From positions 1 through 64,000 of the forward strand of contig JAISGU010000022.1 of assembly GCA_031262935.1 (NCBI GenBank): a DNA stretch of 64,000 bases. Reading direction: 5' to 3'. Under the pieces are notes generated by a model. The model saw only the letters and a program-made list of their open reading frames with translations, was not told where the DNA came from and did no database searches. The position numbers were made by a program, and so were the translations under genes. Of the stretch, positions 1-64,000 are shown one piece after another (position 1 is the first letter of the stretch; every line of letters begins with the position of its first letter). This DNA comes from Mycoplasmataceae bacterium (GTDB lineage: Bacteria > Bacillota_I > Bacilli_A > Mycoplasmatales > Mycoplasmoidaceae).

Positions 1-2
1 TT

Positions 3-152
3 CGAACAGAACTTGATAAATTTTTAAAGTGATACAATGAAGAAAGAATTCAAATATCTCTTAATGGGAATACACCTAAATCGTATGGTTTGTATAAACA
101 AATGCATGCTTATCTGACATATAATAAATTTACTCCAACTTTTAGGGCCTAA
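3..152 (+). CDS. C-terminal tail of an IS3-type transposase (start lies outside the window)
   Basis: This 49-residue open frame runs in from the left edge and ends at TAA 150-152. It contains WYNEERIQISLNG followed by TPKSYG, the usual end of the rve integrase core of IS3-family transposases (W-YN-x-x-R-x-Q-x-x-L-x-x-x-x-P-x-x-Y). It is read without internal TGA except one Trp codon at the WYN position. Only the tail is visible, so whether the element is intact cannot be judged. No terminal repeat could be paired within the window. Confidence 0.65.
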
Positions 153-312
153 TTTGAAAACAACACTTTTTGTCGTATAGCCCACAATTCTTTATTATAC
201 ATATCACTATTTTCCTTTCTATGTACCAACTACCTTCTCTCATATACTTATTGACCATGTTTTTAGAAATTTACTTAAAAAGTTTTCTATATGTGTAATA
301 ATTTACAACACT

Positions 313-1068
313 GTGGATAAAAAAAAACATCTATTTAAAAAGATTTTTTTCTTTTGAGATTGAAGTATTTTTGAAAAACTATTATTGTTAATCAATTTTG
401 TTGTTACATTAGGATTATTGATATATCAATGTTACATAGGAGGCTATACAGATTGAAGAGTATGAATAGCGTTTATAAGCAATATTTTTAATATTGTTAG
501 TGTTATTCTAGCGACTAAGAAAATGCTTAGTTGCTTTGTATGAGGTATTATTGCAGTGATTGGTTTTGGAGCAGTATCACTAGGGAATAAAGAGTTTGGC
601 AATGTTTTACTTTATTGAGCTTTTTATGTAATAAGTCAAATAATTGCTATTTATTTATGAAATAAACATAAAGACAATAAAAATCTTGTCAAACCAACCA
701 ATATCAAATTATGACATTTATTAATTATTTTGATTTCAACAGTTGGTTTAATTATCGGATTCTTTTTCATAGAAAGAATCCCATCATTCCAAAATTGATG
801 ATATCATAATGAAAATATCCACTCATGGTATCATAATTTATTAGATGCTTCAGTATTAATGTTATCAATCATGATGACAGTTTTTACTTGATTAAGATTC
901 AGACAACGATGAATTATCTCAATCGTTGTCGATTCTTGTCAAGTTTCTTTATGATCGATTCAACTAGTTGAAGGTAGTTTAACAAATATGAGTGCTGCCA
1001 TTATGATTGTTTCTTCAATTACAATGTTAACTTGCGCAATCTATGGTGTGATTAATTGAAGAAAGTAA
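313..1068 (+). CDS. pnuC: PnuC-type nicotinamide mononucleotide/riboside transporter
   Basis: This is an integral membrane protein of about 251 residues, read with many TGA Trp codons. It matches the PnuC family layout. A hydrophobic segment (LLLLINFVVTLGLLIYQC) comes first, then a NIVSVILATKK turn and a YWAFYVISQIIAIYLW helix. The C-terminal part holds the D-A-S-V-L...TWLRFRQRW and VDSCQVSLW motifs characteristic of PnuC. The family takes up NMN or nicotinamide riboside as an NAD precursor. The start is uncertain: no ATG exists in frame, and GTG 313 gives a normal length but has no clear Shine-Dalgarno. Its product could feed the NAD kinase at 53381-54172. Confidence 0.8.
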
Positions 1069-1100
1069 TCAATTTTTACTAAAAATAAGATAATATACAA

Positions 1101-1958
1101 ATGACTTTAATTGATGGTAAAAAAATATCTAATGAAGTAAGTGATGAACTACTTAATGAAGTTAAAAAACTAAACGAAAGAAATATTAAACCTAATTTAG
1201 TTATCATTCAAGTAGGTCATGTATTAGCAAGTGATGTTTACATTAGAAACAAAACAAGACTTGCTAATAAATTAAATATTGATACCGAACTAGTCCAACT
1301 AGATGAAAACACAACAAATGAACAATTAATAAGACTTGTTAATGATTTAAATAATGACAAAAATGTTAATGGTATCTTAGTACAAATGCCATTACCTAAA
1401 CAAATTGATGAAACTAAAATTATTTCATCAATTCATCCAATTAAAGATGTTGATTGTTTTCATCTAGTTAATATTGGAAAACTATGAACTGCAAGAAAAT
1501 CACAAGTTAGACTAAAACCATGTACCCCAGCAGGAATAGTTGAATTGTTAAAAAGATACAATATTCCTATTGCTGAAAAAAAAGCAGTTGTAGTTGGACG
1601 AAGCAATATTGTTGGTAAACCAATGGCTTCTTTGTTGTTATTAGAAGACGCTACAGTGACATTAAGTCATTCTAAAACACCAAATCTTCACGAAGTATGT
1701 AAAGAAGCCGATATTTTAATATGCGCAGTGGGAAAACCTAAAATGTTTGATAAAAGTTTTATCAAACAAGGTGCAACCATCATTGATGTTGGGATGAATC
1801 GAGATGAATCTGGTAAATTATGTGGTGATGTTGACTTTGATTCGGTTAAAGAAGTTGCTAGTTATTTAACACCAGTACCTGGCGGGGTTGGTCCAATGAC
1901 GGTTGTAATGTTAATGAAAAATTTAATTGAATTAACAAAAATACAAATTGGTGAATAA
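1101..1958 (+). CDS. folD: FolD, methylene-THF dehydrogenase/cyclohydrolase
   Basis: The 285-residue protein is the bifunctional enzyme that interconverts 5,10-methylene-THF and 10-formyl-THF, supplying formyl groups to Fmt (59128-60060) and to purine synthesis. The N-terminal catalytic half has the VYIRNK lysine motif and [12 protein letters not shown]. The C-terminal Rossmann half has [13 protein letters not shown] and ends with the signature [18 protein letters not shown]. One TGA Trp codon lies near residue 129. Length equals the family norm. A TAATAT box sits 4 nt before the ATG, so the transcript is probably almost leaderless. Confidence 0.96.
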
Positions 1959-2019
1959 TTTTCTTATTGTGTTGTCAAACTTACTTTCAATATAGAACAA
2001 AATTATCAATGCAGATTAA

Positions 2020-2508
2020 ATAGACATCGTGGAAAAACATACATTCATTAGAATGTATATTGGTGTTAGCTCTTGCAGTTTCCATGTTCTATCTAATACA
2101 CTATGTATTAGGAGAAACAATGAAAAGATACAAAAAAGATCAAAAGATACGACTGTCAAACTTACAACTTTTAAACGTAACTAAAAATGTACACAATTTA
2201 ATTTTTAATAACGCGCATATATATTTAAAACAAAATGAATTAAAAACTGATGGTAAGATTGAAAACATTCATAGACAAATAGTTTTAGAACTACTTGATC
2301 GTATTAATAAATGTGCGTGTATTAATGATGCTATCAATCTAATTAATGAATGATACAAATTCTATAACACTGAGCGAACTAAATCTTACAAGTTCTGAAA
2401 CAAGCAACTGGGTAAATGAGACACTTACCGTATGACACCAATTCAATCATTAACTTTTGACTACGAAAGGTATACTTAATGGGTATTAGATATTTCCACG
2501 ATGTCTAT
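2020..2508. mobile_element. Dead 489-bp insertion-sequence remnant with 16-bp inverted ends
   Basis: A perfect 16-bp inverted repeat (atagacatcgtggaaa) lies at 2020-2035 and, reversed, at 2493-2508. Between the ends only one short open frame (2060-2479) remains; its last part resembles an integrase-core C-terminus. The size is far too small for a functional transposase gene, so this looks like an internally deleted IS3-like element or a MITE derived from one. The bases immediately flanking the ends do not form an obvious target duplication, which fits an old insertion. Confidence 0.7.
2060..2479 (+). pseudogene. Transposase-like remnant inside the dead IS
   Basis: An open frame of 139 codons (code 4) from TTG 2060 to TAA 2477-2479. 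The last 45 residues include INLINEWYKFYNTERTKS and MTPIQSLTFDYE, which fit the end of an rve/IS3 transposase (YN-x-x-R...MTP). The first 60 residues match nothing I recognise, and the N-terminal helix-turn-helix and catalytic D, D residues are missing. It lies wholly between the 16-bp inverted repeats. It is probably not translated into anything functional. Confidence 0.5.
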
Positions 2509-2599
2509 CTTTTCACCAAGCACAAAATTATCAAAATTATCAATGACATCATTCAAATAAGTAAGTATAATAGTATCGGTTTGTCAAAAAAGGAATGAA

Positions 2600-3244
2600 A
2601 TGAAAAAAAGTGTGTGTGTTTGTATATTAGGGGGAGGAATAGTAACTCCTTTATTGTTATCGAATTGTGGAAATAAGGAACAAACGTTTTTATTTCCTGA
2701 TAGTTTAGAAAAAGTAAACTTTGAATGACAAGAAGACAATGAACTTTATTTAAAAACTAATAATGTGTGCGTAGGTGAAAATAGAACTGTTACATATTTT
2801 CATAATACGACAGGTTGTGTTATGAATTTTTCTGGGATATATTGTATTTGATGAGAAAATAATACATCATCATTAAATATTAATTCCGATAATTTTTTAG
2901 AATTTATAGATTTTTCTGGTGATCACACTATAACTCCTTTATATATGCCAGAGGTTGGCGAGAATTGCGATTATAGCGGTTATACTTTAGACTTCAGTAT
3001 GACTGCGATTTATCATATTGATCAAGAAATACATTATTCTGATCAGATAGTTGCTAAACAAAATTTATTACATTTAGACCGATTAGATGATACCCCTCAT
3101 TACATACCATCATCTGGTGACTATAATCTTTATCTACTAAAAACAAACGATGCCACATTTAGTATTGATGATAACAAAACTCATCTTCAATGAGAATATT
3201 CAATTAAAAGATATGATATTGTTCATCATTTTAATGTTACCTAA
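2600..3244 (+). CDS. Secreted lipoprotein, function unknown
   Basis: The 214-residue protein starts MKKSVCVCILGGG and has a lipobox LLLSNC near residue 24, so it should be diacylglyceryl-modified by Lgt and cleaved by LspA, leaving Cys-Gly-Asn at the mature N-terminus on the outer face of the membrane. The mature part is rich in aromatic and acidic residues (SGIYCIWWENN, ENCDYSGYTLDF) and has four further cysteines but no domain I recognise. A weak AAGGAATGA ribosome site precedes the ATG. It stands alone between the IS remnant and xylB. Mollicute surface lipoproteins of this kind are commonly antigens or nutrient-binding proteins. Confidence 0.8.
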
Positions 3245-3340
3245 TCTTAAAATGTTCTGAATTAACTAATTTATGGTTAACTTTATTATGAACACTTTTT
3301 TATTTATTACTAAACACAAATATGACATAATTAATTAATT

Positions 3341-4792
3341 ATGTATTTAGGAATAGATGTAGGTACTAGCTCATTAAAAACAGTGCTAGCAAATGAAAAA
3401 GGAGAAATTATTGATCAATCATCAGCAAGTTATGAATTGTTAATTCCTAAACAAGGATGAACAGAACAAGATCCTGATGATTGATATTTAGCAGAAATCA
3501 AAACTATTAAAGAAATTGGAAAAAGAAATGATTTAACTAAAGTTAAAGGCATTTCTTTTTCTGGTCAAATGCATGGATTGGTTATTTTAGACAAAAATAA
3601 TAAAGTAATTAGACCAGCCATATTATGAAATGATCAAAGAACAATTGAAGAAACTAATTATTTAAATACAAAGATTGGTAGAGAAAAATTAATTTCTTAT
3701 ACTGGCAATATTGCTTTTACTGGTTTTACTGCCCCTAAACTGCTTTGATTAAAAAAACATGAATCTAACAACTTTAAAAAAATTAATAAGATTATGTTAC
3801 CAAAAGATTACACTGCATTTAAAATGTGTAACACCTTTGCAACAGACGTAAGCGATGCTAGCGGAACATTAATATTTGATGTACATCACAAATGTTGATC
3901 AAAACAAATGATTAAATTTTTAGGTATTAATGAAAAACAATTACCAAAGATTTATGAAAGTTACGAAATTATTGGTAATGTTTCCAAAGAATTTGCATCA
4001 CTTACTGGATTATCAACATCAGCTAAAGTTATTATTGGTGGTGGAGATCAAGCCATAGGAGCTATCGGTACAGGAACCGTTGATAATAACATGATTAGTA
4101 TTTCATTAGGGACAAGTGGTGTTGTGTTTGCTGCCTGTGATACTTTCAAAAAAACTGAAAGTGGGGCAATGCATGCTTTTTGTCATGCTAATGGAAAGTA
4201 TCACATTATGGGAGTAATGTTATCAGCGGCTGGTAGTTTTGATTGGTGATGTAATGATATTTTAAGAACAAGACATTTTAGTGACATTAATAAAGAAATA
4301 TCAAAAAGTAAAATAAGTAATCTATATTTCTTACCATATATCTCTGGGGAGAGAAGTCCAATTAACGATCCTATAGCAACTGGATCTTTTATTAATTTGA
4401 CTTTATCTCACAAAAGAGGCGATTTGTCTCGTGCAGTTATTGAAGGAATTAACTTTGGACTATTAGATAATTTAATATCGATTAATAACTTAAACATTAA
4501 GCCAACATCTGCACGAGTCATTGGTGGTGGAGCTAAATCAAAGATTTGATTACAAATGTTGGCAGATACACTAGGAATTAAATTACATACCATTAATACT
4601 AGTGAAGGTGGTGCATTAGGAGCAATTATTTTAGCAATGGTTGGGTGTAGACAATACAAGAATGTACAAATAGCTTGTAAGAAAATTATTAAAGATGTAG
4701 AGACATATCATCCTAATATGACAAATAATAAAATTTATCGCAATAAATTTGCTAAATTTAAATCTTATTACTTAACATTGAGGGCCGTTTAA
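3341..4792 (+). CDS. xylB: Xylulokinase (FGGY carbohydrate kinase)
   Basis: The 483-residue protein belongs to the FGGY kinase family and most resembles XylB, which phosphorylates D-xylulose to xylulose 5-phosphate for the pentose phosphate pathway. The N-terminal ATPase motif DVGTSSLKT, the substrate loop SFSGQMHGLV, ILWNDQR and TAPKLLWLKKHE are all present. The C-terminal half has GGGDQAIGAIG with the catalytic Asp, SLGTSGVVF, and the adenine-binding IGGGAKSKIW...EGGALGAIILA. Length matches E. coli XylB. No xylose isomerase or transporter gene is in view, so the true sugar is inferred from overall resemblance only. Confidence 0.88.
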
Positions 4793-4876
4793 GTTCTATG
4801 CACTCTATAAAAAATCGTAAATTGAATTATTAATACTACAATTGTGAAATAAATATAAAAATGTATTATTCATATA

Positions 4877-4882
4877 TATAAT
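4877..4882 (+). promoter_or_regulatory. TATAAT -10 box, likely leaderless start for the 4889 ATPase
   Basis: A perfect TATAAT ends 6 nt before the ATG at 4889. No convincing -35 is seen. The expected transcription start would fall at or beside the ATG. Confidence 0.55.
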
Positions 4883-4888
4883 ATTTGT

Positions 4889-6106
4889 ATGAAAAATATT
4901 GTATACAGAGAATCGTATATTAAAAGTATTAAGAAATCAATTGGTTCAAATTTAATAAAAATTATTACGGGAATCAGAGGTGCTGGTAAATCTACTATCT
5001 TATCAGAAATCATCAAATATGTTCATTCTAAAAATGATGAATCTTATGTTATATCAATGGATTTTTCTTTAAAACCATTTTCAGACATTAAAAATGAAAT
5101 TCAATTATTTGAATACCTTCAATCAAGAATTAAAAATAAAAAAGATAAATATTATCTTTTTTTAGATGAAATTCAAAATGTAAAAAATTTTGAAAATATT
5201 ATCTTACATTTTTATTCGGGATACAATGTTGAAATTTTTATAACTGGTTCTAGTTCTTATTTACTTTCAAAACAAATTGGTACTAAATTTACACGTCGCC
5301 ATATTGATTTTGAAATTTTCCCATTTACTTTTTTAGAGCTAAAAGAATATTGTTTAATTAACAATATTTCTTTAAACGATCAAGAGTTACTTGAAAAAAT
5401 GATAATGTTTGGAGGATTACCTTTAACATATCAAATTCCTGACGACTTAAAGATTAAATGATTAAGTTCTTTAAGTTTAGAAATTGTTGAAAAAGATATT
5501 CTTCCAAATCAAAACATTGGTAATCTTTTAGAATTTAATAAAATTTTTAAATATGTTATGCAACAAATTGGACAATTATTTTCCTACGAAACTATTTATA
5601 GTTTTTTAAAAAAAGAAGATAATAAAAATTCTACTGCTAAAACTACCATTATTTCTTACATTAAAGCACTTAATGAAGCTAACCTTCTTTCTACAATTGA
5701 GCGTTACAATATTATTGGTAAAGAATTAATGGCTTATAAAACTAAGTACTATGCTTATGATATTGGTATAAGAAATGCTGTTGTTGATAATTGAAAGAAT
5801 TTAGATTTACCAAAAATCATCGAGAATATCGTTTATTTAGAATTACTCAAGAGAGGTTATAACGTTAAAATTGGTAAAACATATAGTTGGGAAGTAGATT
5901 TTGTTGCCTTTAAAAATGGAACAATAACATATATACAAGTTTGTGAATCTCTATATAGCGAGGAAAAATATAAACAAGAATTAGATCCATTAAAATCAAT
6001 TAAAGATAATTACGAAAAAATTGTGATTACATATCAAAAAGATATTAGAGAGAATGATAATGGTATAAAAATTGTTTCTTTAATTGATTTTTTAAGAAAG
6101 CATTAG
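4889..6106 (+). CDS. AAA ATPase of the DUF4143 type
   Basis: The 405-residue protein has a Walker A motif (TGIRGAGKST, residues 27-36) and Walker B (YLFLDEIQ), followed by the sensor stretch ITGSSS. A C-terminal region follows with a winged-helix-like middle (TTIISYIKALNEANLLSTIERY). It ends with a restriction-nuclease-like patch WEVDFVAFKNGTITYIQV. In related proteins that patch reads E-x-D...E-V-K; here the last part is Q-V-C, so the nuclease-like site looks degenerate. The cellular role of these DUF4143 ATPases is not known; mollicutes often carry several. Two relatives are at 32386-33768 and 51722-52978. Confidence 0.8.
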
Positions 6107-6126
6107 TTTTTTGTTGTTTATTTTCC

Positions 6127-7581
6127 TTATCTTTCTCTAAACTTATTACCCAACAAAATTCCATTCAAAGAGAATCTACTTGCTGATAATATTTTAACAT
6201 CAACAATATCGCCAATCTTAGTATCACCCATAAAGTTTACAACTTTCCATTGTGGAGAATAGCCAAACCAAACATTCTTATTGGTTTTAGATCTACCTTC
6301 TACTAAAACTTGTAATATTTGATTTAAATATTTCTCATTATTTCATTTAGCATATTTTTTAACAAGTTCATTTAACATTTGTAATCGCTTTTGTTTTATA
6401 GTGTTAGAAATTTTATCTTCAATTAATGATGCCGGTGTTCCTTCTCTTTTAGAATAAATAAATGTATAAGCATTATCAAATTTAACTTTGTTATACAAAT
6501 CTAATGTGTGTTGAAATTGTATATTGCTCTCATTAGGAAAACCAACAATAATATCAGTAGATATTGAGATGTCTTTTATTTCTTTTTTTAATGATTTAAT
6601 TATTTTTAAATAGTCATTAATCAACATCTCTCGATTCATTTTTATTAGGATTTGTTCATCACCTGATTGAACTGGAAGATGAATGTATGGCATGATGTTT
6701 TTATATTTTTTCATTACCTTAATTATTTTTAAATCAAAATTCCACGGGTTACATGTAACAAATCTCACGCGTGGGATGTTGGTTTTGGCAACATCCTCTA
6801 ATAAGTTTGAAAAGTAATATTTATTGTTAATATCAATTCCATATGAATTAACATTTTGTCCTAATAATGTAACTTCTTTACATCCATGCTTAACTAAATT
6901 ATTAATCTCATTTAATATATCGTCTTTACCTCTACTTCTAATTCTCCCTCTTGTGTATGGAACAATACAATAAGTACAAAACTTATCACACCCATACATG
7001 ATGTTAACAAAAGCTTTAATATTAGATTGACGAACTGATGGCAGATTTTCTATAATCTCTTCTTCTTTAGAAAGCACATGTATTACACGTTCTTTTAATT
7101 TAATTGCACGATAAAGTACTTCTGGCAACATATGAATGTTGTGTGTGCCTATAACAAAATTAATATGTTTAGATTTATTTACAATCTTATCTACAACACT
7201 CTTTTCTTGAGCCATACATCCACAAACGCCAAAATAAAAGTTTTTTTTGTTCGTTAGTCTCTTTAGTAGTCCTATCTCCCCAAAAACTTTATTTTCGGCG
7301 TTTTCTCTTACGGCACAAGTATTTAGGATGACTAGGTTTGCTTGATTTACATTTTCTGTTTCTTTAAAACCTATCGCTTCTAAAATTCCTTTAATCTGTT
7401 CTGTATCTCTAATGTTAGCTTGGCATCCATATGTACGGATATAGTAATAAAAGTTTTTACCAATATTTTTATATTGATTTGAAATAGTAAATTTATTTGT
7501 TTTAATTAAAGATTTGTATGTACGCTTTCTAGCGTCGTTCATATTTGGTAAAAAGTATTTATCATAATTATTCTTTTTCAT
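6127..7581 (-). CDS. miaB: MiaB, tRNA-i6A37 methylthiotransferase
   Basis: A radical SAM enzyme with two iron-sulfur clusters that adds a methylthio group to i6A37 of tRNAs reading UNN codons. The N-terminal cluster site is YGCQANIRDTEQ, NTCAVRENAE and VCGCMAQ. The radical SAM motif is CDKFCTYC followed by IVPYTRGRIRSR. The C-terminus carries a TRAM domain (EGRSKTNKNVWFGYS). About 484 residues. The frame stays open upstream to 7803, but that stretch lies opposite the lipoprotein gene at 7607 and has no MiaB similarity, so ATG 7581 (or 7596) is preferred. A miaA gene, needed to make i6A, is not in the window. Confidence 0.92.
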
Positions 7582-7606
7582 ATAATTACCACTCATTATA
7601 GAATGT

Positions 7607-8380
7607 ATGAAAAGAATTAAGTTATTATCATTATTAACACTACCAATCTGTTCTTTACCAATAGCATTAGCTGCAACCAGTTGTAGTGCCATAAACACTA
7701 AATCTTTAACACTTAATAACGCCGACGTAGATAAAAACATTACATCCTTAAAGAAAGACAGTCCTTCTATGAAGAAATTAATGTGAGGTGACAAATCATA
7801 CAATGATGGTAATTATGTTTTATTCATCTGTCATAGTGGAGATGAAGGAAATAGCGGTAATATTGCTTGAAATAATTTCTTTTTTGGGAATAGAAGTGCC
7901 TTTGATAAAGACAACATTAAAGACACTAAGTTTTCTAACAATATTAACGACTACTTATTAAATCAAACATATCTTAACCCAATGGGTGATTCGGTTAGTG
8001 TTAAATTTGTTTTGTATATGGAATACAACACAAAGGAAACATGAAATGATGGTGATGGTGCTAATTCTAAAGCAAAAACTGGTGCATGTTCTCCGTTTGC
8101 TACATATGGTGAACAAGATGATAAAGTTAAATCTGATGATAAGAAAAAAGGTGATTTTGTTAGAAACGATAAAGCAGCTAAACAATATCGTAATTTAATT
8201 AGTGTTAGTAAAAAACTAATTGGCGATGATAAAGTTGATAATGATTTTACTGCTATTCAATGAGTTAAGGGGCATCCTAAAGGCTTCTTTAAAAGCGACG
8301 CATTAAAAGAAGATGACTCTTTTGCAAGAGCAATATCAGAGAACATTAAAAATAGCGATATTAAATGATGAATTAAATAA
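7607..8380 (+). CDS. Secreted lipoprotein, function unknown
   Basis: A 257-residue protein read through five TGA codons. Its N-terminus MKRIKLLSLLTLPI is followed by the lipobox LPIALAATSC, so it should be a membrane-anchored lipoprotein. The mature part contains NYVLFICHSGDEGNSGN, a charged low-complexity stretch near residues 160-185 (KVKSDDKKKGD), and a Trp-rich C-terminus ending in IKWWIK. No family is recognised. It diverges from miaB, with only 10-26 nt between the two start codons, so the two promoters must overlap each other's 5' ends. Confidence 0.78.
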
Positions 8381-8413
8381 CATTTAAATCACATAAATAA
8401 AGATAATCATTTT

Positions 8414-9052
8414 ATGACATATGCAATAATTTTAGCAGCAGGGTTTGGTAGTAGATTTGTTAAACAACCAATCAAACCGTTGTTTGTCATTAATAAAAAA
8501 CCAATATTTCTACATAGTGTTTTAACCTTCTTAAAAAATAAGAACATTGATAAGATCCTTCTAGTTGTTAATAAAGATTATGAAAATCTATACAAAAAAT
8601 ATTTATCAAAAAACATATTAACTTGTCATGGCGATAAATCTTTTAGATATCAGTCTTTAATTAATGGCGTTAGCTTTTTAGAAAAAAAATATAGTCTTAA
8701 TAAAAATGACATTATTATTACACACGATGCAGCAAGGATTAATGTTGATAATGAAATAATTAATCAAAATATAACTATTTCAAAAAAATATGGGTATGCA
8801 ACCACTATTTTGCCAATTAATGATTCAATTTGCGAAATTAATAAAATTTCTAAATATATCGATAGAAACAATAAATATTTAGTTCAAACACCACAAACCA
8901 TTCAATATAAATATTGAAAAAAAATTAAAGGAAATAAAAATACCACCGATCTTTTTTCTTATTTAAACTTAAAATGCAAACAAGAAAATATTGTCATCGG
9001 TAATTTAAAAAACATTAAGATAACTACTATTAAAGATTTAAACATTCTTTAG
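8414..9052 (+). CDS. IspD/TarI-family cytidylyltransferase
   Basis: The 212-residue protein has the nucleotidyltransferase start IILAAGFGSRF with downstream IKPLFVINKKPIF, then ITHDAARINV (IspD: HDAARP), YLVQTPQTIQYKYW, a TDLF motif and the ending NIKITTIKDLNIL typical of IspD. IspD couples CTP to methylerythritol phosphate; the close relative TarI uses ribitol 5-phosphate. No other isoprenoid or polyol-phosphate gene is visible here, so the substrate is open. It converges with, and overlaps by 15 nt, the L-cysteine desulfidase gene on the other strand. Confidence 0.78.
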
Positions 9053-10327
9053 TTGTTGATGGTTTTTATCAACTGTTTTAGTTACAACATCATTAGTTTG
9101 ATCCATAATCGTTTTAGAAATATTTCCTAAATCCTTAATTGTTGTTAATGCATCATTATTAATAATCCCCTCGTTGTTGGTAATGTAAGCATTATTTTCA
9201 ACTAATTCTAATGAATGAAAATTCGCATTTAATGCTGCTAAAACTTTAAAGGCACAGCTCATCTTAGCACCATCACATATTGCACCACCGTTACTTGCAA
9301 TGCATAAATTAATCAAATTGTTAATTTGTTTAATGCTACAATTTCTTTGATAAGCTATTCCTACAGTTGTAGCTGTTGCAGCAGCAATTACACTACCACA
9401 ATATGCTGATAAAGAACCAATATGTTTTTTAATAATTCAAGTAATAATATGACTAAAAGCTAATGCTTGTAATAGTTTTAATTCATTTATCTTGTTGAAT
9501 TTAGCATAAGCATATTGTGGTATAGAAACGGTTAGCCCATGATCACCGCTATCACAAGAAGACATTACTGGCAATTTACATCCTGCCATTCTAGCTTCAA
9601 TCGCACTTGTTACTTCCTTAATAACATATTGTTTTCAATCGGTTCCTTTAATTGCTTTTGTAAAAGCATATGGATGTTTATAACCTTGTTCCTTAATTTT
9701 GTTATTCATATCAATACCATCTTTTAAAAAAGATAAATCTTTTATTGTTAACGATTTTATACAATTGTAAATATCAATTAGTTTGAAATAATCAATACTT
9801 AAATGTGTTGAACCTAATTGATATTTACTTGATTTTTGTTTATCAGGCACATAAACAATTGAATCGTTTAATTTAACTCATTCAATGTTATCATGAGCGT
9901 GTTTTATTAAAGATACAGCTACATTATTTTTAACATCTTTAATTCTCGCCTCAACATATATCGGATCAACATTTGTTAAAACATTTACCTTAACAATGTT
10001 TTTTTTCATTAAAGATTTAATTTGTTTAATTTCATTGGTTTTAAGTTCACTAATAATATTTAATTTCTTATCAATATTTTTAATAACACTCCCTGCAATA
10101 GCAATTCCTTCTGTCCCTATCTTACCAAGCAATGGGACTCCTACAGAAACAATGTTTCGATAAATAAATTGTGATAGATTAACATATATTTTTTTAATTG
10201 GTTTTTTTAAATGTTTACTACTTGCAGCAGTTGCTAATGCAACTGCTCCAATTTCTGTACACCCCATTGCTGGTTTAATTAATTGATGTAAGAGATTGAT
10301 AATAAATGTTTTATTTTTGTTTTCCAT
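9038..10327 (-). CDS. cyuA: L-cysteine desulfidase (CyuA/UPF0597 family)
   Basis: The 429-residue protein belongs to the serine-dehydratase-alpha-like UPF0597 family, whose characterised members break L-cysteine into pyruvate, ammonia and sulfide with a [4Fe-4S] cluster. Cluster and active-site regions are visible: PAMGCTEIGAVALA near residue 20, SSCDSGDHGLTVSIPQ in the middle, and GGAICDGAKMSCAFK near residue 355. Length is typical. It faces a small gene across a short divergent spacer (10328-10420) and probably supplies pyruvate and sulfide, in parallel with SdaA at 22146-23390. Family assignment is firm; the exact substrate is inferred. Confidence 0.85.
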
Positions 10328-10420
10328 AATTCTATTTCTATATTTATATAGTATACACCCACTCTTTACAACGATAGACGTTTAAATATTACACATATAA
10401 TCTTAGAAATAGGAATAATT

Positions 10421-10588
10421 ATGGAAAAAGTAACAGCTGAACAAATTAGAAACATGAGCGAACAAGAATGACAAGATTTTAGAAATAAATCTTGAAAGAA
10501 AAAACAAGAAATGTATTCTCAATCAATGCCTGATTGATATTTAAAAGATAAAAATGGTTTTATAGATTTTTTAAATCATAAAAAATAA
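10421..10588 (+). CDS. Small charged protein coupled to the PAP2 gene
   Basis: A 55-residue frame starting ATG 10421 after AGGAATA, with three TGA Trp codons and a stop that overlaps the next ATG (TAATG). The sequence MEKVTAEQIRNMSEQEWQDF...SMPDWYLKDKNG is polar, amphipathic and soluble. I recognise no family. The tight coupling to the downstream membrane enzyme suggests the two are translated together and may interact. Confidence 0.6.
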
Positions 10589-11598
10589 TGCCTAAAAATT
10601 TTAGTGATAAACAAAGTCACGCACATTGATATATTAAGGCGTGGAACTGAACCAAAACGCATATTGTTGAAATTGGTGTTTTTGGTTTATTCCTAGGTTT
10701 TAATAGGTTCTTTTATTTACTTGCAAGACTAATTTCTCACAATATATATAGCTGTCCTGCTGATGAATTAAATATAAGTTTCCCTTTTGAAAGAGCTATT
10801 CCTCTTAATTCGTTTACTGCATCATTTGCTATCCCTTATTTATTAAGTTTTTTATATTGAATAATTATTCCTTTTGTTATATATGGTACATTAGGTAAAA
10901 AAGCCTTTTATCGTTTTATTGGTGGAACATTAATGGCTTATGGAATCTCGTTTTTATTTATGGCTTTCTTACCTACAAAGCAAGATCCAAGCGTTTATGC
11001 TCAAGCACGACAATGACTATATGGTGGTGGAGATCTAAGTTATTACGGTCAGGATAATTTACCTATAAATCCAGATTTAAAAGGTTGAGATAAATTAAAT
11101 GCAACTATTTTAAATATGGTATACGATGCAGATTGTCCTGATAATTTATGTCCTTCATATCATAATATTTGTACTTTTTTACCATTCTTGATTTATGTAT
11201 ATCCTGATGAGAAAGGCAAAAGACATTGATTAGGTTTCTCATTAACATTATTCTTTTATATTCTTGTAGCCACTTCAACTTTATGTACAAGACAACATTG
11301 CATTATGGACGTAATAGTCGCAATTGGTATGTGTGGAATTAGTTTTGGTTTATCACGTGTAATTAAATTAGGTAGTAAAATATCTAACTTCAATGATTGA
11401 TTTAATCAACAAATTGGTGTTTCATTAAAAAATGCACGATTTAATAGAAAACACGCATTAAGAGCAACATTGTACCTTTCCATTTGGTTTATTCTCATCA
11501 TAGCTTGTATCTTTTTTGGCGCAATAAGTTTAATAACTGGTGACCCATTTAAAGGTGGATGACATGGTAATTGAACATCAATGGCATTCTGTGAATAA
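10588..11598 (+). CDS. PAP2-superfamily membrane protein
   Basis: A 336-residue polytopic protein with about six hydrophobic segments. The lumenal-site motifs of the PAP2 (phosphatidic acid phosphatase/lipid phosphotransferase) superfamily are present in variant form: CPSYHN for the PSGH motif near residue 192, and TSTLCTRQHCIMDVIVAIG for SR-x5-H-x3-D near residue 235. The PS-x-HN plus T-x-x-Q/R-H...D spelling is closer to inositol-phosphoceramide-synthase-like members than to simple phosphatases. It may dephosphorylate or transfer a lipid head group; the substrate cannot be told. Confidence 0.75.
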
Positions 11599-11921
11599 GA
11601 ATTTATCAACATCGATACATATTACCATCATTCTATATAAGGGGTATGTAGATATTTTTTTGTTCAAAAAAATAGCAAGTTATTCTAATAAGTTACAATA
11701 ACCAAACTAGAATAAAATATTTATGATTAGCAGCAGATGATATATTTTTACAACAGCAAACGACACTTTTATTTGTTATTGGGAGTTTATTTTTGACTCT
11801 ATATGTAAAAGTATGTAAAGTTATCTATATTTGTTTAAAAAAAATGGAGCAAATTGAGAACTATGTAAAATTTTAAGTGTGTTGTATAGTCTGATTTTTT
11901 TTGACATTTTACATAGAGAGA
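11599..11921. other. Non-coding gap with an 11-bp inverted repeat
   Basis: No gene is visible in this 323-bp gap. Near its right end, ctatgtaaaat (11861-11871) is repeated in inverse at 11906-11916, separated by 34 nt that include a T8 run. It lies just past the purD stop on the minus strand and could be a purD terminator. The related words tatgtaaaag and tatgtaaag also occur at 11800-11820. Confidence 0.4.
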
Positions 11922-13163
11922 CTAAATTAATCCAATATCTTTTCTGTAATACATTCCATCAAAATTAACTTGTCGTACATTATGATAAACTTTTTTATAA
12001 GTTTCTTTAATAGTCTTACCTAAAGCAACCACTGATAACACTCTACCACCATTGGTAATCAACTTGTTGTTAATAGATTTAACACCACTATAGAATAGTA
12101 ATGGATTATTAATTATTTTAATTTCATCTCCTTTTTGATAATTACCTGGATAGCCTTTTGATGCCAACACAACATTAATAGCAATTTGCTTTTTTCATTT
12201 AAACTTAAATTTATTTAATTGATTTTTTAAAGTGAATTGAATCATCTTTAAAAAATCAAAATGCATTAATGGTAAAATTGATTGCGTTTCAGGGTCCCCA
12301 AGTCTAACATTGTATTCTAAACATTTACATCCTTTGCTTGTAATCATTACTCCAAAGAAAATAAAACCATGAAAATCCATTTTTTCTTTTTGTGTGCCTT
12401 TAAGTGTTGGTAACATAATGTTTTTAACAAAATCATCCATAATTTCTTTTGTTAGATGTTGGTTTGGGCAAATAGCACCCATACCACCAGTATTTGGACC
12501 TTTATTGCCATCATAGATAGCTTTATGATCTTGTGAAGAAATTAATGGAACAATAGTTTTGCCATCAGTAACACAAACTATTGAAGCTTCTACCCCTTTT
12601 AAAAATTCTTCAATAACAATTGAATTACCAGCATCTTTGAATTTTTTTTCAACCATCATTTCATCAACACATTTATTCGCTTCAATTAATTTGTGACAAA
12701 TTACCACACCTTTACCCGCAGCAAGACCATTTGCTTTAATAACAATAGGAAAATTAACTTTTTTTAAATAAGCTTTTGCAGCATATTTATCTGTAAATGT
12801 TTTATATTCTGCAGTTGCAATAGTATATTTTTTCATAAAATTCTTTGCATAGATTTTACTACCTTCAAGTATTGCACCTTTTTTATTCGGTCCAAAAATA
12901 ATTAATTTATTTTTTCTAAATAAATCAACAACTCCTTCTACTAGTGGTTGTTCTGGACCGACGATTGTTAAATCAATTTTGTTTTCTTTAGCAAAATCTA
13001 GATATTCATTATTATTTTTTAAATTAATAGAACAACATTTATTAATTAAGTCGATCCCCCCGTTTCCTGGAGCAACATAAATGTTTTTTACATTTTTATT
13101 TTGTGCTAATTTTCAAGCAATAGCGGATTCTCGTCCGCCAGAACCAATTAATAATATTTTCAT
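11922..13163 (-). CDS. purD: PurD, phosphoribosylamine-glycine ligase
   Basis: The 413-residue ATP-grasp enzyme makes glycinamide ribonucleotide, the second step of de novo purine synthesis. Its N-terminus MKILLIGSGGRESAIAWKL, VAPGNGG and LTIVGPEQPLVEG are textbook PurD. The ATP-grasp core has VIKANGLAAGKGVVIC and NTGGMGAICP, and the metal site is EYNVRLGDPETQ. Full length and intact, with TGA Trp codons. No other early purine gene (purF, purL, purM) is in the window, although purB and purA are. Mollicutes usually live by purine salvage, so this gene is notable. Confidence 0.95.
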
Positions 13164-13215
13164 AATGATAGAAATTATAGACAAGTGTCTATAAAAATAA
13201 TTCTATCTAAACTAC

Positions 13216-13464
13216 TTATTTATCTGAAGGAACTTTAGAAGTAGCTTTAGTTTTTTTTACATAAACTAAAACTCGATGAAATCTTAAAAATGAAAAATAA
13301 TCTCTTTCAAATTTATAACCAGCTTTGTCAAGTAATTCTTTTGCTAGAATTGTTGAGTTAGCATTGTTGTTACCCTTTTCAGAGTGATTACAATACTTAA
13401 TCTCTTCTCTGTTTTCATTAATTGCTTTTCTTAGTGTGTTAATATAACGATATACGCCAAACAT
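13216..13464 (-). CDS. Small unknown protein between pyrB and purD
   Basis: An 82-residue frame with a good ribosome site (AAGGAAA) upstream of its ATG. It starts MFGVYRYINTLRKAINENREEI and ends in a Lys/Ser-rich tail (KTKATSKVPSDK). It is basic, with no membrane segment or recognised domain. It sits on the same strand as pyrB and purD, 50 nt from each, so it is likely co-transcribed with them. Confidence 0.55.
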   Translation of the reverse strand: MFGVYRYINTLRKAINENREEIKYCNHSEKGNNNANSTILAKELLDKAGYKFERDYFSFLRFHRVLVYVKKTKATSKVPSDK

Positions 13465-13517
13465 TTTATTTTCCTTTTCTTTTATTTATGATATGCATTA
13501 TAAGAAATATGTAGAAA

Positions 13518-14387
13518 TTAATTACTCAATATCATCGATAGTACTATCATTCTTATATAAACACCATTATTCATTTGTTTGAAAATTCTTGATTGTTTAC
13601 ATTCGACAACTTCGTTGTCAATCTCTATACCACGATTAAAAGGAGCTGGATGAATGATAATTGATTTAGGTTTCATTAATGTAACTCGATTCATTGTCAT
13701 TCCATATAACTTGTTATATTCTTGAATAGATATATGCATTTGTTCTGTCAATCGCTCATTTTGAATTCTCAATAGATTAATTACATCAGCTTTTTTAATA
13801 CCTTCTTCAAAACCAATGTATTCATATTGTGGATCTTGAAATTCTTTAGGTGCAGATAATAAAACATTCATTCCTAATCGTTTCATAATTTTAATATTAC
13901 TATGAGCAACTCTTGAATGAATAATATCACCAACAATTAAAATTGTTAGACCTTTAAATTTTTTAAAATCTTGATAAATAGTTAAAAGGTCTAACAATGT
14001 TTGTGTGGGATGATTGGCAGTACCGTCACCTGCATTAATAATTGGAATTTTAATATCTTTTAATTGTTGGTATCATTCGTTGTGTACATCCCTAATTACT
14101 AGTGCGTCTATGCCAAATGATGCAAAAGTTTTAATAGTGTCATGGAAGGTCTCCCCTTTGTTAATCGATGATGAACTAACAGAAAAATCTATCGGTTTAC
14201 AACCAAGTTTTTCTTCAGCAACTAAAAAACTATAGTGAGTCCTAGTAGAATTCTCAAAGAAAAGATTAGCAACAATTTTGTTTTTGAATTGTTTTACTAT
14301 TTTCTTTTTTGATAAAGTGTTTGCTTCTTTAATAATGTCAATTACTTGCTTGGTCGATAAATCATCAAGTTTTAATAAATTAAACAT
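13518..14387 (-). CDS. pyrB: PyrB, aspartate carbamoyltransferase
   Basis: The 289-residue enzyme joins carbamoyl phosphate and aspartate, the committed step of pyrimidine synthesis. Carbamoyl-phosphate binding is shown by FENSTRTHYSFLVAEEKLG (residues ~46-64), the active site by GDGTANHPTQTLLDLLTIYQ, and the aspartate site by NRVTLMKP...HPAPFNRGIEI. Slightly shorter than the usual 305 residues. The start ATG 14387 lies only 19 nt after the carB stop, so the two form an operon that makes and uses carbamoyl phosphate. No pyrI regulatory chain is seen. Confidence 0.95.
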
Positions 14388-14406
14388 AAAAAAATTATAA
14401 CTGCTT

Positions 14407-17400
14407 TTAAATCTTTGTAATGTCAACAGGCACTAAATTTTTTTCAGATTTTCCATCTTTGATGGCGTGTCTTAATGCTTTAATTGCATCAAGCGATGTA
14501 AAACAAGGAATCTTACATTCAGTAGCAAGTCTTCTAATTTTAAATCCATCCGAATTAGCATCTTTACCAATTGTTGGTGTATTTAAAACAATATCAATTT
14601 TACCTTGATGAATTAAGTTGATGATGGAATTATTACCTTCTCATATTTTATTTAAAATAGTTACATCATCAACACCATTAGCTTTTAAATATTTACCAGT
14701 TCCTTTGGTTGCAAGGATTTTAAATCCTAACTCATTGTAACGATTAACAATTGGTAAAACTTCTTCTTTATCTTTGTTTCTAACACTCACCAATAAATTA
14801 CCTTTGTTAGGTACGCGAGTACCAACACCAATAAACGCTTTTAATAATGCATCACTAAATAATTTATCAATGCCTAATACTTCTCCGGTAGACTTCATTT
14901 CAGGGCCAAGAGCAGTTTCGCTTCCTTTAATCTTTTCAAACGAGAATACAGGCACTTTAACAGCAATCCAAGGTGATTTCTTGTATAGACCAGTACCGTA
15001 AGGCATATTTCTTAATTTCTTTCCAAAAATCACGTTTGTAGCAACATCGATAATTGGTAAGTTTGTTACTTTACTAATATATGGCACTGTTCGACTGCTT
15101 CTTGGATTTACTTCAATAATATACACGCGATCATGTGACACTATAAACTGAATATTTAAAACACCAATCACTTTTAATTCAAGTGCAATTCTTTTGGTGT
15201 ATTCACAAATCGTTTCAATGTGTTCTTGATATAAAGTATGTGGCGGATATACAGCAATACTATCACCTGAATGTATTCCTGCACGATCAATGTGTTCCAT
15301 AACTCCAGGAATTAAAACATCGGTTCCATCACAGATGGCGTCAACCTCGCATTCTCTCCCTTGCATATATTTATCAATTAAGATTGGATGTTCTTGGTGC
15401 ACATTATTAATATTATTTACATATTTAGTTAGGCTTGTATCATCATATGCAATCGCCATACCTTGCCCACCTAACACATATGATGGTCTAACTAAAACCG
15501 GATATCCTAATTTGTTAGCTTCTTTTTTTGCTTGTTCGGCTGTATAAATTGTTCCACCGGATGGTTGAGGTATATGACATTTATGTAATGCTTCATTAAA
15601 TGCTTTACGATCTTCAGCACGATCCATATCAAATTGACTAGTACCAAAGATTTTTACACCAATCTTTGATAAAGCTTCAGTCATCTTAATTGCGGTTTGT
15701 CCACCAAATTGAGTAATTGCTCCATCTGGTTTTTCCAACTCACATATATTAGTTATGTCCTCACGTGTGAGTGGTTCAAAATATAGTTTGTCAGCAATAT
15801 CAAAATCTGTACTGACAGTTTCAGGGTTACTATTAACAATAATTGTTTCATAACCCATTTTCTTTAAAGCTCATACACAATGAACTGAACAGTAATCAAA
15901 TTCTATTCCTTGTCCAATACGAATTGGACCACTACCGATAATAAGAATTTTCTTTTTAGTTTTCTTAGTATTAACTTCGTTACCTTCATCATAACTTGAG
16001 TAATAGTAATCACTATGAGCTTTAAACTCTCCACCACATGTATCAACTGTTTTAAATTGAGCAATGATATGATTTTTAATTCTTAATTGTTTAATATATT
16101 TTTCAGTTTTATTACACAATTTGGCAATTGATTTATCAGTAAACCCATACATTTTTGCTTTAGTTAATAAAGCTTTATTAATGGATTTACTCCTTAATTC
16201 CTTTTCTAAATTAACAATGTTTTTAAATTTATGAATAAAGAATACATCCATTGTTGTAATGTTATGAATTTCCTCAACAGAAATACCTTTTCTTAAAGCT
16301 TCAGAAACCACTCACATGCGTTCATTATTTGTTACATGTAATTGTTTTAATAATTGTTGTTTAGTTAAATTCTTAAATTTTAATGCTTGTAACCCATCAA
16401 TATTACTTTCTTCCAATGAACGTATGGCTTTCATTAACGCCATTTCTAAAGAAGGAGCAATAGCCATAACTTCACCAGTTGCTTTCATTTGAGTGCCTAG
16501 TGTTGTGTCGGCGGTTAAAAACTTAGCAAATGGTCATTTAGGAATCTTAACCACTACATAATCTAGTACTGGTTCAAACGATGCATAAGTTTTTTGTGTC
16601 ACAGCATTAATGATTTCATCAAGCGTATATCCAATTGCTATTTTAGTTGCAACACGCGCAATCGGATATCCAGTTGCTTTTGAAGCTAATGCTGAGCTTC
16701 TAGAAACACGTGGATTAACTTCAATAACAGCATATTCAAATGATTTTGGGTTCAAAGCATACTGAACATTACACCCACCCTCAATTTTAAGTTCAGTAAT
16801 AATTTTTAATGCTGCCGTTCTTAACATTTGTAATTCTTTATCAGCCAATGTTTGACAAGGAGCAACGACGATAGAATCTCCAGTATGCACACCTACAGGG
16901 TCAATATTTTCCATATTACATACTGTAACGACATTACCAACTTTATCTCTAATAACTTCAAATTCAATTTCTTTTCAACCAGAAACACATTTCTCTACAA
17001 GAATTTCATGAACACGCGAAGCGTTTAATCCAGTTTGAGCAATTGTTTTTAGTTCTTTTTGATCGTGAGCAATACCACCACCATAACCTCCTAATGTATA
17101 AGCGGGTCTAACAACGACTGGGTAACCAATTTTACCATTTACAAACGTTAAAGCATCTTTAACATTATGAACAACACGACTAGGAATACATGGTTCACCA
17201 ATCTTTTCCATTGTCTTTTTAAATTCAAGACGGTCTTCAGCTTTTTTAATTCCTTCAGCTGTTGTTCCCAGTAATCTAACGTGATGCTTATTTAAAAAAC
17301 CAGATTCAAATAAATCCATCGCAAGATTTAATCCTGTTTGTCCACCAAGGTTCGGCAAAATTGAATCTGGTTTTTCTTTAAGAATAATTTTTTGTAAAGA

Positions 17401-17616
17401 GTTAACAGTTAATGGTTCGATATAAATATGATCAGCCATATGTTTATCAGTCATAATGGTTGCGGGATTAGAGTTAACTAAAATGACTTCTATTCCTTCT
17501 TTTTTTAATTCACTACAAGCTTGAGTTCCGGCATAATCAAATTCGGCAGCTTGCCCAATAACAATTGGTCCGCTTCCGATTACTAATACCTTTTTAATAT
17601 TTGGATTTTTAGCCAT
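14407..17616 (-). CDS. carB: CarB, carbamoyl-phosphate synthase large subunit
   Basis: A full-length 1069-residue duplicated ATP-grasp protein. The N-half begins [22 protein letters not shown] and the C-half repeats this as [20 protein letters not shown] near residue 550, each with ATP-binding and metal-site motifs ([40 protein letters not shown]). The C-terminal MGS-like allosteric domain (residues ~950-1069) is present. It needs the CarA glutaminase to use glutamine; carA is not in the window. A TATAAT lies 17 nt before the start. Followed at once by pyrB. Confidence 0.97.
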
Positions 17617-17633
17617 GACAAACGTTGCTTATC

Positions 17634-17639
17634 ATTATA
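17634..17639 (-). promoter_or_regulatory. TATAAT -10 box upstream of carB-pyrB
   Basis: A perfect minus-strand TATAAT, 17 nt before the carB ATG, inside the 51-nt spacer after the permease gene. No clear -35, and the leader is too short for a PyrR-type attenuator. Confidence 0.5.
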
Positions 17640-17667
17640 CAGAGTAAAAGATTAATACTATGAAATC

Positions 17668-19338
17668 CTACCAAAGTGCATGAGAATATTTGTGTATTCC
17701 TTTTTTGTTATCCATTCTATCTCTAATGAACGCTGGAATAAACATAATCGATAAAAAACCAATAGCCACAACAATTTGCATCACTCCACCAATTACATCA
17801 CTTATCGTAATTGGATTACCATTATTATCATACCCAGGTGTGTTTGGATGAAACTTATCAATTGGTGAACCGTTAAAATAATACCCCAGAATAAAGACAA
17901 AATCACCAATGGCTTTTGCACAAGTAAAGATCATTACAATACTAACAACAATTGTACACACAATTGCACCAGGAAGAAACGATTTAGTTTTTATAACTTT
18001 AGTTCTATTAGTCTTGCGGTTAATTAAGCAACCGATCACTGCAAAAACAATGCACAAAAAAGCTAAAACTGCATTCCAGTTACCAATTAAATCGGCAAAC
18101 GAGTATAACGTACACAAATGAAAATTCCCATCTAAATTAGTATTTTGAGAACTATCGTAATATTTTGTTTCTTTACCATTATTACCACCATCTCATCCAG
18201 GAATTATTCCATAATGCCCAGTATTAATAAAAGCATAAGCACCAACTAAACCGAAAACGATTGTAAAAATGACAAAAATAACCTCAGCAATAATTACTCC
18301 TAGAAAGAAAGAATTTGGTTTTAGTCATTTCTTTAATTTTTTTGCAAATGGTATTTCGTTAGTAATTACTAATTCGTTGTAATATCTACCAGCATAAATG
18401 GCAAACCCATTAATAATTCCTAATATGCCAATGGCAACACATAATTGAGCAATTTGCAACATTCACGATGCTACTTGTAAATCAACCATCTTTCCACTAT
18501 TAGTTCCTAATACTAACGAAAGAGTAATTAGAATATCAATCAAACTAACAATTGAAACACCTAACGCCATTGCCATAGAAACTTTTCTTGGTTCGCGCAT
18601 TGATGTTTGTATTCCTGCTGCGGCATAGAATCCATCGAATGCAAAAAACACAGCTGGAACCGCACACATAATACCCATAAAAATATTTTGATCAGCAAAT
18701 AAATAAGTATGTTTTGTCATTTCATCTCTTGATGTTGTTCAAGACATATCTCCACCTTTACCAAAGCCTAACATCATAAATCCCGTTATAGTGGCAAACA
18801 AGATTGGTAATACTTTAACCAACATCGTGACATGACTGTGAATATTAGCCATCTTAGCAGAAATACCAGAAACAATAATGAAATAACTAGAGATGGCTAA
18901 TACAATTAACAACACCCCCCATCAAGACATACTAAAACCAAAACCTTCTTGTAAAGTCATTACTAAATACATTGGTAAAATAAAAAAATAAATTGGTAAG
19001 TGTAATCAAGTCATAAAGTTCTTTGTGCCCATATATAAGAACTTACTATTAAACTTTCTAACCCAACCAACAATACCTTGATTGTTATTCTCTCCACTTC
19101 CACTACAAATTTCTACAAGAGCAAATGTTAATGCAATGATTCCCATAATTGCTACTAATCATGGAATGATTGCATAAATAATTGCTCCATGAACATCAGC
19201 TAATATTTCATGATTCTTAATAAAAATACCAGCACCTATAGAAGAACAAATTACCATGATAATGGCACTAAAAAAACTAATCTTCTTTTTTTTAGAAGCT
19301 AATTGCAAAGGGGTTTTTTTATTTTTAATATTAGACAC
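17668..19338 (-). CDS. APC-family amino-acid permease
   Basis: A 556-residue polytopic transporter of the amino acid-polyamine-organocation superfamily. The N-terminus has the signature first helix FFSAIIMVICSSIGAGIFI, and a later helix reads VPAVFFAFDGFYAAAGIQTSMREPRK, the conserved TM6/loop region. About twelve hydrophobic segments can be counted. It starts at GTG 19338 (MSNIKNKKTP). A long polar loop (WDGGNNGKETKYYDSSQNTN) separates later helices. Substrate unknown; the nearby serine and cysteine breakdown genes make amino-acid import for catabolism plausible. Confidence 0.85.
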
Positions 19339-19632
19339 TTATAAAATAAGTATAAGAAATAACCATAATATAACTCTAAAATTTCTAGATAAATAAAAAA
19401 TACCATCTTTTTTTGTGTGTGAAGAGATGGTTATACTAACAATAACGTATAACAACAAAAATGAAGATGATATTTTTAAAATCAAAATAAATCTATAACT
19501 ATTATCTTAAAAATACAACTTAATTTTATAAATATTCCTTTTGGGCGGTTATAATTTGTTAGTTTTTACTATAAGAATGGGCACATTCGCTATTGAAAGA
19601 GCATATATAAAATTGAGTTAATTATCAAAATT
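19339..19632. other. Non-coding gap with one weak hairpin
   Basis: This 294-bp gap holds no gene. An inverted repeat (accatct 19402-19408 with agatggt 19425-19431) encloses a T-rich loop and could be a terminator or part of the permease 5' region. Nothing else is recognised. The tRNA-Arg gene begins at 19633. Confidence 0.35.
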
Positions 19633-19709
19633 TGGCGCTCCCAGGGAGATTCGAACTTCCGACCCCAGGTTTAGGAAACTTGTGCTCTATCCAACTGAGC
19701 TATGGGAGC
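19633..19709 (-). tRNA. tRNA-Arg (anticodon CCT)
   Basis: A 77-nt cloverleaf on the minus strand with an encoded CCA. Acceptor GCTCCCA pairs with TGGGAGC, the D stem is GCTC/GAGC, the anticodon loop is TTCCTAA, and the T loop is TTCGAAT. Two stems each contain one A-C mismatch: positions 29-41 in the anticodon stem and 51-63 in the T stem. It reads AGG codons. Confidence 0.88.
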
Positions 19710-19710
19710 T

Positions 19711-19716
19711 TATAAT
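19711..19716 (+). promoter_or_regulatory. TATAAT -10 box for pepF
   Basis: A perfect TATAAT directly after the tRNA-Arg gene (which points the other way), ending 11 nt before the pepF ATG. Confidence 0.5.
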
Positions 19717-19727
19717 TTATTATAAGT

Positions 19728-21530
19728 ATGAAAGATAACTATAAGTGAGATTTACAGGATTTATTACAAGGAAAATCATTAGAATATTTGCATGAACAAT
19801 GATTAAATAAACAAAACGAGATTTTGAAATTGTATCCATTTTTTTTAAGTAATCTTAACAATTTCAAACAATGACTTAAACTTGAAGAAGAATTTGACGT
19901 TCTTTCTAATCGTTTAAACAATTACATTAGTAATAATTACAATGAAGATTTAGTTAATCCTTTATGAATTTCTTGATCGCAAAGATTGTCAAACGAATCA
20001 AATACTTTTAGTGTAAAACTATCAGATTGCACCAATAGGATATTGGATAATGAAAAACTAATAAAGAATTATTTAAGAGATAAGTCAATTAACAAATATC
20101 AAAGAGCATTTGTGTTAATTTTTAAAACTAAGCCACATATTTTAAAAAAAGATCAAGAACAGATATTAAGCAAGGCTTCAATTTTCAATGGTGGTTTTTC
20201 TACCATTTTTTCTACATTGAGTGATAGTGATTTAAAATTTAAAGATGCCGTTAATACAAAAGGTAAAAAAGTTCACTTAAAAACAATTGCTGATATTACG
20301 TTAAATTTAAAATCTAAAGATCGTACATTAAGAAAATCCACTTGAATTAATTTTAATCAAGCATATGCAAATTATGAAAGCACTTTTACGCAAACACTAT
20401 ATTACAACTACTTAATGTTGAACACTATAAGTAAGATTAGAAATTTTAATGACTACATTCACGCAACAGCTTTTAACGATGAGATTGATGTTAAATTAAT
20501 TACTACCCTTTATGAAAATGTTGCTTCTTTTAAACCCATTATTAAACGATATCATCAATTAATAGACAAACTATTAAAAAAACAACTCAAGCTAAATAAT
20601 CTTGAACCATGAGATAAAAATGTTGAATTATCAAAAACAAACCACACATACACTATTGAAGAAACAAAAAAAATTATTATTGAATCATTAAAACCATTAG
20701 GTAATGGATACATTAACAACATTAAAAAAGCTTTTAATGAGCATTGAATATCTTGATTGCCGAAACAAAACAAACAAACAGGCGCATACTCAATTGGAGG
20801 CACTAAAGGTTTAAATAAGTACTATATTTCTATGAATTTTGATAAAACTATTAGATCAATTGAAACAATCGCACACGAATTAGGTCATTCGATGAATTCG
20901 CTTTACATTAATAAAAAACAAAAGATTTATGCTAACACATCAATCTTTTGAGCCGAAATATCTTCTATTGTTAATGAAATTTTATTATCATATTATCTTT
21001 TAGACAAATACCAAAATGATAAAGATATGTCTAAAATAATTTTAGATGGATTAATTAGAAATTTTTTTGCCACAACTACAAGACAAATTATTTTTAGTAA
21101 TACTGAATACATCCTTAACAACTATGTTAATGAATCGAAATCTTTCACAAAAGAATCGATTAAACAAGCATATATTGAAATGATTGATAAATATGAAGGA
21201 ATTAGAAAAAAAGATAAATATAAAAAAATACCATATGCTTATTCTTTATCAACCATTTTAAGAATCCCACATTTTTATGCAGGCAATTTTTATGTTTATA
21301 AATATGCAATTGGCCAAATTGTAGCGCTTGTTGTAGCAGAAGAAATCCACAAAAATAATCAAGACATGATTAATAAATATTTTAATTTTCTTTCTAGTGG
21401 TGATAGCAAATCGCCAATTGACACTATTAAAATTTTAGGAATAGATTTATATAATGAAGAAGTGTATATAAAAGCAAAAACAACCATTAGTAATTGGATC
21501 AATAATCTGGGAAAATTTGTAAAATATTAA
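19728..21530 (+). CDS. pepF: Oligoendopeptidase F (M3 metallopeptidase)
   Basis: The 600-residue cytoplasmic peptidase cleaves short peptides. The zinc site HELGHSMNSLY lies near residue 385, with the third ligand in FWAEISSIVNE. The PepF N-terminal domain (LQDLLQGKSLEYLHEQW) and the C-terminal region (PHFYAGNFYVYKYAIGQIVAL), with the substrate-binding Y/H-x-Y pattern, are present. Full length. Its stop overlaps the stop of trmB on the other strand by 2-3 nt. It probably supports amino-acid supply from imported peptides. Confidence 0.95.
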
Positions 21531-22159
21531 TTGGATAATTCAATCTTATTAATATTCTTATTTAATTTAATAAATTTTTTCTCATATTCACTTTGAATAT
21601 TATTAATAATCTTAGACTTGTCCTTGTAAATATTGTTAGTTTGATAGGTAATTTTAAATATTTTTGATTTATGAACGGATTCTAATGAATACTTATAAAA
21701 AGAATCATTATCTGTTTTTAATTCAATCATTCCTTTGGTTTTTAATAATCATTGATAAATTTTTAAAAAAGATAAAGAAGTTAAACGATACTTTTCATGT
21801 CTTTTTTTAGGTCAAGGATCAGAGAAATTTAAATAAATTTTATCAATTGATTGTTCATTAAATCATTTTTGTAAATCGTTAGCATTAATATTAATGATTA
21901 ATAAATTGTCTATTTTTCTTTCAAGTTTATTTAATTTATTAATCGCCTTTAGAACAATCGTATTATCTCTTTCAATGCCGATAAAGTTAATGTTCGGATA
22001 TTGAATAGCTGATTGAATAATAAAATCACCTTTACCCATACCAATCTCTAAATGTAATTGTTTTTTATTATTAAAGAAATTTGGTTTTATTTCTTTAATT
22101 AAATAATTACTTTTAGAGATTAATGATAATGCGTTGGAGTTAGATCTAATTCTTCCCAT
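21527..22159 (-). CDS. trmB: TrmB, tRNA (guanine-N7)-methyltransferase
   Basis: A 210-residue SAM-dependent methyltransferase that makes m7G46 in tRNA. SAM motif I is LEIGMGKGDFIIQSA, motif II NFIGIERD, and the diagnostic TrmB motif FSDPWPKKRHEKYRL is near residue 118. The ATG at 22159 lies inside the end of sdaA (14-nt overlap), implying translational coupling. Confidence 0.95.
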
Positions 22160-23390
22160 TGTGATCTTTGGATTTCTTACGATAAACGTTTGCTAATCCA
22201 CCAATTGAAGTTTCTCTTAATTCTGGAATAATGCTTTTGCCCACTTCCATCATACATTCAATAACATCATCAAAAGTAAATAATCAATTATGTTTATTTC
22301 TTGTCATATAAACATTGTTAGCGGCATCAACACCTCTAATTGCACCCATAACATTTCTTTCAATACATGGCGAATATATTTCACCAAGCACTGGATCACA
22401 AGTTAAACCTAAATGATGTTTTAAACCAATAGCAGCAGCTTCAAAAATTTCTTCATTATTTAATCCAATTAAATATCCATAAGCAGCCGCTGCCATTGAA
22501 CATGCTACTCCACATTCACCTTGACAACCAACTTCTGCACCAGCAATTGAACCATTAGTCCTTGCAATATCAGCAATTAAAGCAGCAACAGCAAGCGCAT
22601 TAATAATTTCTTCATTAGAAGTCTTCAATAATTTTTTACACATTAATAAAACCGCCGGAAGAATCCCTGCTGATCCTAAAGTTGCTGCTGTAACAACAAC
22701 GCCACCACAAGCATTCGTTTCACTAATAGCTAAAGCATACGCTGTTAAATATTTAGTCATTGGGGTGATATTCAATTTTTGTAATTCTTGTTCTGATAAA
22801 TCATAAACAAATTTAGATTGACGTTGTCAATGTAACTTTGTCGGCATCTCTCCTGTCATTGATAATCCTGTTTCAGCTGCTTTTTGCATAGCAGTTCAAA
22901 CATCTTTAAGATGAGATCAAGTTGAAGCTGGCTCATGTTTTTTTACAAAATCTAAAAGTGTTAATTTTTCTTTTTTACATGTATCAAGAATTTGTGTGGC
23001 ATATTTTTCTTGATAAACTTCATTACCACCAACTAATTCATTAGTTTCTGTATCAATAATGTTTCCACCACCAATACTTATGTATCTTTTTTTATGCAAT
23101 ATTTTATCATTATCAAAACCTTCTATATCCATTGTGTTGGGATGAGGAAGATTTTGTGTAGTTGTATCTCAAACAATTTTAACTTTATCTGGTTTTAAAG
23201 CTTCTTCGATTGATAAATCAGTTCGGTGTCCTCTACCCGTTAAGGCTAATGAGCCATATAATGTTACAACGATAAAGTTGTTTGCTTGTGGGTAGTGTTG
23301 TTTAAAATCCTTACACGCCCTTGATGGTCCGATAGTGTGAGATGATGATGGCCCTCTTCCGATTTTATATACCGTGGCGATAGTTTGCAT
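22146..23390 (-). CDS. sdaA: L-serine dehydratase, single-chain iron-sulfur type
   Basis: The 414-residue enzyme deaminates L-serine to pyruvate and ammonia. The beta domain comes first (GRGPSSSHTIGPSRA, YGSLALTGRGHRTD) and the alpha domain follows (ETNACGGVVVTAATLGSAGILP, EVGCQGECGVACSMAAAA, GLTCDPVLG). The three cysteines for the oxygen-labile [4Fe-4S] cluster are kept. The fused beta-alpha order is that of E. coli SdaA. TGA Trp codons interrupt it under the standard code. It overlaps trmB and follows the exonuclease gene by 39 nt. Confidence 0.94.
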
Positions 23391-23429
23391 ATTATTCCTT
23401 AAATTAAAAATATGCGATTATTATAGTCA

Positions 23430-24335
23430 TTAAAATAATGACTTTTGTAAATCAGTTAAGTATTTTTCAAACCCTGAAAAACGATATTTATTAATTAACG
23501 AATTAATAGCAACTTCATCAATTGGTTTTTTAACAAAATCATTAATCGTTTTATCATCTAAAACATTTGTTTGAATGGTCGATAATCTTTTACATAAAAA
23601 AGCGTGTTCTTTGCTTTGTAAAAACTTTTCTTTTTGTGAAGCAGTTAAATCATCTAAATGCACATATATTTCTTCTAACGAACCATATTTTTTTATTAAT
23701 TCGCTAGCTGTTTTTGGGCCAATACCTTTAACCCCACAAAGGTTATCACTATGATCTCCAGATATTCCTTTAAAATCTACAACTTGTGTTGGAAATAGTC
23801 CAAAGAAATTTTCATTGAAATTTTCAATGGTAATTTTTTGTGTATTTGATATGCCTGTTTTAAACAAATTAACCGAAGTTAAATTGTCTACAAGTTGTAA
23901 CATATCTCGATCCGAACTATAAATATCTATAGGAATACTATTGTCTTTTGTAAGTTTAGCAAAACTGCCAATAATATCATCTGCTTCAACACCAGAAATT
24001 GATAAAGTGTTAACGCCGATGATATTCATTGCTTGCTCTATTAAGGGAATTTGTTGAATTAATTCTTCGGGGGTTTTATGTCTACCTGCTTTATAGTCAT
24101 GAAATAATTCAGTTCTTTTTAAAGCTTGCTTACCATCTTTATGATCTAACGCCATTAAAACATAGTCGTAATTTGTTTCGGTTGTTAGTTTTAAAACTAT
24201 TTGTAAAACAAGCTTTAAGGCATTAACTGGTAATAAATTATGATTCTTATAGTAATCAAGTTGATTTAATGTTGCATAAAACGCTCTAAAAATTAATGAG
24301 TTTCCATCAATGACTAATGCTTTTTTATTTTTCAT
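23430..24335 (-). CDS. 5'-3' exonuclease (PolA N-terminal-like)
   Basis: A 301-residue stand-alone flap exonuclease, as found in mollicutes that lack full-length DNA polymerase I; it would remove RNA primers and flaps. Motifs: DGNSLIFRAFYA, metal-binding GVEADDIIGSFA and SSDRDMLQLVD, and the helix-hairpin-helix DNA grip GDHSDNLCGVKGIGPKTASELIKK. The start ATG 24335 has a strong Shine-Dalgarno (AAGGAG) and overlaps the end of dnaE by 11 nt, so it is coupled to the polymerase gene. Confidence 0.94.
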   Translation of the reverse strand: MKNKKALVIDGNSLIFRAFYATLNQLDYYKNHNLLPVNALKLVLQIVLKLTTETNYDYVLMALDHKDGKQALKRTELFHDYKAGRHKTPEELIQQIPLIEQAMNIIGVNTLSISGVEADDIIGSFAKLTKDNSIPIDIYSSDRDMLQLVDNLTSVNLFKTGISNTQKITIENFNENFFGLFPTQVVDFKGISGDHSDNLCGVKGIGPKTASELIKKYGSLEEIYVHLDDLTASQKEKFLQSKEHAFLCKRLSTIQTNVLDDKTINDFVKKPIDEVAINSLINKYRFSGFEKYLTDLQKSLF

Positions 24336-27243
24336 GATACTCCTTAATACTGAACGCTTGTAATCCTCTTTCTGTTGCTTTGACAGTAATGATAAATAAA
24401 TTATCATCTTTTAGAATATCTTTTGCTTTATCATAAATTGTTGGAAACACCGTTACATCACAAGCTTTAGTATCATCTTCAACTTTAATAAAACACATTG
24501 TTTTATTTGTTTTAGTTTTAATTACTCTAAAACTTTTTAATGAAACCAAACAATGTGAAACATTATTAATGTCATTTTCTGCAACACTTAAATCAATGAT
24601 TTCATACTCACCATGATAATTTTGTTTAATTTTCTTAATAGGGTGTTCTTCAAAAGAAACACCTAACAAGATGTATTGTTCATCATTTAATTGTTTAATG
24701 TCTTCTTGTGATCCTTCATTATTTTCAAAATGTGGTTCAATCAATACTTCGCCATCTTTGGTCATTGATTGAATTGATTTAAATAACGAAGGAAGATTAT
24801 TTAATAATCAAAATCTAGAATGCTCTTCTAAAAAACAATCAAAACATCCAGCTTTAATTAATATTTCTAATGTTTTAATACCAATACCATTATTAGTGAG
24901 CAAATATAATGTTTGTTGTAAATCGCTAAACTTATGTTTAGTTCTTACTTCTAATATTTTATTCGCTGTTTCATAACCAATATTTTTAATGACATTAAAA
25001 CCAAAGATAATAGCTTTTTTATTAATAGTGAAACTATGATTTGACGAAACAATTGATGGTGGTAATACTTCCGTGCCACATTGTTTAACTTCTCTAATAT
25101 ATTGAGAAATTTTATCAACGCTATTTTCACTTGAGGTTAATAGTGTTGTAAAAAATTCCAATGGGCAGTGCGTTTTTAAATACGCCATTCAATAGCTAAC
25201 ATATGCATATGCTAATGAATGTGAATGATTAAAACCATAGTTAGCAAACTCAAAGATGTAATCAAATATTTTTGTTAATTCTTCTTTAGAATAATTATTT
25301 TTTATACCACCATCAATAAATTGTTTTTGTAAACTTGCTAATTTCTCAGCGTTCTTTTTAGAAATAGCTCTTCTAAATAAATCAGCATCTGCTAATGAGA
25401 AATTAGCAACCTTTTGAACCAACTGAATGATTTGTTCTTGGTAAATGATGATGTTGTGTGTTGAAGATAATACTTCCTTAAAATCATTATTTAAATAATT
25501 GATAGAGTGTGGGTGTGCTTTATTTTGCAAATAAGTTGGAATGTTTTTTTGAGGACCAGGTCTAAATAAAGCAGAAGTAATTGAAATGTCTTCAATAGAT
25601 GTTGGTTTTATTTTAACAATTAAATTCCTCATCCCGGGAGATTCTAATTGAAAGATTCCTGTAGTATCTCCTTTGGATAATTGATTAAATGTTTTTTTGT
25701 CATTCAATGGTATTTTAGATAAATCAATATTAATCGAATGATTAACTTTAATCAATTTTATACATTCATTAATAGTAGAAAGGTTAACAAGTCCTAAAAT
25801 ATCCATTTTAATTAAACCTAGATTCTCTAAATATTCCATGGAATATTGAGTTACATTTAATCCATCAGAACTTGTTTGAATCGGAATAATTTCATCCATT
25901 TCATTATTTGTTACAACCACACCCGCAGCATGTAACCCAATCTGTCTTGGGGCATTTACCAATTTAGTTGCGAGTGTGAATAGTTGTGGATATTTTTTAG
26001 CATAACTAGCTACAACTTTACTATTTTCAATAGCCCCAGTAATGTCTAATTCATATTCCATCGGAATTGATTTGCTGATATTGTTAATAATAGGTAAGTC
26101 AATATCTAAAATTCTACCAATATCTCTAATGGCCATTTTAGCTTTCATACGTTGAAAAGTAATAATATGCGCTACACGCTTATGTCCATAACGTTCAAAC
26201 ATATACTCGACTACTTCGTTACGTCTATTATCCATAAAATCAATATCAATATCTGGCATTGTAGCACGTTCTGGATTTAGAAATCTCTCAAAAATAAGAT
26301 CATATTTAATTGGATCAATTTCTGTTATTCCTAATGTATACGCAACTAAAGAACCAGCAGCAGAACCACGACCAGGTCCTACTAAAATTCCGTTTTGTTT
26401 TGCAAAGTTAACATAATCTTGTACGACTAAAAAGTAATCATTAAAATGCATTTGATCAATAATATCAAGTTCTTTTTTTAGTCTTTCTATATATATGTGT
26501 GGTGCTTGTGTAGAATTTAATCGATGTTTCAATCCCTCTTTACATTTTGTTTGTAATAAAATATTACTTTGTATTTTTTCATCATACCTAACAAAGTTTA
26601 TTTTATTGTGTGCAGGCATATCTAGACTACAATTGCTTAACAACTCTTCTAAATTATTTAATGACTCTTTGCTATAAAAATTATTTACTTCTTTTTCATT
26701 AAGCATGTAGTTATTATCAAAATCATTAACATTATCAAATTCTACCAATTGCTTTTCATCTCTAATGGCTAATACTGCTTTAAAAGATTGCAAATCACCT
26801 TTATTTTCAAAAAAACATTCTCGTGTTGCAATTGGTCGTCTCTTTGTCTGATTTAAGCTAAAAACACTATTTCTATTGTTGATGAATATTGCACTATCAA
26901 TATCATCTACAAGCACATATACATTATTAAGAAAACTATTAATCTCGAAAGTTTCATTAGTCATTACAAAACTTGAAATCAATACTAATTGTTTATAACC
27001 ATCATAGTTTTTAGCAACCAATACTGCTTTTTGATTGTTATATGTGATTTGTAAACCAATGATTGGAACTAGTTTATTAGCGATGGCTTTGTTATAAAAT
27101 TCCATTGTTCCATACATCGTATTGATATCAATTAATGAAACATATTTTTGTTTATTTTTTAATGCAAAAGCAACAATGTCATCAATAGAAATTGATGAGT
27201 TTAATAATGAATAATGAGAATGAGTGAGAAGATTAATAAACAT
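24325..27243 (-). CDS. dnaE: DNA polymerase III alpha subunit, DnaE type
   Basis: A 972-residue C-family polymerase. The N-terminal PHP domain (THSHYSLLNSSISIDDIVAF) starts at residue 6. The palm has GPGRGSAAGSLVAYTLGI and the catalytic MPDIDIDFMDNRR. The finger region FRPGPQKNIP and the HhH region near residues 780-800 follow, and an OB-like domain is at the C-terminus (VSLKSFRVIKTKTNKTMCFI). No proofreading insert, so this is DnaE rather than PolC. Two TGA codons split it under the standard code. Confidence 0.96.
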
Positions 27244-27257
27244 TGAATAATTTTAGT

Positions 27258-28121
27258 TTATTTTCGATAATCTTTCCACTTCTTATTTTTAATACATTCA
27301 ATCTCCAATTTATACATTGGTTTGTTATTAAATCATGGTGTTTCCAATATTTTAGGAACGTTTTCTAATCGTTTATCGTATGCTCATTTTAATAAATTAT
27401 TAAATCCAATTGTTCCATAACCTATGTTCTCGTGACGGTCTTTATGAGAATTGATATCATTCTTAGAGTCATTTAAATGAATAACTTTTAAATATTTTAA
27501 ACCGATGGTATCATTAAAATTTTTTAAAACAAAATCAATATCGTTGTTTTTATAACCAGCATCATTAATGTGACATGTGTCAAGGCAAACACCAATTAAT
27601 GATTTGTTGTTTACTTTATTAATGATGTCTGACAATTCTTTAAAATTCGTTCCTATCTCGCTTCCTTTACCAGACATTGTTTCCAAACAAATAATTACAT
27701 CATGATTCATTTTATTAATGGCATTAATACCATTAACAATATTAACGATTGCTTGTTCTCTACTACAATCAGTAGCATTGCCAGGATGTAAAACTAAATA
27801 TTTACACCCAATTTGGCGAGTTCGGTATACTTCTGTTTTTAATGTTTGTGTACTAATAGCGTGTTTTCTTTTATCATTACTTCCTAAATTTACAATATAA
27901 GGAGCATGAACAACAACATTATTAATATCAACATTATTTTTCTTCAATAATTCTTGAAATTTATTAATATTAAGTTTACTTAATTCTGTTCTAATTGAAT
28001 TTTGTGGTGCTCCTGTGTAAATCATAAAACAATTGGAACCATATGATATTGATTCGTTAATACTCCCAATTAAATAATCTGGTTTAGACATTGAGACATA
28101 AGAACCAATTAATAGATTCAT
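27258..28121 (-). CDS. nfo: Endonuclease IV (AP endonuclease)
   Basis: The 287-residue TIM-barrel enzyme cuts DNA 5' of abasic sites in base-excision repair. Zinc-binding signatures are intact: VVHAPYIVNLGS, YLVLHPGN, ICLETMSGKGSEIG, GVCLDTCHINDAGY and HLNDSK...HKDRHENIGYGTIG. It lies 7 nt after purB on the same strand. Confidence 0.95.
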
Positions 28122-28128
28122 AATTGTT

Positions 28129-29427
28129 CTACTTAATTAATCCAACTTTTTTATAAATGTAATCAACATTTTTGAAATAATAGTCTAACCCAAAACAACT
28201 ATCTATGTCCTTTACAGATAATTTTGCAAGCATCTCATGGTTTTTTACTAATAAATCTCTAAAGTCTTTATTGTTGTTATATGCTTCCATAGCAATTGGT
28301 TGTACTGTGTCATAAGCTTGTTCTCTACTCATACCGACATTAATTAGCTTATTCATCACTCTTTGAGCAAAAATAACACCGCGAGTTAAATTGATGTTAT
28401 TTAACATTTGTTGTGGATAAACAACTAGATTATTTAAAACATTTGTATATCGATTTAACATGTAATCTAAAAGAATTGTGGCATCTGGTAACATAATTCT
28501 TTCAGTAGAAGAATGAGAAATATCTCTTTCGTGTCACAAAGGAATGTTTTCAAAAGCGGCATGCATATAACCTCTTAAAACTCTTGCACAACCACACATG
28601 TTTTCACTAGAAATTGGATTTCTCTTATGAGGCATCGCCGAAGAACCTTTCTGCCCTTTTGAAAACATTTCTTCCGCTTCATGAACTTCAGTTCTTTGTA
28701 AATGTCTAATTTCTGTAGCAATTTTTTCTATAGTCGTTCCAATAAAAGCAAGCGCAGTAAAATATTCTGCATAAACATCCCGTTGAATAACTTGTGTAGC
28801 AACATTTGCTTCATTAATTTTCAATTGCTTGCAAACATATGTTTGCACATACGGTTCATTATTAGCAAAGTTACCAACCGCCCCTGATAATTTACCAACT
28901 TGAACATTATTAGACGCATCATTAAACCTTTTAATGTTTCGGCTCATTTCATCATATCATAATGCTCATTTTAAACCAAACGAAGTAATGTCAGCGTGAA
29001 TTCCATGAGTTCTACCGATGCAAGGTGTGGTTTTGTATTCTAATGCTTTAGTTTTTAAAACTTCTAAAAAAGCAATTAAGTCTTTAAGAATAATTTCATT
29101 GGCTTGTTTTAATAAACAAGCATTAGCTGTGTCTACTACATCAGTTGACGTTAATCCATAGTGAACTCACTGTTTTTCTTTACCTAATGATTCACTAACA
29201 TTTCTTGTAAAAGCAATAATGTCATGATGAGTTATTTCTTCTAATTGTTCAATTTTCTTGACATTAAACTTTGCTTTTCTTTTAATTAAGTCAACATCTT
29301 TTTTAGGAATCTTTTTTAATTTACTTCATGCTTCGCATGAAAGTATTTCAATTTGTAAGTATGTTTTAAATTTATTTTCAGCTGTTCAGATATCAGCCAT
29401 TTCTTTACGGCTATAACGTTCAATCAT
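28129..29427 (-). CDS. purB: PurB, adenylosuccinate lyase
   Basis: The 432-residue lyase splits SAICAR and adenylosuccinate, releasing fumarate. Family signature [16 protein letters not shown] is near residue 258; [13 protein letters not shown] and [13 protein letters not shown] carry active-site residues. Start ATG 29427 ([14 protein letters not shown]) matches PurB N-termini. With PurA (39521-40804) it forms the IMP to AMP branch. The fumarate made could be used by FumC (45723-47099). Four TGA Trp codons. Confidence 0.96.
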
Positions 29428-29441
29428 ACGTAGTAATTTTA

Positions 29442-30365
29442 CTACAATAATGCTTTAAACAATTCTTTAATCTTAATCACATAGTGATTAATACCCGTTC
29501 TGGTAATGCTGATCCTATATTTATTGTTAAAAATGCTAACAATTTCCTTTAATGAAGCCTCAGGATTTTGTAGTCTTATTGAGCAATAAAATTTAAATTT
29601 ATCTGGTTGATTTTTAAATTCATTACTTTTTCTAATTTTATTAATCATTTGAATTTGAGTTTGGCCTGCAGATACAGTTTTATTTAGATTAGCAACATCT
29701 AAATTGTTCATTCTTCTTAAATTCGTATAGTAATCTCTAGCAATAATTTTGTCCTCTAAATGTTGCATAGCAACATTTGCACCAATTATTTTTAAAAAAT
29801 CAGATACATCAATTGCTTTTTTAATATAAAGAACATAAGTATTTTTTCTTTGTAATAAAGTTATAGATAAATTAAATTCATGAAGTAATTTTTGAATTAA
29901 TCTTAAATAATTTAATTTATTAGATCTGATTTCCAAATGATATTGACTCTTATCAATCGAACCAATACTACCACCACTTAGAAAAGCACCAACTAAATAA
30001 GCTCTTTTATCAATACTATTTTTAAGAATCCTTTTAGGATAAGTTTCATTTAATTGCAAGGAATCAACTGCTTCTTTATGATTAATATTAAAAAGCAATT
30101 TATATGCACGATGCTTATTTAATGCTTTTTCTTTACTGACAAGAATTTTTTTATGAACCTTAAATAGTTCGGATAAAAAAGCACTAATTAGTTTAATTGT
30201 TGGCAAATGCTGAGAACGTAATTCTCACTCTTCGCCATTGTTTGAAAAATTAATCATTAATAAGTTAGTCAAAAAAGAAGAGAGAATTGCTTTTTTATTA
30301 CAACTAAGATATTCAAAATGACAAAGTTCGTCTTTAATATCTTCACTAAACGTATGATGTAACAT
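29442..30365 (-). CDS. whiA: WhiA-family DNA-binding regulator
   Basis: The 307-residue protein has the WhiA layout: a degenerate LAGLIDADG-type N-terminal domain (RAYLVGAFLSGGSIGSIDKSQYHLEIRS) and a C-terminal helix-turn-helix (PEASLKEIVSIFNNKYRISITRTGINHYVIKI). In Firmicutes WhiA sits beside trxB and affects division and chromosome segregation; in mollicutes it has been linked to ribosomal-protein gene control. The start overlaps the trxB stop by one base (TAATG), so it is coupled. Confidence 0.93.
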
Positions 30366-31288
30366 TATTTTTTATATTTTTCTTTAACATGTTTAATTGC
30401 TGATAATGTTGCTGTTGCGGCATCACCAATTGCTGTGCTTATTTGACGATATTTGTTTCTGCTAATATCGCCAATTGCATATAAGCCAGGAATCTTTGTT
30501 TGTTGATTATCATCAACATTAATAATACCTTTGTCATTAGTTATTTCTAAATCTTTTAAAAAATCATTACTTGGAGTAATCCCATTAAATACAAAAACAA
30601 ACGAAACATCTAACACTTCTTCTTTATCAGTTTGTATTACTAATTGTTCTAAACTATTCGTTCCTTTAAATTCTTTACAAGTAGCGTTAGCAATAATTTT
30701 CACATTTTTAGGAAGATTATTTATATCGACACTATTGTTCGTCAATAAATATACAGTTTTAGCAATGTTAGACATATATTTAGCATTTTCAATCGTTGTT
30801 GTATCATTACCAATTACAGCTACATCTTTGTTTTTTGCTAAAGATCCATCACATACTGCACAATAAGAAATACCTTTATTAATAAACTGATCTTCGCCTT
30901 TGATTGAAAGTTTATTGTTAATTGTTCCAGTAGCGATAATGCAAGCTTTAGTAAAAAAGTTAACACCATTATCTAAAAAAGCAACAATATAATCGTTTTT
31001 TTTAACAATGCCCACTACTTTACCATAAATATATTTTGCTCCTAAATTAGTGGCTTGTATGTACATATTTAAAGCAAGATCTGCTCCGCTAATGGATTGA
31101 TAACCAGGATAATTAGTAATTACTGGTACATTGACAACCTTTCCGCCAGGAACATTATTTTCAATAAAACCTGTTTTTAAATTTGCTTTACAACCATAAA
31201 TAGCAGCTGTTAATCCTGCAGGCCCCGCTCCTATTATTAATATGTCGTATGTGTTGCTATCGCTTGCAACTAGTGTTTCTAACCCCAT
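30365..31288 (-). CDS. trxB: Thioredoxin reductase
   Basis: The 307-residue flavoprotein reduces thioredoxin with NADPH. FAD motif DILIIGAGPAGLTAAIYG near residue 16, redox-active CAVCDG near residue 140, NADP domain VAVIGNDTTTIENA, and the second FAD motif GLYAIGDISRNKYRQ are present. In the NADP domain the usual GGGxSA reads GNDTTT, a variant worth noting. It begins 3 nt after lgt with a strong Shine-Dalgarno (GGGAGG) that overlaps the lgt stop. Confidence 0.93.
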   Translation of the reverse strand: MGLETLVASDSNTYDILIIGAGPAGLTAAIYGCKANLKTGFIENNVPGGKVVNVPVITNYPGYQSISGADLALNMYIQATNLGAKYIYGKVVGIVKKNDYIVAFLDNGVNFFTKACIIATGTINNKLSIKGEDQFINKGISYCAVCDGSLAKNKDVAVIGNDTTTIENAKYMSNIAKTVYLLTNNSVDINNLPKNVKIIANATCKEFKGTNSLEQLVIQTDKEEVLDVSFVFVFNGITPSNDFLKDLEITNDKGIINVDDNQQTKIPGLYAIGDISRNKYRQISTAIGDAATATLSAIKHVKEKYKK

Positions 31289-31291
31289 TGT

Positions 31292-32359
31292 TTACCTCCC
31301 TAAATAATATAGCATTTGTTCGTTTGTTCTCATTGTGTCTTCTTTTTTATTTTTTCTAAAAAGATTACAAATCGGCTGTCAAATTTTATATTTACGCAAA
31401 TTAGGGAAAACGGTGTGATTTAAAACAATTAACACAATAGCAGCTACCAATCAAATAATTGAAAATGTCAATGACCCTGCGTTGAATGCATATTGTGAAT
31501 ATCTAAATGGATTCATAATTGTTCTTAAAATACCATATCACAAGAAATAACCCAATCCTAAATCACCACAATTTTTCTTAGGAATTAATTCTCCTATAAA
31601 ATAAATGAATACTAGACCAAATCAGTTTGTAAATGATTCATAAAAAAAGAAAGGTTGATATACGCCATTAGGACCTGTAAAATTAGGATTATCATGAATA
31701 TACATATAAGGAAATAAATTTTGAATAAATTTAGCGTATTCACCATCAATCATTCCACCAACAACTTCTTGATTCATATAGTTTCCATATCGTCCTAATA
31801 CTTGTCCGATTAAAATACAAGGAATAATAGCATCAACATAAACTCACATCGAAACTTGTCTAACAACAGCTGGTTCATTTAGTTCGTCTCTTACTTGATA
31901 TTTAGGTTTTTTAAGGATTAAAGGAAAATAAATCATCGCAATGATGACATCTAAAATTACCCCCCCCTGTACCGCTAATCCTCCTTCTCTAAAAGATCAA
32001 AAACTATTTCATTGTGCATCACCAATACAACAACTTCAAAATCTTGCTCCCAAGATTGCTCCAGGTATTCCCATAATACAATATCAATAGAACGGATCAA
32101 TTGGACATTTATATACTTTTCACAATTTTATACAACCGATAAAAATAGCAAGAATAAAACCCAAAAAAATAAAAATACCGTACCACGCTACTGATAAACT
32201 GCCTATTTTGAATGCTACGTTGGTTACATCTGGATCATATTGTTTGCTGCTTAAGACAGTAACTGCTAATATGAATATTAGTAATGGAATAAATAAGATA
32301 AATGGTGCAGTTATAGCAATTCATTGTCAAAAAGATTTACGATCATTAAGAACATTCAT
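31292..32359 (-). CDS. lgt: Lgt, prolipoprotein diacylglyceryl transferase
   Basis: A 355-residue polytopic membrane enzyme that transfers diacylglyceryl to the lipobox cysteine, the first step for the four lipoproteins in this window. The signature LGRYGNYMNQE is near residue 205 and VAWYGIFIFLGFILA near residue 55. In the REGGLAVQGGVI motif the His that most bacteria have before GG is Gln. The two Gly codons of that motif lie in a G8 run (31960-31967), in frame as sequenced. At least ten TGA Trp codons. Confidence 0.94.
31960..31967 (-). repeat. G8 homopolymer inside lgt
   Basis: Eight consecutive G on the coding strand (C on the plus strand) encode Q-G-G-V. The gene is in frame at this length; gain or loss of one G would truncate Lgt. 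Long G runs are very rare in this AT-rich sequence. Confidence 0.85.
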
Positions 32360-32385
32360 TGAATATAAAGTATAAGAAATTACAA

Positions 32386-33768
32386 CTATTTTGGGTTATA
32401 TATATCGCTTAAAGTGGTAAATTCTATATCATTAATTTTTACATTTGGTTTATTAATCACAAAATAATGAATTTTTTTAAATGGCAAATTTAGTTTATGG
32501 TAATTCTGAATTTGATCTTGCATATCTAATTTAGTTAAAATCCTAGATTGATTGAATTTGCATTCGTAAGCGGTGTATCCATCATCGTTTTTAGCAACAA
32601 GATCAATTTCTCCATTTATATGATTTTTTTGATCGTTATATCAATATTTACCTATTTCATAAATTAAGTGCTTCCCAGAAATTGATTGGTAAATCAAATA
32701 TTGACTACAAATTTCTTCAAAAGCTTTAGGAACATAATCTTTATAAAAACTCTCTTTTATATATTTATTAAAGAAATCTTGTATCGGCATAATTGTTTTA
32801 TAGCTTAATTTTTTAAAAACATATTTGTAATAAAATAATAAGAACCTATCATTTATCGAGTAAAAAGTTCGTTTTGGATTATTTATTTGGTTGATTGGAA
32901 ATGTTTTTTTAACAAGTTCCATATCAATTAATTTATTTAATATGTAGTTTAAATTAGCGGCATTAGGTAGTTTTGATTTATTCAAAATATCACAATATTT
33001 TACTGTACCATTTGATATTACATCTAATACAGTGTTGGCTCCTTCAATCTTGACAAGTTCATTTGTTAAAATTATTTGTGGTTCATTTTCTAATATAGAG
33101 TGTTCGTTTAAAATAATATTTTTAACATTTTCCTCAAAAGAAAAAGAATCATCAATAAAACTATTGTAGTAAGGAATCCCGTTGAAACATGAATAATAGT
33201 AAACTTTTTCTATATTAGAAGCTCTTGGATAAAACTGTGCAGATTCCAAATAATTCATAGGATTGAGCTTAATAACACATGTCATTCGTCCATATAAAGG
33301 ATTAGTATGTGAAATAATATTCTTCATAATGTCAATGTAAGAACCACAAATAATGATTTTTAAATTTCCATCTTGATAATCGTTATTTTCTCATATTGCA
33401 TTTAAAATACTATCAAGACCATCTTTTTTTGCACGTAAATGTGGATATTCATCTAAAACGATAGTGATCTTTTTGTTTTTTGACTCTTCGTATAAAAAAG
33501 AGAATATATCTTCAATCCTTTCAAAACTACCATAGTGATTACAAACTGAATTAATTATTTGTGTAAGGTTTTGCAGGTTTGTATTGTATTCTGTTTGCTC
33601 AGCTATGAAATAGATAAAATCTCCATCAAAACTATTTTTTAAATGCTTAATAAGTTCAGTTTTTCCAACTCTTCTTCTGCCATAAACTAAAACAAATTCA
33701 TTCTTATTCGAATTTATAGTTTTTTTTAATAGTTCAACTTCTGTTTTTCGTCCAATAAATTTTTTCAT
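32386..33768 (-). CDS. AAA ATPase with nuclease-like C-terminus (DUF234 type)
   Basis: A 460-residue ATPase with Walker A YGRRRVGKTELIKHL (residues ~27-41), Walker B ITIVLDEYPHL, a sensor IICGSYIDIMK, and a winged-helix middle (CDILNKSKLPNAANLNYILNKLIDMELV). The C-terminus has GEIDLVAKNDDGYTAYECKF, a complete E-x-D...E-x-K pattern of the PD-(D/E)XK fold. Function unknown for this family. It lies between hprK and lgt, which are normally adjacent in Firmicutes, so it looks like an intrusion. ATG 33768 (MKKFIGRKTEVELL) is the natural start. Confidence 0.82.
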
Positions 33769-33833
33769 AATAAAATTATATACTAAAAACGATTTTAGTA
33801 AAATTAATTTTAGTATAAACAATATAGAGAACC

Positions 33834-34760
33834 CTACTGTTTACTAAATTTCTTAAAGTTTCTAATATAGTCCTCTGCAGAACTATAACCTTGCTGTTTT
33901 AATTTCAAATCAATGACAGCAGTCTCTACAAGATCAGACATCTTTCTTCCAGGAGTTACTGGCAAACGATAATATGGAACTTTAACGTTCTCAATCATCT
34001 TATATTGTTGTTTATTCCCCAAACGATCAAATTCAATTTGACGATTAGCATCATTAATAATTTCAATAATCAGATCAATATTAGTAGAGTCTTGTGTTTT
34101 TTCAATTCCTAACATTTTAGGAATATTTAAAATACCAAGACCTCTAACTTCAATAAATTTATTAGCAACAGCATTAGGTTTACCATATAACCTATCAGCA
34201 AGATTAGTAACATCAACAGCATCATCAGCAACAAAGATATGACCTTTTCTTACTAATTCAAGGGCAAGTTCAGATTTACCAACACCAGACTCTCCTTGCA
34301 ACAACACTCCCATACCATACACCGAAACAAGTGTACCGTGAATCATTTTATATTCAGCCATTTGTTCATTAATCCAAGCAGCCACAGTTACATATAACTG
34401 TGCTGATGGTCATGTAGAAAATAAAATTGTGGTTTTATGTTTTTTTGCCAATCTAAGAAGAACATCCTTTTGATGAAAAGCTTTAGTAATGATGATTACT
34501 GGTGGCTGTAACTTTAAAACGAACTCTATTGCTTGATTTGCTCTTTTTTTAGTAATTGATTGTAAGTAATGACTTTCATTGCTGCTTCATAAAACAGCAG
34601 AAATAATATTCCCATAAACACCCTTACCAGCAACAAGTTCTATACCAGTACGGTTTAAACTCGGAATAAGAATTTTATTATTTCTGCTTCCTTTATATAA
34701 AATTTCAAAATTAAATTTCTTAATTAATGATCTTACACTAATAGCATTGTTTGTCATCAT
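33834..34760 (-). CDS. hprK: HPr kinase/phosphorylase
   Basis: The 308-residue enzyme phosphorylates Ser46 of HPr to regulate sugar uptake. Walker A GESGVGKSELALELV near residue 145, the FVADDAVDV motif with catalytic Asp, GLGILNIPKMLGI, and the C-terminal K-loop region LPVTPGRKMSDLVETA are intact. It implies a PTS system elsewhere in the genome. Two adjacent ATG codons (34760 and 34757) are possible starts. Confidence 0.94.
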
Positions 34761-34832
34761 ATCTCGGTGTATCGTCCCTTATTAGTATAAGTACGTTTTT
34801 GATAATCTCTGCAATATTTTTGAAAGCTACAA

Positions 34833-35684
34833 CTAGATGAATCGAATTTTATGATTTTTCTTTACTATAAAATGATTACTCGACAATCTAAATTTGATAT
34901 TACCTTTATTAGATTTAATAAATCTTATTAATGAATTAATCTTTTGAGAATTAATATTACTTTCATTAATAAATAACAAATATTGATAAATTAAATATTC
35001 GTTAAGATTAAATTTTGTTGAAAATTTTAATCCTTCCCATTTATTAAATTGTTGATTTATCAATGTTTGTTTTTTTTGGTTTTTTTTGTTAAATGAGCTA
35101 ATTTTATCAAATGTTTTATTGAACTTTTTAATAGATCATTTATTAATTTCTTTTCTTAACTTATTTCTTTGATAAATGTTTATTAGATTAGATTCATCAA
35201 TACCATAGATAATGTTGTGTTGATCACAATATTTTTGTAATTCATTTTTCCTTTTATTTAATAAAGGTCTAAAAATATGTAATGTTTTATATAAACTTTT
35301 TTTATGAATGCCTAAAAATAAACTTTTAGTTTTCCTTTTAAGTTGCATCAAAGCAGTTTCTATAAAATCATCCTTATTGTGAGCAATTAAAACATTAGTT
35401 CCATTCTTCAAAAAGAAATCATACCGAATTAATCTAGCGATGTTTTGGAAATTATTACCATAAAGTTTTTGATACTTATGATAAATTGCTTTTGTAACAT
35501 TTAATACTTTGACTTTTAGATGATTACTTTTACAATAATCTCTAACTATCGTCTCATCACGATTTACTGTTGGTCTTTTTTTATAATTAACATGACAAAC
35601 TAATTCAATGTGTTTTTTATATTTGTCTAATAGACACATTGAATCTGGACCACCAGAAACACCAATAATATATTTTTTATCCAT
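34833..35684 (-). CDS. tilS: TilS, tRNA-Ile lysidine synthetase
   Basis: A 283-residue N-type ATP pyrophosphatase that converts C34 to lysidine in tRNA-Ile(CAT), needed to read AUA, a common codon in AT-rich genomes. PP-loop IIGVSGGPDSMCLLDKY is at the N-terminus, with HVNYKKRPTVNRDE and LIAHNKDDFIETALMQLKR downstream. The C-terminal domain is short, as in other mollicute TilS. The start overlaps the upstream membrane gene by 8 nt; an alternative start at 35714 would add 10 residues. Confidence 0.88.
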
Positions 35685-36945
35685 GTCTGTGTTTACTAGT
35701 GTGATATGTTTCAATTTTTAAAGCATTATTTTCAATTTCTTTTAATTGTTCTTCTTTAATTGTGTTTGTAAAAATAGTATAAAGAGCAAATTGTTTTTCT
35801 TTTTGATCAAAACTATAGTGTTGTTCAATAAATTTAATACTTGTATCTAATCGTTGCATTAATTCATTAATTTGTGTCTTTGATACTTTAGTATCTGTTA
35901 AACGATTTTTAATCATTGGGGGAAGAATCTCCACAAAATTAAAATCGTTAATAGCATCAATACCATTTACATAATAGAAAGTTCTAAATGTTTTAATATT
36001 CCCTTCAACACTTTTAATAGCTTTATTGATGCTATTAACTTTTGAAGATAACATATTTTTAATAAATAAACCAATAATGATAGTGATAGTTCCAATCGGT
36101 AAAATAATCTGGAAGATTAAATCTAAATTTACTCCCCATTTACTAATAAATACTGATTTTAAAATAGTATATGTTGTTTGGAATATCATTACAAAAATCA
36201 AATATAAAAAATCAGATTTATTACTACTTCATGTATCGTTAATTATGTGGTCTTTCTTTAATGCTTTTTTGACAATTAAATTCATTAATCAACTTAATAA
36301 TCAATAACCCACAACAATTAATGTAGAAATAAAATTAAAGAAAGCAAAAACAATTGTTAAGTTAACAATAAAGTCCATATACATCTTGATATGAAAAATA
36401 CGGTAGTTCAATGAACTAGTTGGAAAAGTTAATGACAAATTCAATTTCTTATCAATTGCATTTTGTCTAATCATTCTAATTGCAACATATAGTTGAATGA
36501 TTAGAGCGATAATAGCAATCAAAGCTGTAATGAACATATAAGAATAAGCTACATCAATTTGATTGCTTCTAATACTTCACCCATCAGCAGGATTTGCTGG
36601 AGCAATTGAAAAGTTTTTATTTAAAAATAACATTAAAGAAAAATCAATTAATGGTAAAACTGCTCAAGTTTGCATAGTAGTATATGCGATTGCTAAATCG
36701 CTACCACTTGTTATATTTCCTTTACTTATAGCCGTTTTAATATCATTAATTGATTGACATCCCGCTAGTGCTGCTGGAACTAATTCGTGTTTTTGAGCAT
36801 AGACAGTATTTCTTTCAATAATGAACATCAAAGTGAAAGCAATCAACGCTAATGTAAATAAAATCCAAAATACTAAATTAACAATTGTTTTCCAATCAAT
36901 TGAAATAAATTTTGGTTTAAATTTATTAAGCAAACTTTTATTCAT
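35677..36945 (-). CDS. Polytopic membrane protein, function unknown
   Basis: The 422-residue protein has five or six hydrophobic helices: residues ~22-42 (LVFWILFTLALIAFTLMFII), ~137-157, ~185-207, ~232-252 and ~265-285. It ends in a soluble C-terminal region of about 130 residues with coiled-coil character (SKVNSINKAIKSVEGNIKTF; QLKEIENNALKIETYH). No family recognised. It is read with Trp TGA codons and overlaps tilS. Confidence 0.75.
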
Positions 36946-36984
36946 AACAAAATTATAAGTATTTTATAATGTGATATCAATAAT

Positions 36985-37059
36985 GGTACGGTAGCCAAGT
37001 GGTAAGGTCCGAAGCTGCAACCTTCGTATTCATCAGTTCGAATCTGATCCGTACCTCCA
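36985..37059 (+). tRNA. tRNA-Cys (anticodon GCA)
   Basis: A 75-nt cloverleaf with encoded CCA. Acceptor GGTACGG/CCGTACC is perfect, anticodon loop CTGCAAC, anticodon stem CGAAG/CTTCG perfect, T loop TTCGAAT with a perfect ATCAG/CTGAT stem. Confidence 0.95.
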
Positions 37060-37062
37060 TAA

Positions 37063-37139
37063 GCGCCCATAGCTCAATTGGATAGAGCATCTGGCTACGG
37101 ACCAGAAGGTTGCGGGTTCAACTCCTACTAGGCGCGCCA
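37063..37139 (+). tRNA. tRNA-Arg (anticodon ACG)
   Basis: A 77-nt tRNA with encoded CCA, 3 nt after tRNA-Cys. The anticodon stem TCTGG/CCAGA is perfect around loop CTACGGA. The acceptor has a C-A mismatch at 6-67. The T arm (GCGGG TTCAACT CCTAC) has a C-A mismatch at 50-64 and a G-T pair at 51-63. As the wobble-A34 tRNA it should read CGN codons. Confidence 0.85.
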
Positions 37140-37148
37140 ATAGACTCC

Positions 37149-38837
37149 ATGAGTAAAAATATACAATTTGAGAAAAACAAAAGGGCTCACGATTTATATA
37201 TTAATAAACCTTTGTTTAAATCCCTTTTAACAATTTTAACACCTGGGCTTGTAATGAATTTAATGACAGGTATTTATATCTTTACAAGCCAAGTGTTAAT
37301 TACTAGACTAGCGCCTATTGCACACGGTAGCAATATTGCAGAAAATTTTACACATTGATTTAATAATATTGATTTTCAACACATTAAAAGTCTTGGTTAT
37401 ACCAATCCAGTTGGAGATACAATTAAAGGAGCAATGTCAATATCTTCTCCTTTAATAACCATTATTGCTTCATCACCATTCTTTTTAGCAGGTGGTGCTA
37501 CTGTTGTGTTTACACAAGCAATGGGTAAAAAGAATCGTTATAAAGCAAATGAGATATTTAAAACATCATTTTGGATGGTGATATGTCTTGCAATATTGGA
37601 AATAATCATATTGTTAAGCATTAATAAGCCAGTCTTAACGGCAATGAGTCCAAAAAGTGAGACTACAACTGATCCAATATTACAAGATTTCTTTAATCAA
37701 GAACATGCATTACAAATAAAATTTGCTAGAGAATATACACTAATTTATTCAATTGGAATCTTCCTTCCATTATTAATGTTTTACTTTGCATCACTTGTAA
37801 AATCTGAAGGAAGATTCAGATTAGTAGTCATTACAAGCATTGTTTGTAATGTATTAAATATTGGATGCATTATTTTTTTTATATTAGTTGCAAAAATTGA
37901 TATGTACGGTGGTGCACTTGGTAGCACAATTAGTTATACCATCAATTTAACAACTATCCTAGTTTATATTGGTTTCTTAAATAAAAAAAACGATACATGA
38001 TTAAGTTTCAAAGTTTTATTTAAAAAAGGTGAGTCTAAGATTGTTTGAAATTTAATCTTACCAATTATATTAGTTGGATTATCATCATTTTTAATTGATT
38101 TAAGTTATGCTATAGCCAATATGGCATATATACCATTGCTTGCTAAAAATGCTGAAATTATTTATTTACCCGCTCAAGGTAATACGATGTATTTTCAAAC
38201 ATTAGAGGGTGCTATTATGCCGACATTAAATTTTGTTTTTGTAACTATCTATGGAATTATTGATGGAGCAAGAACAATTGTTGCATACAACTATGCAAAT
38301 GGAAATTGAAAACGTATTAAGAACGCTTATCATTTAACAATGTTGTTAACATTTGCTTATTCAATGTTCATGTTTCTTTTAATTGCTGTGGCTTTAGGGA
38401 AACCAATATTACAATTGTTTGATGTTAACCAATCAATGTTAAATGATGGATATAAAACGATGTTGATTCAATTGTGCATGGTTCCGATATTCTCGTTACA
38501 AGTATCAGCAATGTCGATATATATGGCAATTGGTGATATTGTAAAATCTAACATCTCTGCCATATTTCAAGACACCATTACTTTCTTCCCAATTATGTTC
38601 ATTATGTTAGCTATTACAAAATCACTAAATAATATTTGGTTATTTGTAGCAACTTATGTAATTAATGCTTTTATTGCAACTTTAATCATGGTTATATTTA
38701 CAGAATGATGAATTAAAAAACGTTTTGGTAAAATTAAAACTAAAAAGAAAGTTAACGGTGTTATTAAAACAGAATGAATTCAGACAAATAAACCAAAGCC
38801 TTCTTATATTGAAAGAATGTTAAATAAAGTTATTTAG
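37149..38837 (+). CDS. MATE-family efflux transporter
   Basis: A 562-residue protein with about twelve transmembrane helices in the multidrug and toxic compound extrusion family. The first helix pair reads LLTILTPGLVMNLMTGIYIFTSQVLI, and the pseudo-repeat begins near residue 310 (ILPIILVGLSSFLIDLSYAIANMAYIP). GGATVVFTQAMGKKNRYKANE matches the conserved loop after helix 2. It follows tRNA-Arg by 9 nt, so it may share the tRNA transcript. Substrate unknown. Confidence 0.85.
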
Positions 38838-38893
38838 ATTGGCGTTAAACTATAACTTTTCAAATAAATGAAAACTTATGCTTAATAAGTGCT

Positions 38894-38918
38894 AACTTTT
38901 CAAAAAAAATGAAAAGTT
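38894..38918. terminator. Bidirectional hairpin between MATE and tdk
   Basis: A 9-bp perfect stem (aacttttca / tgaaaagtt) with an A7 loop lies between two convergent genes; its right arm contains the first two bases of the tdk stop. A weaker related hairpin (ataacttttca / tgaaaacttat) is at 38852-38879. These are likely terminators for both directions. Confidence 0.6.
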
Positions 38919-39519
38919 ATATCTTTGGTTTATTTGGGATTTCGTGATGTTGTCTACATCTTGCTGTGTATGATTCGGTGTTTCCGATTTTAACAATTGG
39001 AGAATTATGGTTTGCTGGAATTCCATCAATAATTCTTTGCGTTCTAGTTGCTGGGGCACCACATTCAGTACATACAGCAGTTAACTTTGTTACTTTTTCA
39101 GCTTTTGATAACAACCTTAACATCGCAGGGAATGGTTCACCTCTAAAATCTTGATCAAGACCAGCAACATAAATCATTATTCCTTCATCTGCTAGTCTAT
39201 CACAAACATCACCAAGATTTTTATCAAAGAACTGTGCTTCATCAATGGCAATAACTTTATATTTCTTATTTTGCTTATGAATATAGTTATAAATTTCTTT
39301 TGATGTTTTAACTTCTATTGCTTTTTGTTTTCTACCATCTCTTGACTTAACTTGTCTGCTTCTAGTATCAATTTTTGGTTTGAATAATAAATATTCAACC
39401 TCAGCATATTTAAGTCTATTAAGCTTCCTTAACAATTCTTCAGACTTACCTGAAAACATTGGCCCACAAATGACTTCAATATATCCGAGTGGTGAATTAA
39501 ATGCGTTATATTTTGGCAT
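38917..39519 (-). CDS. tdk: Thymidine kinase
   Basis: A 200-residue type II thymidine kinase for thymidine salvage. Walker A GPMFSGKSEELLRKL near residue 19, catalytic IAIDEAQFFD near residue 92, GLDQDFRGEPF, and the zinc-binding CTECGAPATRTQR...CRQHHE are present. It follows purA by one nucleotide. Confidence 0.96.
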   Translation of the reverse strand: MPKYNAFNSPLGYIEVICGPMFSGKSEELLRKLNRLKYAEVEYLLFKPKIDTRSRQVKSRDGRKQKAIEVKTSKEIYNYIHKQNKKYKVIAIDEAQFFDKNLGDVCDRLADEGIMIYVAGLDQDFRGEPFPAMLRLLSKAEKVTKLTAVCTECGAPATRTQRIIDGIPANHNSPIVKIGNTESYTARCRQHHEIPNKPKI

Positions 39520-39520
39520 A

Positions 39521-40804
39521 TTAATGTTTAATAGTTCTTATTCGATCATTACCAACTGAAATATAAGTTATTGGTGTATCTAGTTGTTTAGACAAGAAAT
39601 TAATATATGCTTGTGCGTTCTTTGGTAAATCTTTAAAATGTTTTATTAAAGTAATATCTTCTTTTCAACCTTTAAATGTTTTATAAATTGGTTTACATAA
39701 AGCGTATTGCTTGTTATCTGGTAAAATTTCATGAATGGTTTTATTCTTATATTTATAAGCAACACAAACTTTGATTTCTTTTAAACCACTTAATACATCA
39801 AGTAATGTTAAAGCAATTTCAGTAGTTCCAACAACATTAACAGCATATCTTAACATTACTAAATCTAACCAACCAACACGTCTTGGTCTTTTAGTAACTG
39901 TTCCATATTCGCTACCACGTTCTCTAATATAGTCAGCAATTTTTCCATCAATTTCAGCAATGAATGGACCTTCACCTACACGTGATGTATAAGCTTTAAC
40001 AATGCTTAAAACATTATGCATCTTGGTGATACTAATTCCACTACCACTTGAAACCCCAGCAACTGTCGAAGAGGAAGTTACATATGGATATGTTCCCATA
40101 TCTATATCTAAGAAAGTTCCTTGTGCACCTTCAAATAAAATTTTCTTACCAACTTTATAAGCGTCATTTAATAAATCAATGGTGTTAGTAATATACGGCT
40201 TAATTTGTTGCCCTAAATCATAATATTCATTAACTAATTTATTAATATCGTTTTTACTAAAACCAACAGCTGGTAAGATAGCTTTTTTAGTTCTAAAAGA
40301 TAATTCAATCTTCTTTCTTAATTCATCTTTATCTAATAAATCACTTGTTCTAATGCCAACTCTTTGAATTTTATCTGCATAACAAGGACCGATTCCACAA
40401 AGGGTTGTTCCAACCTTTTGATCACCTTTTAAATCTTCATAGTATTTATCAATAGCAATATGATAATCAGTAATTACGTGAGCACGGTTAGAAACGAACA
40501 ATCTACCTTTAGTATTAAAACCGTTTTGTTTTAAGTAATTAATTTCTTTAATTAATGTTTTCGGATTAACAACAACACCGTGCCCAATTACAGCTTTTTT
40601 ATTAGGCTTAAAAATTCCAGATGGGATTAATCTTAATTTATATTTAACACCTTTAATAACGATGGAGTGCCCAGCATTATCTCCGCCTTGAAACCTAACA
40701 ATGTAGTCATATTCGTCAGCAAGGATATCCGTAAACTTTCCTTTTCCTTCATCACCGTATTGTGATCCGATGATTAACATACATTGTTTCTTAACTTGTT
40801 TCAT
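39521..40804 (-). CDS. purA: PurA, adenylosuccinate synthetase
   Basis: The 427-residue enzyme makes adenylosuccinate from IMP, aspartate and GTP. The GTP site GSQYGDEGKGKFTD is at residue 13, then the IMP site NAGHSIV, GVGTTLCGIGPCYADK (active-site loop), EGAQGTFLDIDMGTYPYVT and TVTKRPRRVGWLDLVMLRYA. A TATAAT ends 9 nt before the ATG. Works with PurB. Confidence 0.97.
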
Positions 40805-40813
40805 ACCATCAAC

Positions 40814-40819
40814 ATTATA
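40814..40819 (-). promoter_or_regulatory. TATAAT -10 box for purA-tdk
   Basis: A perfect minus-strand TATAAT ending 9 nt before the purA ATG, in the 35-nt spacer after rluD. It implies a very short leader. Confidence 0.55.
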
Positions 40820-40839
40820 TGTTGATTAACTTTACAAAA

Positions 40840-41748
40840 TTATGCGTTTTTTAACTCATTTTTTAAACCAATAAAAGTTTTATCAGGTTTGCACTCAAAT
40901 TCTAACAATTTATCAGTTGTGGGCTGATAAAAAGATAATTTATATGAATGTAGAAATTGTTCATAATCCTTATATCCATCATTTTTACCATACAAACTAT
41001 CGTTAAAAATAGGATGATGGATATAGGATAAATGAACCCTAATCTGATGAGTTCTTCCTGTATGTAATTGACATTCAATATAAGAAGCATTCTGATAATT
41101 TTCTAAAACAAATACTTCTGTTTCAGCGTATTTAGCTTTAGGTTCATCTGATACTGTCATTTTTAAAACTGATTGTTTACTACGGTCAATTGGAGCTTTA
41201 ATTAATAATCTTTGTTCAGTAAATTTATGATGAACTAAAGCTAAATATTTTCTAATTAATATTTTTTTATTAATTTGATTAATTAATGATTCATATGCTA
41301 ATTTGTTTTTAGCTATGACCATTAAGCCTGTGGTGTTACGGTCTAACCTTTGTACAATGCCCGGTCTTAATTGATCATCAAAATCTTTGATATTGATTTT
41401 GTTTAAAAGAACGTTTATAACGGTATCGTTTTCATTAAATGATGTTGGGTGACAAATCATGTTTTTAGGTTTATTAATAATAATTACATCATCATCTTCA
41501 TAAATTATTTCTAATTGTTTATTAGATTTAATTAATGAATGTTTTTGATTATTAATAAACTCATTAATAATGATTTTGTCACCTTTCTTTAGTATTAATC
41601 CTTTTTTGAAAGGAATTTCATTATTAACTGTAATTAGTTTATTTTCTAATAATTTATCAACATAACTTTTGTTTTGTTTTAATTGTTTAACTAAAAAACT
41701 ATCAAGCCTACTTTTATCTTCTAGTTTATATATAAAATTATTTTTCAT
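40840..41748 (-). CDS. rluD: RluD-family ribosomal RNA pseudouridine synthase
   Basis: The 302-residue protein has an N-terminal S4 RNA-binding domain (SRLDSFLVKQLKQNKSYVDKLLEN, residues 13-36). The catalytic domain has the RluA/RluD signature GIVQRLDRNTTGLMVIAKN with the essential Asp, and ends with ECQLHTGRTHQIRVHL. It usually follows lspA in Firmicutes; here a toxin-like gene lies between them. Which uridine is modified cannot be told. Confidence 0.9.
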   Translation of the reverse strand: MKNNFIYKLEDKSRLDSFLVKQLKQNKSYVDKLLENKLITVNNEIPFKKGLILKKGDKIIINEFINNQKHSLIKSNKQLEIIYEDDDVIIINKPKNMICHPTSFNENDTVINVLLNKINIKDFDDQLRPGIVQRLDRNTTGLMVIAKNKLAYESLINQINKKILIRKYLALVHHKFTEQRLLIKAPIDRSKQSVLKMTVSDEPKAKYAETEVFVLENYQNASYIECQLHTGRTHQIRVHLSYIHHPIFNDSLYGKNDGYKDYEQFLHSYKLSFYQPTTDKLLEFECKPDKTFIGLKNELKNA

Positions 41749-42361
41749 TGTTTTTAATAATTTTTTCTAATTCTTTGATTTCTTTATTTTGTTTTTCAAT
41801 AATTAGTGCGTTATATTCAGCAACATTTTCAATGGCAAGATGATAATTAACTCTTAAACTCATACAATTAGATTCTTTACCATATATACATGCTTGCATT
41901 TTGTCTTGAATCTTATCATGAATATCTTTAGAGTTCAAATAGTGTAATTCATCATTACATAAGTTAGCATATTGTTCTCCTTCAGTGTTTCTTATTTTTT
42001 CAAGACTTTTGAAATCCACTAAATTTTCTGTTAATGGTAATGCTTTACATAATAGTAAAGAACCAGTATATTTATTAAATTTATCATAAACAATTTCAAA
42101 ATCATAAGTATCATCCCTTTTATTCAATCATTTTTTATCACCGTCGTGAGTTATCGGAGCAAAATATAAACGATTTTCTAGTTCAATAATGATTCCAATG
42201 TATTTGTCGGAATGAGTTTTTATTTGGCCATAATGTGAATATATTTGTGAGTCTATTCTATTAGTTGGTCTATTAGAATAAGTTCCTTCACCTTTTAAAA
42301 AATTTATCAAATCTTGTTGTATTTCATAAATACGATAATTATTACTATGTTTTTTCATCAA
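41738..42361 (-). CDS. ToxN/AbiQ-like putative type III toxin endoribonuclease
   Basis: The 207-residue protein resembles ToxN/AbiQ/CptN endoribonucleases. The core KYIGIIIELENRLYFAPITHDGDKK (residues ~52-77) aligns with their K-x-Y-x-G-I-V-L...YFAPLSS-x-K motif. LLLCKALPLTENLVDF and the long helix NSKDIHDKIQDKMQACIYGK match the M-I-P-V and later helical parts. At the usual Ser-Ser position the sequence is Thr-His, so activity is uncertain. It lies between lspA and rluD, overlaps rluD by 11 nt, and is preceded by a structured non-coding leader, as expected for a type III toxin-antitoxin pair. Recognition is by motif memory only. Confidence 0.6.
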
Positions 42362-42475
42362 ATCTTAAATTTAGAACCCGAGCTTAGATAGTCTTTTGAC
42401 TGGTCTCGGAAACCATGTAGCCTTGTTGGTTACAAAATAATTTTAGCACATTATTTATTAGTTTTATTAGTTTTT
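42362..42475 (-). ncRNA. Structured leader, candidate RNA antitoxin for the ToxN-like gene
   Basis: The 114 bp upstream of the toxin-like gene hold no open frame but fold into nested hairpins. An outer 5-bp stem (42378-42382 with 42405-42409) encloses an inner 4-bp stem-tetraloop (42390-42401). A second small hairpin (42411-42415 with 42427-42431) lies upstream. A TAAAAT at 42440-42445 could be its -10 box. Type III antitoxins normally have two or more tandem repeats of about 35 nt; only one unit is seen here, so this is a weak candidate. Confidence 0.35.
42468..42475. repeat. Target-site duplication, left copy
   Basis: tagttttt directly outside the left terminal inverted repeat; an identical copy lies at 45108-45115. 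Eight base pairs is the length IS1595-family elements duplicate. Confidence 0.88.
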
Positions 42476-42500
42476 CTGCATGTCCCAATTAAGTAGTGCT
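42476..42500 (+). repeat. Left 25-bp terminal inverted repeat
   Basis: Begins ctgcatgtcccaattaag and is the exact reverse complement of 45083-45107. Confidence 0.93.
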
Positions 42501-42560
42501 AAAATAGGCGTCCGTTAGTCTTGCTTGTAATACTTTTAGTAATATTTGAAAGTTTATTAG

Positions 42561-42566
42561 TATAAT
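42561..42566 (+). promoter_or_regulatory. TATAAT -10 box for the cargo operon
   Basis: A perfect TATAAT 9 nt before the ribbon-helix-helix gene. The preceding gtaatacttttagt is shared in inverse with the transposase promoter region, so both strands of the element may be controlled by the same signals. Confidence 0.55.
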
Positions 42567-42575
42567 CTTGCTATT

Positions 42576-42737
42576 ATGAAGTTAGATCTAAAGCAAAAGG
42601 AAGTTAAACAAGTTGTTAGTTATCGTTTGACACCAAATACAATTAAACTAATTAAAAACCTTGCAAAAGAGAATAAATCCAGTGAATCTGTGGTCGTTGA
42701 ATACCTAATTCATCAAGGTGTTAAGGAACAAAAATAG
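42576..42737 (+). CDS. Small ribbon-helix-helix-like DNA-binding protein (cargo)
   Basis: A 53-residue protein. VVSYRLTPNTIKLIKNLAKENKSSESVVVEYLIHQGVKEQ fits the ribbon-helix-helix (MetJ/Arc/CopG) pattern: a short beta strand with alternating residues, helix A, a turn at N-K-S-S, then helix B. Such proteins are common antitoxins and operon autoregulators. It is the first gene of the cargo set, 22 nt before the GIY-YIG gene, so it could repress this promoter and the mirrored transposase promoter. Confidence 0.62.
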   Translation: MKLDLKQKEVKQVVSYRLTPNTIKLIKNLAKENKSSESVVVEYLIHQGVKEQK

Positions 42738-42758
42738 AACTCGTATATCAATCATACT

Positions 42759-43430
42759 ATGGGGAAGAAAAATGAAAGAAATACTTTTCACGGTAAAGGT
42801 GCAAGAGACTTAAACAAAAAATTTAAATATGAGATTTCTACATATGATTATTCAAAAGAACCAGTAAGACCACAGTCATTAATGGGTGCATTCGTTTTAT
42901 TTTTATTAATAGCGATTGTTTTGTTAATTTTATTAATAGTTAGTTTTGTAATGATGACTAAAGGGATAGATGGGAACCCTTGATTCATATTGGTGTATGT
43001 ATTTTTATTTGGATCTCCATTATTTTTTTGAATAAGTTATAAGGTTTATAAAAAAGACAAAATAAATACAATGAAATTTGATGAAATGCAAAAAATTTAC
43101 AATTTATGTAAATGCAATTTCGTTCCATCTGATGAATTTTTAACAATGCATATTCCGGAATTGCCAGGTGTATATATTCATCACAACATTACGAAAAATA
43201 TTTATTATGTTGGACAAGCTAAGAATTTAAATAGGAGATGTAAAAAGCATCTTACTGGATATGGGAATGGTGATGTATATGCTGATAAAAAATATGGCGA
43301 CAAATTTGAATCCGCTATTGTGTTATTAGGAGATACAGACATGTCATTAAACGAGCTTGAACGTCTTTATATAAAGAAATACCATGCTTCAATTGATGGT
43401 TACAATAGAACAGAAGGAAATAATGGGTAA
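42759..43430 (+). CDS. Membrane-anchored GIY-YIG nuclease-like protein (cargo)
   Basis: A 223-residue protein with two parts. Residues ~48-70 (FVLFLLIAIVLLILLIVSFV) and ~76-92 (ILVYVFLFGSPLFFWI) are two transmembrane helices after a basic N-terminus. Residues ~128-223 form a GIY-YIG domain: GVYIHHNITKNIYYVGQAKN, then LNRRCKKHL with the catalytic Arg and His, LNELERLYIKKYHA with the metal-binding Glu, and a final YNRTEGNNG. Key residues look intact, so it may cut nucleic acid at the membrane. It is read through two TGA Trp codons in the second helix. The stop overlaps the next gene by 8 nt. Confidence 0.78.
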
Positions 43431-44025
43431 AAAAATCATTAGAAACGATAAATTAAACGAACTTGTTATCAACCTGATTAGTATTTATGAAAGAATTAAA
43501 TGAGTTAGCAATAAATATGTTACATTTATTTATAAATTTAATCCGTCCAATCTAAAATTACCATCCAATAAAAGCTTGAAAATGATGGAAAAAAATATAA
43601 GAATGAATCATTTAAATTTTTTTGATCAAAAAATATACGACTGATATTGCAATGGTACAAATTATGAATACAAACCTTCTGAAAAGAAATATAAAATCGA
43701 AATTATTGATAAGTCATTTTCTTTTCTTTTGTGAATAAAATGTATTGATTCAAATGAATTAGTAATCTTATATAAATTTAAACAACTAAGAAATTTATTA
43801 GTACATTCATTAGAAAATTATTGTCAGTTATTTGATGTAAATTATGATACATCTCAACCAATACTTTCAAAACAAATATGTGACAGAATAGATGAAATTA
43901 AACGAGACATCCCAAAAATAATTAATAAGATTTTTACTTATATGCAAAATGAAGAAAAGAATTTGAAGATAGCTTTCCTTGATAAGAGCGATCTTGCTTG
44001 AATTAATACTGACACAAATCATTAA
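43423..44025 (+). CDS. Unknown cargo protein with HEPN-type RNxxxH motif
   Basis: A 200-residue, mostly helical, Lys-rich protein read through six TGA Trp codons. It is not a family I can name. Near residue 125, KFKQLRNLLVHSLENY carries an R-N-x-x-x-H motif in a predicted helix, the catalytic signature of HEPN ribonucleases found in many toxins and abortive-infection proteins. The start overlaps the GIY-YIG stop, and the end overlaps the transposase stop on the other strand by 23 nt. As the third cargo gene it may be an effector. HEPN assignment is inference from one motif. Confidence 0.5.
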
Positions 44026-44998
44026 ACATTGCACTAATTTGTTGATTGAATGCTAATTTAGTAACTTGTTTGGCTCACGCAGTTCATTGAATGTATCCAT
44101 GTAAATATTTTCTACCAACACCGTGAGTTCTTTTAATCATTGCTTTTAACATCGAATGAAATGAATTTACACTGTTCATATTTAGATTACCACGACTTAC
44201 ATGTTTATAACCTTTACATTTGTGATTTTCTGCCTTTGATTGAATAATCTTAACATTATGGTTTCTAGCAAATTCACCGTATGATTTCTCACAATCAGAA
44301 ATCAATAATGTATCATCTTTATACTCAACTTTATTTTTAAAGCACTGTTCCATTTTATCAGTTGAGTTCTTACCCATACCGTTATATGTTGCGACTACTT
44401 TACCACCACGAGATACACCAGTTGTATAACAAATCAAATCGTTGCTAATACCACGCTTTTTCTCAACATGTGTATTAATAGACATACCCTTCATACCTTT
44501 AAATGAAAATTTAAAGAATGTATCATCGATCTCGCTTATACCACTTAGTTTGTTAGCACTTAATTTCTTGATTAATGTATTACAAATTTTATGTCTTCAT
44601 TCTAACGCTGTATTCTTACTCATTTTACATATTGTGCCAGTCTTTCTAACCGATACACCTGATAACATTAATTCAATGTATTTAAACCAAACATCTTTAT
44701 CCTTTTGCGATCTAAAGAACGGAGTTTCATTAGTACCTGCAAAATATTTCATACAGTCCTTACAATAGAATCTTTGTGAACCCCTTACTGTTCCATTCTT
44801 CTTGCAGTGAATAGAACCGCAATGAGGACATATCACATGTTCACTATGTCTGATTTCAGAAATATGCTTTGAAAGATTATTGATTGTTGCTGAATGTTGT
44901 TCTCTTGTAAGCTCGTTAATTAACTGATTTAATTGATGTCTCGGTAAACTCTTAATGTATTGCCTAATTGTGTCAATATTGATGTTTTGTGTAATCAT
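44003..44998 (-). CDS. IS1595-family transposase
   Basis: The 331-residue enzyme has an N-terminal zinc ribbon (ICPHCGSIHCKKNG...FYCKDCMKYF, residues ~56-85). A helix-turn-helix follows (GVSVRKTGTICKMSKNTALEWRHKI). The ISXO2-type DDE core has ISEIDDTFFKFSFKG, LLISDCEKSYGEFA and NSFHSMLKAMIKRTHGVGRKYLHGYIQW. The frame is intact, so the element is probably active. Ribosome site AAGGACT precedes ATG 44998; a minus-strand TATAAT is at 45022-45027. Confidence 0.9.
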
Positions 44999-45021
44999 AA
45001 TAGTCCTTAAATTATGTATTA

Positions 45022-45027
45022 ATTATA
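45022..45027 (-). promoter_or_regulatory. TATAAT -10 box of the transposase
   Basis: A perfect minus-strand TATAAT 23 nt before the transposase ATG, adjoining the inverted copy of gtaatacttttagt at 45039-45052. Confidence 0.5.
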
Positions 45028-45082
45028 CCATAAGTATGACTAAAAGTATTACTTATTTTAAAATATTTTTCACTATTTACGA

Positions 45083-45107
45083 AGCACTACTTAATTGGGA
45101 CATGCAG
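45083..45107 (-). repeat. Right 25-bp terminal inverted repeat
   Basis: Exact reverse complement of 42476-42500. It contains the stop codon now used by lspA (45091-45093). Confidence 0.93.
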
Positions 45108-45675
45108 TAGTTTTTTTAATATCTTCTTGTTTTTTATCTTTTACTAATTGAATAATCAACATAGTTATATATAGAACAGCAAATCCAATAATGCCAGTTA
45201 AGATACAAATATCTGGAACGTTCGATATTGTGTCGAAAAATCATAGTGTATTAATATAGTCCAAGACATAATCTGGTTGTCAATTTGTATTAGGTATAGG
45301 ACTTAAATATTGTGTAGCGCGGTCGATAATATTAAAAAACCCACCGCAAAAAGCAAGAGATAATAGAATTGTGTAATATCACTTGTTAGTGAATAAAATT
45401 AAGCAAGCAATAATAACGCAAATAATTGATTGTATTGCGTAGATTGCTGCAGGATTGTTTTCTAAATTCCCAAAAGCAATACCAGGATTGTATTCAATAT
45501 GACTAGGAAACCAACTTCCGTTTCTAATTAGTAAATTACAAGCTAATGAAGGGATAAGGCAAATACTACATCCAACAAAAAATCATAATAATCTTCAAAG
45601 ATTATTTTTTTTTGAAAAGTTAATTTTAAAGAAATCTAATGCCTTTTTCTTTCAATCTTGTTTTTCTGCATCCAT
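45091..45675 (-). CDS. lspA: LspA, lipoprotein signal peptidase, C-terminus altered by transposon
   Basis: The 194-residue, four-helix aspartic protease removes signal peptides from diacylated prolipoproteins. Catalytic regions: FGNLENNPAAIYAIQ, GGFFNIIDRATQYL with the first Asp, and FFDTISNVPDICILTGIIGF with the second. An N-terminal soluble extension of about 30 residues is present. The last five codons (TACPN) and the stop come from the transposon end. Rejoining the flanks at one copy of the duplication gives IKKTNKTNK and a TAA, so only the tail has changed and function is probably kept. Many TGA Trp codons. Confidence 0.9.
45108..45115. repeat. Target-site duplication, right copy
   Basis: tagttttt, identical to 42468-42475; here it forms part of the lspA coding end. 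Confidence 0.88.
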
Positions 45676-45722
45676 AGTTCTATAATGATAATTACATTAT
45701 ATAAAAGTAGTCAAAGGGCTCT

Positions 45723-47099
45723 ATGGAAAGAAAAACAAGAATTGAAAAAGATTCATTAGGAGTAATGGAAGTTCCTATTAGTAAATATTGAGGAGCACAA
45801 ACACAAAGAAGTTTAAGCAATTTCAATATAGGCAATGAACTTGTTTCATTAGATTTAATTAAAGCAGTTGCTGCAGTTAAATGAGCAGCAGCAAGTGCTA
45901 ATGAAAAATGTGGTAAATTAGATAAGAAAAGAGCGAATTTAATTAGAACAGTTTCTGAAGAAATAATTTCAGGAAAATTAAATGAGCACTTTCCAACTCA
46001 TGCTTATCAAGCAGGAAGCGGAACACAAACTAATATGAACGTTAATGAAGTTATTGCTCATCGTGCTAATGAATTAGCAAGAATTCATCATTTTGTTCAT
46101 CCAAATGATCATTGTAATATGTCTCAAAGTACAAATGATGTTTATCCAACAGCTATGAATATTTGTGCTTTGAAACTAATTAATAAAAAGTTATTACCAC
46201 ATATAAATGAATTAATAGAGTCTTTGAAAAAACTTGAAAAGAAGGGTGAACATATTGTTAAAATGGGTCGAACTCACATTCAAGATGCTTTACCAATTAC
46301 TTTTGGTGAAGAAGTAAGTGGATGAAGATTTTCATTAGAAAACAATGTTAATATGATTAAAGAAACAGAACAATACTTTTATTCTATTAATATGGGCGGT
46401 ACTGCTGTTGGTACAGGATTTGAAGCACCAAAAAATTATGATAAGTATTGTTGTGATTTCTTAAATAAGATTTTAAAAACTAATAAATTTGTTGTTACTA
46501 AAAATAAATATCATGGTACTTGAAGTAAAGACAATTTTGTTTATGCCCACGGCGCTATTAAAGCTATGGCGGCAAATTTATTCAAAATTGCTCAAGATGT
46601 TAGATTTTTAGCAAGTGGTCCACGTAGTGGATTTGGTGAAATTACTATTCCTGCTAATGAACCAGGAAGTTCAATTATGCCAGGTAAAACAAATCCAACT
46701 CAATGTGAAGGCATGGCGATGATTTGTGGACAAGTGATGGGTCATGATACAACAATTAGTTTTCTAGCAAGCCAAGGAAACTTTGAATTGAATACTTTTG
46801 GAACAGTGTTAATGCAAAATTTTATTCAATCAGTTACTTTATTTAGCGACATGATTAAATCATTTAACGAAAGATGTGTAAGTGGTATTGAAATTAATGT
46901 TGATAAAATGGATTATTATGTACACCATTCATTAATGTTAGTTACTGCATTGGCTGAACATATCGGTTATGAAAAATCAAGTGAGATTGCTAAATATGCT
47001 TATAAAAATAAATTAACTTTAAAACAGGCGGCTCACAAACTTAAATATATTAAAGATAAAGATTTCAATAAGTTTGTTAATCCTAACAAGATGGTTTAA
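45723..47099 (+). CDS. fumC: Class II fumarase
   Basis: A 458-residue fumarate hydratase, interconverting fumarate and malate. The superfamily signature GSSIMPGKTNPTQCEGMAMICGQVMG near residue 318 is of fumarase rather than aspartase type. SGTQTNMNVNEVIA, NMSQSTNDVYPTAM and GRTHIQDALPITFGEE hold active-site residues. Rare in mollicutes, which lack the TCA cycle; here it may consume fumarate released by PurB. Its stop overlaps the end of the opposing flavodoxin-like gene. Confidence 0.93.
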
Positions 47100-47554
47100 T
47101 GAATTATTGATTTAATCCATTGTTTAGCATTTTCTAAGTCTTGTTGGTTGGGTCGATCTTTCAAAAAGCCACCCGTTTTCTTTTTGAAAGTAAAAGCAAC
47201 ATCACGACCAAGGCAACTTCATTGACCTAAAGAAGTAAAATTCTTATTAACTAAAATATCAATAATCTTTTTATTAACTTTCTCACCCATTTTTGAACCA
47301 GCGGTTGAGAAAACAAAACATTTTTTATTACTAATTGCTGGTAGTTTCTTTATTCATTTTTTAAATGAACGTTTAAAACTACCAGCATATATTCCTGAAC
47401 CAAAACCAACGATATCATAATTTGAAATTAATTGCTGATTTAACTTTTCATTAAATTCTAATAAATCACAATCAATTTCATTTTTAAAGATATTAGCAAT
47501 TTTCTCTGTGTTCTTAGTGTGTTTTCCACTGTAATAGATAATTAGTATTTTCAT
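47096..47554 (-). CDS. Flavodoxin-like protein
   Basis: A 152-residue flavodoxin-fold protein. The FMN phosphate loop reads IIYYSGKHTKNTEKIA (residues 4-19), followed by YDIVGFGSGIYAGSFKRSFKKW and KCFVFSTAGSKMGEKV, the pattern of the flavodoxin/HemG-like group. It could carry electrons for a reductase or act as an NAD(P)H quinone oxidoreductase. No partner is obvious. It converges with fumC (3-nt overlap). Confidence 0.78.
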
Positions 47555-47588
47555 AATTTAATTGTATGAGTTAATTAGTAATAAAGTC

Positions 47589-47594
47589 TATAAT
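47589..47594 (+). promoter_or_regulatory. TATAAT -10 box for the alcohol dehydrogenase
   Basis: A perfect TATAAT ending 10 nt before the ATG at 47605. Confidence 0.5.
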
Positions 47595-47604
47595 TTTCTT
47601 TGTT

Positions 47605-48777
47605 ATGATAAATACAATTCAATTAAATACTAAATATATTTTTGGTAAAGATGTTGTTACACAACATCTACAAGAAGAATTAAGTAGTCGTAAAATAAAA
47701 ACAATTATGTTGGTTTATGGTGGTGGTTCAATTAAAAAAAATGGACTTTATCAAGAAATTATTAATGTTTGTAAAAAAAGTAAAGTTAAAGTAATTGAAC
47801 ATAGTGGTATTGAACCAAATCCACGTGATGTAGGAATTTATCAAGCATCAATAACGGCAAGAAAAAATAAAGTTCAATTAATTATTGCAGCAGGTGGAGG
47901 GAGCGTTATTGATGCTTGTAAAGTTATTGGTATTCTTGCTACTAATCCGCAATATAAGAATGCTTGAGATTATGTTGTTAATCAATCTAAAGTTGTTAAA
48001 CCAAGTATTCCGTTATTTTCAATTGTAACATTAGCGGCTACTGGTAGTGAAAGTAATGCAGGTAGTGTCATCACTAATGCTAAAACTCACTATAAAAGAG
48101 GAACTAATGTACCATCTGGAAGACCAATTGTTGCATTTGAAGATCCAAAATACACTTTAACACTTTCTTGATGACAAACAGCATGTGGTATCTTTGACAT
48201 CTTTAGTCATTTATGTGAATCATATTTTGATGTTAATCAAACATTTGAATGAACAAAACAATACATTCTTGCTAATATGCGAGTACTAGTTGATTGTGCT
48301 AAAATATTAAAAAAGAATAATCAAGATTATGATGCAAGAGCAAATTTGTTATGAACATCATCTTGAGCGTTAAATGATTTAAATGCTTTTCATACAAATG
48401 GTGGTGATTGAACAACTCACAAACTTGAACACGCTGTTAGTGGATTGTGAGATGTTCCACATGGTGCAGGATTAGCTTTATTAACACCAAACTATTTAAA
48501 ATATATGTGTAAACATAATAAAACTTTTATTAAATATTGTTTAGAAATTGGTAAAGATGTATTTAAAGTAAATACACTTGAACAATTTTTTAAATCATTA
48601 ATAAGTTTTATTAAACTATTAGGGTTACCTCAAAAATTTACAGACTTTGATGTTATTAAATCTGTAAGTAATAAAGATATTGAATGATTAGTAAATCATT
48701 TTTGTTCAATTATGAAGTATCCTAAAAATGGGTTTAAATTTAAATTAGCAAAGTTTGTATTTGAAAGCGTAAGATAG
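47605..48777 (+). CDS. Iron-containing alcohol dehydrogenase (BDH type)
   Basis: A 390-residue group III NAD(P)H-dependent alcohol dehydrogenase. YGGGSIKKNGLYQEI near residue 38 and IIAAGGGSVIDACKVIG near residue 92 match the butanol-dehydrogenase (YqhD/BdhA) nucleotide site, which prefers NADPH. Metal ligands fall in CGIFDIFSHLCESYFD and [31 protein letters not shown]. It may reduce aldehydes to rebalance cofactors during fermentation. Many TGA Trp codons. Confidence 0.9.
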
Positions 48778-48799
48778 TTATTAATTACATTACTTTTCA

Positions 48800-48805
48800 T
48801 ATAAT
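48800..48805 (+). promoter_or_regulatory. TATAAT -10 box for glnA
   Basis: A perfect TATAAT ending 8 nt before the glutamine synthetase ATG; implies a leader of a few nucleotides at most. Confidence 0.5.
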
Positions 48806-48813
48806 CATTTTCA

Positions 48814-50889
48814 ATGAAAGACATTCCTAAAATTTTTGGTGAAAATGTTTTTAATAAAGAGCAAATGCTCAAATATCTTGGTGACGATACTTACCAAAAA
48901 TATCGTAGAGCAGTTAGAAATGATGAAAAAGAAATTATAGATTTAGATTTAGCAAACAAAATTGCTGACGGCATGAAAAGGTGAGCGATTTCTAAAGGTG
49001 CAACTCATTACACCCATTGGTTTCAACCAATGAATGGAATGTCTGCTGAAAAGCATGATAGTTTTATTGAACCAATTGGTGAAGGAAAAGTTGTGATGAA
49101 CTTTTCTGGTAAACAATTAATTAAAGGCGAAACTGATGGTAGTTCATTTCCTAATGGTGGTTTAAGAAGTACATTTGAAGCAAGAGGGTATACTGCTTGG
49201 GATGCAAGCAGTCAAGTATTTGTCAGAAATGAAACTTTATATATTCCTACCATCTTTATGTCTTATTATCGTGATACACTTGATAAAAAAACGCCATTGC
49301 ATTTATCAAGTACATCACTTAAAAAACAAACCATTAGATTTGTTAATCTATTTGGTCATAAAACTAATCATGCAAGAGTAACTGTTGGAGCAGAACAAGA
49401 ATATTTTTTAATAAATAAGGAAATGTTTGATAAACGATTTGATTTAAAACTTACTGGAAGAACATTATTTGGAGCAAGACCACCAAAAAGTCAAGAATTA
49501 GAAGATCATTACTATGGACAAATAAAAACAAAAGTAATGCAATTCATGCAAGAACTTGACATGGAATTGTGAAAACTTGGTATTCCTTGTAAAACAAGAC
49601 ATAACGAAGTTGCTCCATGTCAACATGAATTAGCACCAATCTTTGAAAGGGTATCGGTAGCTTGTGATCATAATGAACTAACGATGGAGATTCTTAAAAA
49701 AACTGCTGAGAAATTTGGGTTTGTATGTTTATTACATGAAAAACCATTTGCATACATTAATGGTAGTGGTAAACATAATAATTGATCAGTAAGCGCTGAT
49801 AAAGTAGGCAATATGTTTGATCCAGGTAATCATCCTGAATCAAACTTAATGTTTCTACTTTATGTAACTTGTTTAATGTCGGCCGTTGATCTACATCAGG
49901 ATATTTTAAGAATATCAGTAGCATCGCCTGGTAATGAACATCGATTAGGTGCAAATGAAGCGCCACCGGCAATTATTAGTATGTTTTTAGGAGAACATAT
50001 TAGTAGTATTTTAGAATCTTTCCCTAACTTTAATACCAGCAAGAAAGTAGCTTTAACTTCTAGAAATATTAAATTTATTGCCAATTTTGATAGCGACACA
50101 TCTGATCGCAATCGTACATCACCTTTTGCGTTCACTGGTAATAAATTTGAGTTTAGAATGCCAGGTAGTTCAATTAATTTATCTTGTGTTAATACGATGT
50201 TAAATACAGCTTTTGCAGATGTATTAATGAATGTGTGTGATGAATTGGACAATAATCATAGTGAAACAAATATCAAAAAATTAATTACTACACTTTATAA
50301 AAAACATAAAAGAATTTTATTCAGTGGCAATGGCTATAGTAAAGAATGAGAAGTTGAAGCTAAAAAAAGAGGTTTATTAAATTTAAAAACTGTTCCTGAA
50401 GCTCTTGCATATTATGACAACAAAGAGAATATTGAATTATTTAAAAGGCAAAATGTTTATACAGAAGTTGAAGTTAAAGCTAGGAAGAATATTTTATTAG
50501 AAGAATATTGTAAAGTTATTAAGATTGAATCATTAGTAATGTTAGATATGTTAAATCGTGAAATCTTGCCAAGTGTTTTTAAATACCAAAATAAATTAGC
50601 ACAAACCATTACTAATAAAAAAACTATTAAAGTTTCATCAACTAATGAAATTAGTTTATTAAAAGAAATTAATGAATTAACCAATAAAGTAGAAGCTTCT
50701 AGAAAATATTTATTAGATGCTTTAAAAATAGTTAGAAACATTAGTGACTGATTAAAAAAAGCCACTTTATATCGTGAAAGAGTTTTTAAAGCAATGGAAC
50801 AAATTAGAAATTATTGTGATCAATTAGAAAGATTAGTGGCTAAAAAATATTGACCATTCCCAACATATGCAGATATTTTGTTTTTTTAA
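48814..50889 (+). CDS. glnN: Type III glutamine synthetase (GlnN-like)
   Basis: A 691-residue enzyme of the large GSIII class, making glutamine from glutamate, ammonia and ATP. GSIII-specific N-terminal residues ([30 protein letters not shown]) are followed by the catalytic core: [23 protein letters not shown]-like [34 protein letters not shown], and [20 protein letters not shown]. The long C-terminal helical part (residues ~560-691) is complete. GSIII is known from Bacteroides, cyanobacteria and some Firmicutes; it is unusual in a mollicute. Its product would serve carbamoyl-phosphate and purine synthesis. Confidence 0.95.
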
Positions 50890-50937
50890 GAAATTAGTAG
50901 ATAATTAACTTATTAAGGAAAAAGGAAACAAACAAAC

Positions 50938-51554
50938 ATGAAAAAACTACATACAATCTTGTCCATCTCTACAATTCTTGCAGGGGGGGGTTATTAACAA
51001 CTCTTTCTGCAACTAGTTGTAAAAAGGAACCTTTTCTTAAAGCTACTAATATTAAAAATGTTTATAAAATGAATACAGATTTACACATAAATGTAAATTT
51101 AGATTCTTTAGAAGAACTAAATAAATTGAAAATAGAGGGAGATTTGTTATTTGTTTGTAATAAGGATAAAAGAGATTGTTCTGATTTACAAATGAGTATT
51201 ACATCTGAGAATACAAATGTTGATGATTGAAAAGAGATTTCATGAAATGTACTAATCATCCTAACTTATTTCATATCCAATTTTTCATGTGATAAAACTG
51301 GAAAAACTCTATACGATAATTCAGATGATGGTATTAGTATAGATTCAAATTACAACCATTATTTCTTTATTGCCGATATGGATTATGGATTCATAGTTGA
51401 CCAAACAACATATTCTGTTTGAAAACTTACTTGTGATGTTGATGTATCTGGAATTCAAAACGTTGATAGTGGAGTAATTCCACCAAACTCACATGTAAAT
51501 ACAACACCTGTATATATGGATAACTTTACTGCTAATTATTCACCAGTATCTTAA
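50938..51554 (+). pseudogene. Lipoprotein gene switched off by a G8 tract (phase-variable)
   Basis: ATG 50938 follows AAGGAAAAAGGAAA and begins MKKLHTILSISTILAGG, but after the G8 run the frame hits TAA at once. One more G (or two fewer) would join it to LLTTLSATSC, a perfect lipobox, and a 187-residue mature lipoprotein ending at TAA 51552-51554. The mature frame is free of stops and has no domain I recognise. The tract sits in the signal peptide, the usual place for on/off switching by slipped-strand replication in mollicute surface proteins. Currently OFF unless the run was misread. Confidence 0.8.
50983..50990 (+). repeat. G8 homopolymer in lipoprotein signal peptide
   Basis: Eight consecutive G. 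In-frame lengths would be 6, 9 or 12. Confidence 0.9.
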
Positions 51555-51646
51555 GATTTCCTTATTACCATTTAAATTTTGAAGTCTTTTTAATAAAGTA
51601 AGTTCAATATTTTGAGACTTTACTCATTAATCAAATAATGATGTTT

Positions 51647-51696
51647 AATTGGTATTTTATAAAATAATTGGTATTTTCTAAGATAATTGGTATTTT
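51647..51696 (+). repeat. Three 12-bp direct repeats, 19-bp spacing
   Basis: aattggtatttt occurs exactly at 51647-51658, 51666-51677 and 51685-51696, each starting 19 bp after the last. The last ends 13 bp before a TATAAT box, so the repeats cover the -35 region and upstream of the ATPase promoter. Probably operator sites for a repressor or activator. The rest of the gap 51555-51721 shows nothing else. Confidence 0.8.
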
Positions 51697-51709
51697 GCTA
51701 AATTATTGA

Positions 51710-51715
51710 TATAAT
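51710..51715 (+). promoter_or_regulatory. TATAAT -10 box for the 51722 ATPase
   Basis: A perfect TATAAT ending 6 nt before the ATG; likely leaderless transcript. Confidence 0.55.
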
Positions 51716-51721
51716 CAATTT

Positions 51722-52978
51722 ATGATAAAACGAATACTAGAACCATTGATAAAACGATATTTATCTATTTTTGGCGGTTTATTAATAACTGGAGCTAAAG
51801 ATGTAGGTAAGACAGAAATATCTAAATTTTTTTCAAAAATGATATGAAAACTTGATGATGCTGAGACATACGATATAGTAAAGAACGATTATCGGAAAAT
51901 TTTAGAAGGTAAACAACCAATCCTTATCGATGAATGACAATTAATACCATCTGTGTGAAATACGGTGAGAAATGAAATTGATAGAATTAATAAGACTGGT
52001 TTATTTATCTTAACAGGTTCATCATCTTTACTTGATAAAAACATTATTAATAAACTACATTCTGGAGCTGGCAGACTTTGTAAAATAAAGATGTACACAC
52101 TAACCGCAACAGAAATAGGGTTTTCTAAAAAAAATATAAGTTTTCAAGATTTATTTAAAGGTAATTTAAAAATCAAAAAAATTTATAACTCATACACATT
52201 CAAAAATTATGTAGAGTTGTTGTGTAAAGGTGGTAGACCGAGAGTGGTTGATAAAACATGTACAAACGCAATGATTTCTAATGCTGGTTATTTAGATGAA
52301 ATTTCTGAATTATCTGATAAAGTGACCGGTATCCAACAAAATTCTTTTTTAAAAGTGGTATCATCATTGGCGAGAAATATTTCGCAAGATGTTACGTATG
52401 AAACGCTATCAAAGGATAGCGGATTAATAAACGATGTTGTTTACAAGTACTATGAGTATTGTAAAAAGATTTTTATTATCGAACCTTTAGAAACTTGGAA
52501 TGTTCATTTGCGTTCGTCTGCAAGTTTAAGAGTAAAACCCAAAATACATTTTTCTGATACATCAATTGCAGTAACTGCTATAAAGGGCACAGTTGAAAAA
52601 TTTATAGAAGAACCAAAAGATTTTGGTTTATTCTTTGAAGATTTAGTAATACATGATTTGAGAGCTTACGTTTCAATTTCGAATGATTTCATTTCATACT
52701 ATCGTGATTCTCAGGGGCTCGAGATAGATTGTATTATTGAAAAAAGAGACGGATCATGAATTGCTATAGAAGTAAAGACTAATGATGATGACTTAATTGA
52801 ACATGCTGCCAATAACTTAAAATTATTACTTGATAAACTTCCTTTAAAAAAACAATCTATGAATAAAGGGCTATATATTATTACTACTAAAAATATTAGT
52901 TACACAAGAGAAGATGGTATCAACGTTATCAGTTTTGCTGATTTATGATTTGATATTGATGATTTTAAAATTGCTTAA
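51722..52978 (+). CDS. AAA ATPase of the DUF4143 type
   Basis: A 418-residue ATPase: Walker A TGAKDVGKTEISKFF (residues ~23-37), Walker B PILIDEWQLIPSVW, sensor FILTGSSSLL, and the DUF4143 region (RNISQDVTYETLSKDSGLINDVVYKYYEYCKKIFII). The C-terminus keeps the nuclease-like motif LEIDCIIEKRDGSWIAIEVKT with E-x-D...E-V-K complete. Role unknown. It differs from the other two ATPases here in having a repeat-controlled promoter. Confidence 0.83.
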
Positions 52979-53012
52979 ATTAGGAATGTGATTTATCTAT
53001 TTGATGTAAGAT

Positions 53013-53378
53013 CTAGTTTAGTAAAATTTTATTAATATTACTACTAATCGCATTAGCATTATCGCCAAAAACAATAATCAGTTGATTATTGTTTTTTATG
53101 AAACCTTTAATATCAAATTTGTTTAATGTTTCTTTTGAAATGTTAGAAGCATCTTTTAAATCAACTTTAAAAGTTGATATAGTTGCTGATGTTTTAATAA
53201 TATTGTCTTTACCACCAAGTCTATTAATCAATGAATTAATATCGAAATCAATCTTGCTGGATAAAGTTAATTGGTTATTAACAGTATTAGCAATCTTTTT
53301 AGCTTTATATCTAACAATTAATGGATAAATTCCAAATGTAATGATTGAAAGAAAGATATAGGAAGTTTTTTTATTCAT
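53013..53378 (-). CDS. Membrane-anchored EIIB-like domain lacking the active-site Cys
   Basis: A 121-residue protein: one N-terminal transmembrane segment (SYIFLSIITFGIYPLIV), a short basic linker, then a domain resembling glucose-type PTS EIIB. LGGKDNI near residue 54 is conserved, as is the ending LIIVFGDNANAISSNINKIL. The phosphorylated Cys of C-x-T-R-L-R is replaced (SATISTFKV). It therefore cannot carry phosphate and may be a regulatory or structural relic. It lies 2 nt past nadK on the same strand. Confidence 0.65.
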   Translation of the reverse strand: MNKKTSYIFLSIITFGIYPLIVRYKAKKIANTVNNQLTLSSKIDFDINSLINRLGGKDNIIKTSATISTFKVDLKDASNISKETLNKFDIKGFIKNNNQLIIVFGDNANAISSNINKILLN

Positions 53379-53380
53379 AT

Positions 53381-54172
53381 TTATTGTTTGATAAAAGTTT
53401 TTTGTAATTTATCAATATAGTTTTTTAAATCACAATTAAAACATAAACTAAATATTGAATTTACTTTAGTAATTGAAATATTTTGATTTGGTTTAATAGT
53501 CATTACTCTCATGCCATCAATAATTAAATCACATCGTTGAGCTGATTTGAAATTATTTAAGGTAATAGTTGTATCAGTCCCGTTAACAATCAATGGCGAA
53601 TTAAACGAAAGATGTTTGGTGTGGTTGGTTGGTGATAGTTCAACTAATTCCATCACATCAACATTTGGCATAATGATTGCTCCACCATTTGACTTTGCTT
53701 GTCCAGTTGCACCAGTTCTTGTTGATACTAAAATACCCGTCCCCATATAGTTTTCATATAAAGTTTTATTAATATAAACATCAAGTTTAACGGTATTCAA
53801 TGATTGAACAACAACTTCATTCATCGCATTATAGATTTTTTGATTATCAATATTAATTTGTAATAATTGCGGATGAATGAAGTTGTTAGGATTTAAAACT
53901 TCTTTTAAAATACTATTGATTTGAGTTTGATTAAACTTTGCATAAAAACCAATTGTCCCACTATTAATACAAACGATTTTAATAGGTTTGTTATAACAAT
54001 TCCTTAAAAATCTAACATAAGTTCCATCCCCTCCAATTACAAATAAATATTCATAATTTTTAGAATTCAATTTTCAATGATGTTTTAATAAATAATTAGT
54101 TAATTTATTAGCAACAATCTGTGAATTTTTATCAATATTTTTTTGAATATAAAAATTATGAATATTACTCAT
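53381..54172 (-). CDS. nadK: NAD kinase
   Basis: The 263-residue enzyme phosphorylates NAD to NADP. The catalytic FVIGGDGTYVRFL is near residue 50, INSGTIGFYAKF follows, then YNAMNEVVVQS, and the GTGILVSTRTGATGQAKSNGG loop in place of the usual D-G...STPTGSTAYALSAGG. Start ATG 54172 overlaps the Spx/ArsC gene by 8 nt. It supplies NADP for FolD, TrxB and possibly the alcohol dehydrogenase. Confidence 0.9.
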
Positions 54173-54617
54173 GGAATCCCTCATCTTTAGCTAGAATACA
54201 TTCATTAGCAAATTCACATGGGAATTTGTTATTAATAGAGATTTTTTTAGTATTACTATTTAAAAATATTTGAATATCTTCTGAATTATATCCAACAAGC
54301 AAACGATATGGTTTATCGTTTTCATATTGAAGAATAATCGGTCTTGACAATATTTCTGGTTTTTCAAGAATTAAATTAATGACTTCTTTAATGGGCATTT
54401 CATTAATTTGATTCTGATATTTTTTATATGTCTTACTTCTTACTGATAAGATGTCTTCAAAACCATTTTCGGTTAATGAAAGAATATCGAGCAATTCTTG
54501 TTTATCTAAAGGTGTTTTAGTAAAGTCTTTAGTAATGAATTGAATATTATTTTTTTTAAAATATTCATCAACCTTTTTACAACCTAAACAAGCGTTACTT
54601 ATAAAAAGTTTTATCAT
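54165..54617 (-). CDS. Spx/ArsC-family protein
   Basis: A 150-residue thioredoxin-fold protein. C-x-x-C redox motif NACLGCKKVDEYF at residue 8, and the family R-P pair in EKPEILSRPIILQYENDKPYRLLVGYN. In Firmicutes such proteins (Spx, MgsR) bind RNA polymerase and direct the thiol-stress response; mollicutes keep one or two. Overlaps nadK and is probably co-transcribed with it. Confidence 0.82.
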   Translation of the reverse strand: MIKLFISNACLGCKKVDEYFKKNNIQFITKDFTKTPLDKQELLDILSLTENGFEDILSVRSKTYKKYQNQINEMPIKEVINLILEKPEILSRPIILQYENDKPYRLLVGYNSEDIQIFLNSNTKKISINNKFPCEFANECILAKDEGFHE

Positions 54618-54639
54618 AGCAATGATTATAAGTAAACTT

Positions 54640-54645
54640 TATAAT
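54640..54645 (+). promoter_or_regulatory. TATAAT -10 box for der-gpsA
   Basis: A perfect TATAAT ending 6 nt before the der ATG; likely leaderless. Confidence 0.55.
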
Positions 54646-54651
54646 TAACTT

Positions 54652-55980
54652 ATGTTAAAAGTCGCTTTAGTTGGTAAACCAAATGTCGGTAAATCAACAT
54701 TATTCAATCGAATTATTTCTCATAAAAAATCCATTGTTGATGATCAACCTGGAGTTACAAGGGATCGTATTTACAGTGATGCTGAATGATTAAATATTCC
54801 CTTCACATTAATTGATACAGGGGGATTAACCAATAAAAATGTATCTTTCCAAAAAAATATAGAACAACAAGTTCTATATGCAATTGACGAAGCAGATATT
54901 ATTGTTTTTATTGTTTCATCAAAAGAAGGTATTAATAACGAAGATTATTATGTTGCTAAGATTTTAAAGAAACATAAATCTAAAAATGTAATCTTAGCAA
55001 TTAATAAATCTGAAAATGATAAAAAAGAAAATATCAACACATATTATTCATTAGGTTTTGGTAAACCATTTTATATTTCAGCTGAACATAGTATTGGTAT
55101 TGGTGATTTATTAGATGAAGTTATTAAAAATAAAAGTGGTTTAACAAAACAAGATGATATTGCATTATCATTTTGTATTATTGGTAGACCTAATGTTGGT
55201 AAGTCAACATTAGTCAATACTATTGTTCACGAACAAAGAGTAATTGCTTCACCGATTGCTCATACAACAAGAGATAGTATTGATGTTAAATTTAAATACA
55301 ATAAAGAAAATTACGTCATTATTGATACAGCGGGATTAAGACGAAAAGGAAAAATTACAGACCGTATTGAAAAATACGCTGTAATGAGAACTGAACAAGC
55401 TATTGAAAGAAGTCAGTGTGTTTTATTTATGTTAGATGGTAGCGAAGAATTTAATGAACAAGATGAAGTTGTTGGAGGCTTAGCTTTTAAAGCAAACATT
55501 CCAACAATTATCGTTGTTAATAAGTGAGATAAAGTAAATAAAGATGATAAAACGATGTCTAATATGACAAAATTAATTAGACAGCGTTTTAAGTATTTAT
55601 CATGAGCACCAATTATTTTTATTAGTGCTAGTGAAGAAAAAAGAATTCAAACAATCTTTGAAACATTTAAAAAAATTAAAGAACAATTATCTATTAATAT
55701 TTCAACATCATTATTAAATGATGTCATTGCTAAAGCACAAATTAGTAATCCACCACCAAAGTTTAAAGGTGGTAGACCAAACTTATCATATGCTACACAA
55801 GTTAAAGGTAAAGTACCAACTTTTGTAGTGTTTGGTAATGATCCTAAATTTATTCATCTTTCATATATGAGATATATTGAGAATCAAATTAGACATTCCT
55901 TTGGAATTGATATTGTTCCTATTACCGTATACTTTAAAGATAAGAATGCGAGAATTAGGGGAGCAAGGGAGGACAGATAA
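54652..55980 (+). CDS. der: Der (EngA), double-GTPase ribosome assembly factor
   Basis: The 442-residue protein has two tandem GTPase domains and a KH-like C-terminal domain, and acts in 50S subunit assembly. G1 motifs [12 protein letters not shown] (residue 8) and [12 protein letters not shown] (near 180), G3 DTGG and DTAG, and G4 NKSE and NKWD. NKSE is a small departure from NKxD in the first domain. Followed by gpsA with a TAATG overlap. Confidence 0.96.
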
Positions 55981-56969
55981 TGGCTAAAGTTGCAGTATTA
56001 GGAACTGGTGCATGAGGTACAGCGTTAGCGAATATCTTATTAGAAAATAATAATGATGTTTATATGTGAGGTATTGATCATAAAGAGATTAATGATTTAA
56101 ATCATCAATTGAATACCAAGTATTTTAATAAACAAAAACTTTATAAGAAACCAAGTTTAGTTACTAACCAAATTGCACAAATATTTAAAAATAAACCAAC
56201 ATTTATTTTGTTAGCTGTTCCATCCGTTTTTATTGAATCAACTATTAAAAAATTTATTAATCTATTAAATTACAAGTGTATTGTCATTAATGTTGCTAAA
56301 GGATTAAATCAAGATACTAATAAAACTTGGTTTCCTTCAATAAAAAAAATGATGGGTAACAAATGCAAAGGAATTGTTACATTAATTGGCCCATCATTTG
56401 CTATTGAAGTTTTTAAAGGAGCACCAACAATTGTCAACACGATTAGCGATAATCTTGCTTGTTGTCGAATTGTTAATGCACTTTTCAATAATTCACATTT
56501 TAAATGTGTGGAAACAAAAGATGTGATTGGTGCAGAAATATTAGGAGCATTAAAAAATGTTATGGCTATTGCTATGGGTGTAGCATATGAACTTCACGCC
56601 TCAATTAACACTAGAGCAGCTATGTTATCAGAAGCCGTAAAAGAAATTAGTAAAGTTGTAAAGATTTATGGTGGTGATATTAATACTATTACTCAGTTTT
56701 GTGGAATTGGTGATATTTATTTAACTTGTACTGATGATAAATCACGTAATTTCTCTTTTGGTAAACAAGTTGCAAAAGTAGGGATTAAGAATACTCTTAA
56801 AAATAATGTCAAAACAGTTGAGGGTTATTTATCAACTAAGATAATCTATAAAGTTATCAAAAAATATCGTGTTAATGCTCCAATTTTTGATGGTATCTAT
56901 GAAGTCTTATTTGAAAATAAAAATCCAAAAACATTTGTTCCAGACATCATTAAAAAAATTATTGATTAA
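55980..56969 (+). CDS. gpsA: Glycerol-3-phosphate dehydrogenase [NAD(P)+]
   Basis: A 329-residue enzyme making sn-glycerol 3-phosphate for phospholipids. Rossmann motif VAVLGTGAWGTALANIL at the N-terminus, KGLNQDTNK, GPSFAIEVFKGAPT, the catalytic Lys in GALKNVMAIAMG, and the substrate-binding DDKSRNFSFGKQV near residue 255. A strong Shine-Dalgarno (GGGAGG) lies in the der 3' end and the ATG overlaps its stop. Confidence 0.95.
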
Positions 56970-57002
56970 TTTTTAATTATTTTTGTATATTTATTTCCCA
57001 AT

Positions 57003-57296
57003 ATGTCAAAACCATTATCTAAACCACAAATAATCACAGAATTACAAGTGAATACAAACTTGATGAAAAAAGATATTATTAAAGTATTTGATGCTTTAGA
57101 AAAGATTGTTAAAGAACAAATTATTAAAAATAAAAAAATTAAACTTATGAATTTTGGGACTTTAGTTTTAAAAGATACTAAAGACCGAATGGGTGTAAAT
57201 CCTAAAACAAAAGAAAAGATGAAAATTAATGGTAGAAAAACTATTAAATTAATTGTGTCTGACCATTTAAAAAAGATGGCTTTAAAAATTAAATAA
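57003..57296 (+). CDS. hup: HU-family DNA-binding protein
   Basis: A 97-residue histone-like protein with helical N-terminus (SKPQIITELQVNTNLMKKDIIKVFDALEKIV) and the DNA-binding arm region MNFGTLVLKDTKDRMGVNPKTKEKMKI. The usual R-x-x-R-x-G-R-NP reads KDRMGVNP. It would compact DNA as HU or IHF. Confidence 0.88.
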   Translation: MSKPLSKPQIITELQVNTNLMKKDIIKVFDALEKIVKEQIIKNKKIKLMNFGTLVLKDTKDRMGVNPKTKEKMKINGRKTIKLIVSDHLKKMALKIK

Positions 57297-57301
57297 TCAT
57301 T

Positions 57302-57865
57302 TTAAAAAACATTAAAAAATAAATATGAATTTCAAGATAAATCATCAAGATTGCATTTATATGTAGATTGATCTTTTATGTATTGTCATTTAGATGATGT
57401 TTTTACATCTAAAGATGTAAAACTATCATTATTTTTAATGTTTGTAATAGTGAATTCAGAAAGGAAATTACAAGCAAATGTGGCAGAAGTTATTGGATTA
57501 ATAAAACTTCCATTTTCATCTAATTCAATTTTAGAAATAGATGGTTTATTCTTTTTAGAAAAATCACTTGCAATTTTATAAACAATTTCTCAATAAATTT
57601 GTGTACTAATATATTTAGAGCCCTTATTATCAAAGTCTTCTCACTTTATTGAGTTACCATTTCAGCTGGTATCGATTCTTGTTTTTGCAATCTCTTTAGC
57701 GTAATTAGCGTCTTTAGAAGAATCGATTTTTAATTCATCTCCAACTTTAATATCTTGATAAGGGTTGGTTTTGGCACAACTTGTAGTAGAAATAATAGTA
57801 GGAACAGAAGCAGTTAATAAAAAACTACTAATAATTCATTTAAAACTACTTTGTTTTATTTTCAT
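57302..57865 (-). CDS. Secreted lipoprotein, function unknown
   Basis: A 187-residue lipoprotein: basic start MKIKQSSFKW, hydrophobic stretch, lipobox STTSC at residues ~27-31. The mature domain contains IKVGDELKIDSSKDANYAKEIAK and several Trp from TGA. No recognised domain. Its start lies within the rpsT end (20-nt overlap, same strand), so it is probably transcribed with rpsT. It ends 5 nt past the convergent HU gene. Confidence 0.75.
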
Positions 57866-58124
57866 TTGTATTAATTTTAATAGGTTGTTTTTTATTAACT
57901 GCTTTTGCTAATCTAGATTTAAGTCGATTAGCTTTGTTTTTATGCATTTTGCCTTTAGAAGCAACTGAATCAATGGTTTTATATGCTTTTGCTAAATCTT
58001 TTGAATCTTGAGTTGTTCTAACTTTTTTAGTTTGAGAACGGTATGCTGTTACATAACCTTTATTAATTCTTGTTCTTCTTGCAGTCTTTCTAATGTTCTT
58101 AATGTTTGCTTTAATGTTTGCCAT
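57846..58124 (-). CDS. rpsT: Ribosomal protein S20
   Basis: A 92-residue, very basic helical protein. NIRKTARRTRINKGYVTAYRSQTKKV and GKMHKNKANRLKSRLAKAVN are the S20 hallmarks. Ribosome site AGGACT precedes ATG 58124. A longer C-terminal tail (KKQPIKINTNENKTK) reaches into the next gene. Confidence 0.94.
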   Translation of the reverse strand: MANIKANIKNIRKTARRTRINKGYVTAYRSQTKKVRTTQDSKDLAKAYKTIDSVASKGKMHKNKANRLKSRLAKAVNKKQPIKINTNENKTK

Positions 58125-58165
58125 TATTAGTCCTATTGTGTCTATTGAAAAGTGTAATCATTATA

Positions 58166-58171
58166 TATAAT
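58166..58171 (+). promoter_or_regulatory. TATAAT -10 box for the 58181 gene
   Basis: A perfect TATAAT ending 9 nt before the ATG. Confidence 0.5.
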
Positions 58172-58180
58172 AATCACCTG

Positions 58181-58435
58181 ATGTTAGATAAAAAAGTTGA
58201 TGAACAAAATAACCGTCTTTATAAGCATATAAATTCAGTTAAATTAGGTATTGAAAATGATTTACAAGAAAATGTTTCCTATAAATTAATAAATTTAAAA
58301 CCTACTTTAACTAAAGTAAAAAAATACGCTACTAAACATCAATTAAATAAAAAAAGAATTGATTTTATTGACACATTAACTGACACTGTTGCTTTTCTTA
58401 TAAAAAATTTATTAATGGAGACACAAAAAGAATAA
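58181..58435 (+). CDS. Small helical protein, function unknown
   Basis: An 84-residue protein, MLDKKVDEQNNRLYKHINSV..., predicted all-helical and basic, ending FLIKNLLMETQKE. No domain recognised. It is immediately followed (1 nt) by the membrane-anchored 58437 gene and then fmt, so the three form an operon. Confidence 0.6.
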   Translation: MLDKKVDEQNNRLYKHINSVKLGIENDLQENVSYKLINLKPTLTKVKKYATKHQLNKKRIDFIDTLTDTVAFLIKNLLMETQKE

Positions 58436-58436
58436 T

Positions 58437-59138
58437 ATGAGTTCAATGTTGCCAATTATTATTTTAATTGCAATAGCTGCAATTGGTATTCCGATTTATC
58501 TAAAACGTAAAAAAGGAAAGACTACAGCTATTTCTATTAGTAATAGAAAAAACAAGGATGAAGTTTGAAAAACAATCAAACAATATCTTAAAGATAGTAA
58601 TGATTTCGGGAAAGAAATCATTGATTGCTATGTTGCTAAAAGAAATAGTATCGATTACATTAATCCCAATTTACCTAGATATTTAAAAGATAAAAAAAGA
58701 GCAGAAGTTAAAATACGTAAGTGACAATTTCAACAAGAAAAATTACTTGCTAAGAAAAATCATAAGAAAGTTTTTGCACCAAAAGAAAGAGATTTGTATG
58801 TTGTTTGTTTTACAACAAAACAAATTAAAAATGGTGTTGTTGATCAACCACGAGCAATTGAGTGTGAAGTTGTTAATACAAGAGTTAATAAAAAAGAATG
58901 AGATCGTAAGATCTTAATTAATCAATTATTAAATTATGATCAAGAAATGGAATGGATTGCACCATTAAAATATAATGAACAACAAAAAAATAAGAAAACT
59001 ATTAAACAGCAACAAATTGAATCAAAAAGAAAAGAAAAAAGAGAATCAAAAATTAAGCAAAAAAATAAAAACAAAATTGAGAAAGCTAAATCAAAAGCAT
59101 TAAAAAAACAGGAGAAGAATAAAAAACATGTCAAATAA
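58437..59138 (+). CDS. Membrane-anchored Lys-rich protein, function unknown
   Basis: A 233-residue protein with one N-terminal transmembrane helix (MLPIIILIAIAAIGIPIYL, residues 4-22), a basic soluble middle (FAPKERDLYVVCFTTKQIKNGVVDQPRAIECEVVNTR), and a strongly basic coiled-coil tail from residue ~180 dominated by K, Q and E. The topology places a charged tail in the cytoplasm, possibly touching RNA or ribosomes. Its end overlaps fmt by 11 nt. Not a family I recognise. Confidence 0.65.
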
Positions 59139-60060
59139 TGTTGTCTTTTTTGGAACTCCCAAAATTGCTGCTAATTGTTTACAAGCACTCTTGGATACAA
59201 AAGTTAATGTTGTTGGTGTTGTCACTAAAGTTGATGGCAAAGTTGGAAGAAAACAAACCATTCAATTCTCTGAAGTTAAACAATTAGCACTACAAAATAA
59301 TTTAAAGATATTTCAACCAAATAAATTAGTTGATATTGAAAGTGAACTGTGTTCACTTAATGCTGATTTGTTTGTTGTTTGTGCTTATGGAAAAATTATT
59401 CCTGAAAGTATTTTTAATATTCCGAAATATCACACAGTTAACGTTCATACTTCCTTATTACCAAAATGAAGGGGTGGTGCGCCAATTCATTATGCAATTT
59501 TGAATGGAGATCAAAAAACTGGAGTTAGTTTAATGTATGTCGCTAAAGAATTAGATGCAGGTAATGTTATTAAGCAATTTGAAATACCAATCAATGAAGA
59601 TGAAACATACATTTCGCTTTACGATAAATTATCTAACTTATCATATAAAGTCATTAAAGAGAATATTCACGATTTATTCAATCAGAATGTTAAATCTATT
59701 TCACAAGATAATTCAAAAGTTACATATGCTAGAGTTATTTCACGAGAAGATGAGAGAATCAATTGAAATAAATCAGCAAAAGAAATTGATGCCAAAGTTA
59801 GGGGACTATATGATGAACCAATTGCTTATAGCATGTACAATGGTTTAAATATTAAAATTGCCCACTGTTCAATCACAAATTTAATAGCTAAAGGGACTCC
59901 TGGACAAATTAATGAGATTTCTAAAAAAGGTATTTTTGTAAATACAAATGATTATCAAATCTGTATCGATACTTTACAAATTCCTGGTAAAAAAATGATT
60001 ACCGTAAATGAAATGTTGAATGGTAATCACGTTTTTACAATTGATGGTAAATTTATTTAA
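59128..60060 (+). CDS. fmt: Methionyl-tRNA formyltransferase
   Basis: A 310-residue enzyme that formylates initiator Met-tRNA using 10-formyl-THF from FolD. NVVFFGTPKIAANCLQALL at the start, CAYGKIIPESIFN, and the signature [24 protein letters not shown] with catalytic Asn, His and downstream Asp (KELDAGNVI). The C-terminal OB-like tRNA-binding domain spans residues ~210-310. Two TGA Trp codons. Confidence 0.96.
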
Positions 60061-60084
60061 GTTATGTAATATAAATTACATATT

Positions 60085-61017
60085 GTGTCTGACATAATTA
60101 ATTCGAGAAGTATTATTAAGGACTTAATTAAAAACGGTTTAAATGTAGAAGACAAGCAACAGCTGTCTTATTATGTTAGTAATTTTAATTACAACATTTT
60201 TTTAAAAGGATATGGAAAAATCTTTATTGGTGAAAACAAACGATTTGATAAAGAAGCAACCGACACACAAATTATTGCTCTTTACAACTTTGATATGAAT
60301 ATGTCTAATCATATCTTAAGATGAATTTTACAAATTGAAAAAATTATTTCCACTAATGTTGTTTATGAAGCAATAAACTATTACAACATTAAGGATCATT
60401 GTTTATTAAAACTAAATACTGATACGATTAAAAATCGTATCTTAAAAAATCTATATAAAGTAACACCAAAAATTTCTTATGAAAATTTTTTATATAAAAT
60501 GGTTAAATATCTACCAAGTAATGAAATTAGTAGAGATTATGTTGAACATAATAAGCATGATGATATTTATAAATGAAGAAATTGTCCGCTTGATATCATG
60601 TGCTTAACCTGGTCATTTTCCACAACATTTTCATTTATGATTGCACTTAATGAAGAATTAAGAGATGGTATCTTATCTACTTTTGGTTTGAAAGCAGAAC
60701 ACATTCAAGGGTTTTATGATTTTATAAAGAACTTAATTGATTTAAGAAACGGTATTACGCATAATGAAATCATTTTTTCTAAAAAAATTAAATATCAGTC
60801 TAATGAACTCAAAGCAATGTATCAATTCATAACTAAAAAATCAATTTCCAATGAATTGAAATTAATTAATATTTTAGAGATTATTGAGTTTCTTACAAAG
60901 ACAAATAAACTTGTTAATTCCACAAAGTATTGATTTAAAAAACTAAATATTAAAACTATTTTTAAAAATAAAGTTGATATGATTTGTGGAAAAATCGGAG
61001 AAAATAAATATGACTAA
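60085..61017 (+). CDS. Abi_2 (AbiD/AbiF-like) putative abortive-infection protein
   Basis: A 310-residue protein of the Abi_2 family, known from phage-exclusion systems. Features: N-terminal ...NGLNVEDKQQLSYYVSNFNYNIF, the central ILQIEKIISTNVVYEAINYYN, WRNCPLDIMCLTWSFSTTFSFMI, and FIKNLIDLRNGITHNEIIF near residue 220 with the HEPN R-N-x-x-x-H ribonuclease motif. It starts at GTG 60085 and overlaps the NUDIX gene by 8 nt, wedged between fmt and the division cluster. No antitoxin-like partner is obvious other than the coupled NUDIX protein. Confidence 0.78.
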
Positions 61018-61576
61018 ATATCTTTATAAAAATAAGTGGGTTAGTTTAAAACAAACATCTAAAGGATTCGTATACGGCGAAAGAAGAAATGTTAATTCTA
61101 CTGCTTCACTTCTTTTCAAAAAAGAAAATAACAACTATAAGTTTTTATTAAGATATCAACCATTACCAGAATTAAAGCTTATTGACACTAATAAAATGAA
61201 ATGATCTACTCTATATCCGTGTTGTGTTACTGGCTCAATGGAAAAAAATGAAATTCCAATTGATAACGTCATTAAAGAAGTCTTAGAAGAAACAAACTAT
61301 ATAGTTTCTAAAAAAGATATTAAAGACTTTAATATAGTTGTTTCTTCTACTCAAATGAATGAGTGTGTTTACAATTTTATCATCGACATCACTAATGCTA
61401 AAAGGTTAAATAAAAAAGAAGGTGATGGGACTTTCTTTGAAAATATTTCTAAAAATAAATGAGTTAGTCATAATACGCTTAAAAAAATTTTATTATCTGA
61501 TAAGTCAATTCACTTATCATCGTTAGCAAGTTGTTATTTACTATTTGATAGTTACATTAACAAAAATAAAGCTTAG
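61010..61576 (+). CDS. NUDIX hydrolase-like protein
   Basis: A 188-residue protein. The NUDIX box is GSMEKNEIPIDNVIKEVLEETNY near residue 79, with E and EE metal ligands kept; the usual Arg is Lys and the last Gly is Asn. Flanking parts (TASLLFKKENNNYKFLLRYQP; CCVTGSME) fit a NUDIX fold. The substrate is unknown. Coupled to the Abi_2 gene by overlapping start and stop, so a joint function is possible. Confidence 0.72.
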
Positions 61577-61577
61577 G

Positions 61578-61583
61578 TATAAT
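61578..61583 (+). promoter_or_regulatory. TATAAT -10 box for the 61591 gene
   Basis: A perfect TATAAT directly after the NUDIX stop, ending 7 nt before the next ATG. Confidence 0.5.
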
Positions 61584-61590
61584 TTAGTTA

Positions 61591-61701
61591 ATGAAAAATA
61601 AACCATTATCAAAAAATCAAAAAGTTTTAGTATTAGTCATTAGTTTAATATTAATGTGCGGCTCAATCGCCGGTATGGTTTGTGCGATTATTTTTCTTTA
61701 A
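61591..61701 (+). CDS. 36-residue single-helix membrane protein
   Basis: MKNKPLSKNQKVLVLVISLI...VCAIIFL: a basic head and one transmembrane helix to the end. Its place just upstream of mraZ and its make-up resemble the small DUF4044 membrane proteins found before mraZ in lactic acid bacteria, but the sequence is too short to be sure. Has its own -10 box. Confidence 0.5.
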   Translation: MKNKPLSKNQKVLVLVISLILMCGSIAGMVCAIIFL

Positions 61702-61766
61702 AACTCCAAATATTATGTTTTACATTTAGTTAAATAAACATTTATTGCATATTTTTTATTTATATA

Positions 61767-61793
61767 TATAATAAGTGGTGGGAGAAAGTGGGA
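61767..61793 (+). promoter_or_regulatory. mraZ promoter and MraZ boxes
   Basis: A TATAAT (61767-61772) is followed by two TGGGA motifs at 61779-61783 and 61789-61793, exactly 10 bp apart, within a run of AAGTGG words. TGGG-type repeats with 5-bp spacers, and AAAGTGG words in mollicutes, are the known operators of MraZ. They overlap the start of transcription, as expected for control of the mraZ-rsmH-ftsA operon by its own product. Confidence 0.75.
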
Positions 61794-61797
61794 AAGA

Positions 61798-62229
61798 ATG
61801 TTTCTTGGAAAATTCAATCATTCATTAGATAATAAAAATCGTTTGTCTTTACCTAGCAAATTTGTTTGTAAATTACCTAAACAAATTTGTATAAGCAAGG
61901 GATTTGATGGTTGTTTAGAAATTAGGACACCAGCTGAGTTTCAAAAACGTTTAAATATTCTTACTGAAAAAGACGAGAATAAAAAAACTAATCGTGACTT
62001 GTTACGTATTTTTACAAACAACACTATAGAAGTCAATATTGATAAAGCAAATCGTATTTTAATTTCTAGTGAACTTCTAAAAGAAGCATCAATCATTAAA
62101 GATGTAGTTGTTTGTGGTAGTGCAAACAGAATTGAAATATGAGATGTTAAAAAATATCAAGAATTTGTTAACCGTGTTCAACCAAAATATGAAGAACTTG
62201 CTGAAAAAGATGGAAGGTGGTTGTCATAA
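61798..62229 (+). CDS. mraZ: MraZ transcriptional regulator
   Basis: A 143-residue protein with two SpoVT/AbrB-like halves: MFLGKFNHSLDNKNRLSLPSKF and TIEVNIDKANRILISSELLKEA. It forms a ring-shaped oligomer that binds TGGG repeats before its own operon. GFDGCLEI is also typical. The stop overlaps the rsmH ATG. Confidence 0.96.
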
Positions 62230-63149
62230 TGTTACACACGCCTGTTTTGTTAAATGAAGTAGTTGATTTAATGAATGTTAAACCCAATGGGATTTATACT
62301 GATGCAACCGCTGGCAGGGGTGGACACAGTAAAGAAATTCTTAAACGTTTGAGTTCGTCTGGTAAATTAATTTGTATAGATACAGATATAGAGGCAATTC
62401 ATTTTTTAAAAGATGAATTTAAAAATGATTCGCGTGTAATTGTATTACATGATAATTTTAAAAATATTAAAAATCTTTTAAAAAATGAATCTATTAAAGG
62501 GGTAGATGGGATTTTATTAGATTTAGGTGTTTCTAGTCCAATGTTTGATGATGCTAATAGAGGATTTAGTTATCAACATAATGTGAAACTTGATATGCGC
62601 ATGGATCAAGAACAAAAGTTGGATGCCTATTTTGTTGTAAACAAATATGATGAAAAACAATTAACTTCAATTTTTAAAAAATATGGCGAAATCAATGATT
62701 GTAAAAATACGGTAAGAGCAATTATTAATTATCGAAAAAATAAAACAATTGAATCAACAAATGAGCTTGTAGAAATTATTAAAAAATCAATTAATCCTAA
62801 AAAACTACATTTAAAAAAACATCCTGCCACAAAATATTTTCAAGCTATAAGAATTGAAGTTAACCATGAAATAGAAAACTTAAATCTATTTTTAAACGAG
62901 ATTAATAACTTATTAAATATATGTGGAAGAGCTTTAATAATTAGTTTCCACTCATTAGAAGACAGAATGGTTAAACAAAAGTTTAATTATCTTTCAACTG
63001 TTCACATTCCTAAAGAAGTTCCTATAAAAGATGAGAAAGTTAATTTTAAACTTATTAATAAAAAACCAATTATTGCTACAGAAAATGAAATTAATAACAA
63101 TTATCGTTCTAGAAGTGCAAAACTTCGTGTAATAGAGAGGATTAGATAA
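62229..63149 (+). CDS. rsmH: RsmH, 16S rRNA m4C1402 methyltransferase
   Basis: A 306-residue SAM-dependent methyltransferase. The HTPVLLNEVVDLM start, DATAGRGGHSKEIL, GILLDLGVSSPMFDDANRGFSYQ, the substrate-region RMDQEQKLDAYFVVN, and FQAIRIEVNHEIENL plus SFHSLEDRMVK are complete. Coupled to mraZ by TAATG, with ftsA starting one nucleotide after its stop. Confidence 0.96.
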   Translation: MLHTPVLLNEVVDLMNVKPNGIYTDATAGRGGHSKEILKRLSSSGKLICIDTDIEAIHFLKDEFKNDSRVIVLHDNFKNIKNLLKNESIKGVDGILLDLGVSSPMFDDANRGFSYQHNVKLDMRMDQEQKLDAYFVVNKYDEKQLTSIFKKYGEINDCKNTVRAIINYRKNKTIESTNELVEIIKKSINPKKLHLKKHPATKYFQAIRIEVNHEIENLNLFLNEINNLLNICGRALIISFHSLEDRMVKQKFNYLSTVHIPKEVPIKDEKVNFKLINKKPIIATENEINNNYRSRSAKLRVIERIR

Positions 63150-63150
63150 T

Positions 63151-64000
63151 ATGTTTAATTTAAAAAGAGTTTATGCAACAATTTCATTTGAAAAACACTT
63201 TATCAAAGTATTAGTTCTTGAAAATACCATTGATAAGAAAATTAATTGTTTATATTACGATTATGAAAAACTTGATTATTTAAACGAGGACTTAACATTC
63301 AAAAACATTAATCATTTAAAAAATTCATTAATTAAGCTAATTAAAAATGTAGATGAATTTATGGGGATGAATGTTAAGCGTTACATCATTAACATTTCAT
63401 GTTTATCAATAAAGTCAATTAAGGGAGTTAGTCAAAAATATTTAGCATTTGGAACAATTACTAATAATCTTTACAACAACTATGTTGATAAGGTGAAAAT
63501 TATGTTATGTTCAAATAACGAATATAGTTTTAACATTGTCCCAACAAAATGATTTGTAGATAATAAACCATTTGATGCTTTTCCTGAATCTGAGTATGGT
63601 AAAACGATTCACTATGAATTTACAGCATTAGTTGCAAATCAGAAAATTGTTAACCAATTTATTGATGTTCTAAATTCAATAAAAATTACAGCTTTAAAAA
63701 TCACATGCAATAGCTTGTGTTTAGGGGATATTATCGAAAACTATGGTATCGATAGTTTAATCGTAGATGTTAAAGTAAATAAAACTAATATCAACATTTA
63801 TGATAAGAATAAGAAAATTAAAGCAATTGTTAATTTACAATTTGGTTCAAATTGATATGTTGAAAACATCAGAAAACTATTAAAGTTAGAAAGACAAGAA
63901 CAAGTTTATGATGTGGTTAATACTTTAACTAATTTAAATTTATCCAATAATCAAGAAGCCTCGCTTATTAATATTCACACTAAAAACTTTTTACAATACA
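63151..64000 (+). CDS. ftsA: FtsA-like cell-division protein, 3' end beyond window
   Basis: The first 283 residues of a protein in the ftsA position of the division cluster. It starts FNLKRVYATISFEKHFIKVLVLE, as an actin-fold phosphate-1 strand, with later FIDVLNSIKITALKITCNSLCLGD resembling the FtsA 1A-domain region, and SLIVDVKVNKTNINIYDKNKKIKA like the second phosphate loop. Similarity is weak, as for other mollicute FtsA proteins, and naming rests partly on gene order. Runs off the right edge. Confidence 0.65.

Follow-up and report, generated by a model that had tools for sequence, protein, structure and literature searches.

Homopolymeric tracts that switch surface proteins on and off have been described in several mollicutes. 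The P68 gene of M. bovis has a 5' poly-G tract of 8 to 10 bases among strains, and the P48-like gene of M. agalactiae (MAGa1620) encodes a lipoprotein with a 5' poly-G tract as well (PMC2824730). In M. hominis, the Vaa adhesin gene carries a poly-A tract at its 5' coding end (PMC524362), while the phase-variable repeats of Candidatus Mycoplasma girerdii include a G8 tract in the gene of a type III methyltransferase (PMC5476646). A first-pass annotation of the DNA studied here, a stretch of 64,000 nucleotides that we call the window, had proposed that one of its genes encodes a phase-variable lipoprotein caught in the OFF state by a run of eight Gs, and it invoked mollicute precedent for homopolymer switching; P68 and the P48-like gene provide that precedent.

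Like P68 and the P48-like gene, the window gene encodes a lipoprotein, belongs to an AT-rich mollicute genome, and has a poly-G tract in its 5' coding region whose length joins the downstream frame to, or parts it from, the signal peptide and lipobox; the likeness is one of design. It differs from them in that the tract lies in a Gly-Gly-Gly signal-peptide motif that many unrelated lipoproteins share within a single genus. Vaa shares with the proposed switch the slipped-strand, translational on/off control near the N terminus of a surface protein, although its tract is poly-A rather than poly-G and the protein is a different one. The resemblance to Candidatus M. girerdii is that of another uncultured mollicute examined by metagenomics, in which the consensus is often OFF and a G8 is among the switches. 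There, variation was counted in reads, and the repeats are mostly dinucleotides in genes for BspA-like proteins and restriction-modification systems, in contrast to the G runs in lipoprotein signal peptides seen here. Given these precedents, the design of the switch is already known. What is new is that the genus is an uncultured one, that a signal-peptide cassette is shared, and that the loci are so many.

The reading frame around the G8 tract

The window gene lies on the + strand, as do its two intact neighbors, a type III glutamine synthetase gene (48814 to 50889) that ends 48 bases before the ATG and an AAA_14/DUF4143 ATPase gene (51722 to 52978). A purine-rich sequence read by eye, AAGGAAAAAGGAA (50915 to 50927), may act as the ribosome-binding site. 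The start codon and the first half of the signal peptide (MKKLHTILSISTILA) occupy 50938 to 50982 and are matched by positions 1 to 18 of signal-peptide profile A1 (E=3.4e-4). The G8 homopolymer, the proposed switch, follows at 50983 to 50990 (codons 16 to 18), and the frame breaks exactly there: translation from the ATG at 50938 gives MKKLHTILSISTILAGGGY, 19 codons closed by the TAA at 50995 to 50997, which would be the present OFF state. The second half of the signal peptide, LLTTLSATS (50991 to 51017), is read in a frame different from that of the ATG and leads into the mature lipoprotein, which extends from the lipobox Cys over 51018 to 51551 and is followed by a stop codon at 51552 to 51554. 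Thus, a Lys-bearing n-region, a hydrophobic core, and a lipobox Cys are all present, in two halves that flank the tract and stand in differing frames in the assembly.

Behind the tract, 187 codons run without a stop (50991 to 51551), a length expected by chance with a probability of about 2e-5 in simulation. Scored with the window's own codon usage, this frame reaches a log-odds of +45 bits, as against -150 to -208 bits for the other computed frames, and it is coding-like with no further defect. The earlier statement that a frame change at the G8 in the signal peptide is the sole interruption of the gene therefore agrees with what we found. The coordinates and arithmetic it gave for the restored frame also hold, but its figure of 187 mature residues does not: 187 counts from the tract, and since the Cys codon of the lipobox (LSATSC) is at 51018 to 51020, the mature part has 178 residues. 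The source organism reads TGA as Trp, as its intact conserved genes such as lgt show (12 steps unlike table 11).

Reading the sequence for another start codon in the downstream frame, lying before the tract in the signal-peptide segment, revealed none; translation that began at 51069, where the first internal ATG lies, would yield a product lacking a signal peptide. Neither a promoter excess nor a terminator was found around the window gene. Just 5' of the ATPase gene, three copies of AATTGGTATTTT at a spacing of about 20 bases (51650 to 51712) are possible operator repeats. On the other side, the nearest relatives of the glutamine synthetase are from Clostridia and others at no more than about 54% identity, in a searched set that may omit near records; to judge from these matches, the gene was possibly gained horizontally.

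The mature protein is an orphan. It had no homologue among 59 related genomes, no relative in the viral contigs searched, and no family or match in Pfam, NCBIfam, or the PDB. A comparison with 109 lipoprotein-like sequences, drawn from the window and from the other loci examined, gave no credible relative (best E=0.014), and a single-sequence fold model was unusable (pLDDT 35). The orphan status counts on the side of the idea that the frameshift is fixed, the gene being a pseudogene in early decay that does not switch reversibly, because selection on an orphan mature protein is not measurable. Against such decay stands the position of the break, which falls in the G run.

Long G runs and signal-peptide paralogues in the source genome

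The first-pass annotation had called the G run conspicuous in AT-rich DNA, and the counts bear this out. Only two G/C runs of 8 occur in the 64-kb window, where Markov models of order 1 to 3 predict 0 to 0.13 runs of exactly 8, and the whole source genome (741,621 bases in 46 contigs, 84% complete) has only six distinct G/C runs of 8 or more. We inspected each of them. Lipoprotein signal peptides hold three, on contigs C35 (the window gene), C43, and C44; the remainder, all in frame, are in the genes for two exported proteins on C9 and for Lgt. The first C9 run is in the N-terminal hydrophobic segment of a 505-residue exported protein, and the second is in an adjoining 722-residue protein that is likewise hydrophobic at its start.

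The lgt gene lies in the window itself (31292 to 32359) and encodes prolipoprotein diacylglyceryl transferase (TIGR00544, E=5.8e-49), so that the lipidating enzyme is present in the genome. Its in-frame G8 (31960 to 31967, - strand) falls in the conserved Gly-Gly motif of the enzyme, where slippage would affect all lipoproteins together.

A Gly-Gly-Gly motif in itself makes a G run more likely at this site in the signal peptide, which counts against the switch. GGG makes up 9.7% of the Gly codons in the window, however, so that three in succession are expected about once in 1,000, and other lipoprotein signal peptides of the genome use GGT GGA, GGA GGT, or GGG GGT; these varied codons indicate that the motif can be encoded without a pure G run. 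In a separate lipoprotein gene of the window (2600 to 3244), a (GT)5 repeat is present at codons 4 to 7 together with an interrupted Gly run (GGG GGA GGA), and the gene is in frame.

When the genome was searched with the first 23 bases of the window signal peptide, allowing up to three mismatches, exactly three sites were found: the window gene, C44:20211, and C18:7427. From the ATG to the lipobox, their signal peptides share about 90% identity; past the lipobox the similarity ends, and the mature parts are unrelated. In the C44 copy, a G9 followed by an A puts the gene out of frame, and the 235 codons after it are intact, while the C18 copy has an A-interrupted run (GGG GGA GGG) that keeps the whole signal peptide in one frame, in a protein of 506 residues. 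A fourth lipoprotein, at C43:1702, is in frame with a G8 at the corresponding position. Since one signal-peptide cassette is joined to mature proteins that are unrelated, the portable part may be the switch itself. That near-identical signal peptides of one genome differ in phase also speaks against a fixed frameshift. A further locus of this genome (L213, G000:C39:6286) has a full lipoprotein signal peptide and a stop after 42 codons, and it could be a remnant or a mini-lipoprotein; taken as a 42-residue remnant, it would count in favor of a fixed frameshift.

We considered whether the broken frame is an error of consensus or assembly, in which case the cells would carry another tract length and the gene would simply be on. 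The source assembly is fragmented and incomplete (46 contigs, 84%), G runs are error-prone, and homopolymers are classic sites of indels. On the other hand, long open reading frames cover about 90% of the window despite 109 A/T runs of 7 to 9, so that widespread indel errors are absent, and the G runs of lgt and C43 are both in frame. Several independent genomes, moreover, have out-of-frame tracts (see below). We consider an error at this site unlikely, and even a real one would leave the tract a slippage site.

G tracts across the genus

A search of 36 genus genomes with ATGAAA-N15..45-G7 gave 71 hits, compared with 25 for the reversed control, and in the source genome it gave 6 compared with 0 (overlaps counted in all cases). 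When we kept those in which a lipobox follows the tract, the survey set came to 29 lipoprotein genes with G7 to G10 in 10 genomes. The tract lies 22 to 63 bases from the ATG, positions that are partly conditioned by the search, since the pattern fixes the distance to ATGAAA. At least 28 lipoprotein genes of the genus besides the window gene thus carry the same kind of G run. Twenty of the 29 survey genes are in frame and nine are out of frame. G028 has four of each phase, most of them long homologues of one another. The number of G8 matches per genome ranges from 0 to over 120, a spread along which one could trace how contingency loci are gained and lost.

All nine out-of-frame genes remain open behind the tract, for 146 to 687 codons, which is not what fixed frameshifts in decaying genes would lead one to expect. 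One lipoprotein gene with an out-of-frame G8 (G026:C3:49179) does bear a second frameshift downstream, so that some out-of-frame copies are decaying. Weighing this together with the evidence from the source genome, we regard it as improbable that the window gene is a pseudogene of this kind.

The window locus itself is without a homologue in the 59 genomes, and a change in tract length was seen elsewhere, in a pair of related sequences. Over the 3,006 bp that G026 and G035 have in common, 2 bases are mismatched and the sole gap is a G9/G8 difference. The gap lies ten codons into a gene and decides the frame of 323 codons (L022 in G035, L187 in G026). This 323-residue gene is not the window gene; it is without a lipoprotein signal, and no Pfam family was found for it. 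Either assembly could be wrong at this site; even so, the one indel in these 3 kb falls in a G run.

DNA-level differences of this kind also bear on recoding, whereby the RNA polymerase would slip, or the ribosome shift frame, on the G run and so yield some full-length protein from unchanged DNA. Polymerase slippage at homopolymers is generally known, and "riboshifting" has been proposed as an alternative for the P48-like gene of M. agalactiae (PMC2824730). However, slippage of the DNA is indicated by tract lengths that differ in the DNA itself, both among the paralogues and from G026 to G035, and we consider recoding very unlikely to account for the window gene.

Among tracts that slip at a high rate, one of eight Gs would be short, and this weighs against the switch. 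MutS (PF00488) was found in none of the 36 genus genomes, compared with 11 of 14 control genomes, and its lack fits fast slippage.

The proposed signal-peptide switch

Taken together, the G runs in other lipoproteins of the genus, among which both phases occur, make an on/off slippage switch very likely. The best reading of the window gene, and one we hold with good though not full confidence from the sequence comparisons, is that it is a contingency locus encoding a phase-variable lipoprotein caught out of frame. The case for a switch is carried by its relatives rather than by the locus alone: the paralogues in the same genome, the tracts of the genus, and the G8/G9 difference between G026 and G035 all support what the first-pass annotation had proposed.

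We envisage that a pure G run is kept at the conserved Gly-Gly-Gly motif in the hydrophobic core of the signal peptide, where polymerase slippage would gain or lose single Gs at a high rate, aided by the missing MutS-type mismatch repair. The window tract itself would then vary in length. One in three length classes would bring the lipobox and mature protein into frame with the start codon (ON), and such cells would export a lipid-anchored protein that presumably resides at the surface. The other length classes would terminate early (OFF), here after a 19-residue peptide, and the assembled consensus would represent this OFF state. The selective reason may be surface diversity in the face of host immunity, phage, or niche.

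On this reading, bacteria known to vary their surface through slippage at poly-G would gain an uncultured genus, and the list of loci would allow the state of each switch to be read straight from metagenome reads. Tentatively, and with a little less than even confidence, we extend the proposal to a genus-wide poly-G switch, in which interchangeable signal-peptide cassettes with a pure-G Gly-Gly-Gly motif, placed on unrelated surface proteins, would be combined in at least one member with C-run/G-run tracts flanking the promoter -10 element, giving two random on/off layers.

Paired tracts of the latter type recur in G027. A C run of 8 to 12 is followed by a TATAAT-like -10 element and then, about 30 to 50 bases on, by a G run of 8 to 10, at L194:2143-2189, L189:2985-3050, L191:2423-2482, L192:5395-5451, L199:1968-2023, L202:1919-1965 and 4036-4081, and L203:1919-1967. 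From their arrangement, these pairs look like promoter-level contingency loci. Often a AGTGCTATAAGCACT-like stem comes next, and the pairs lie 5' of several surface-protein genes.
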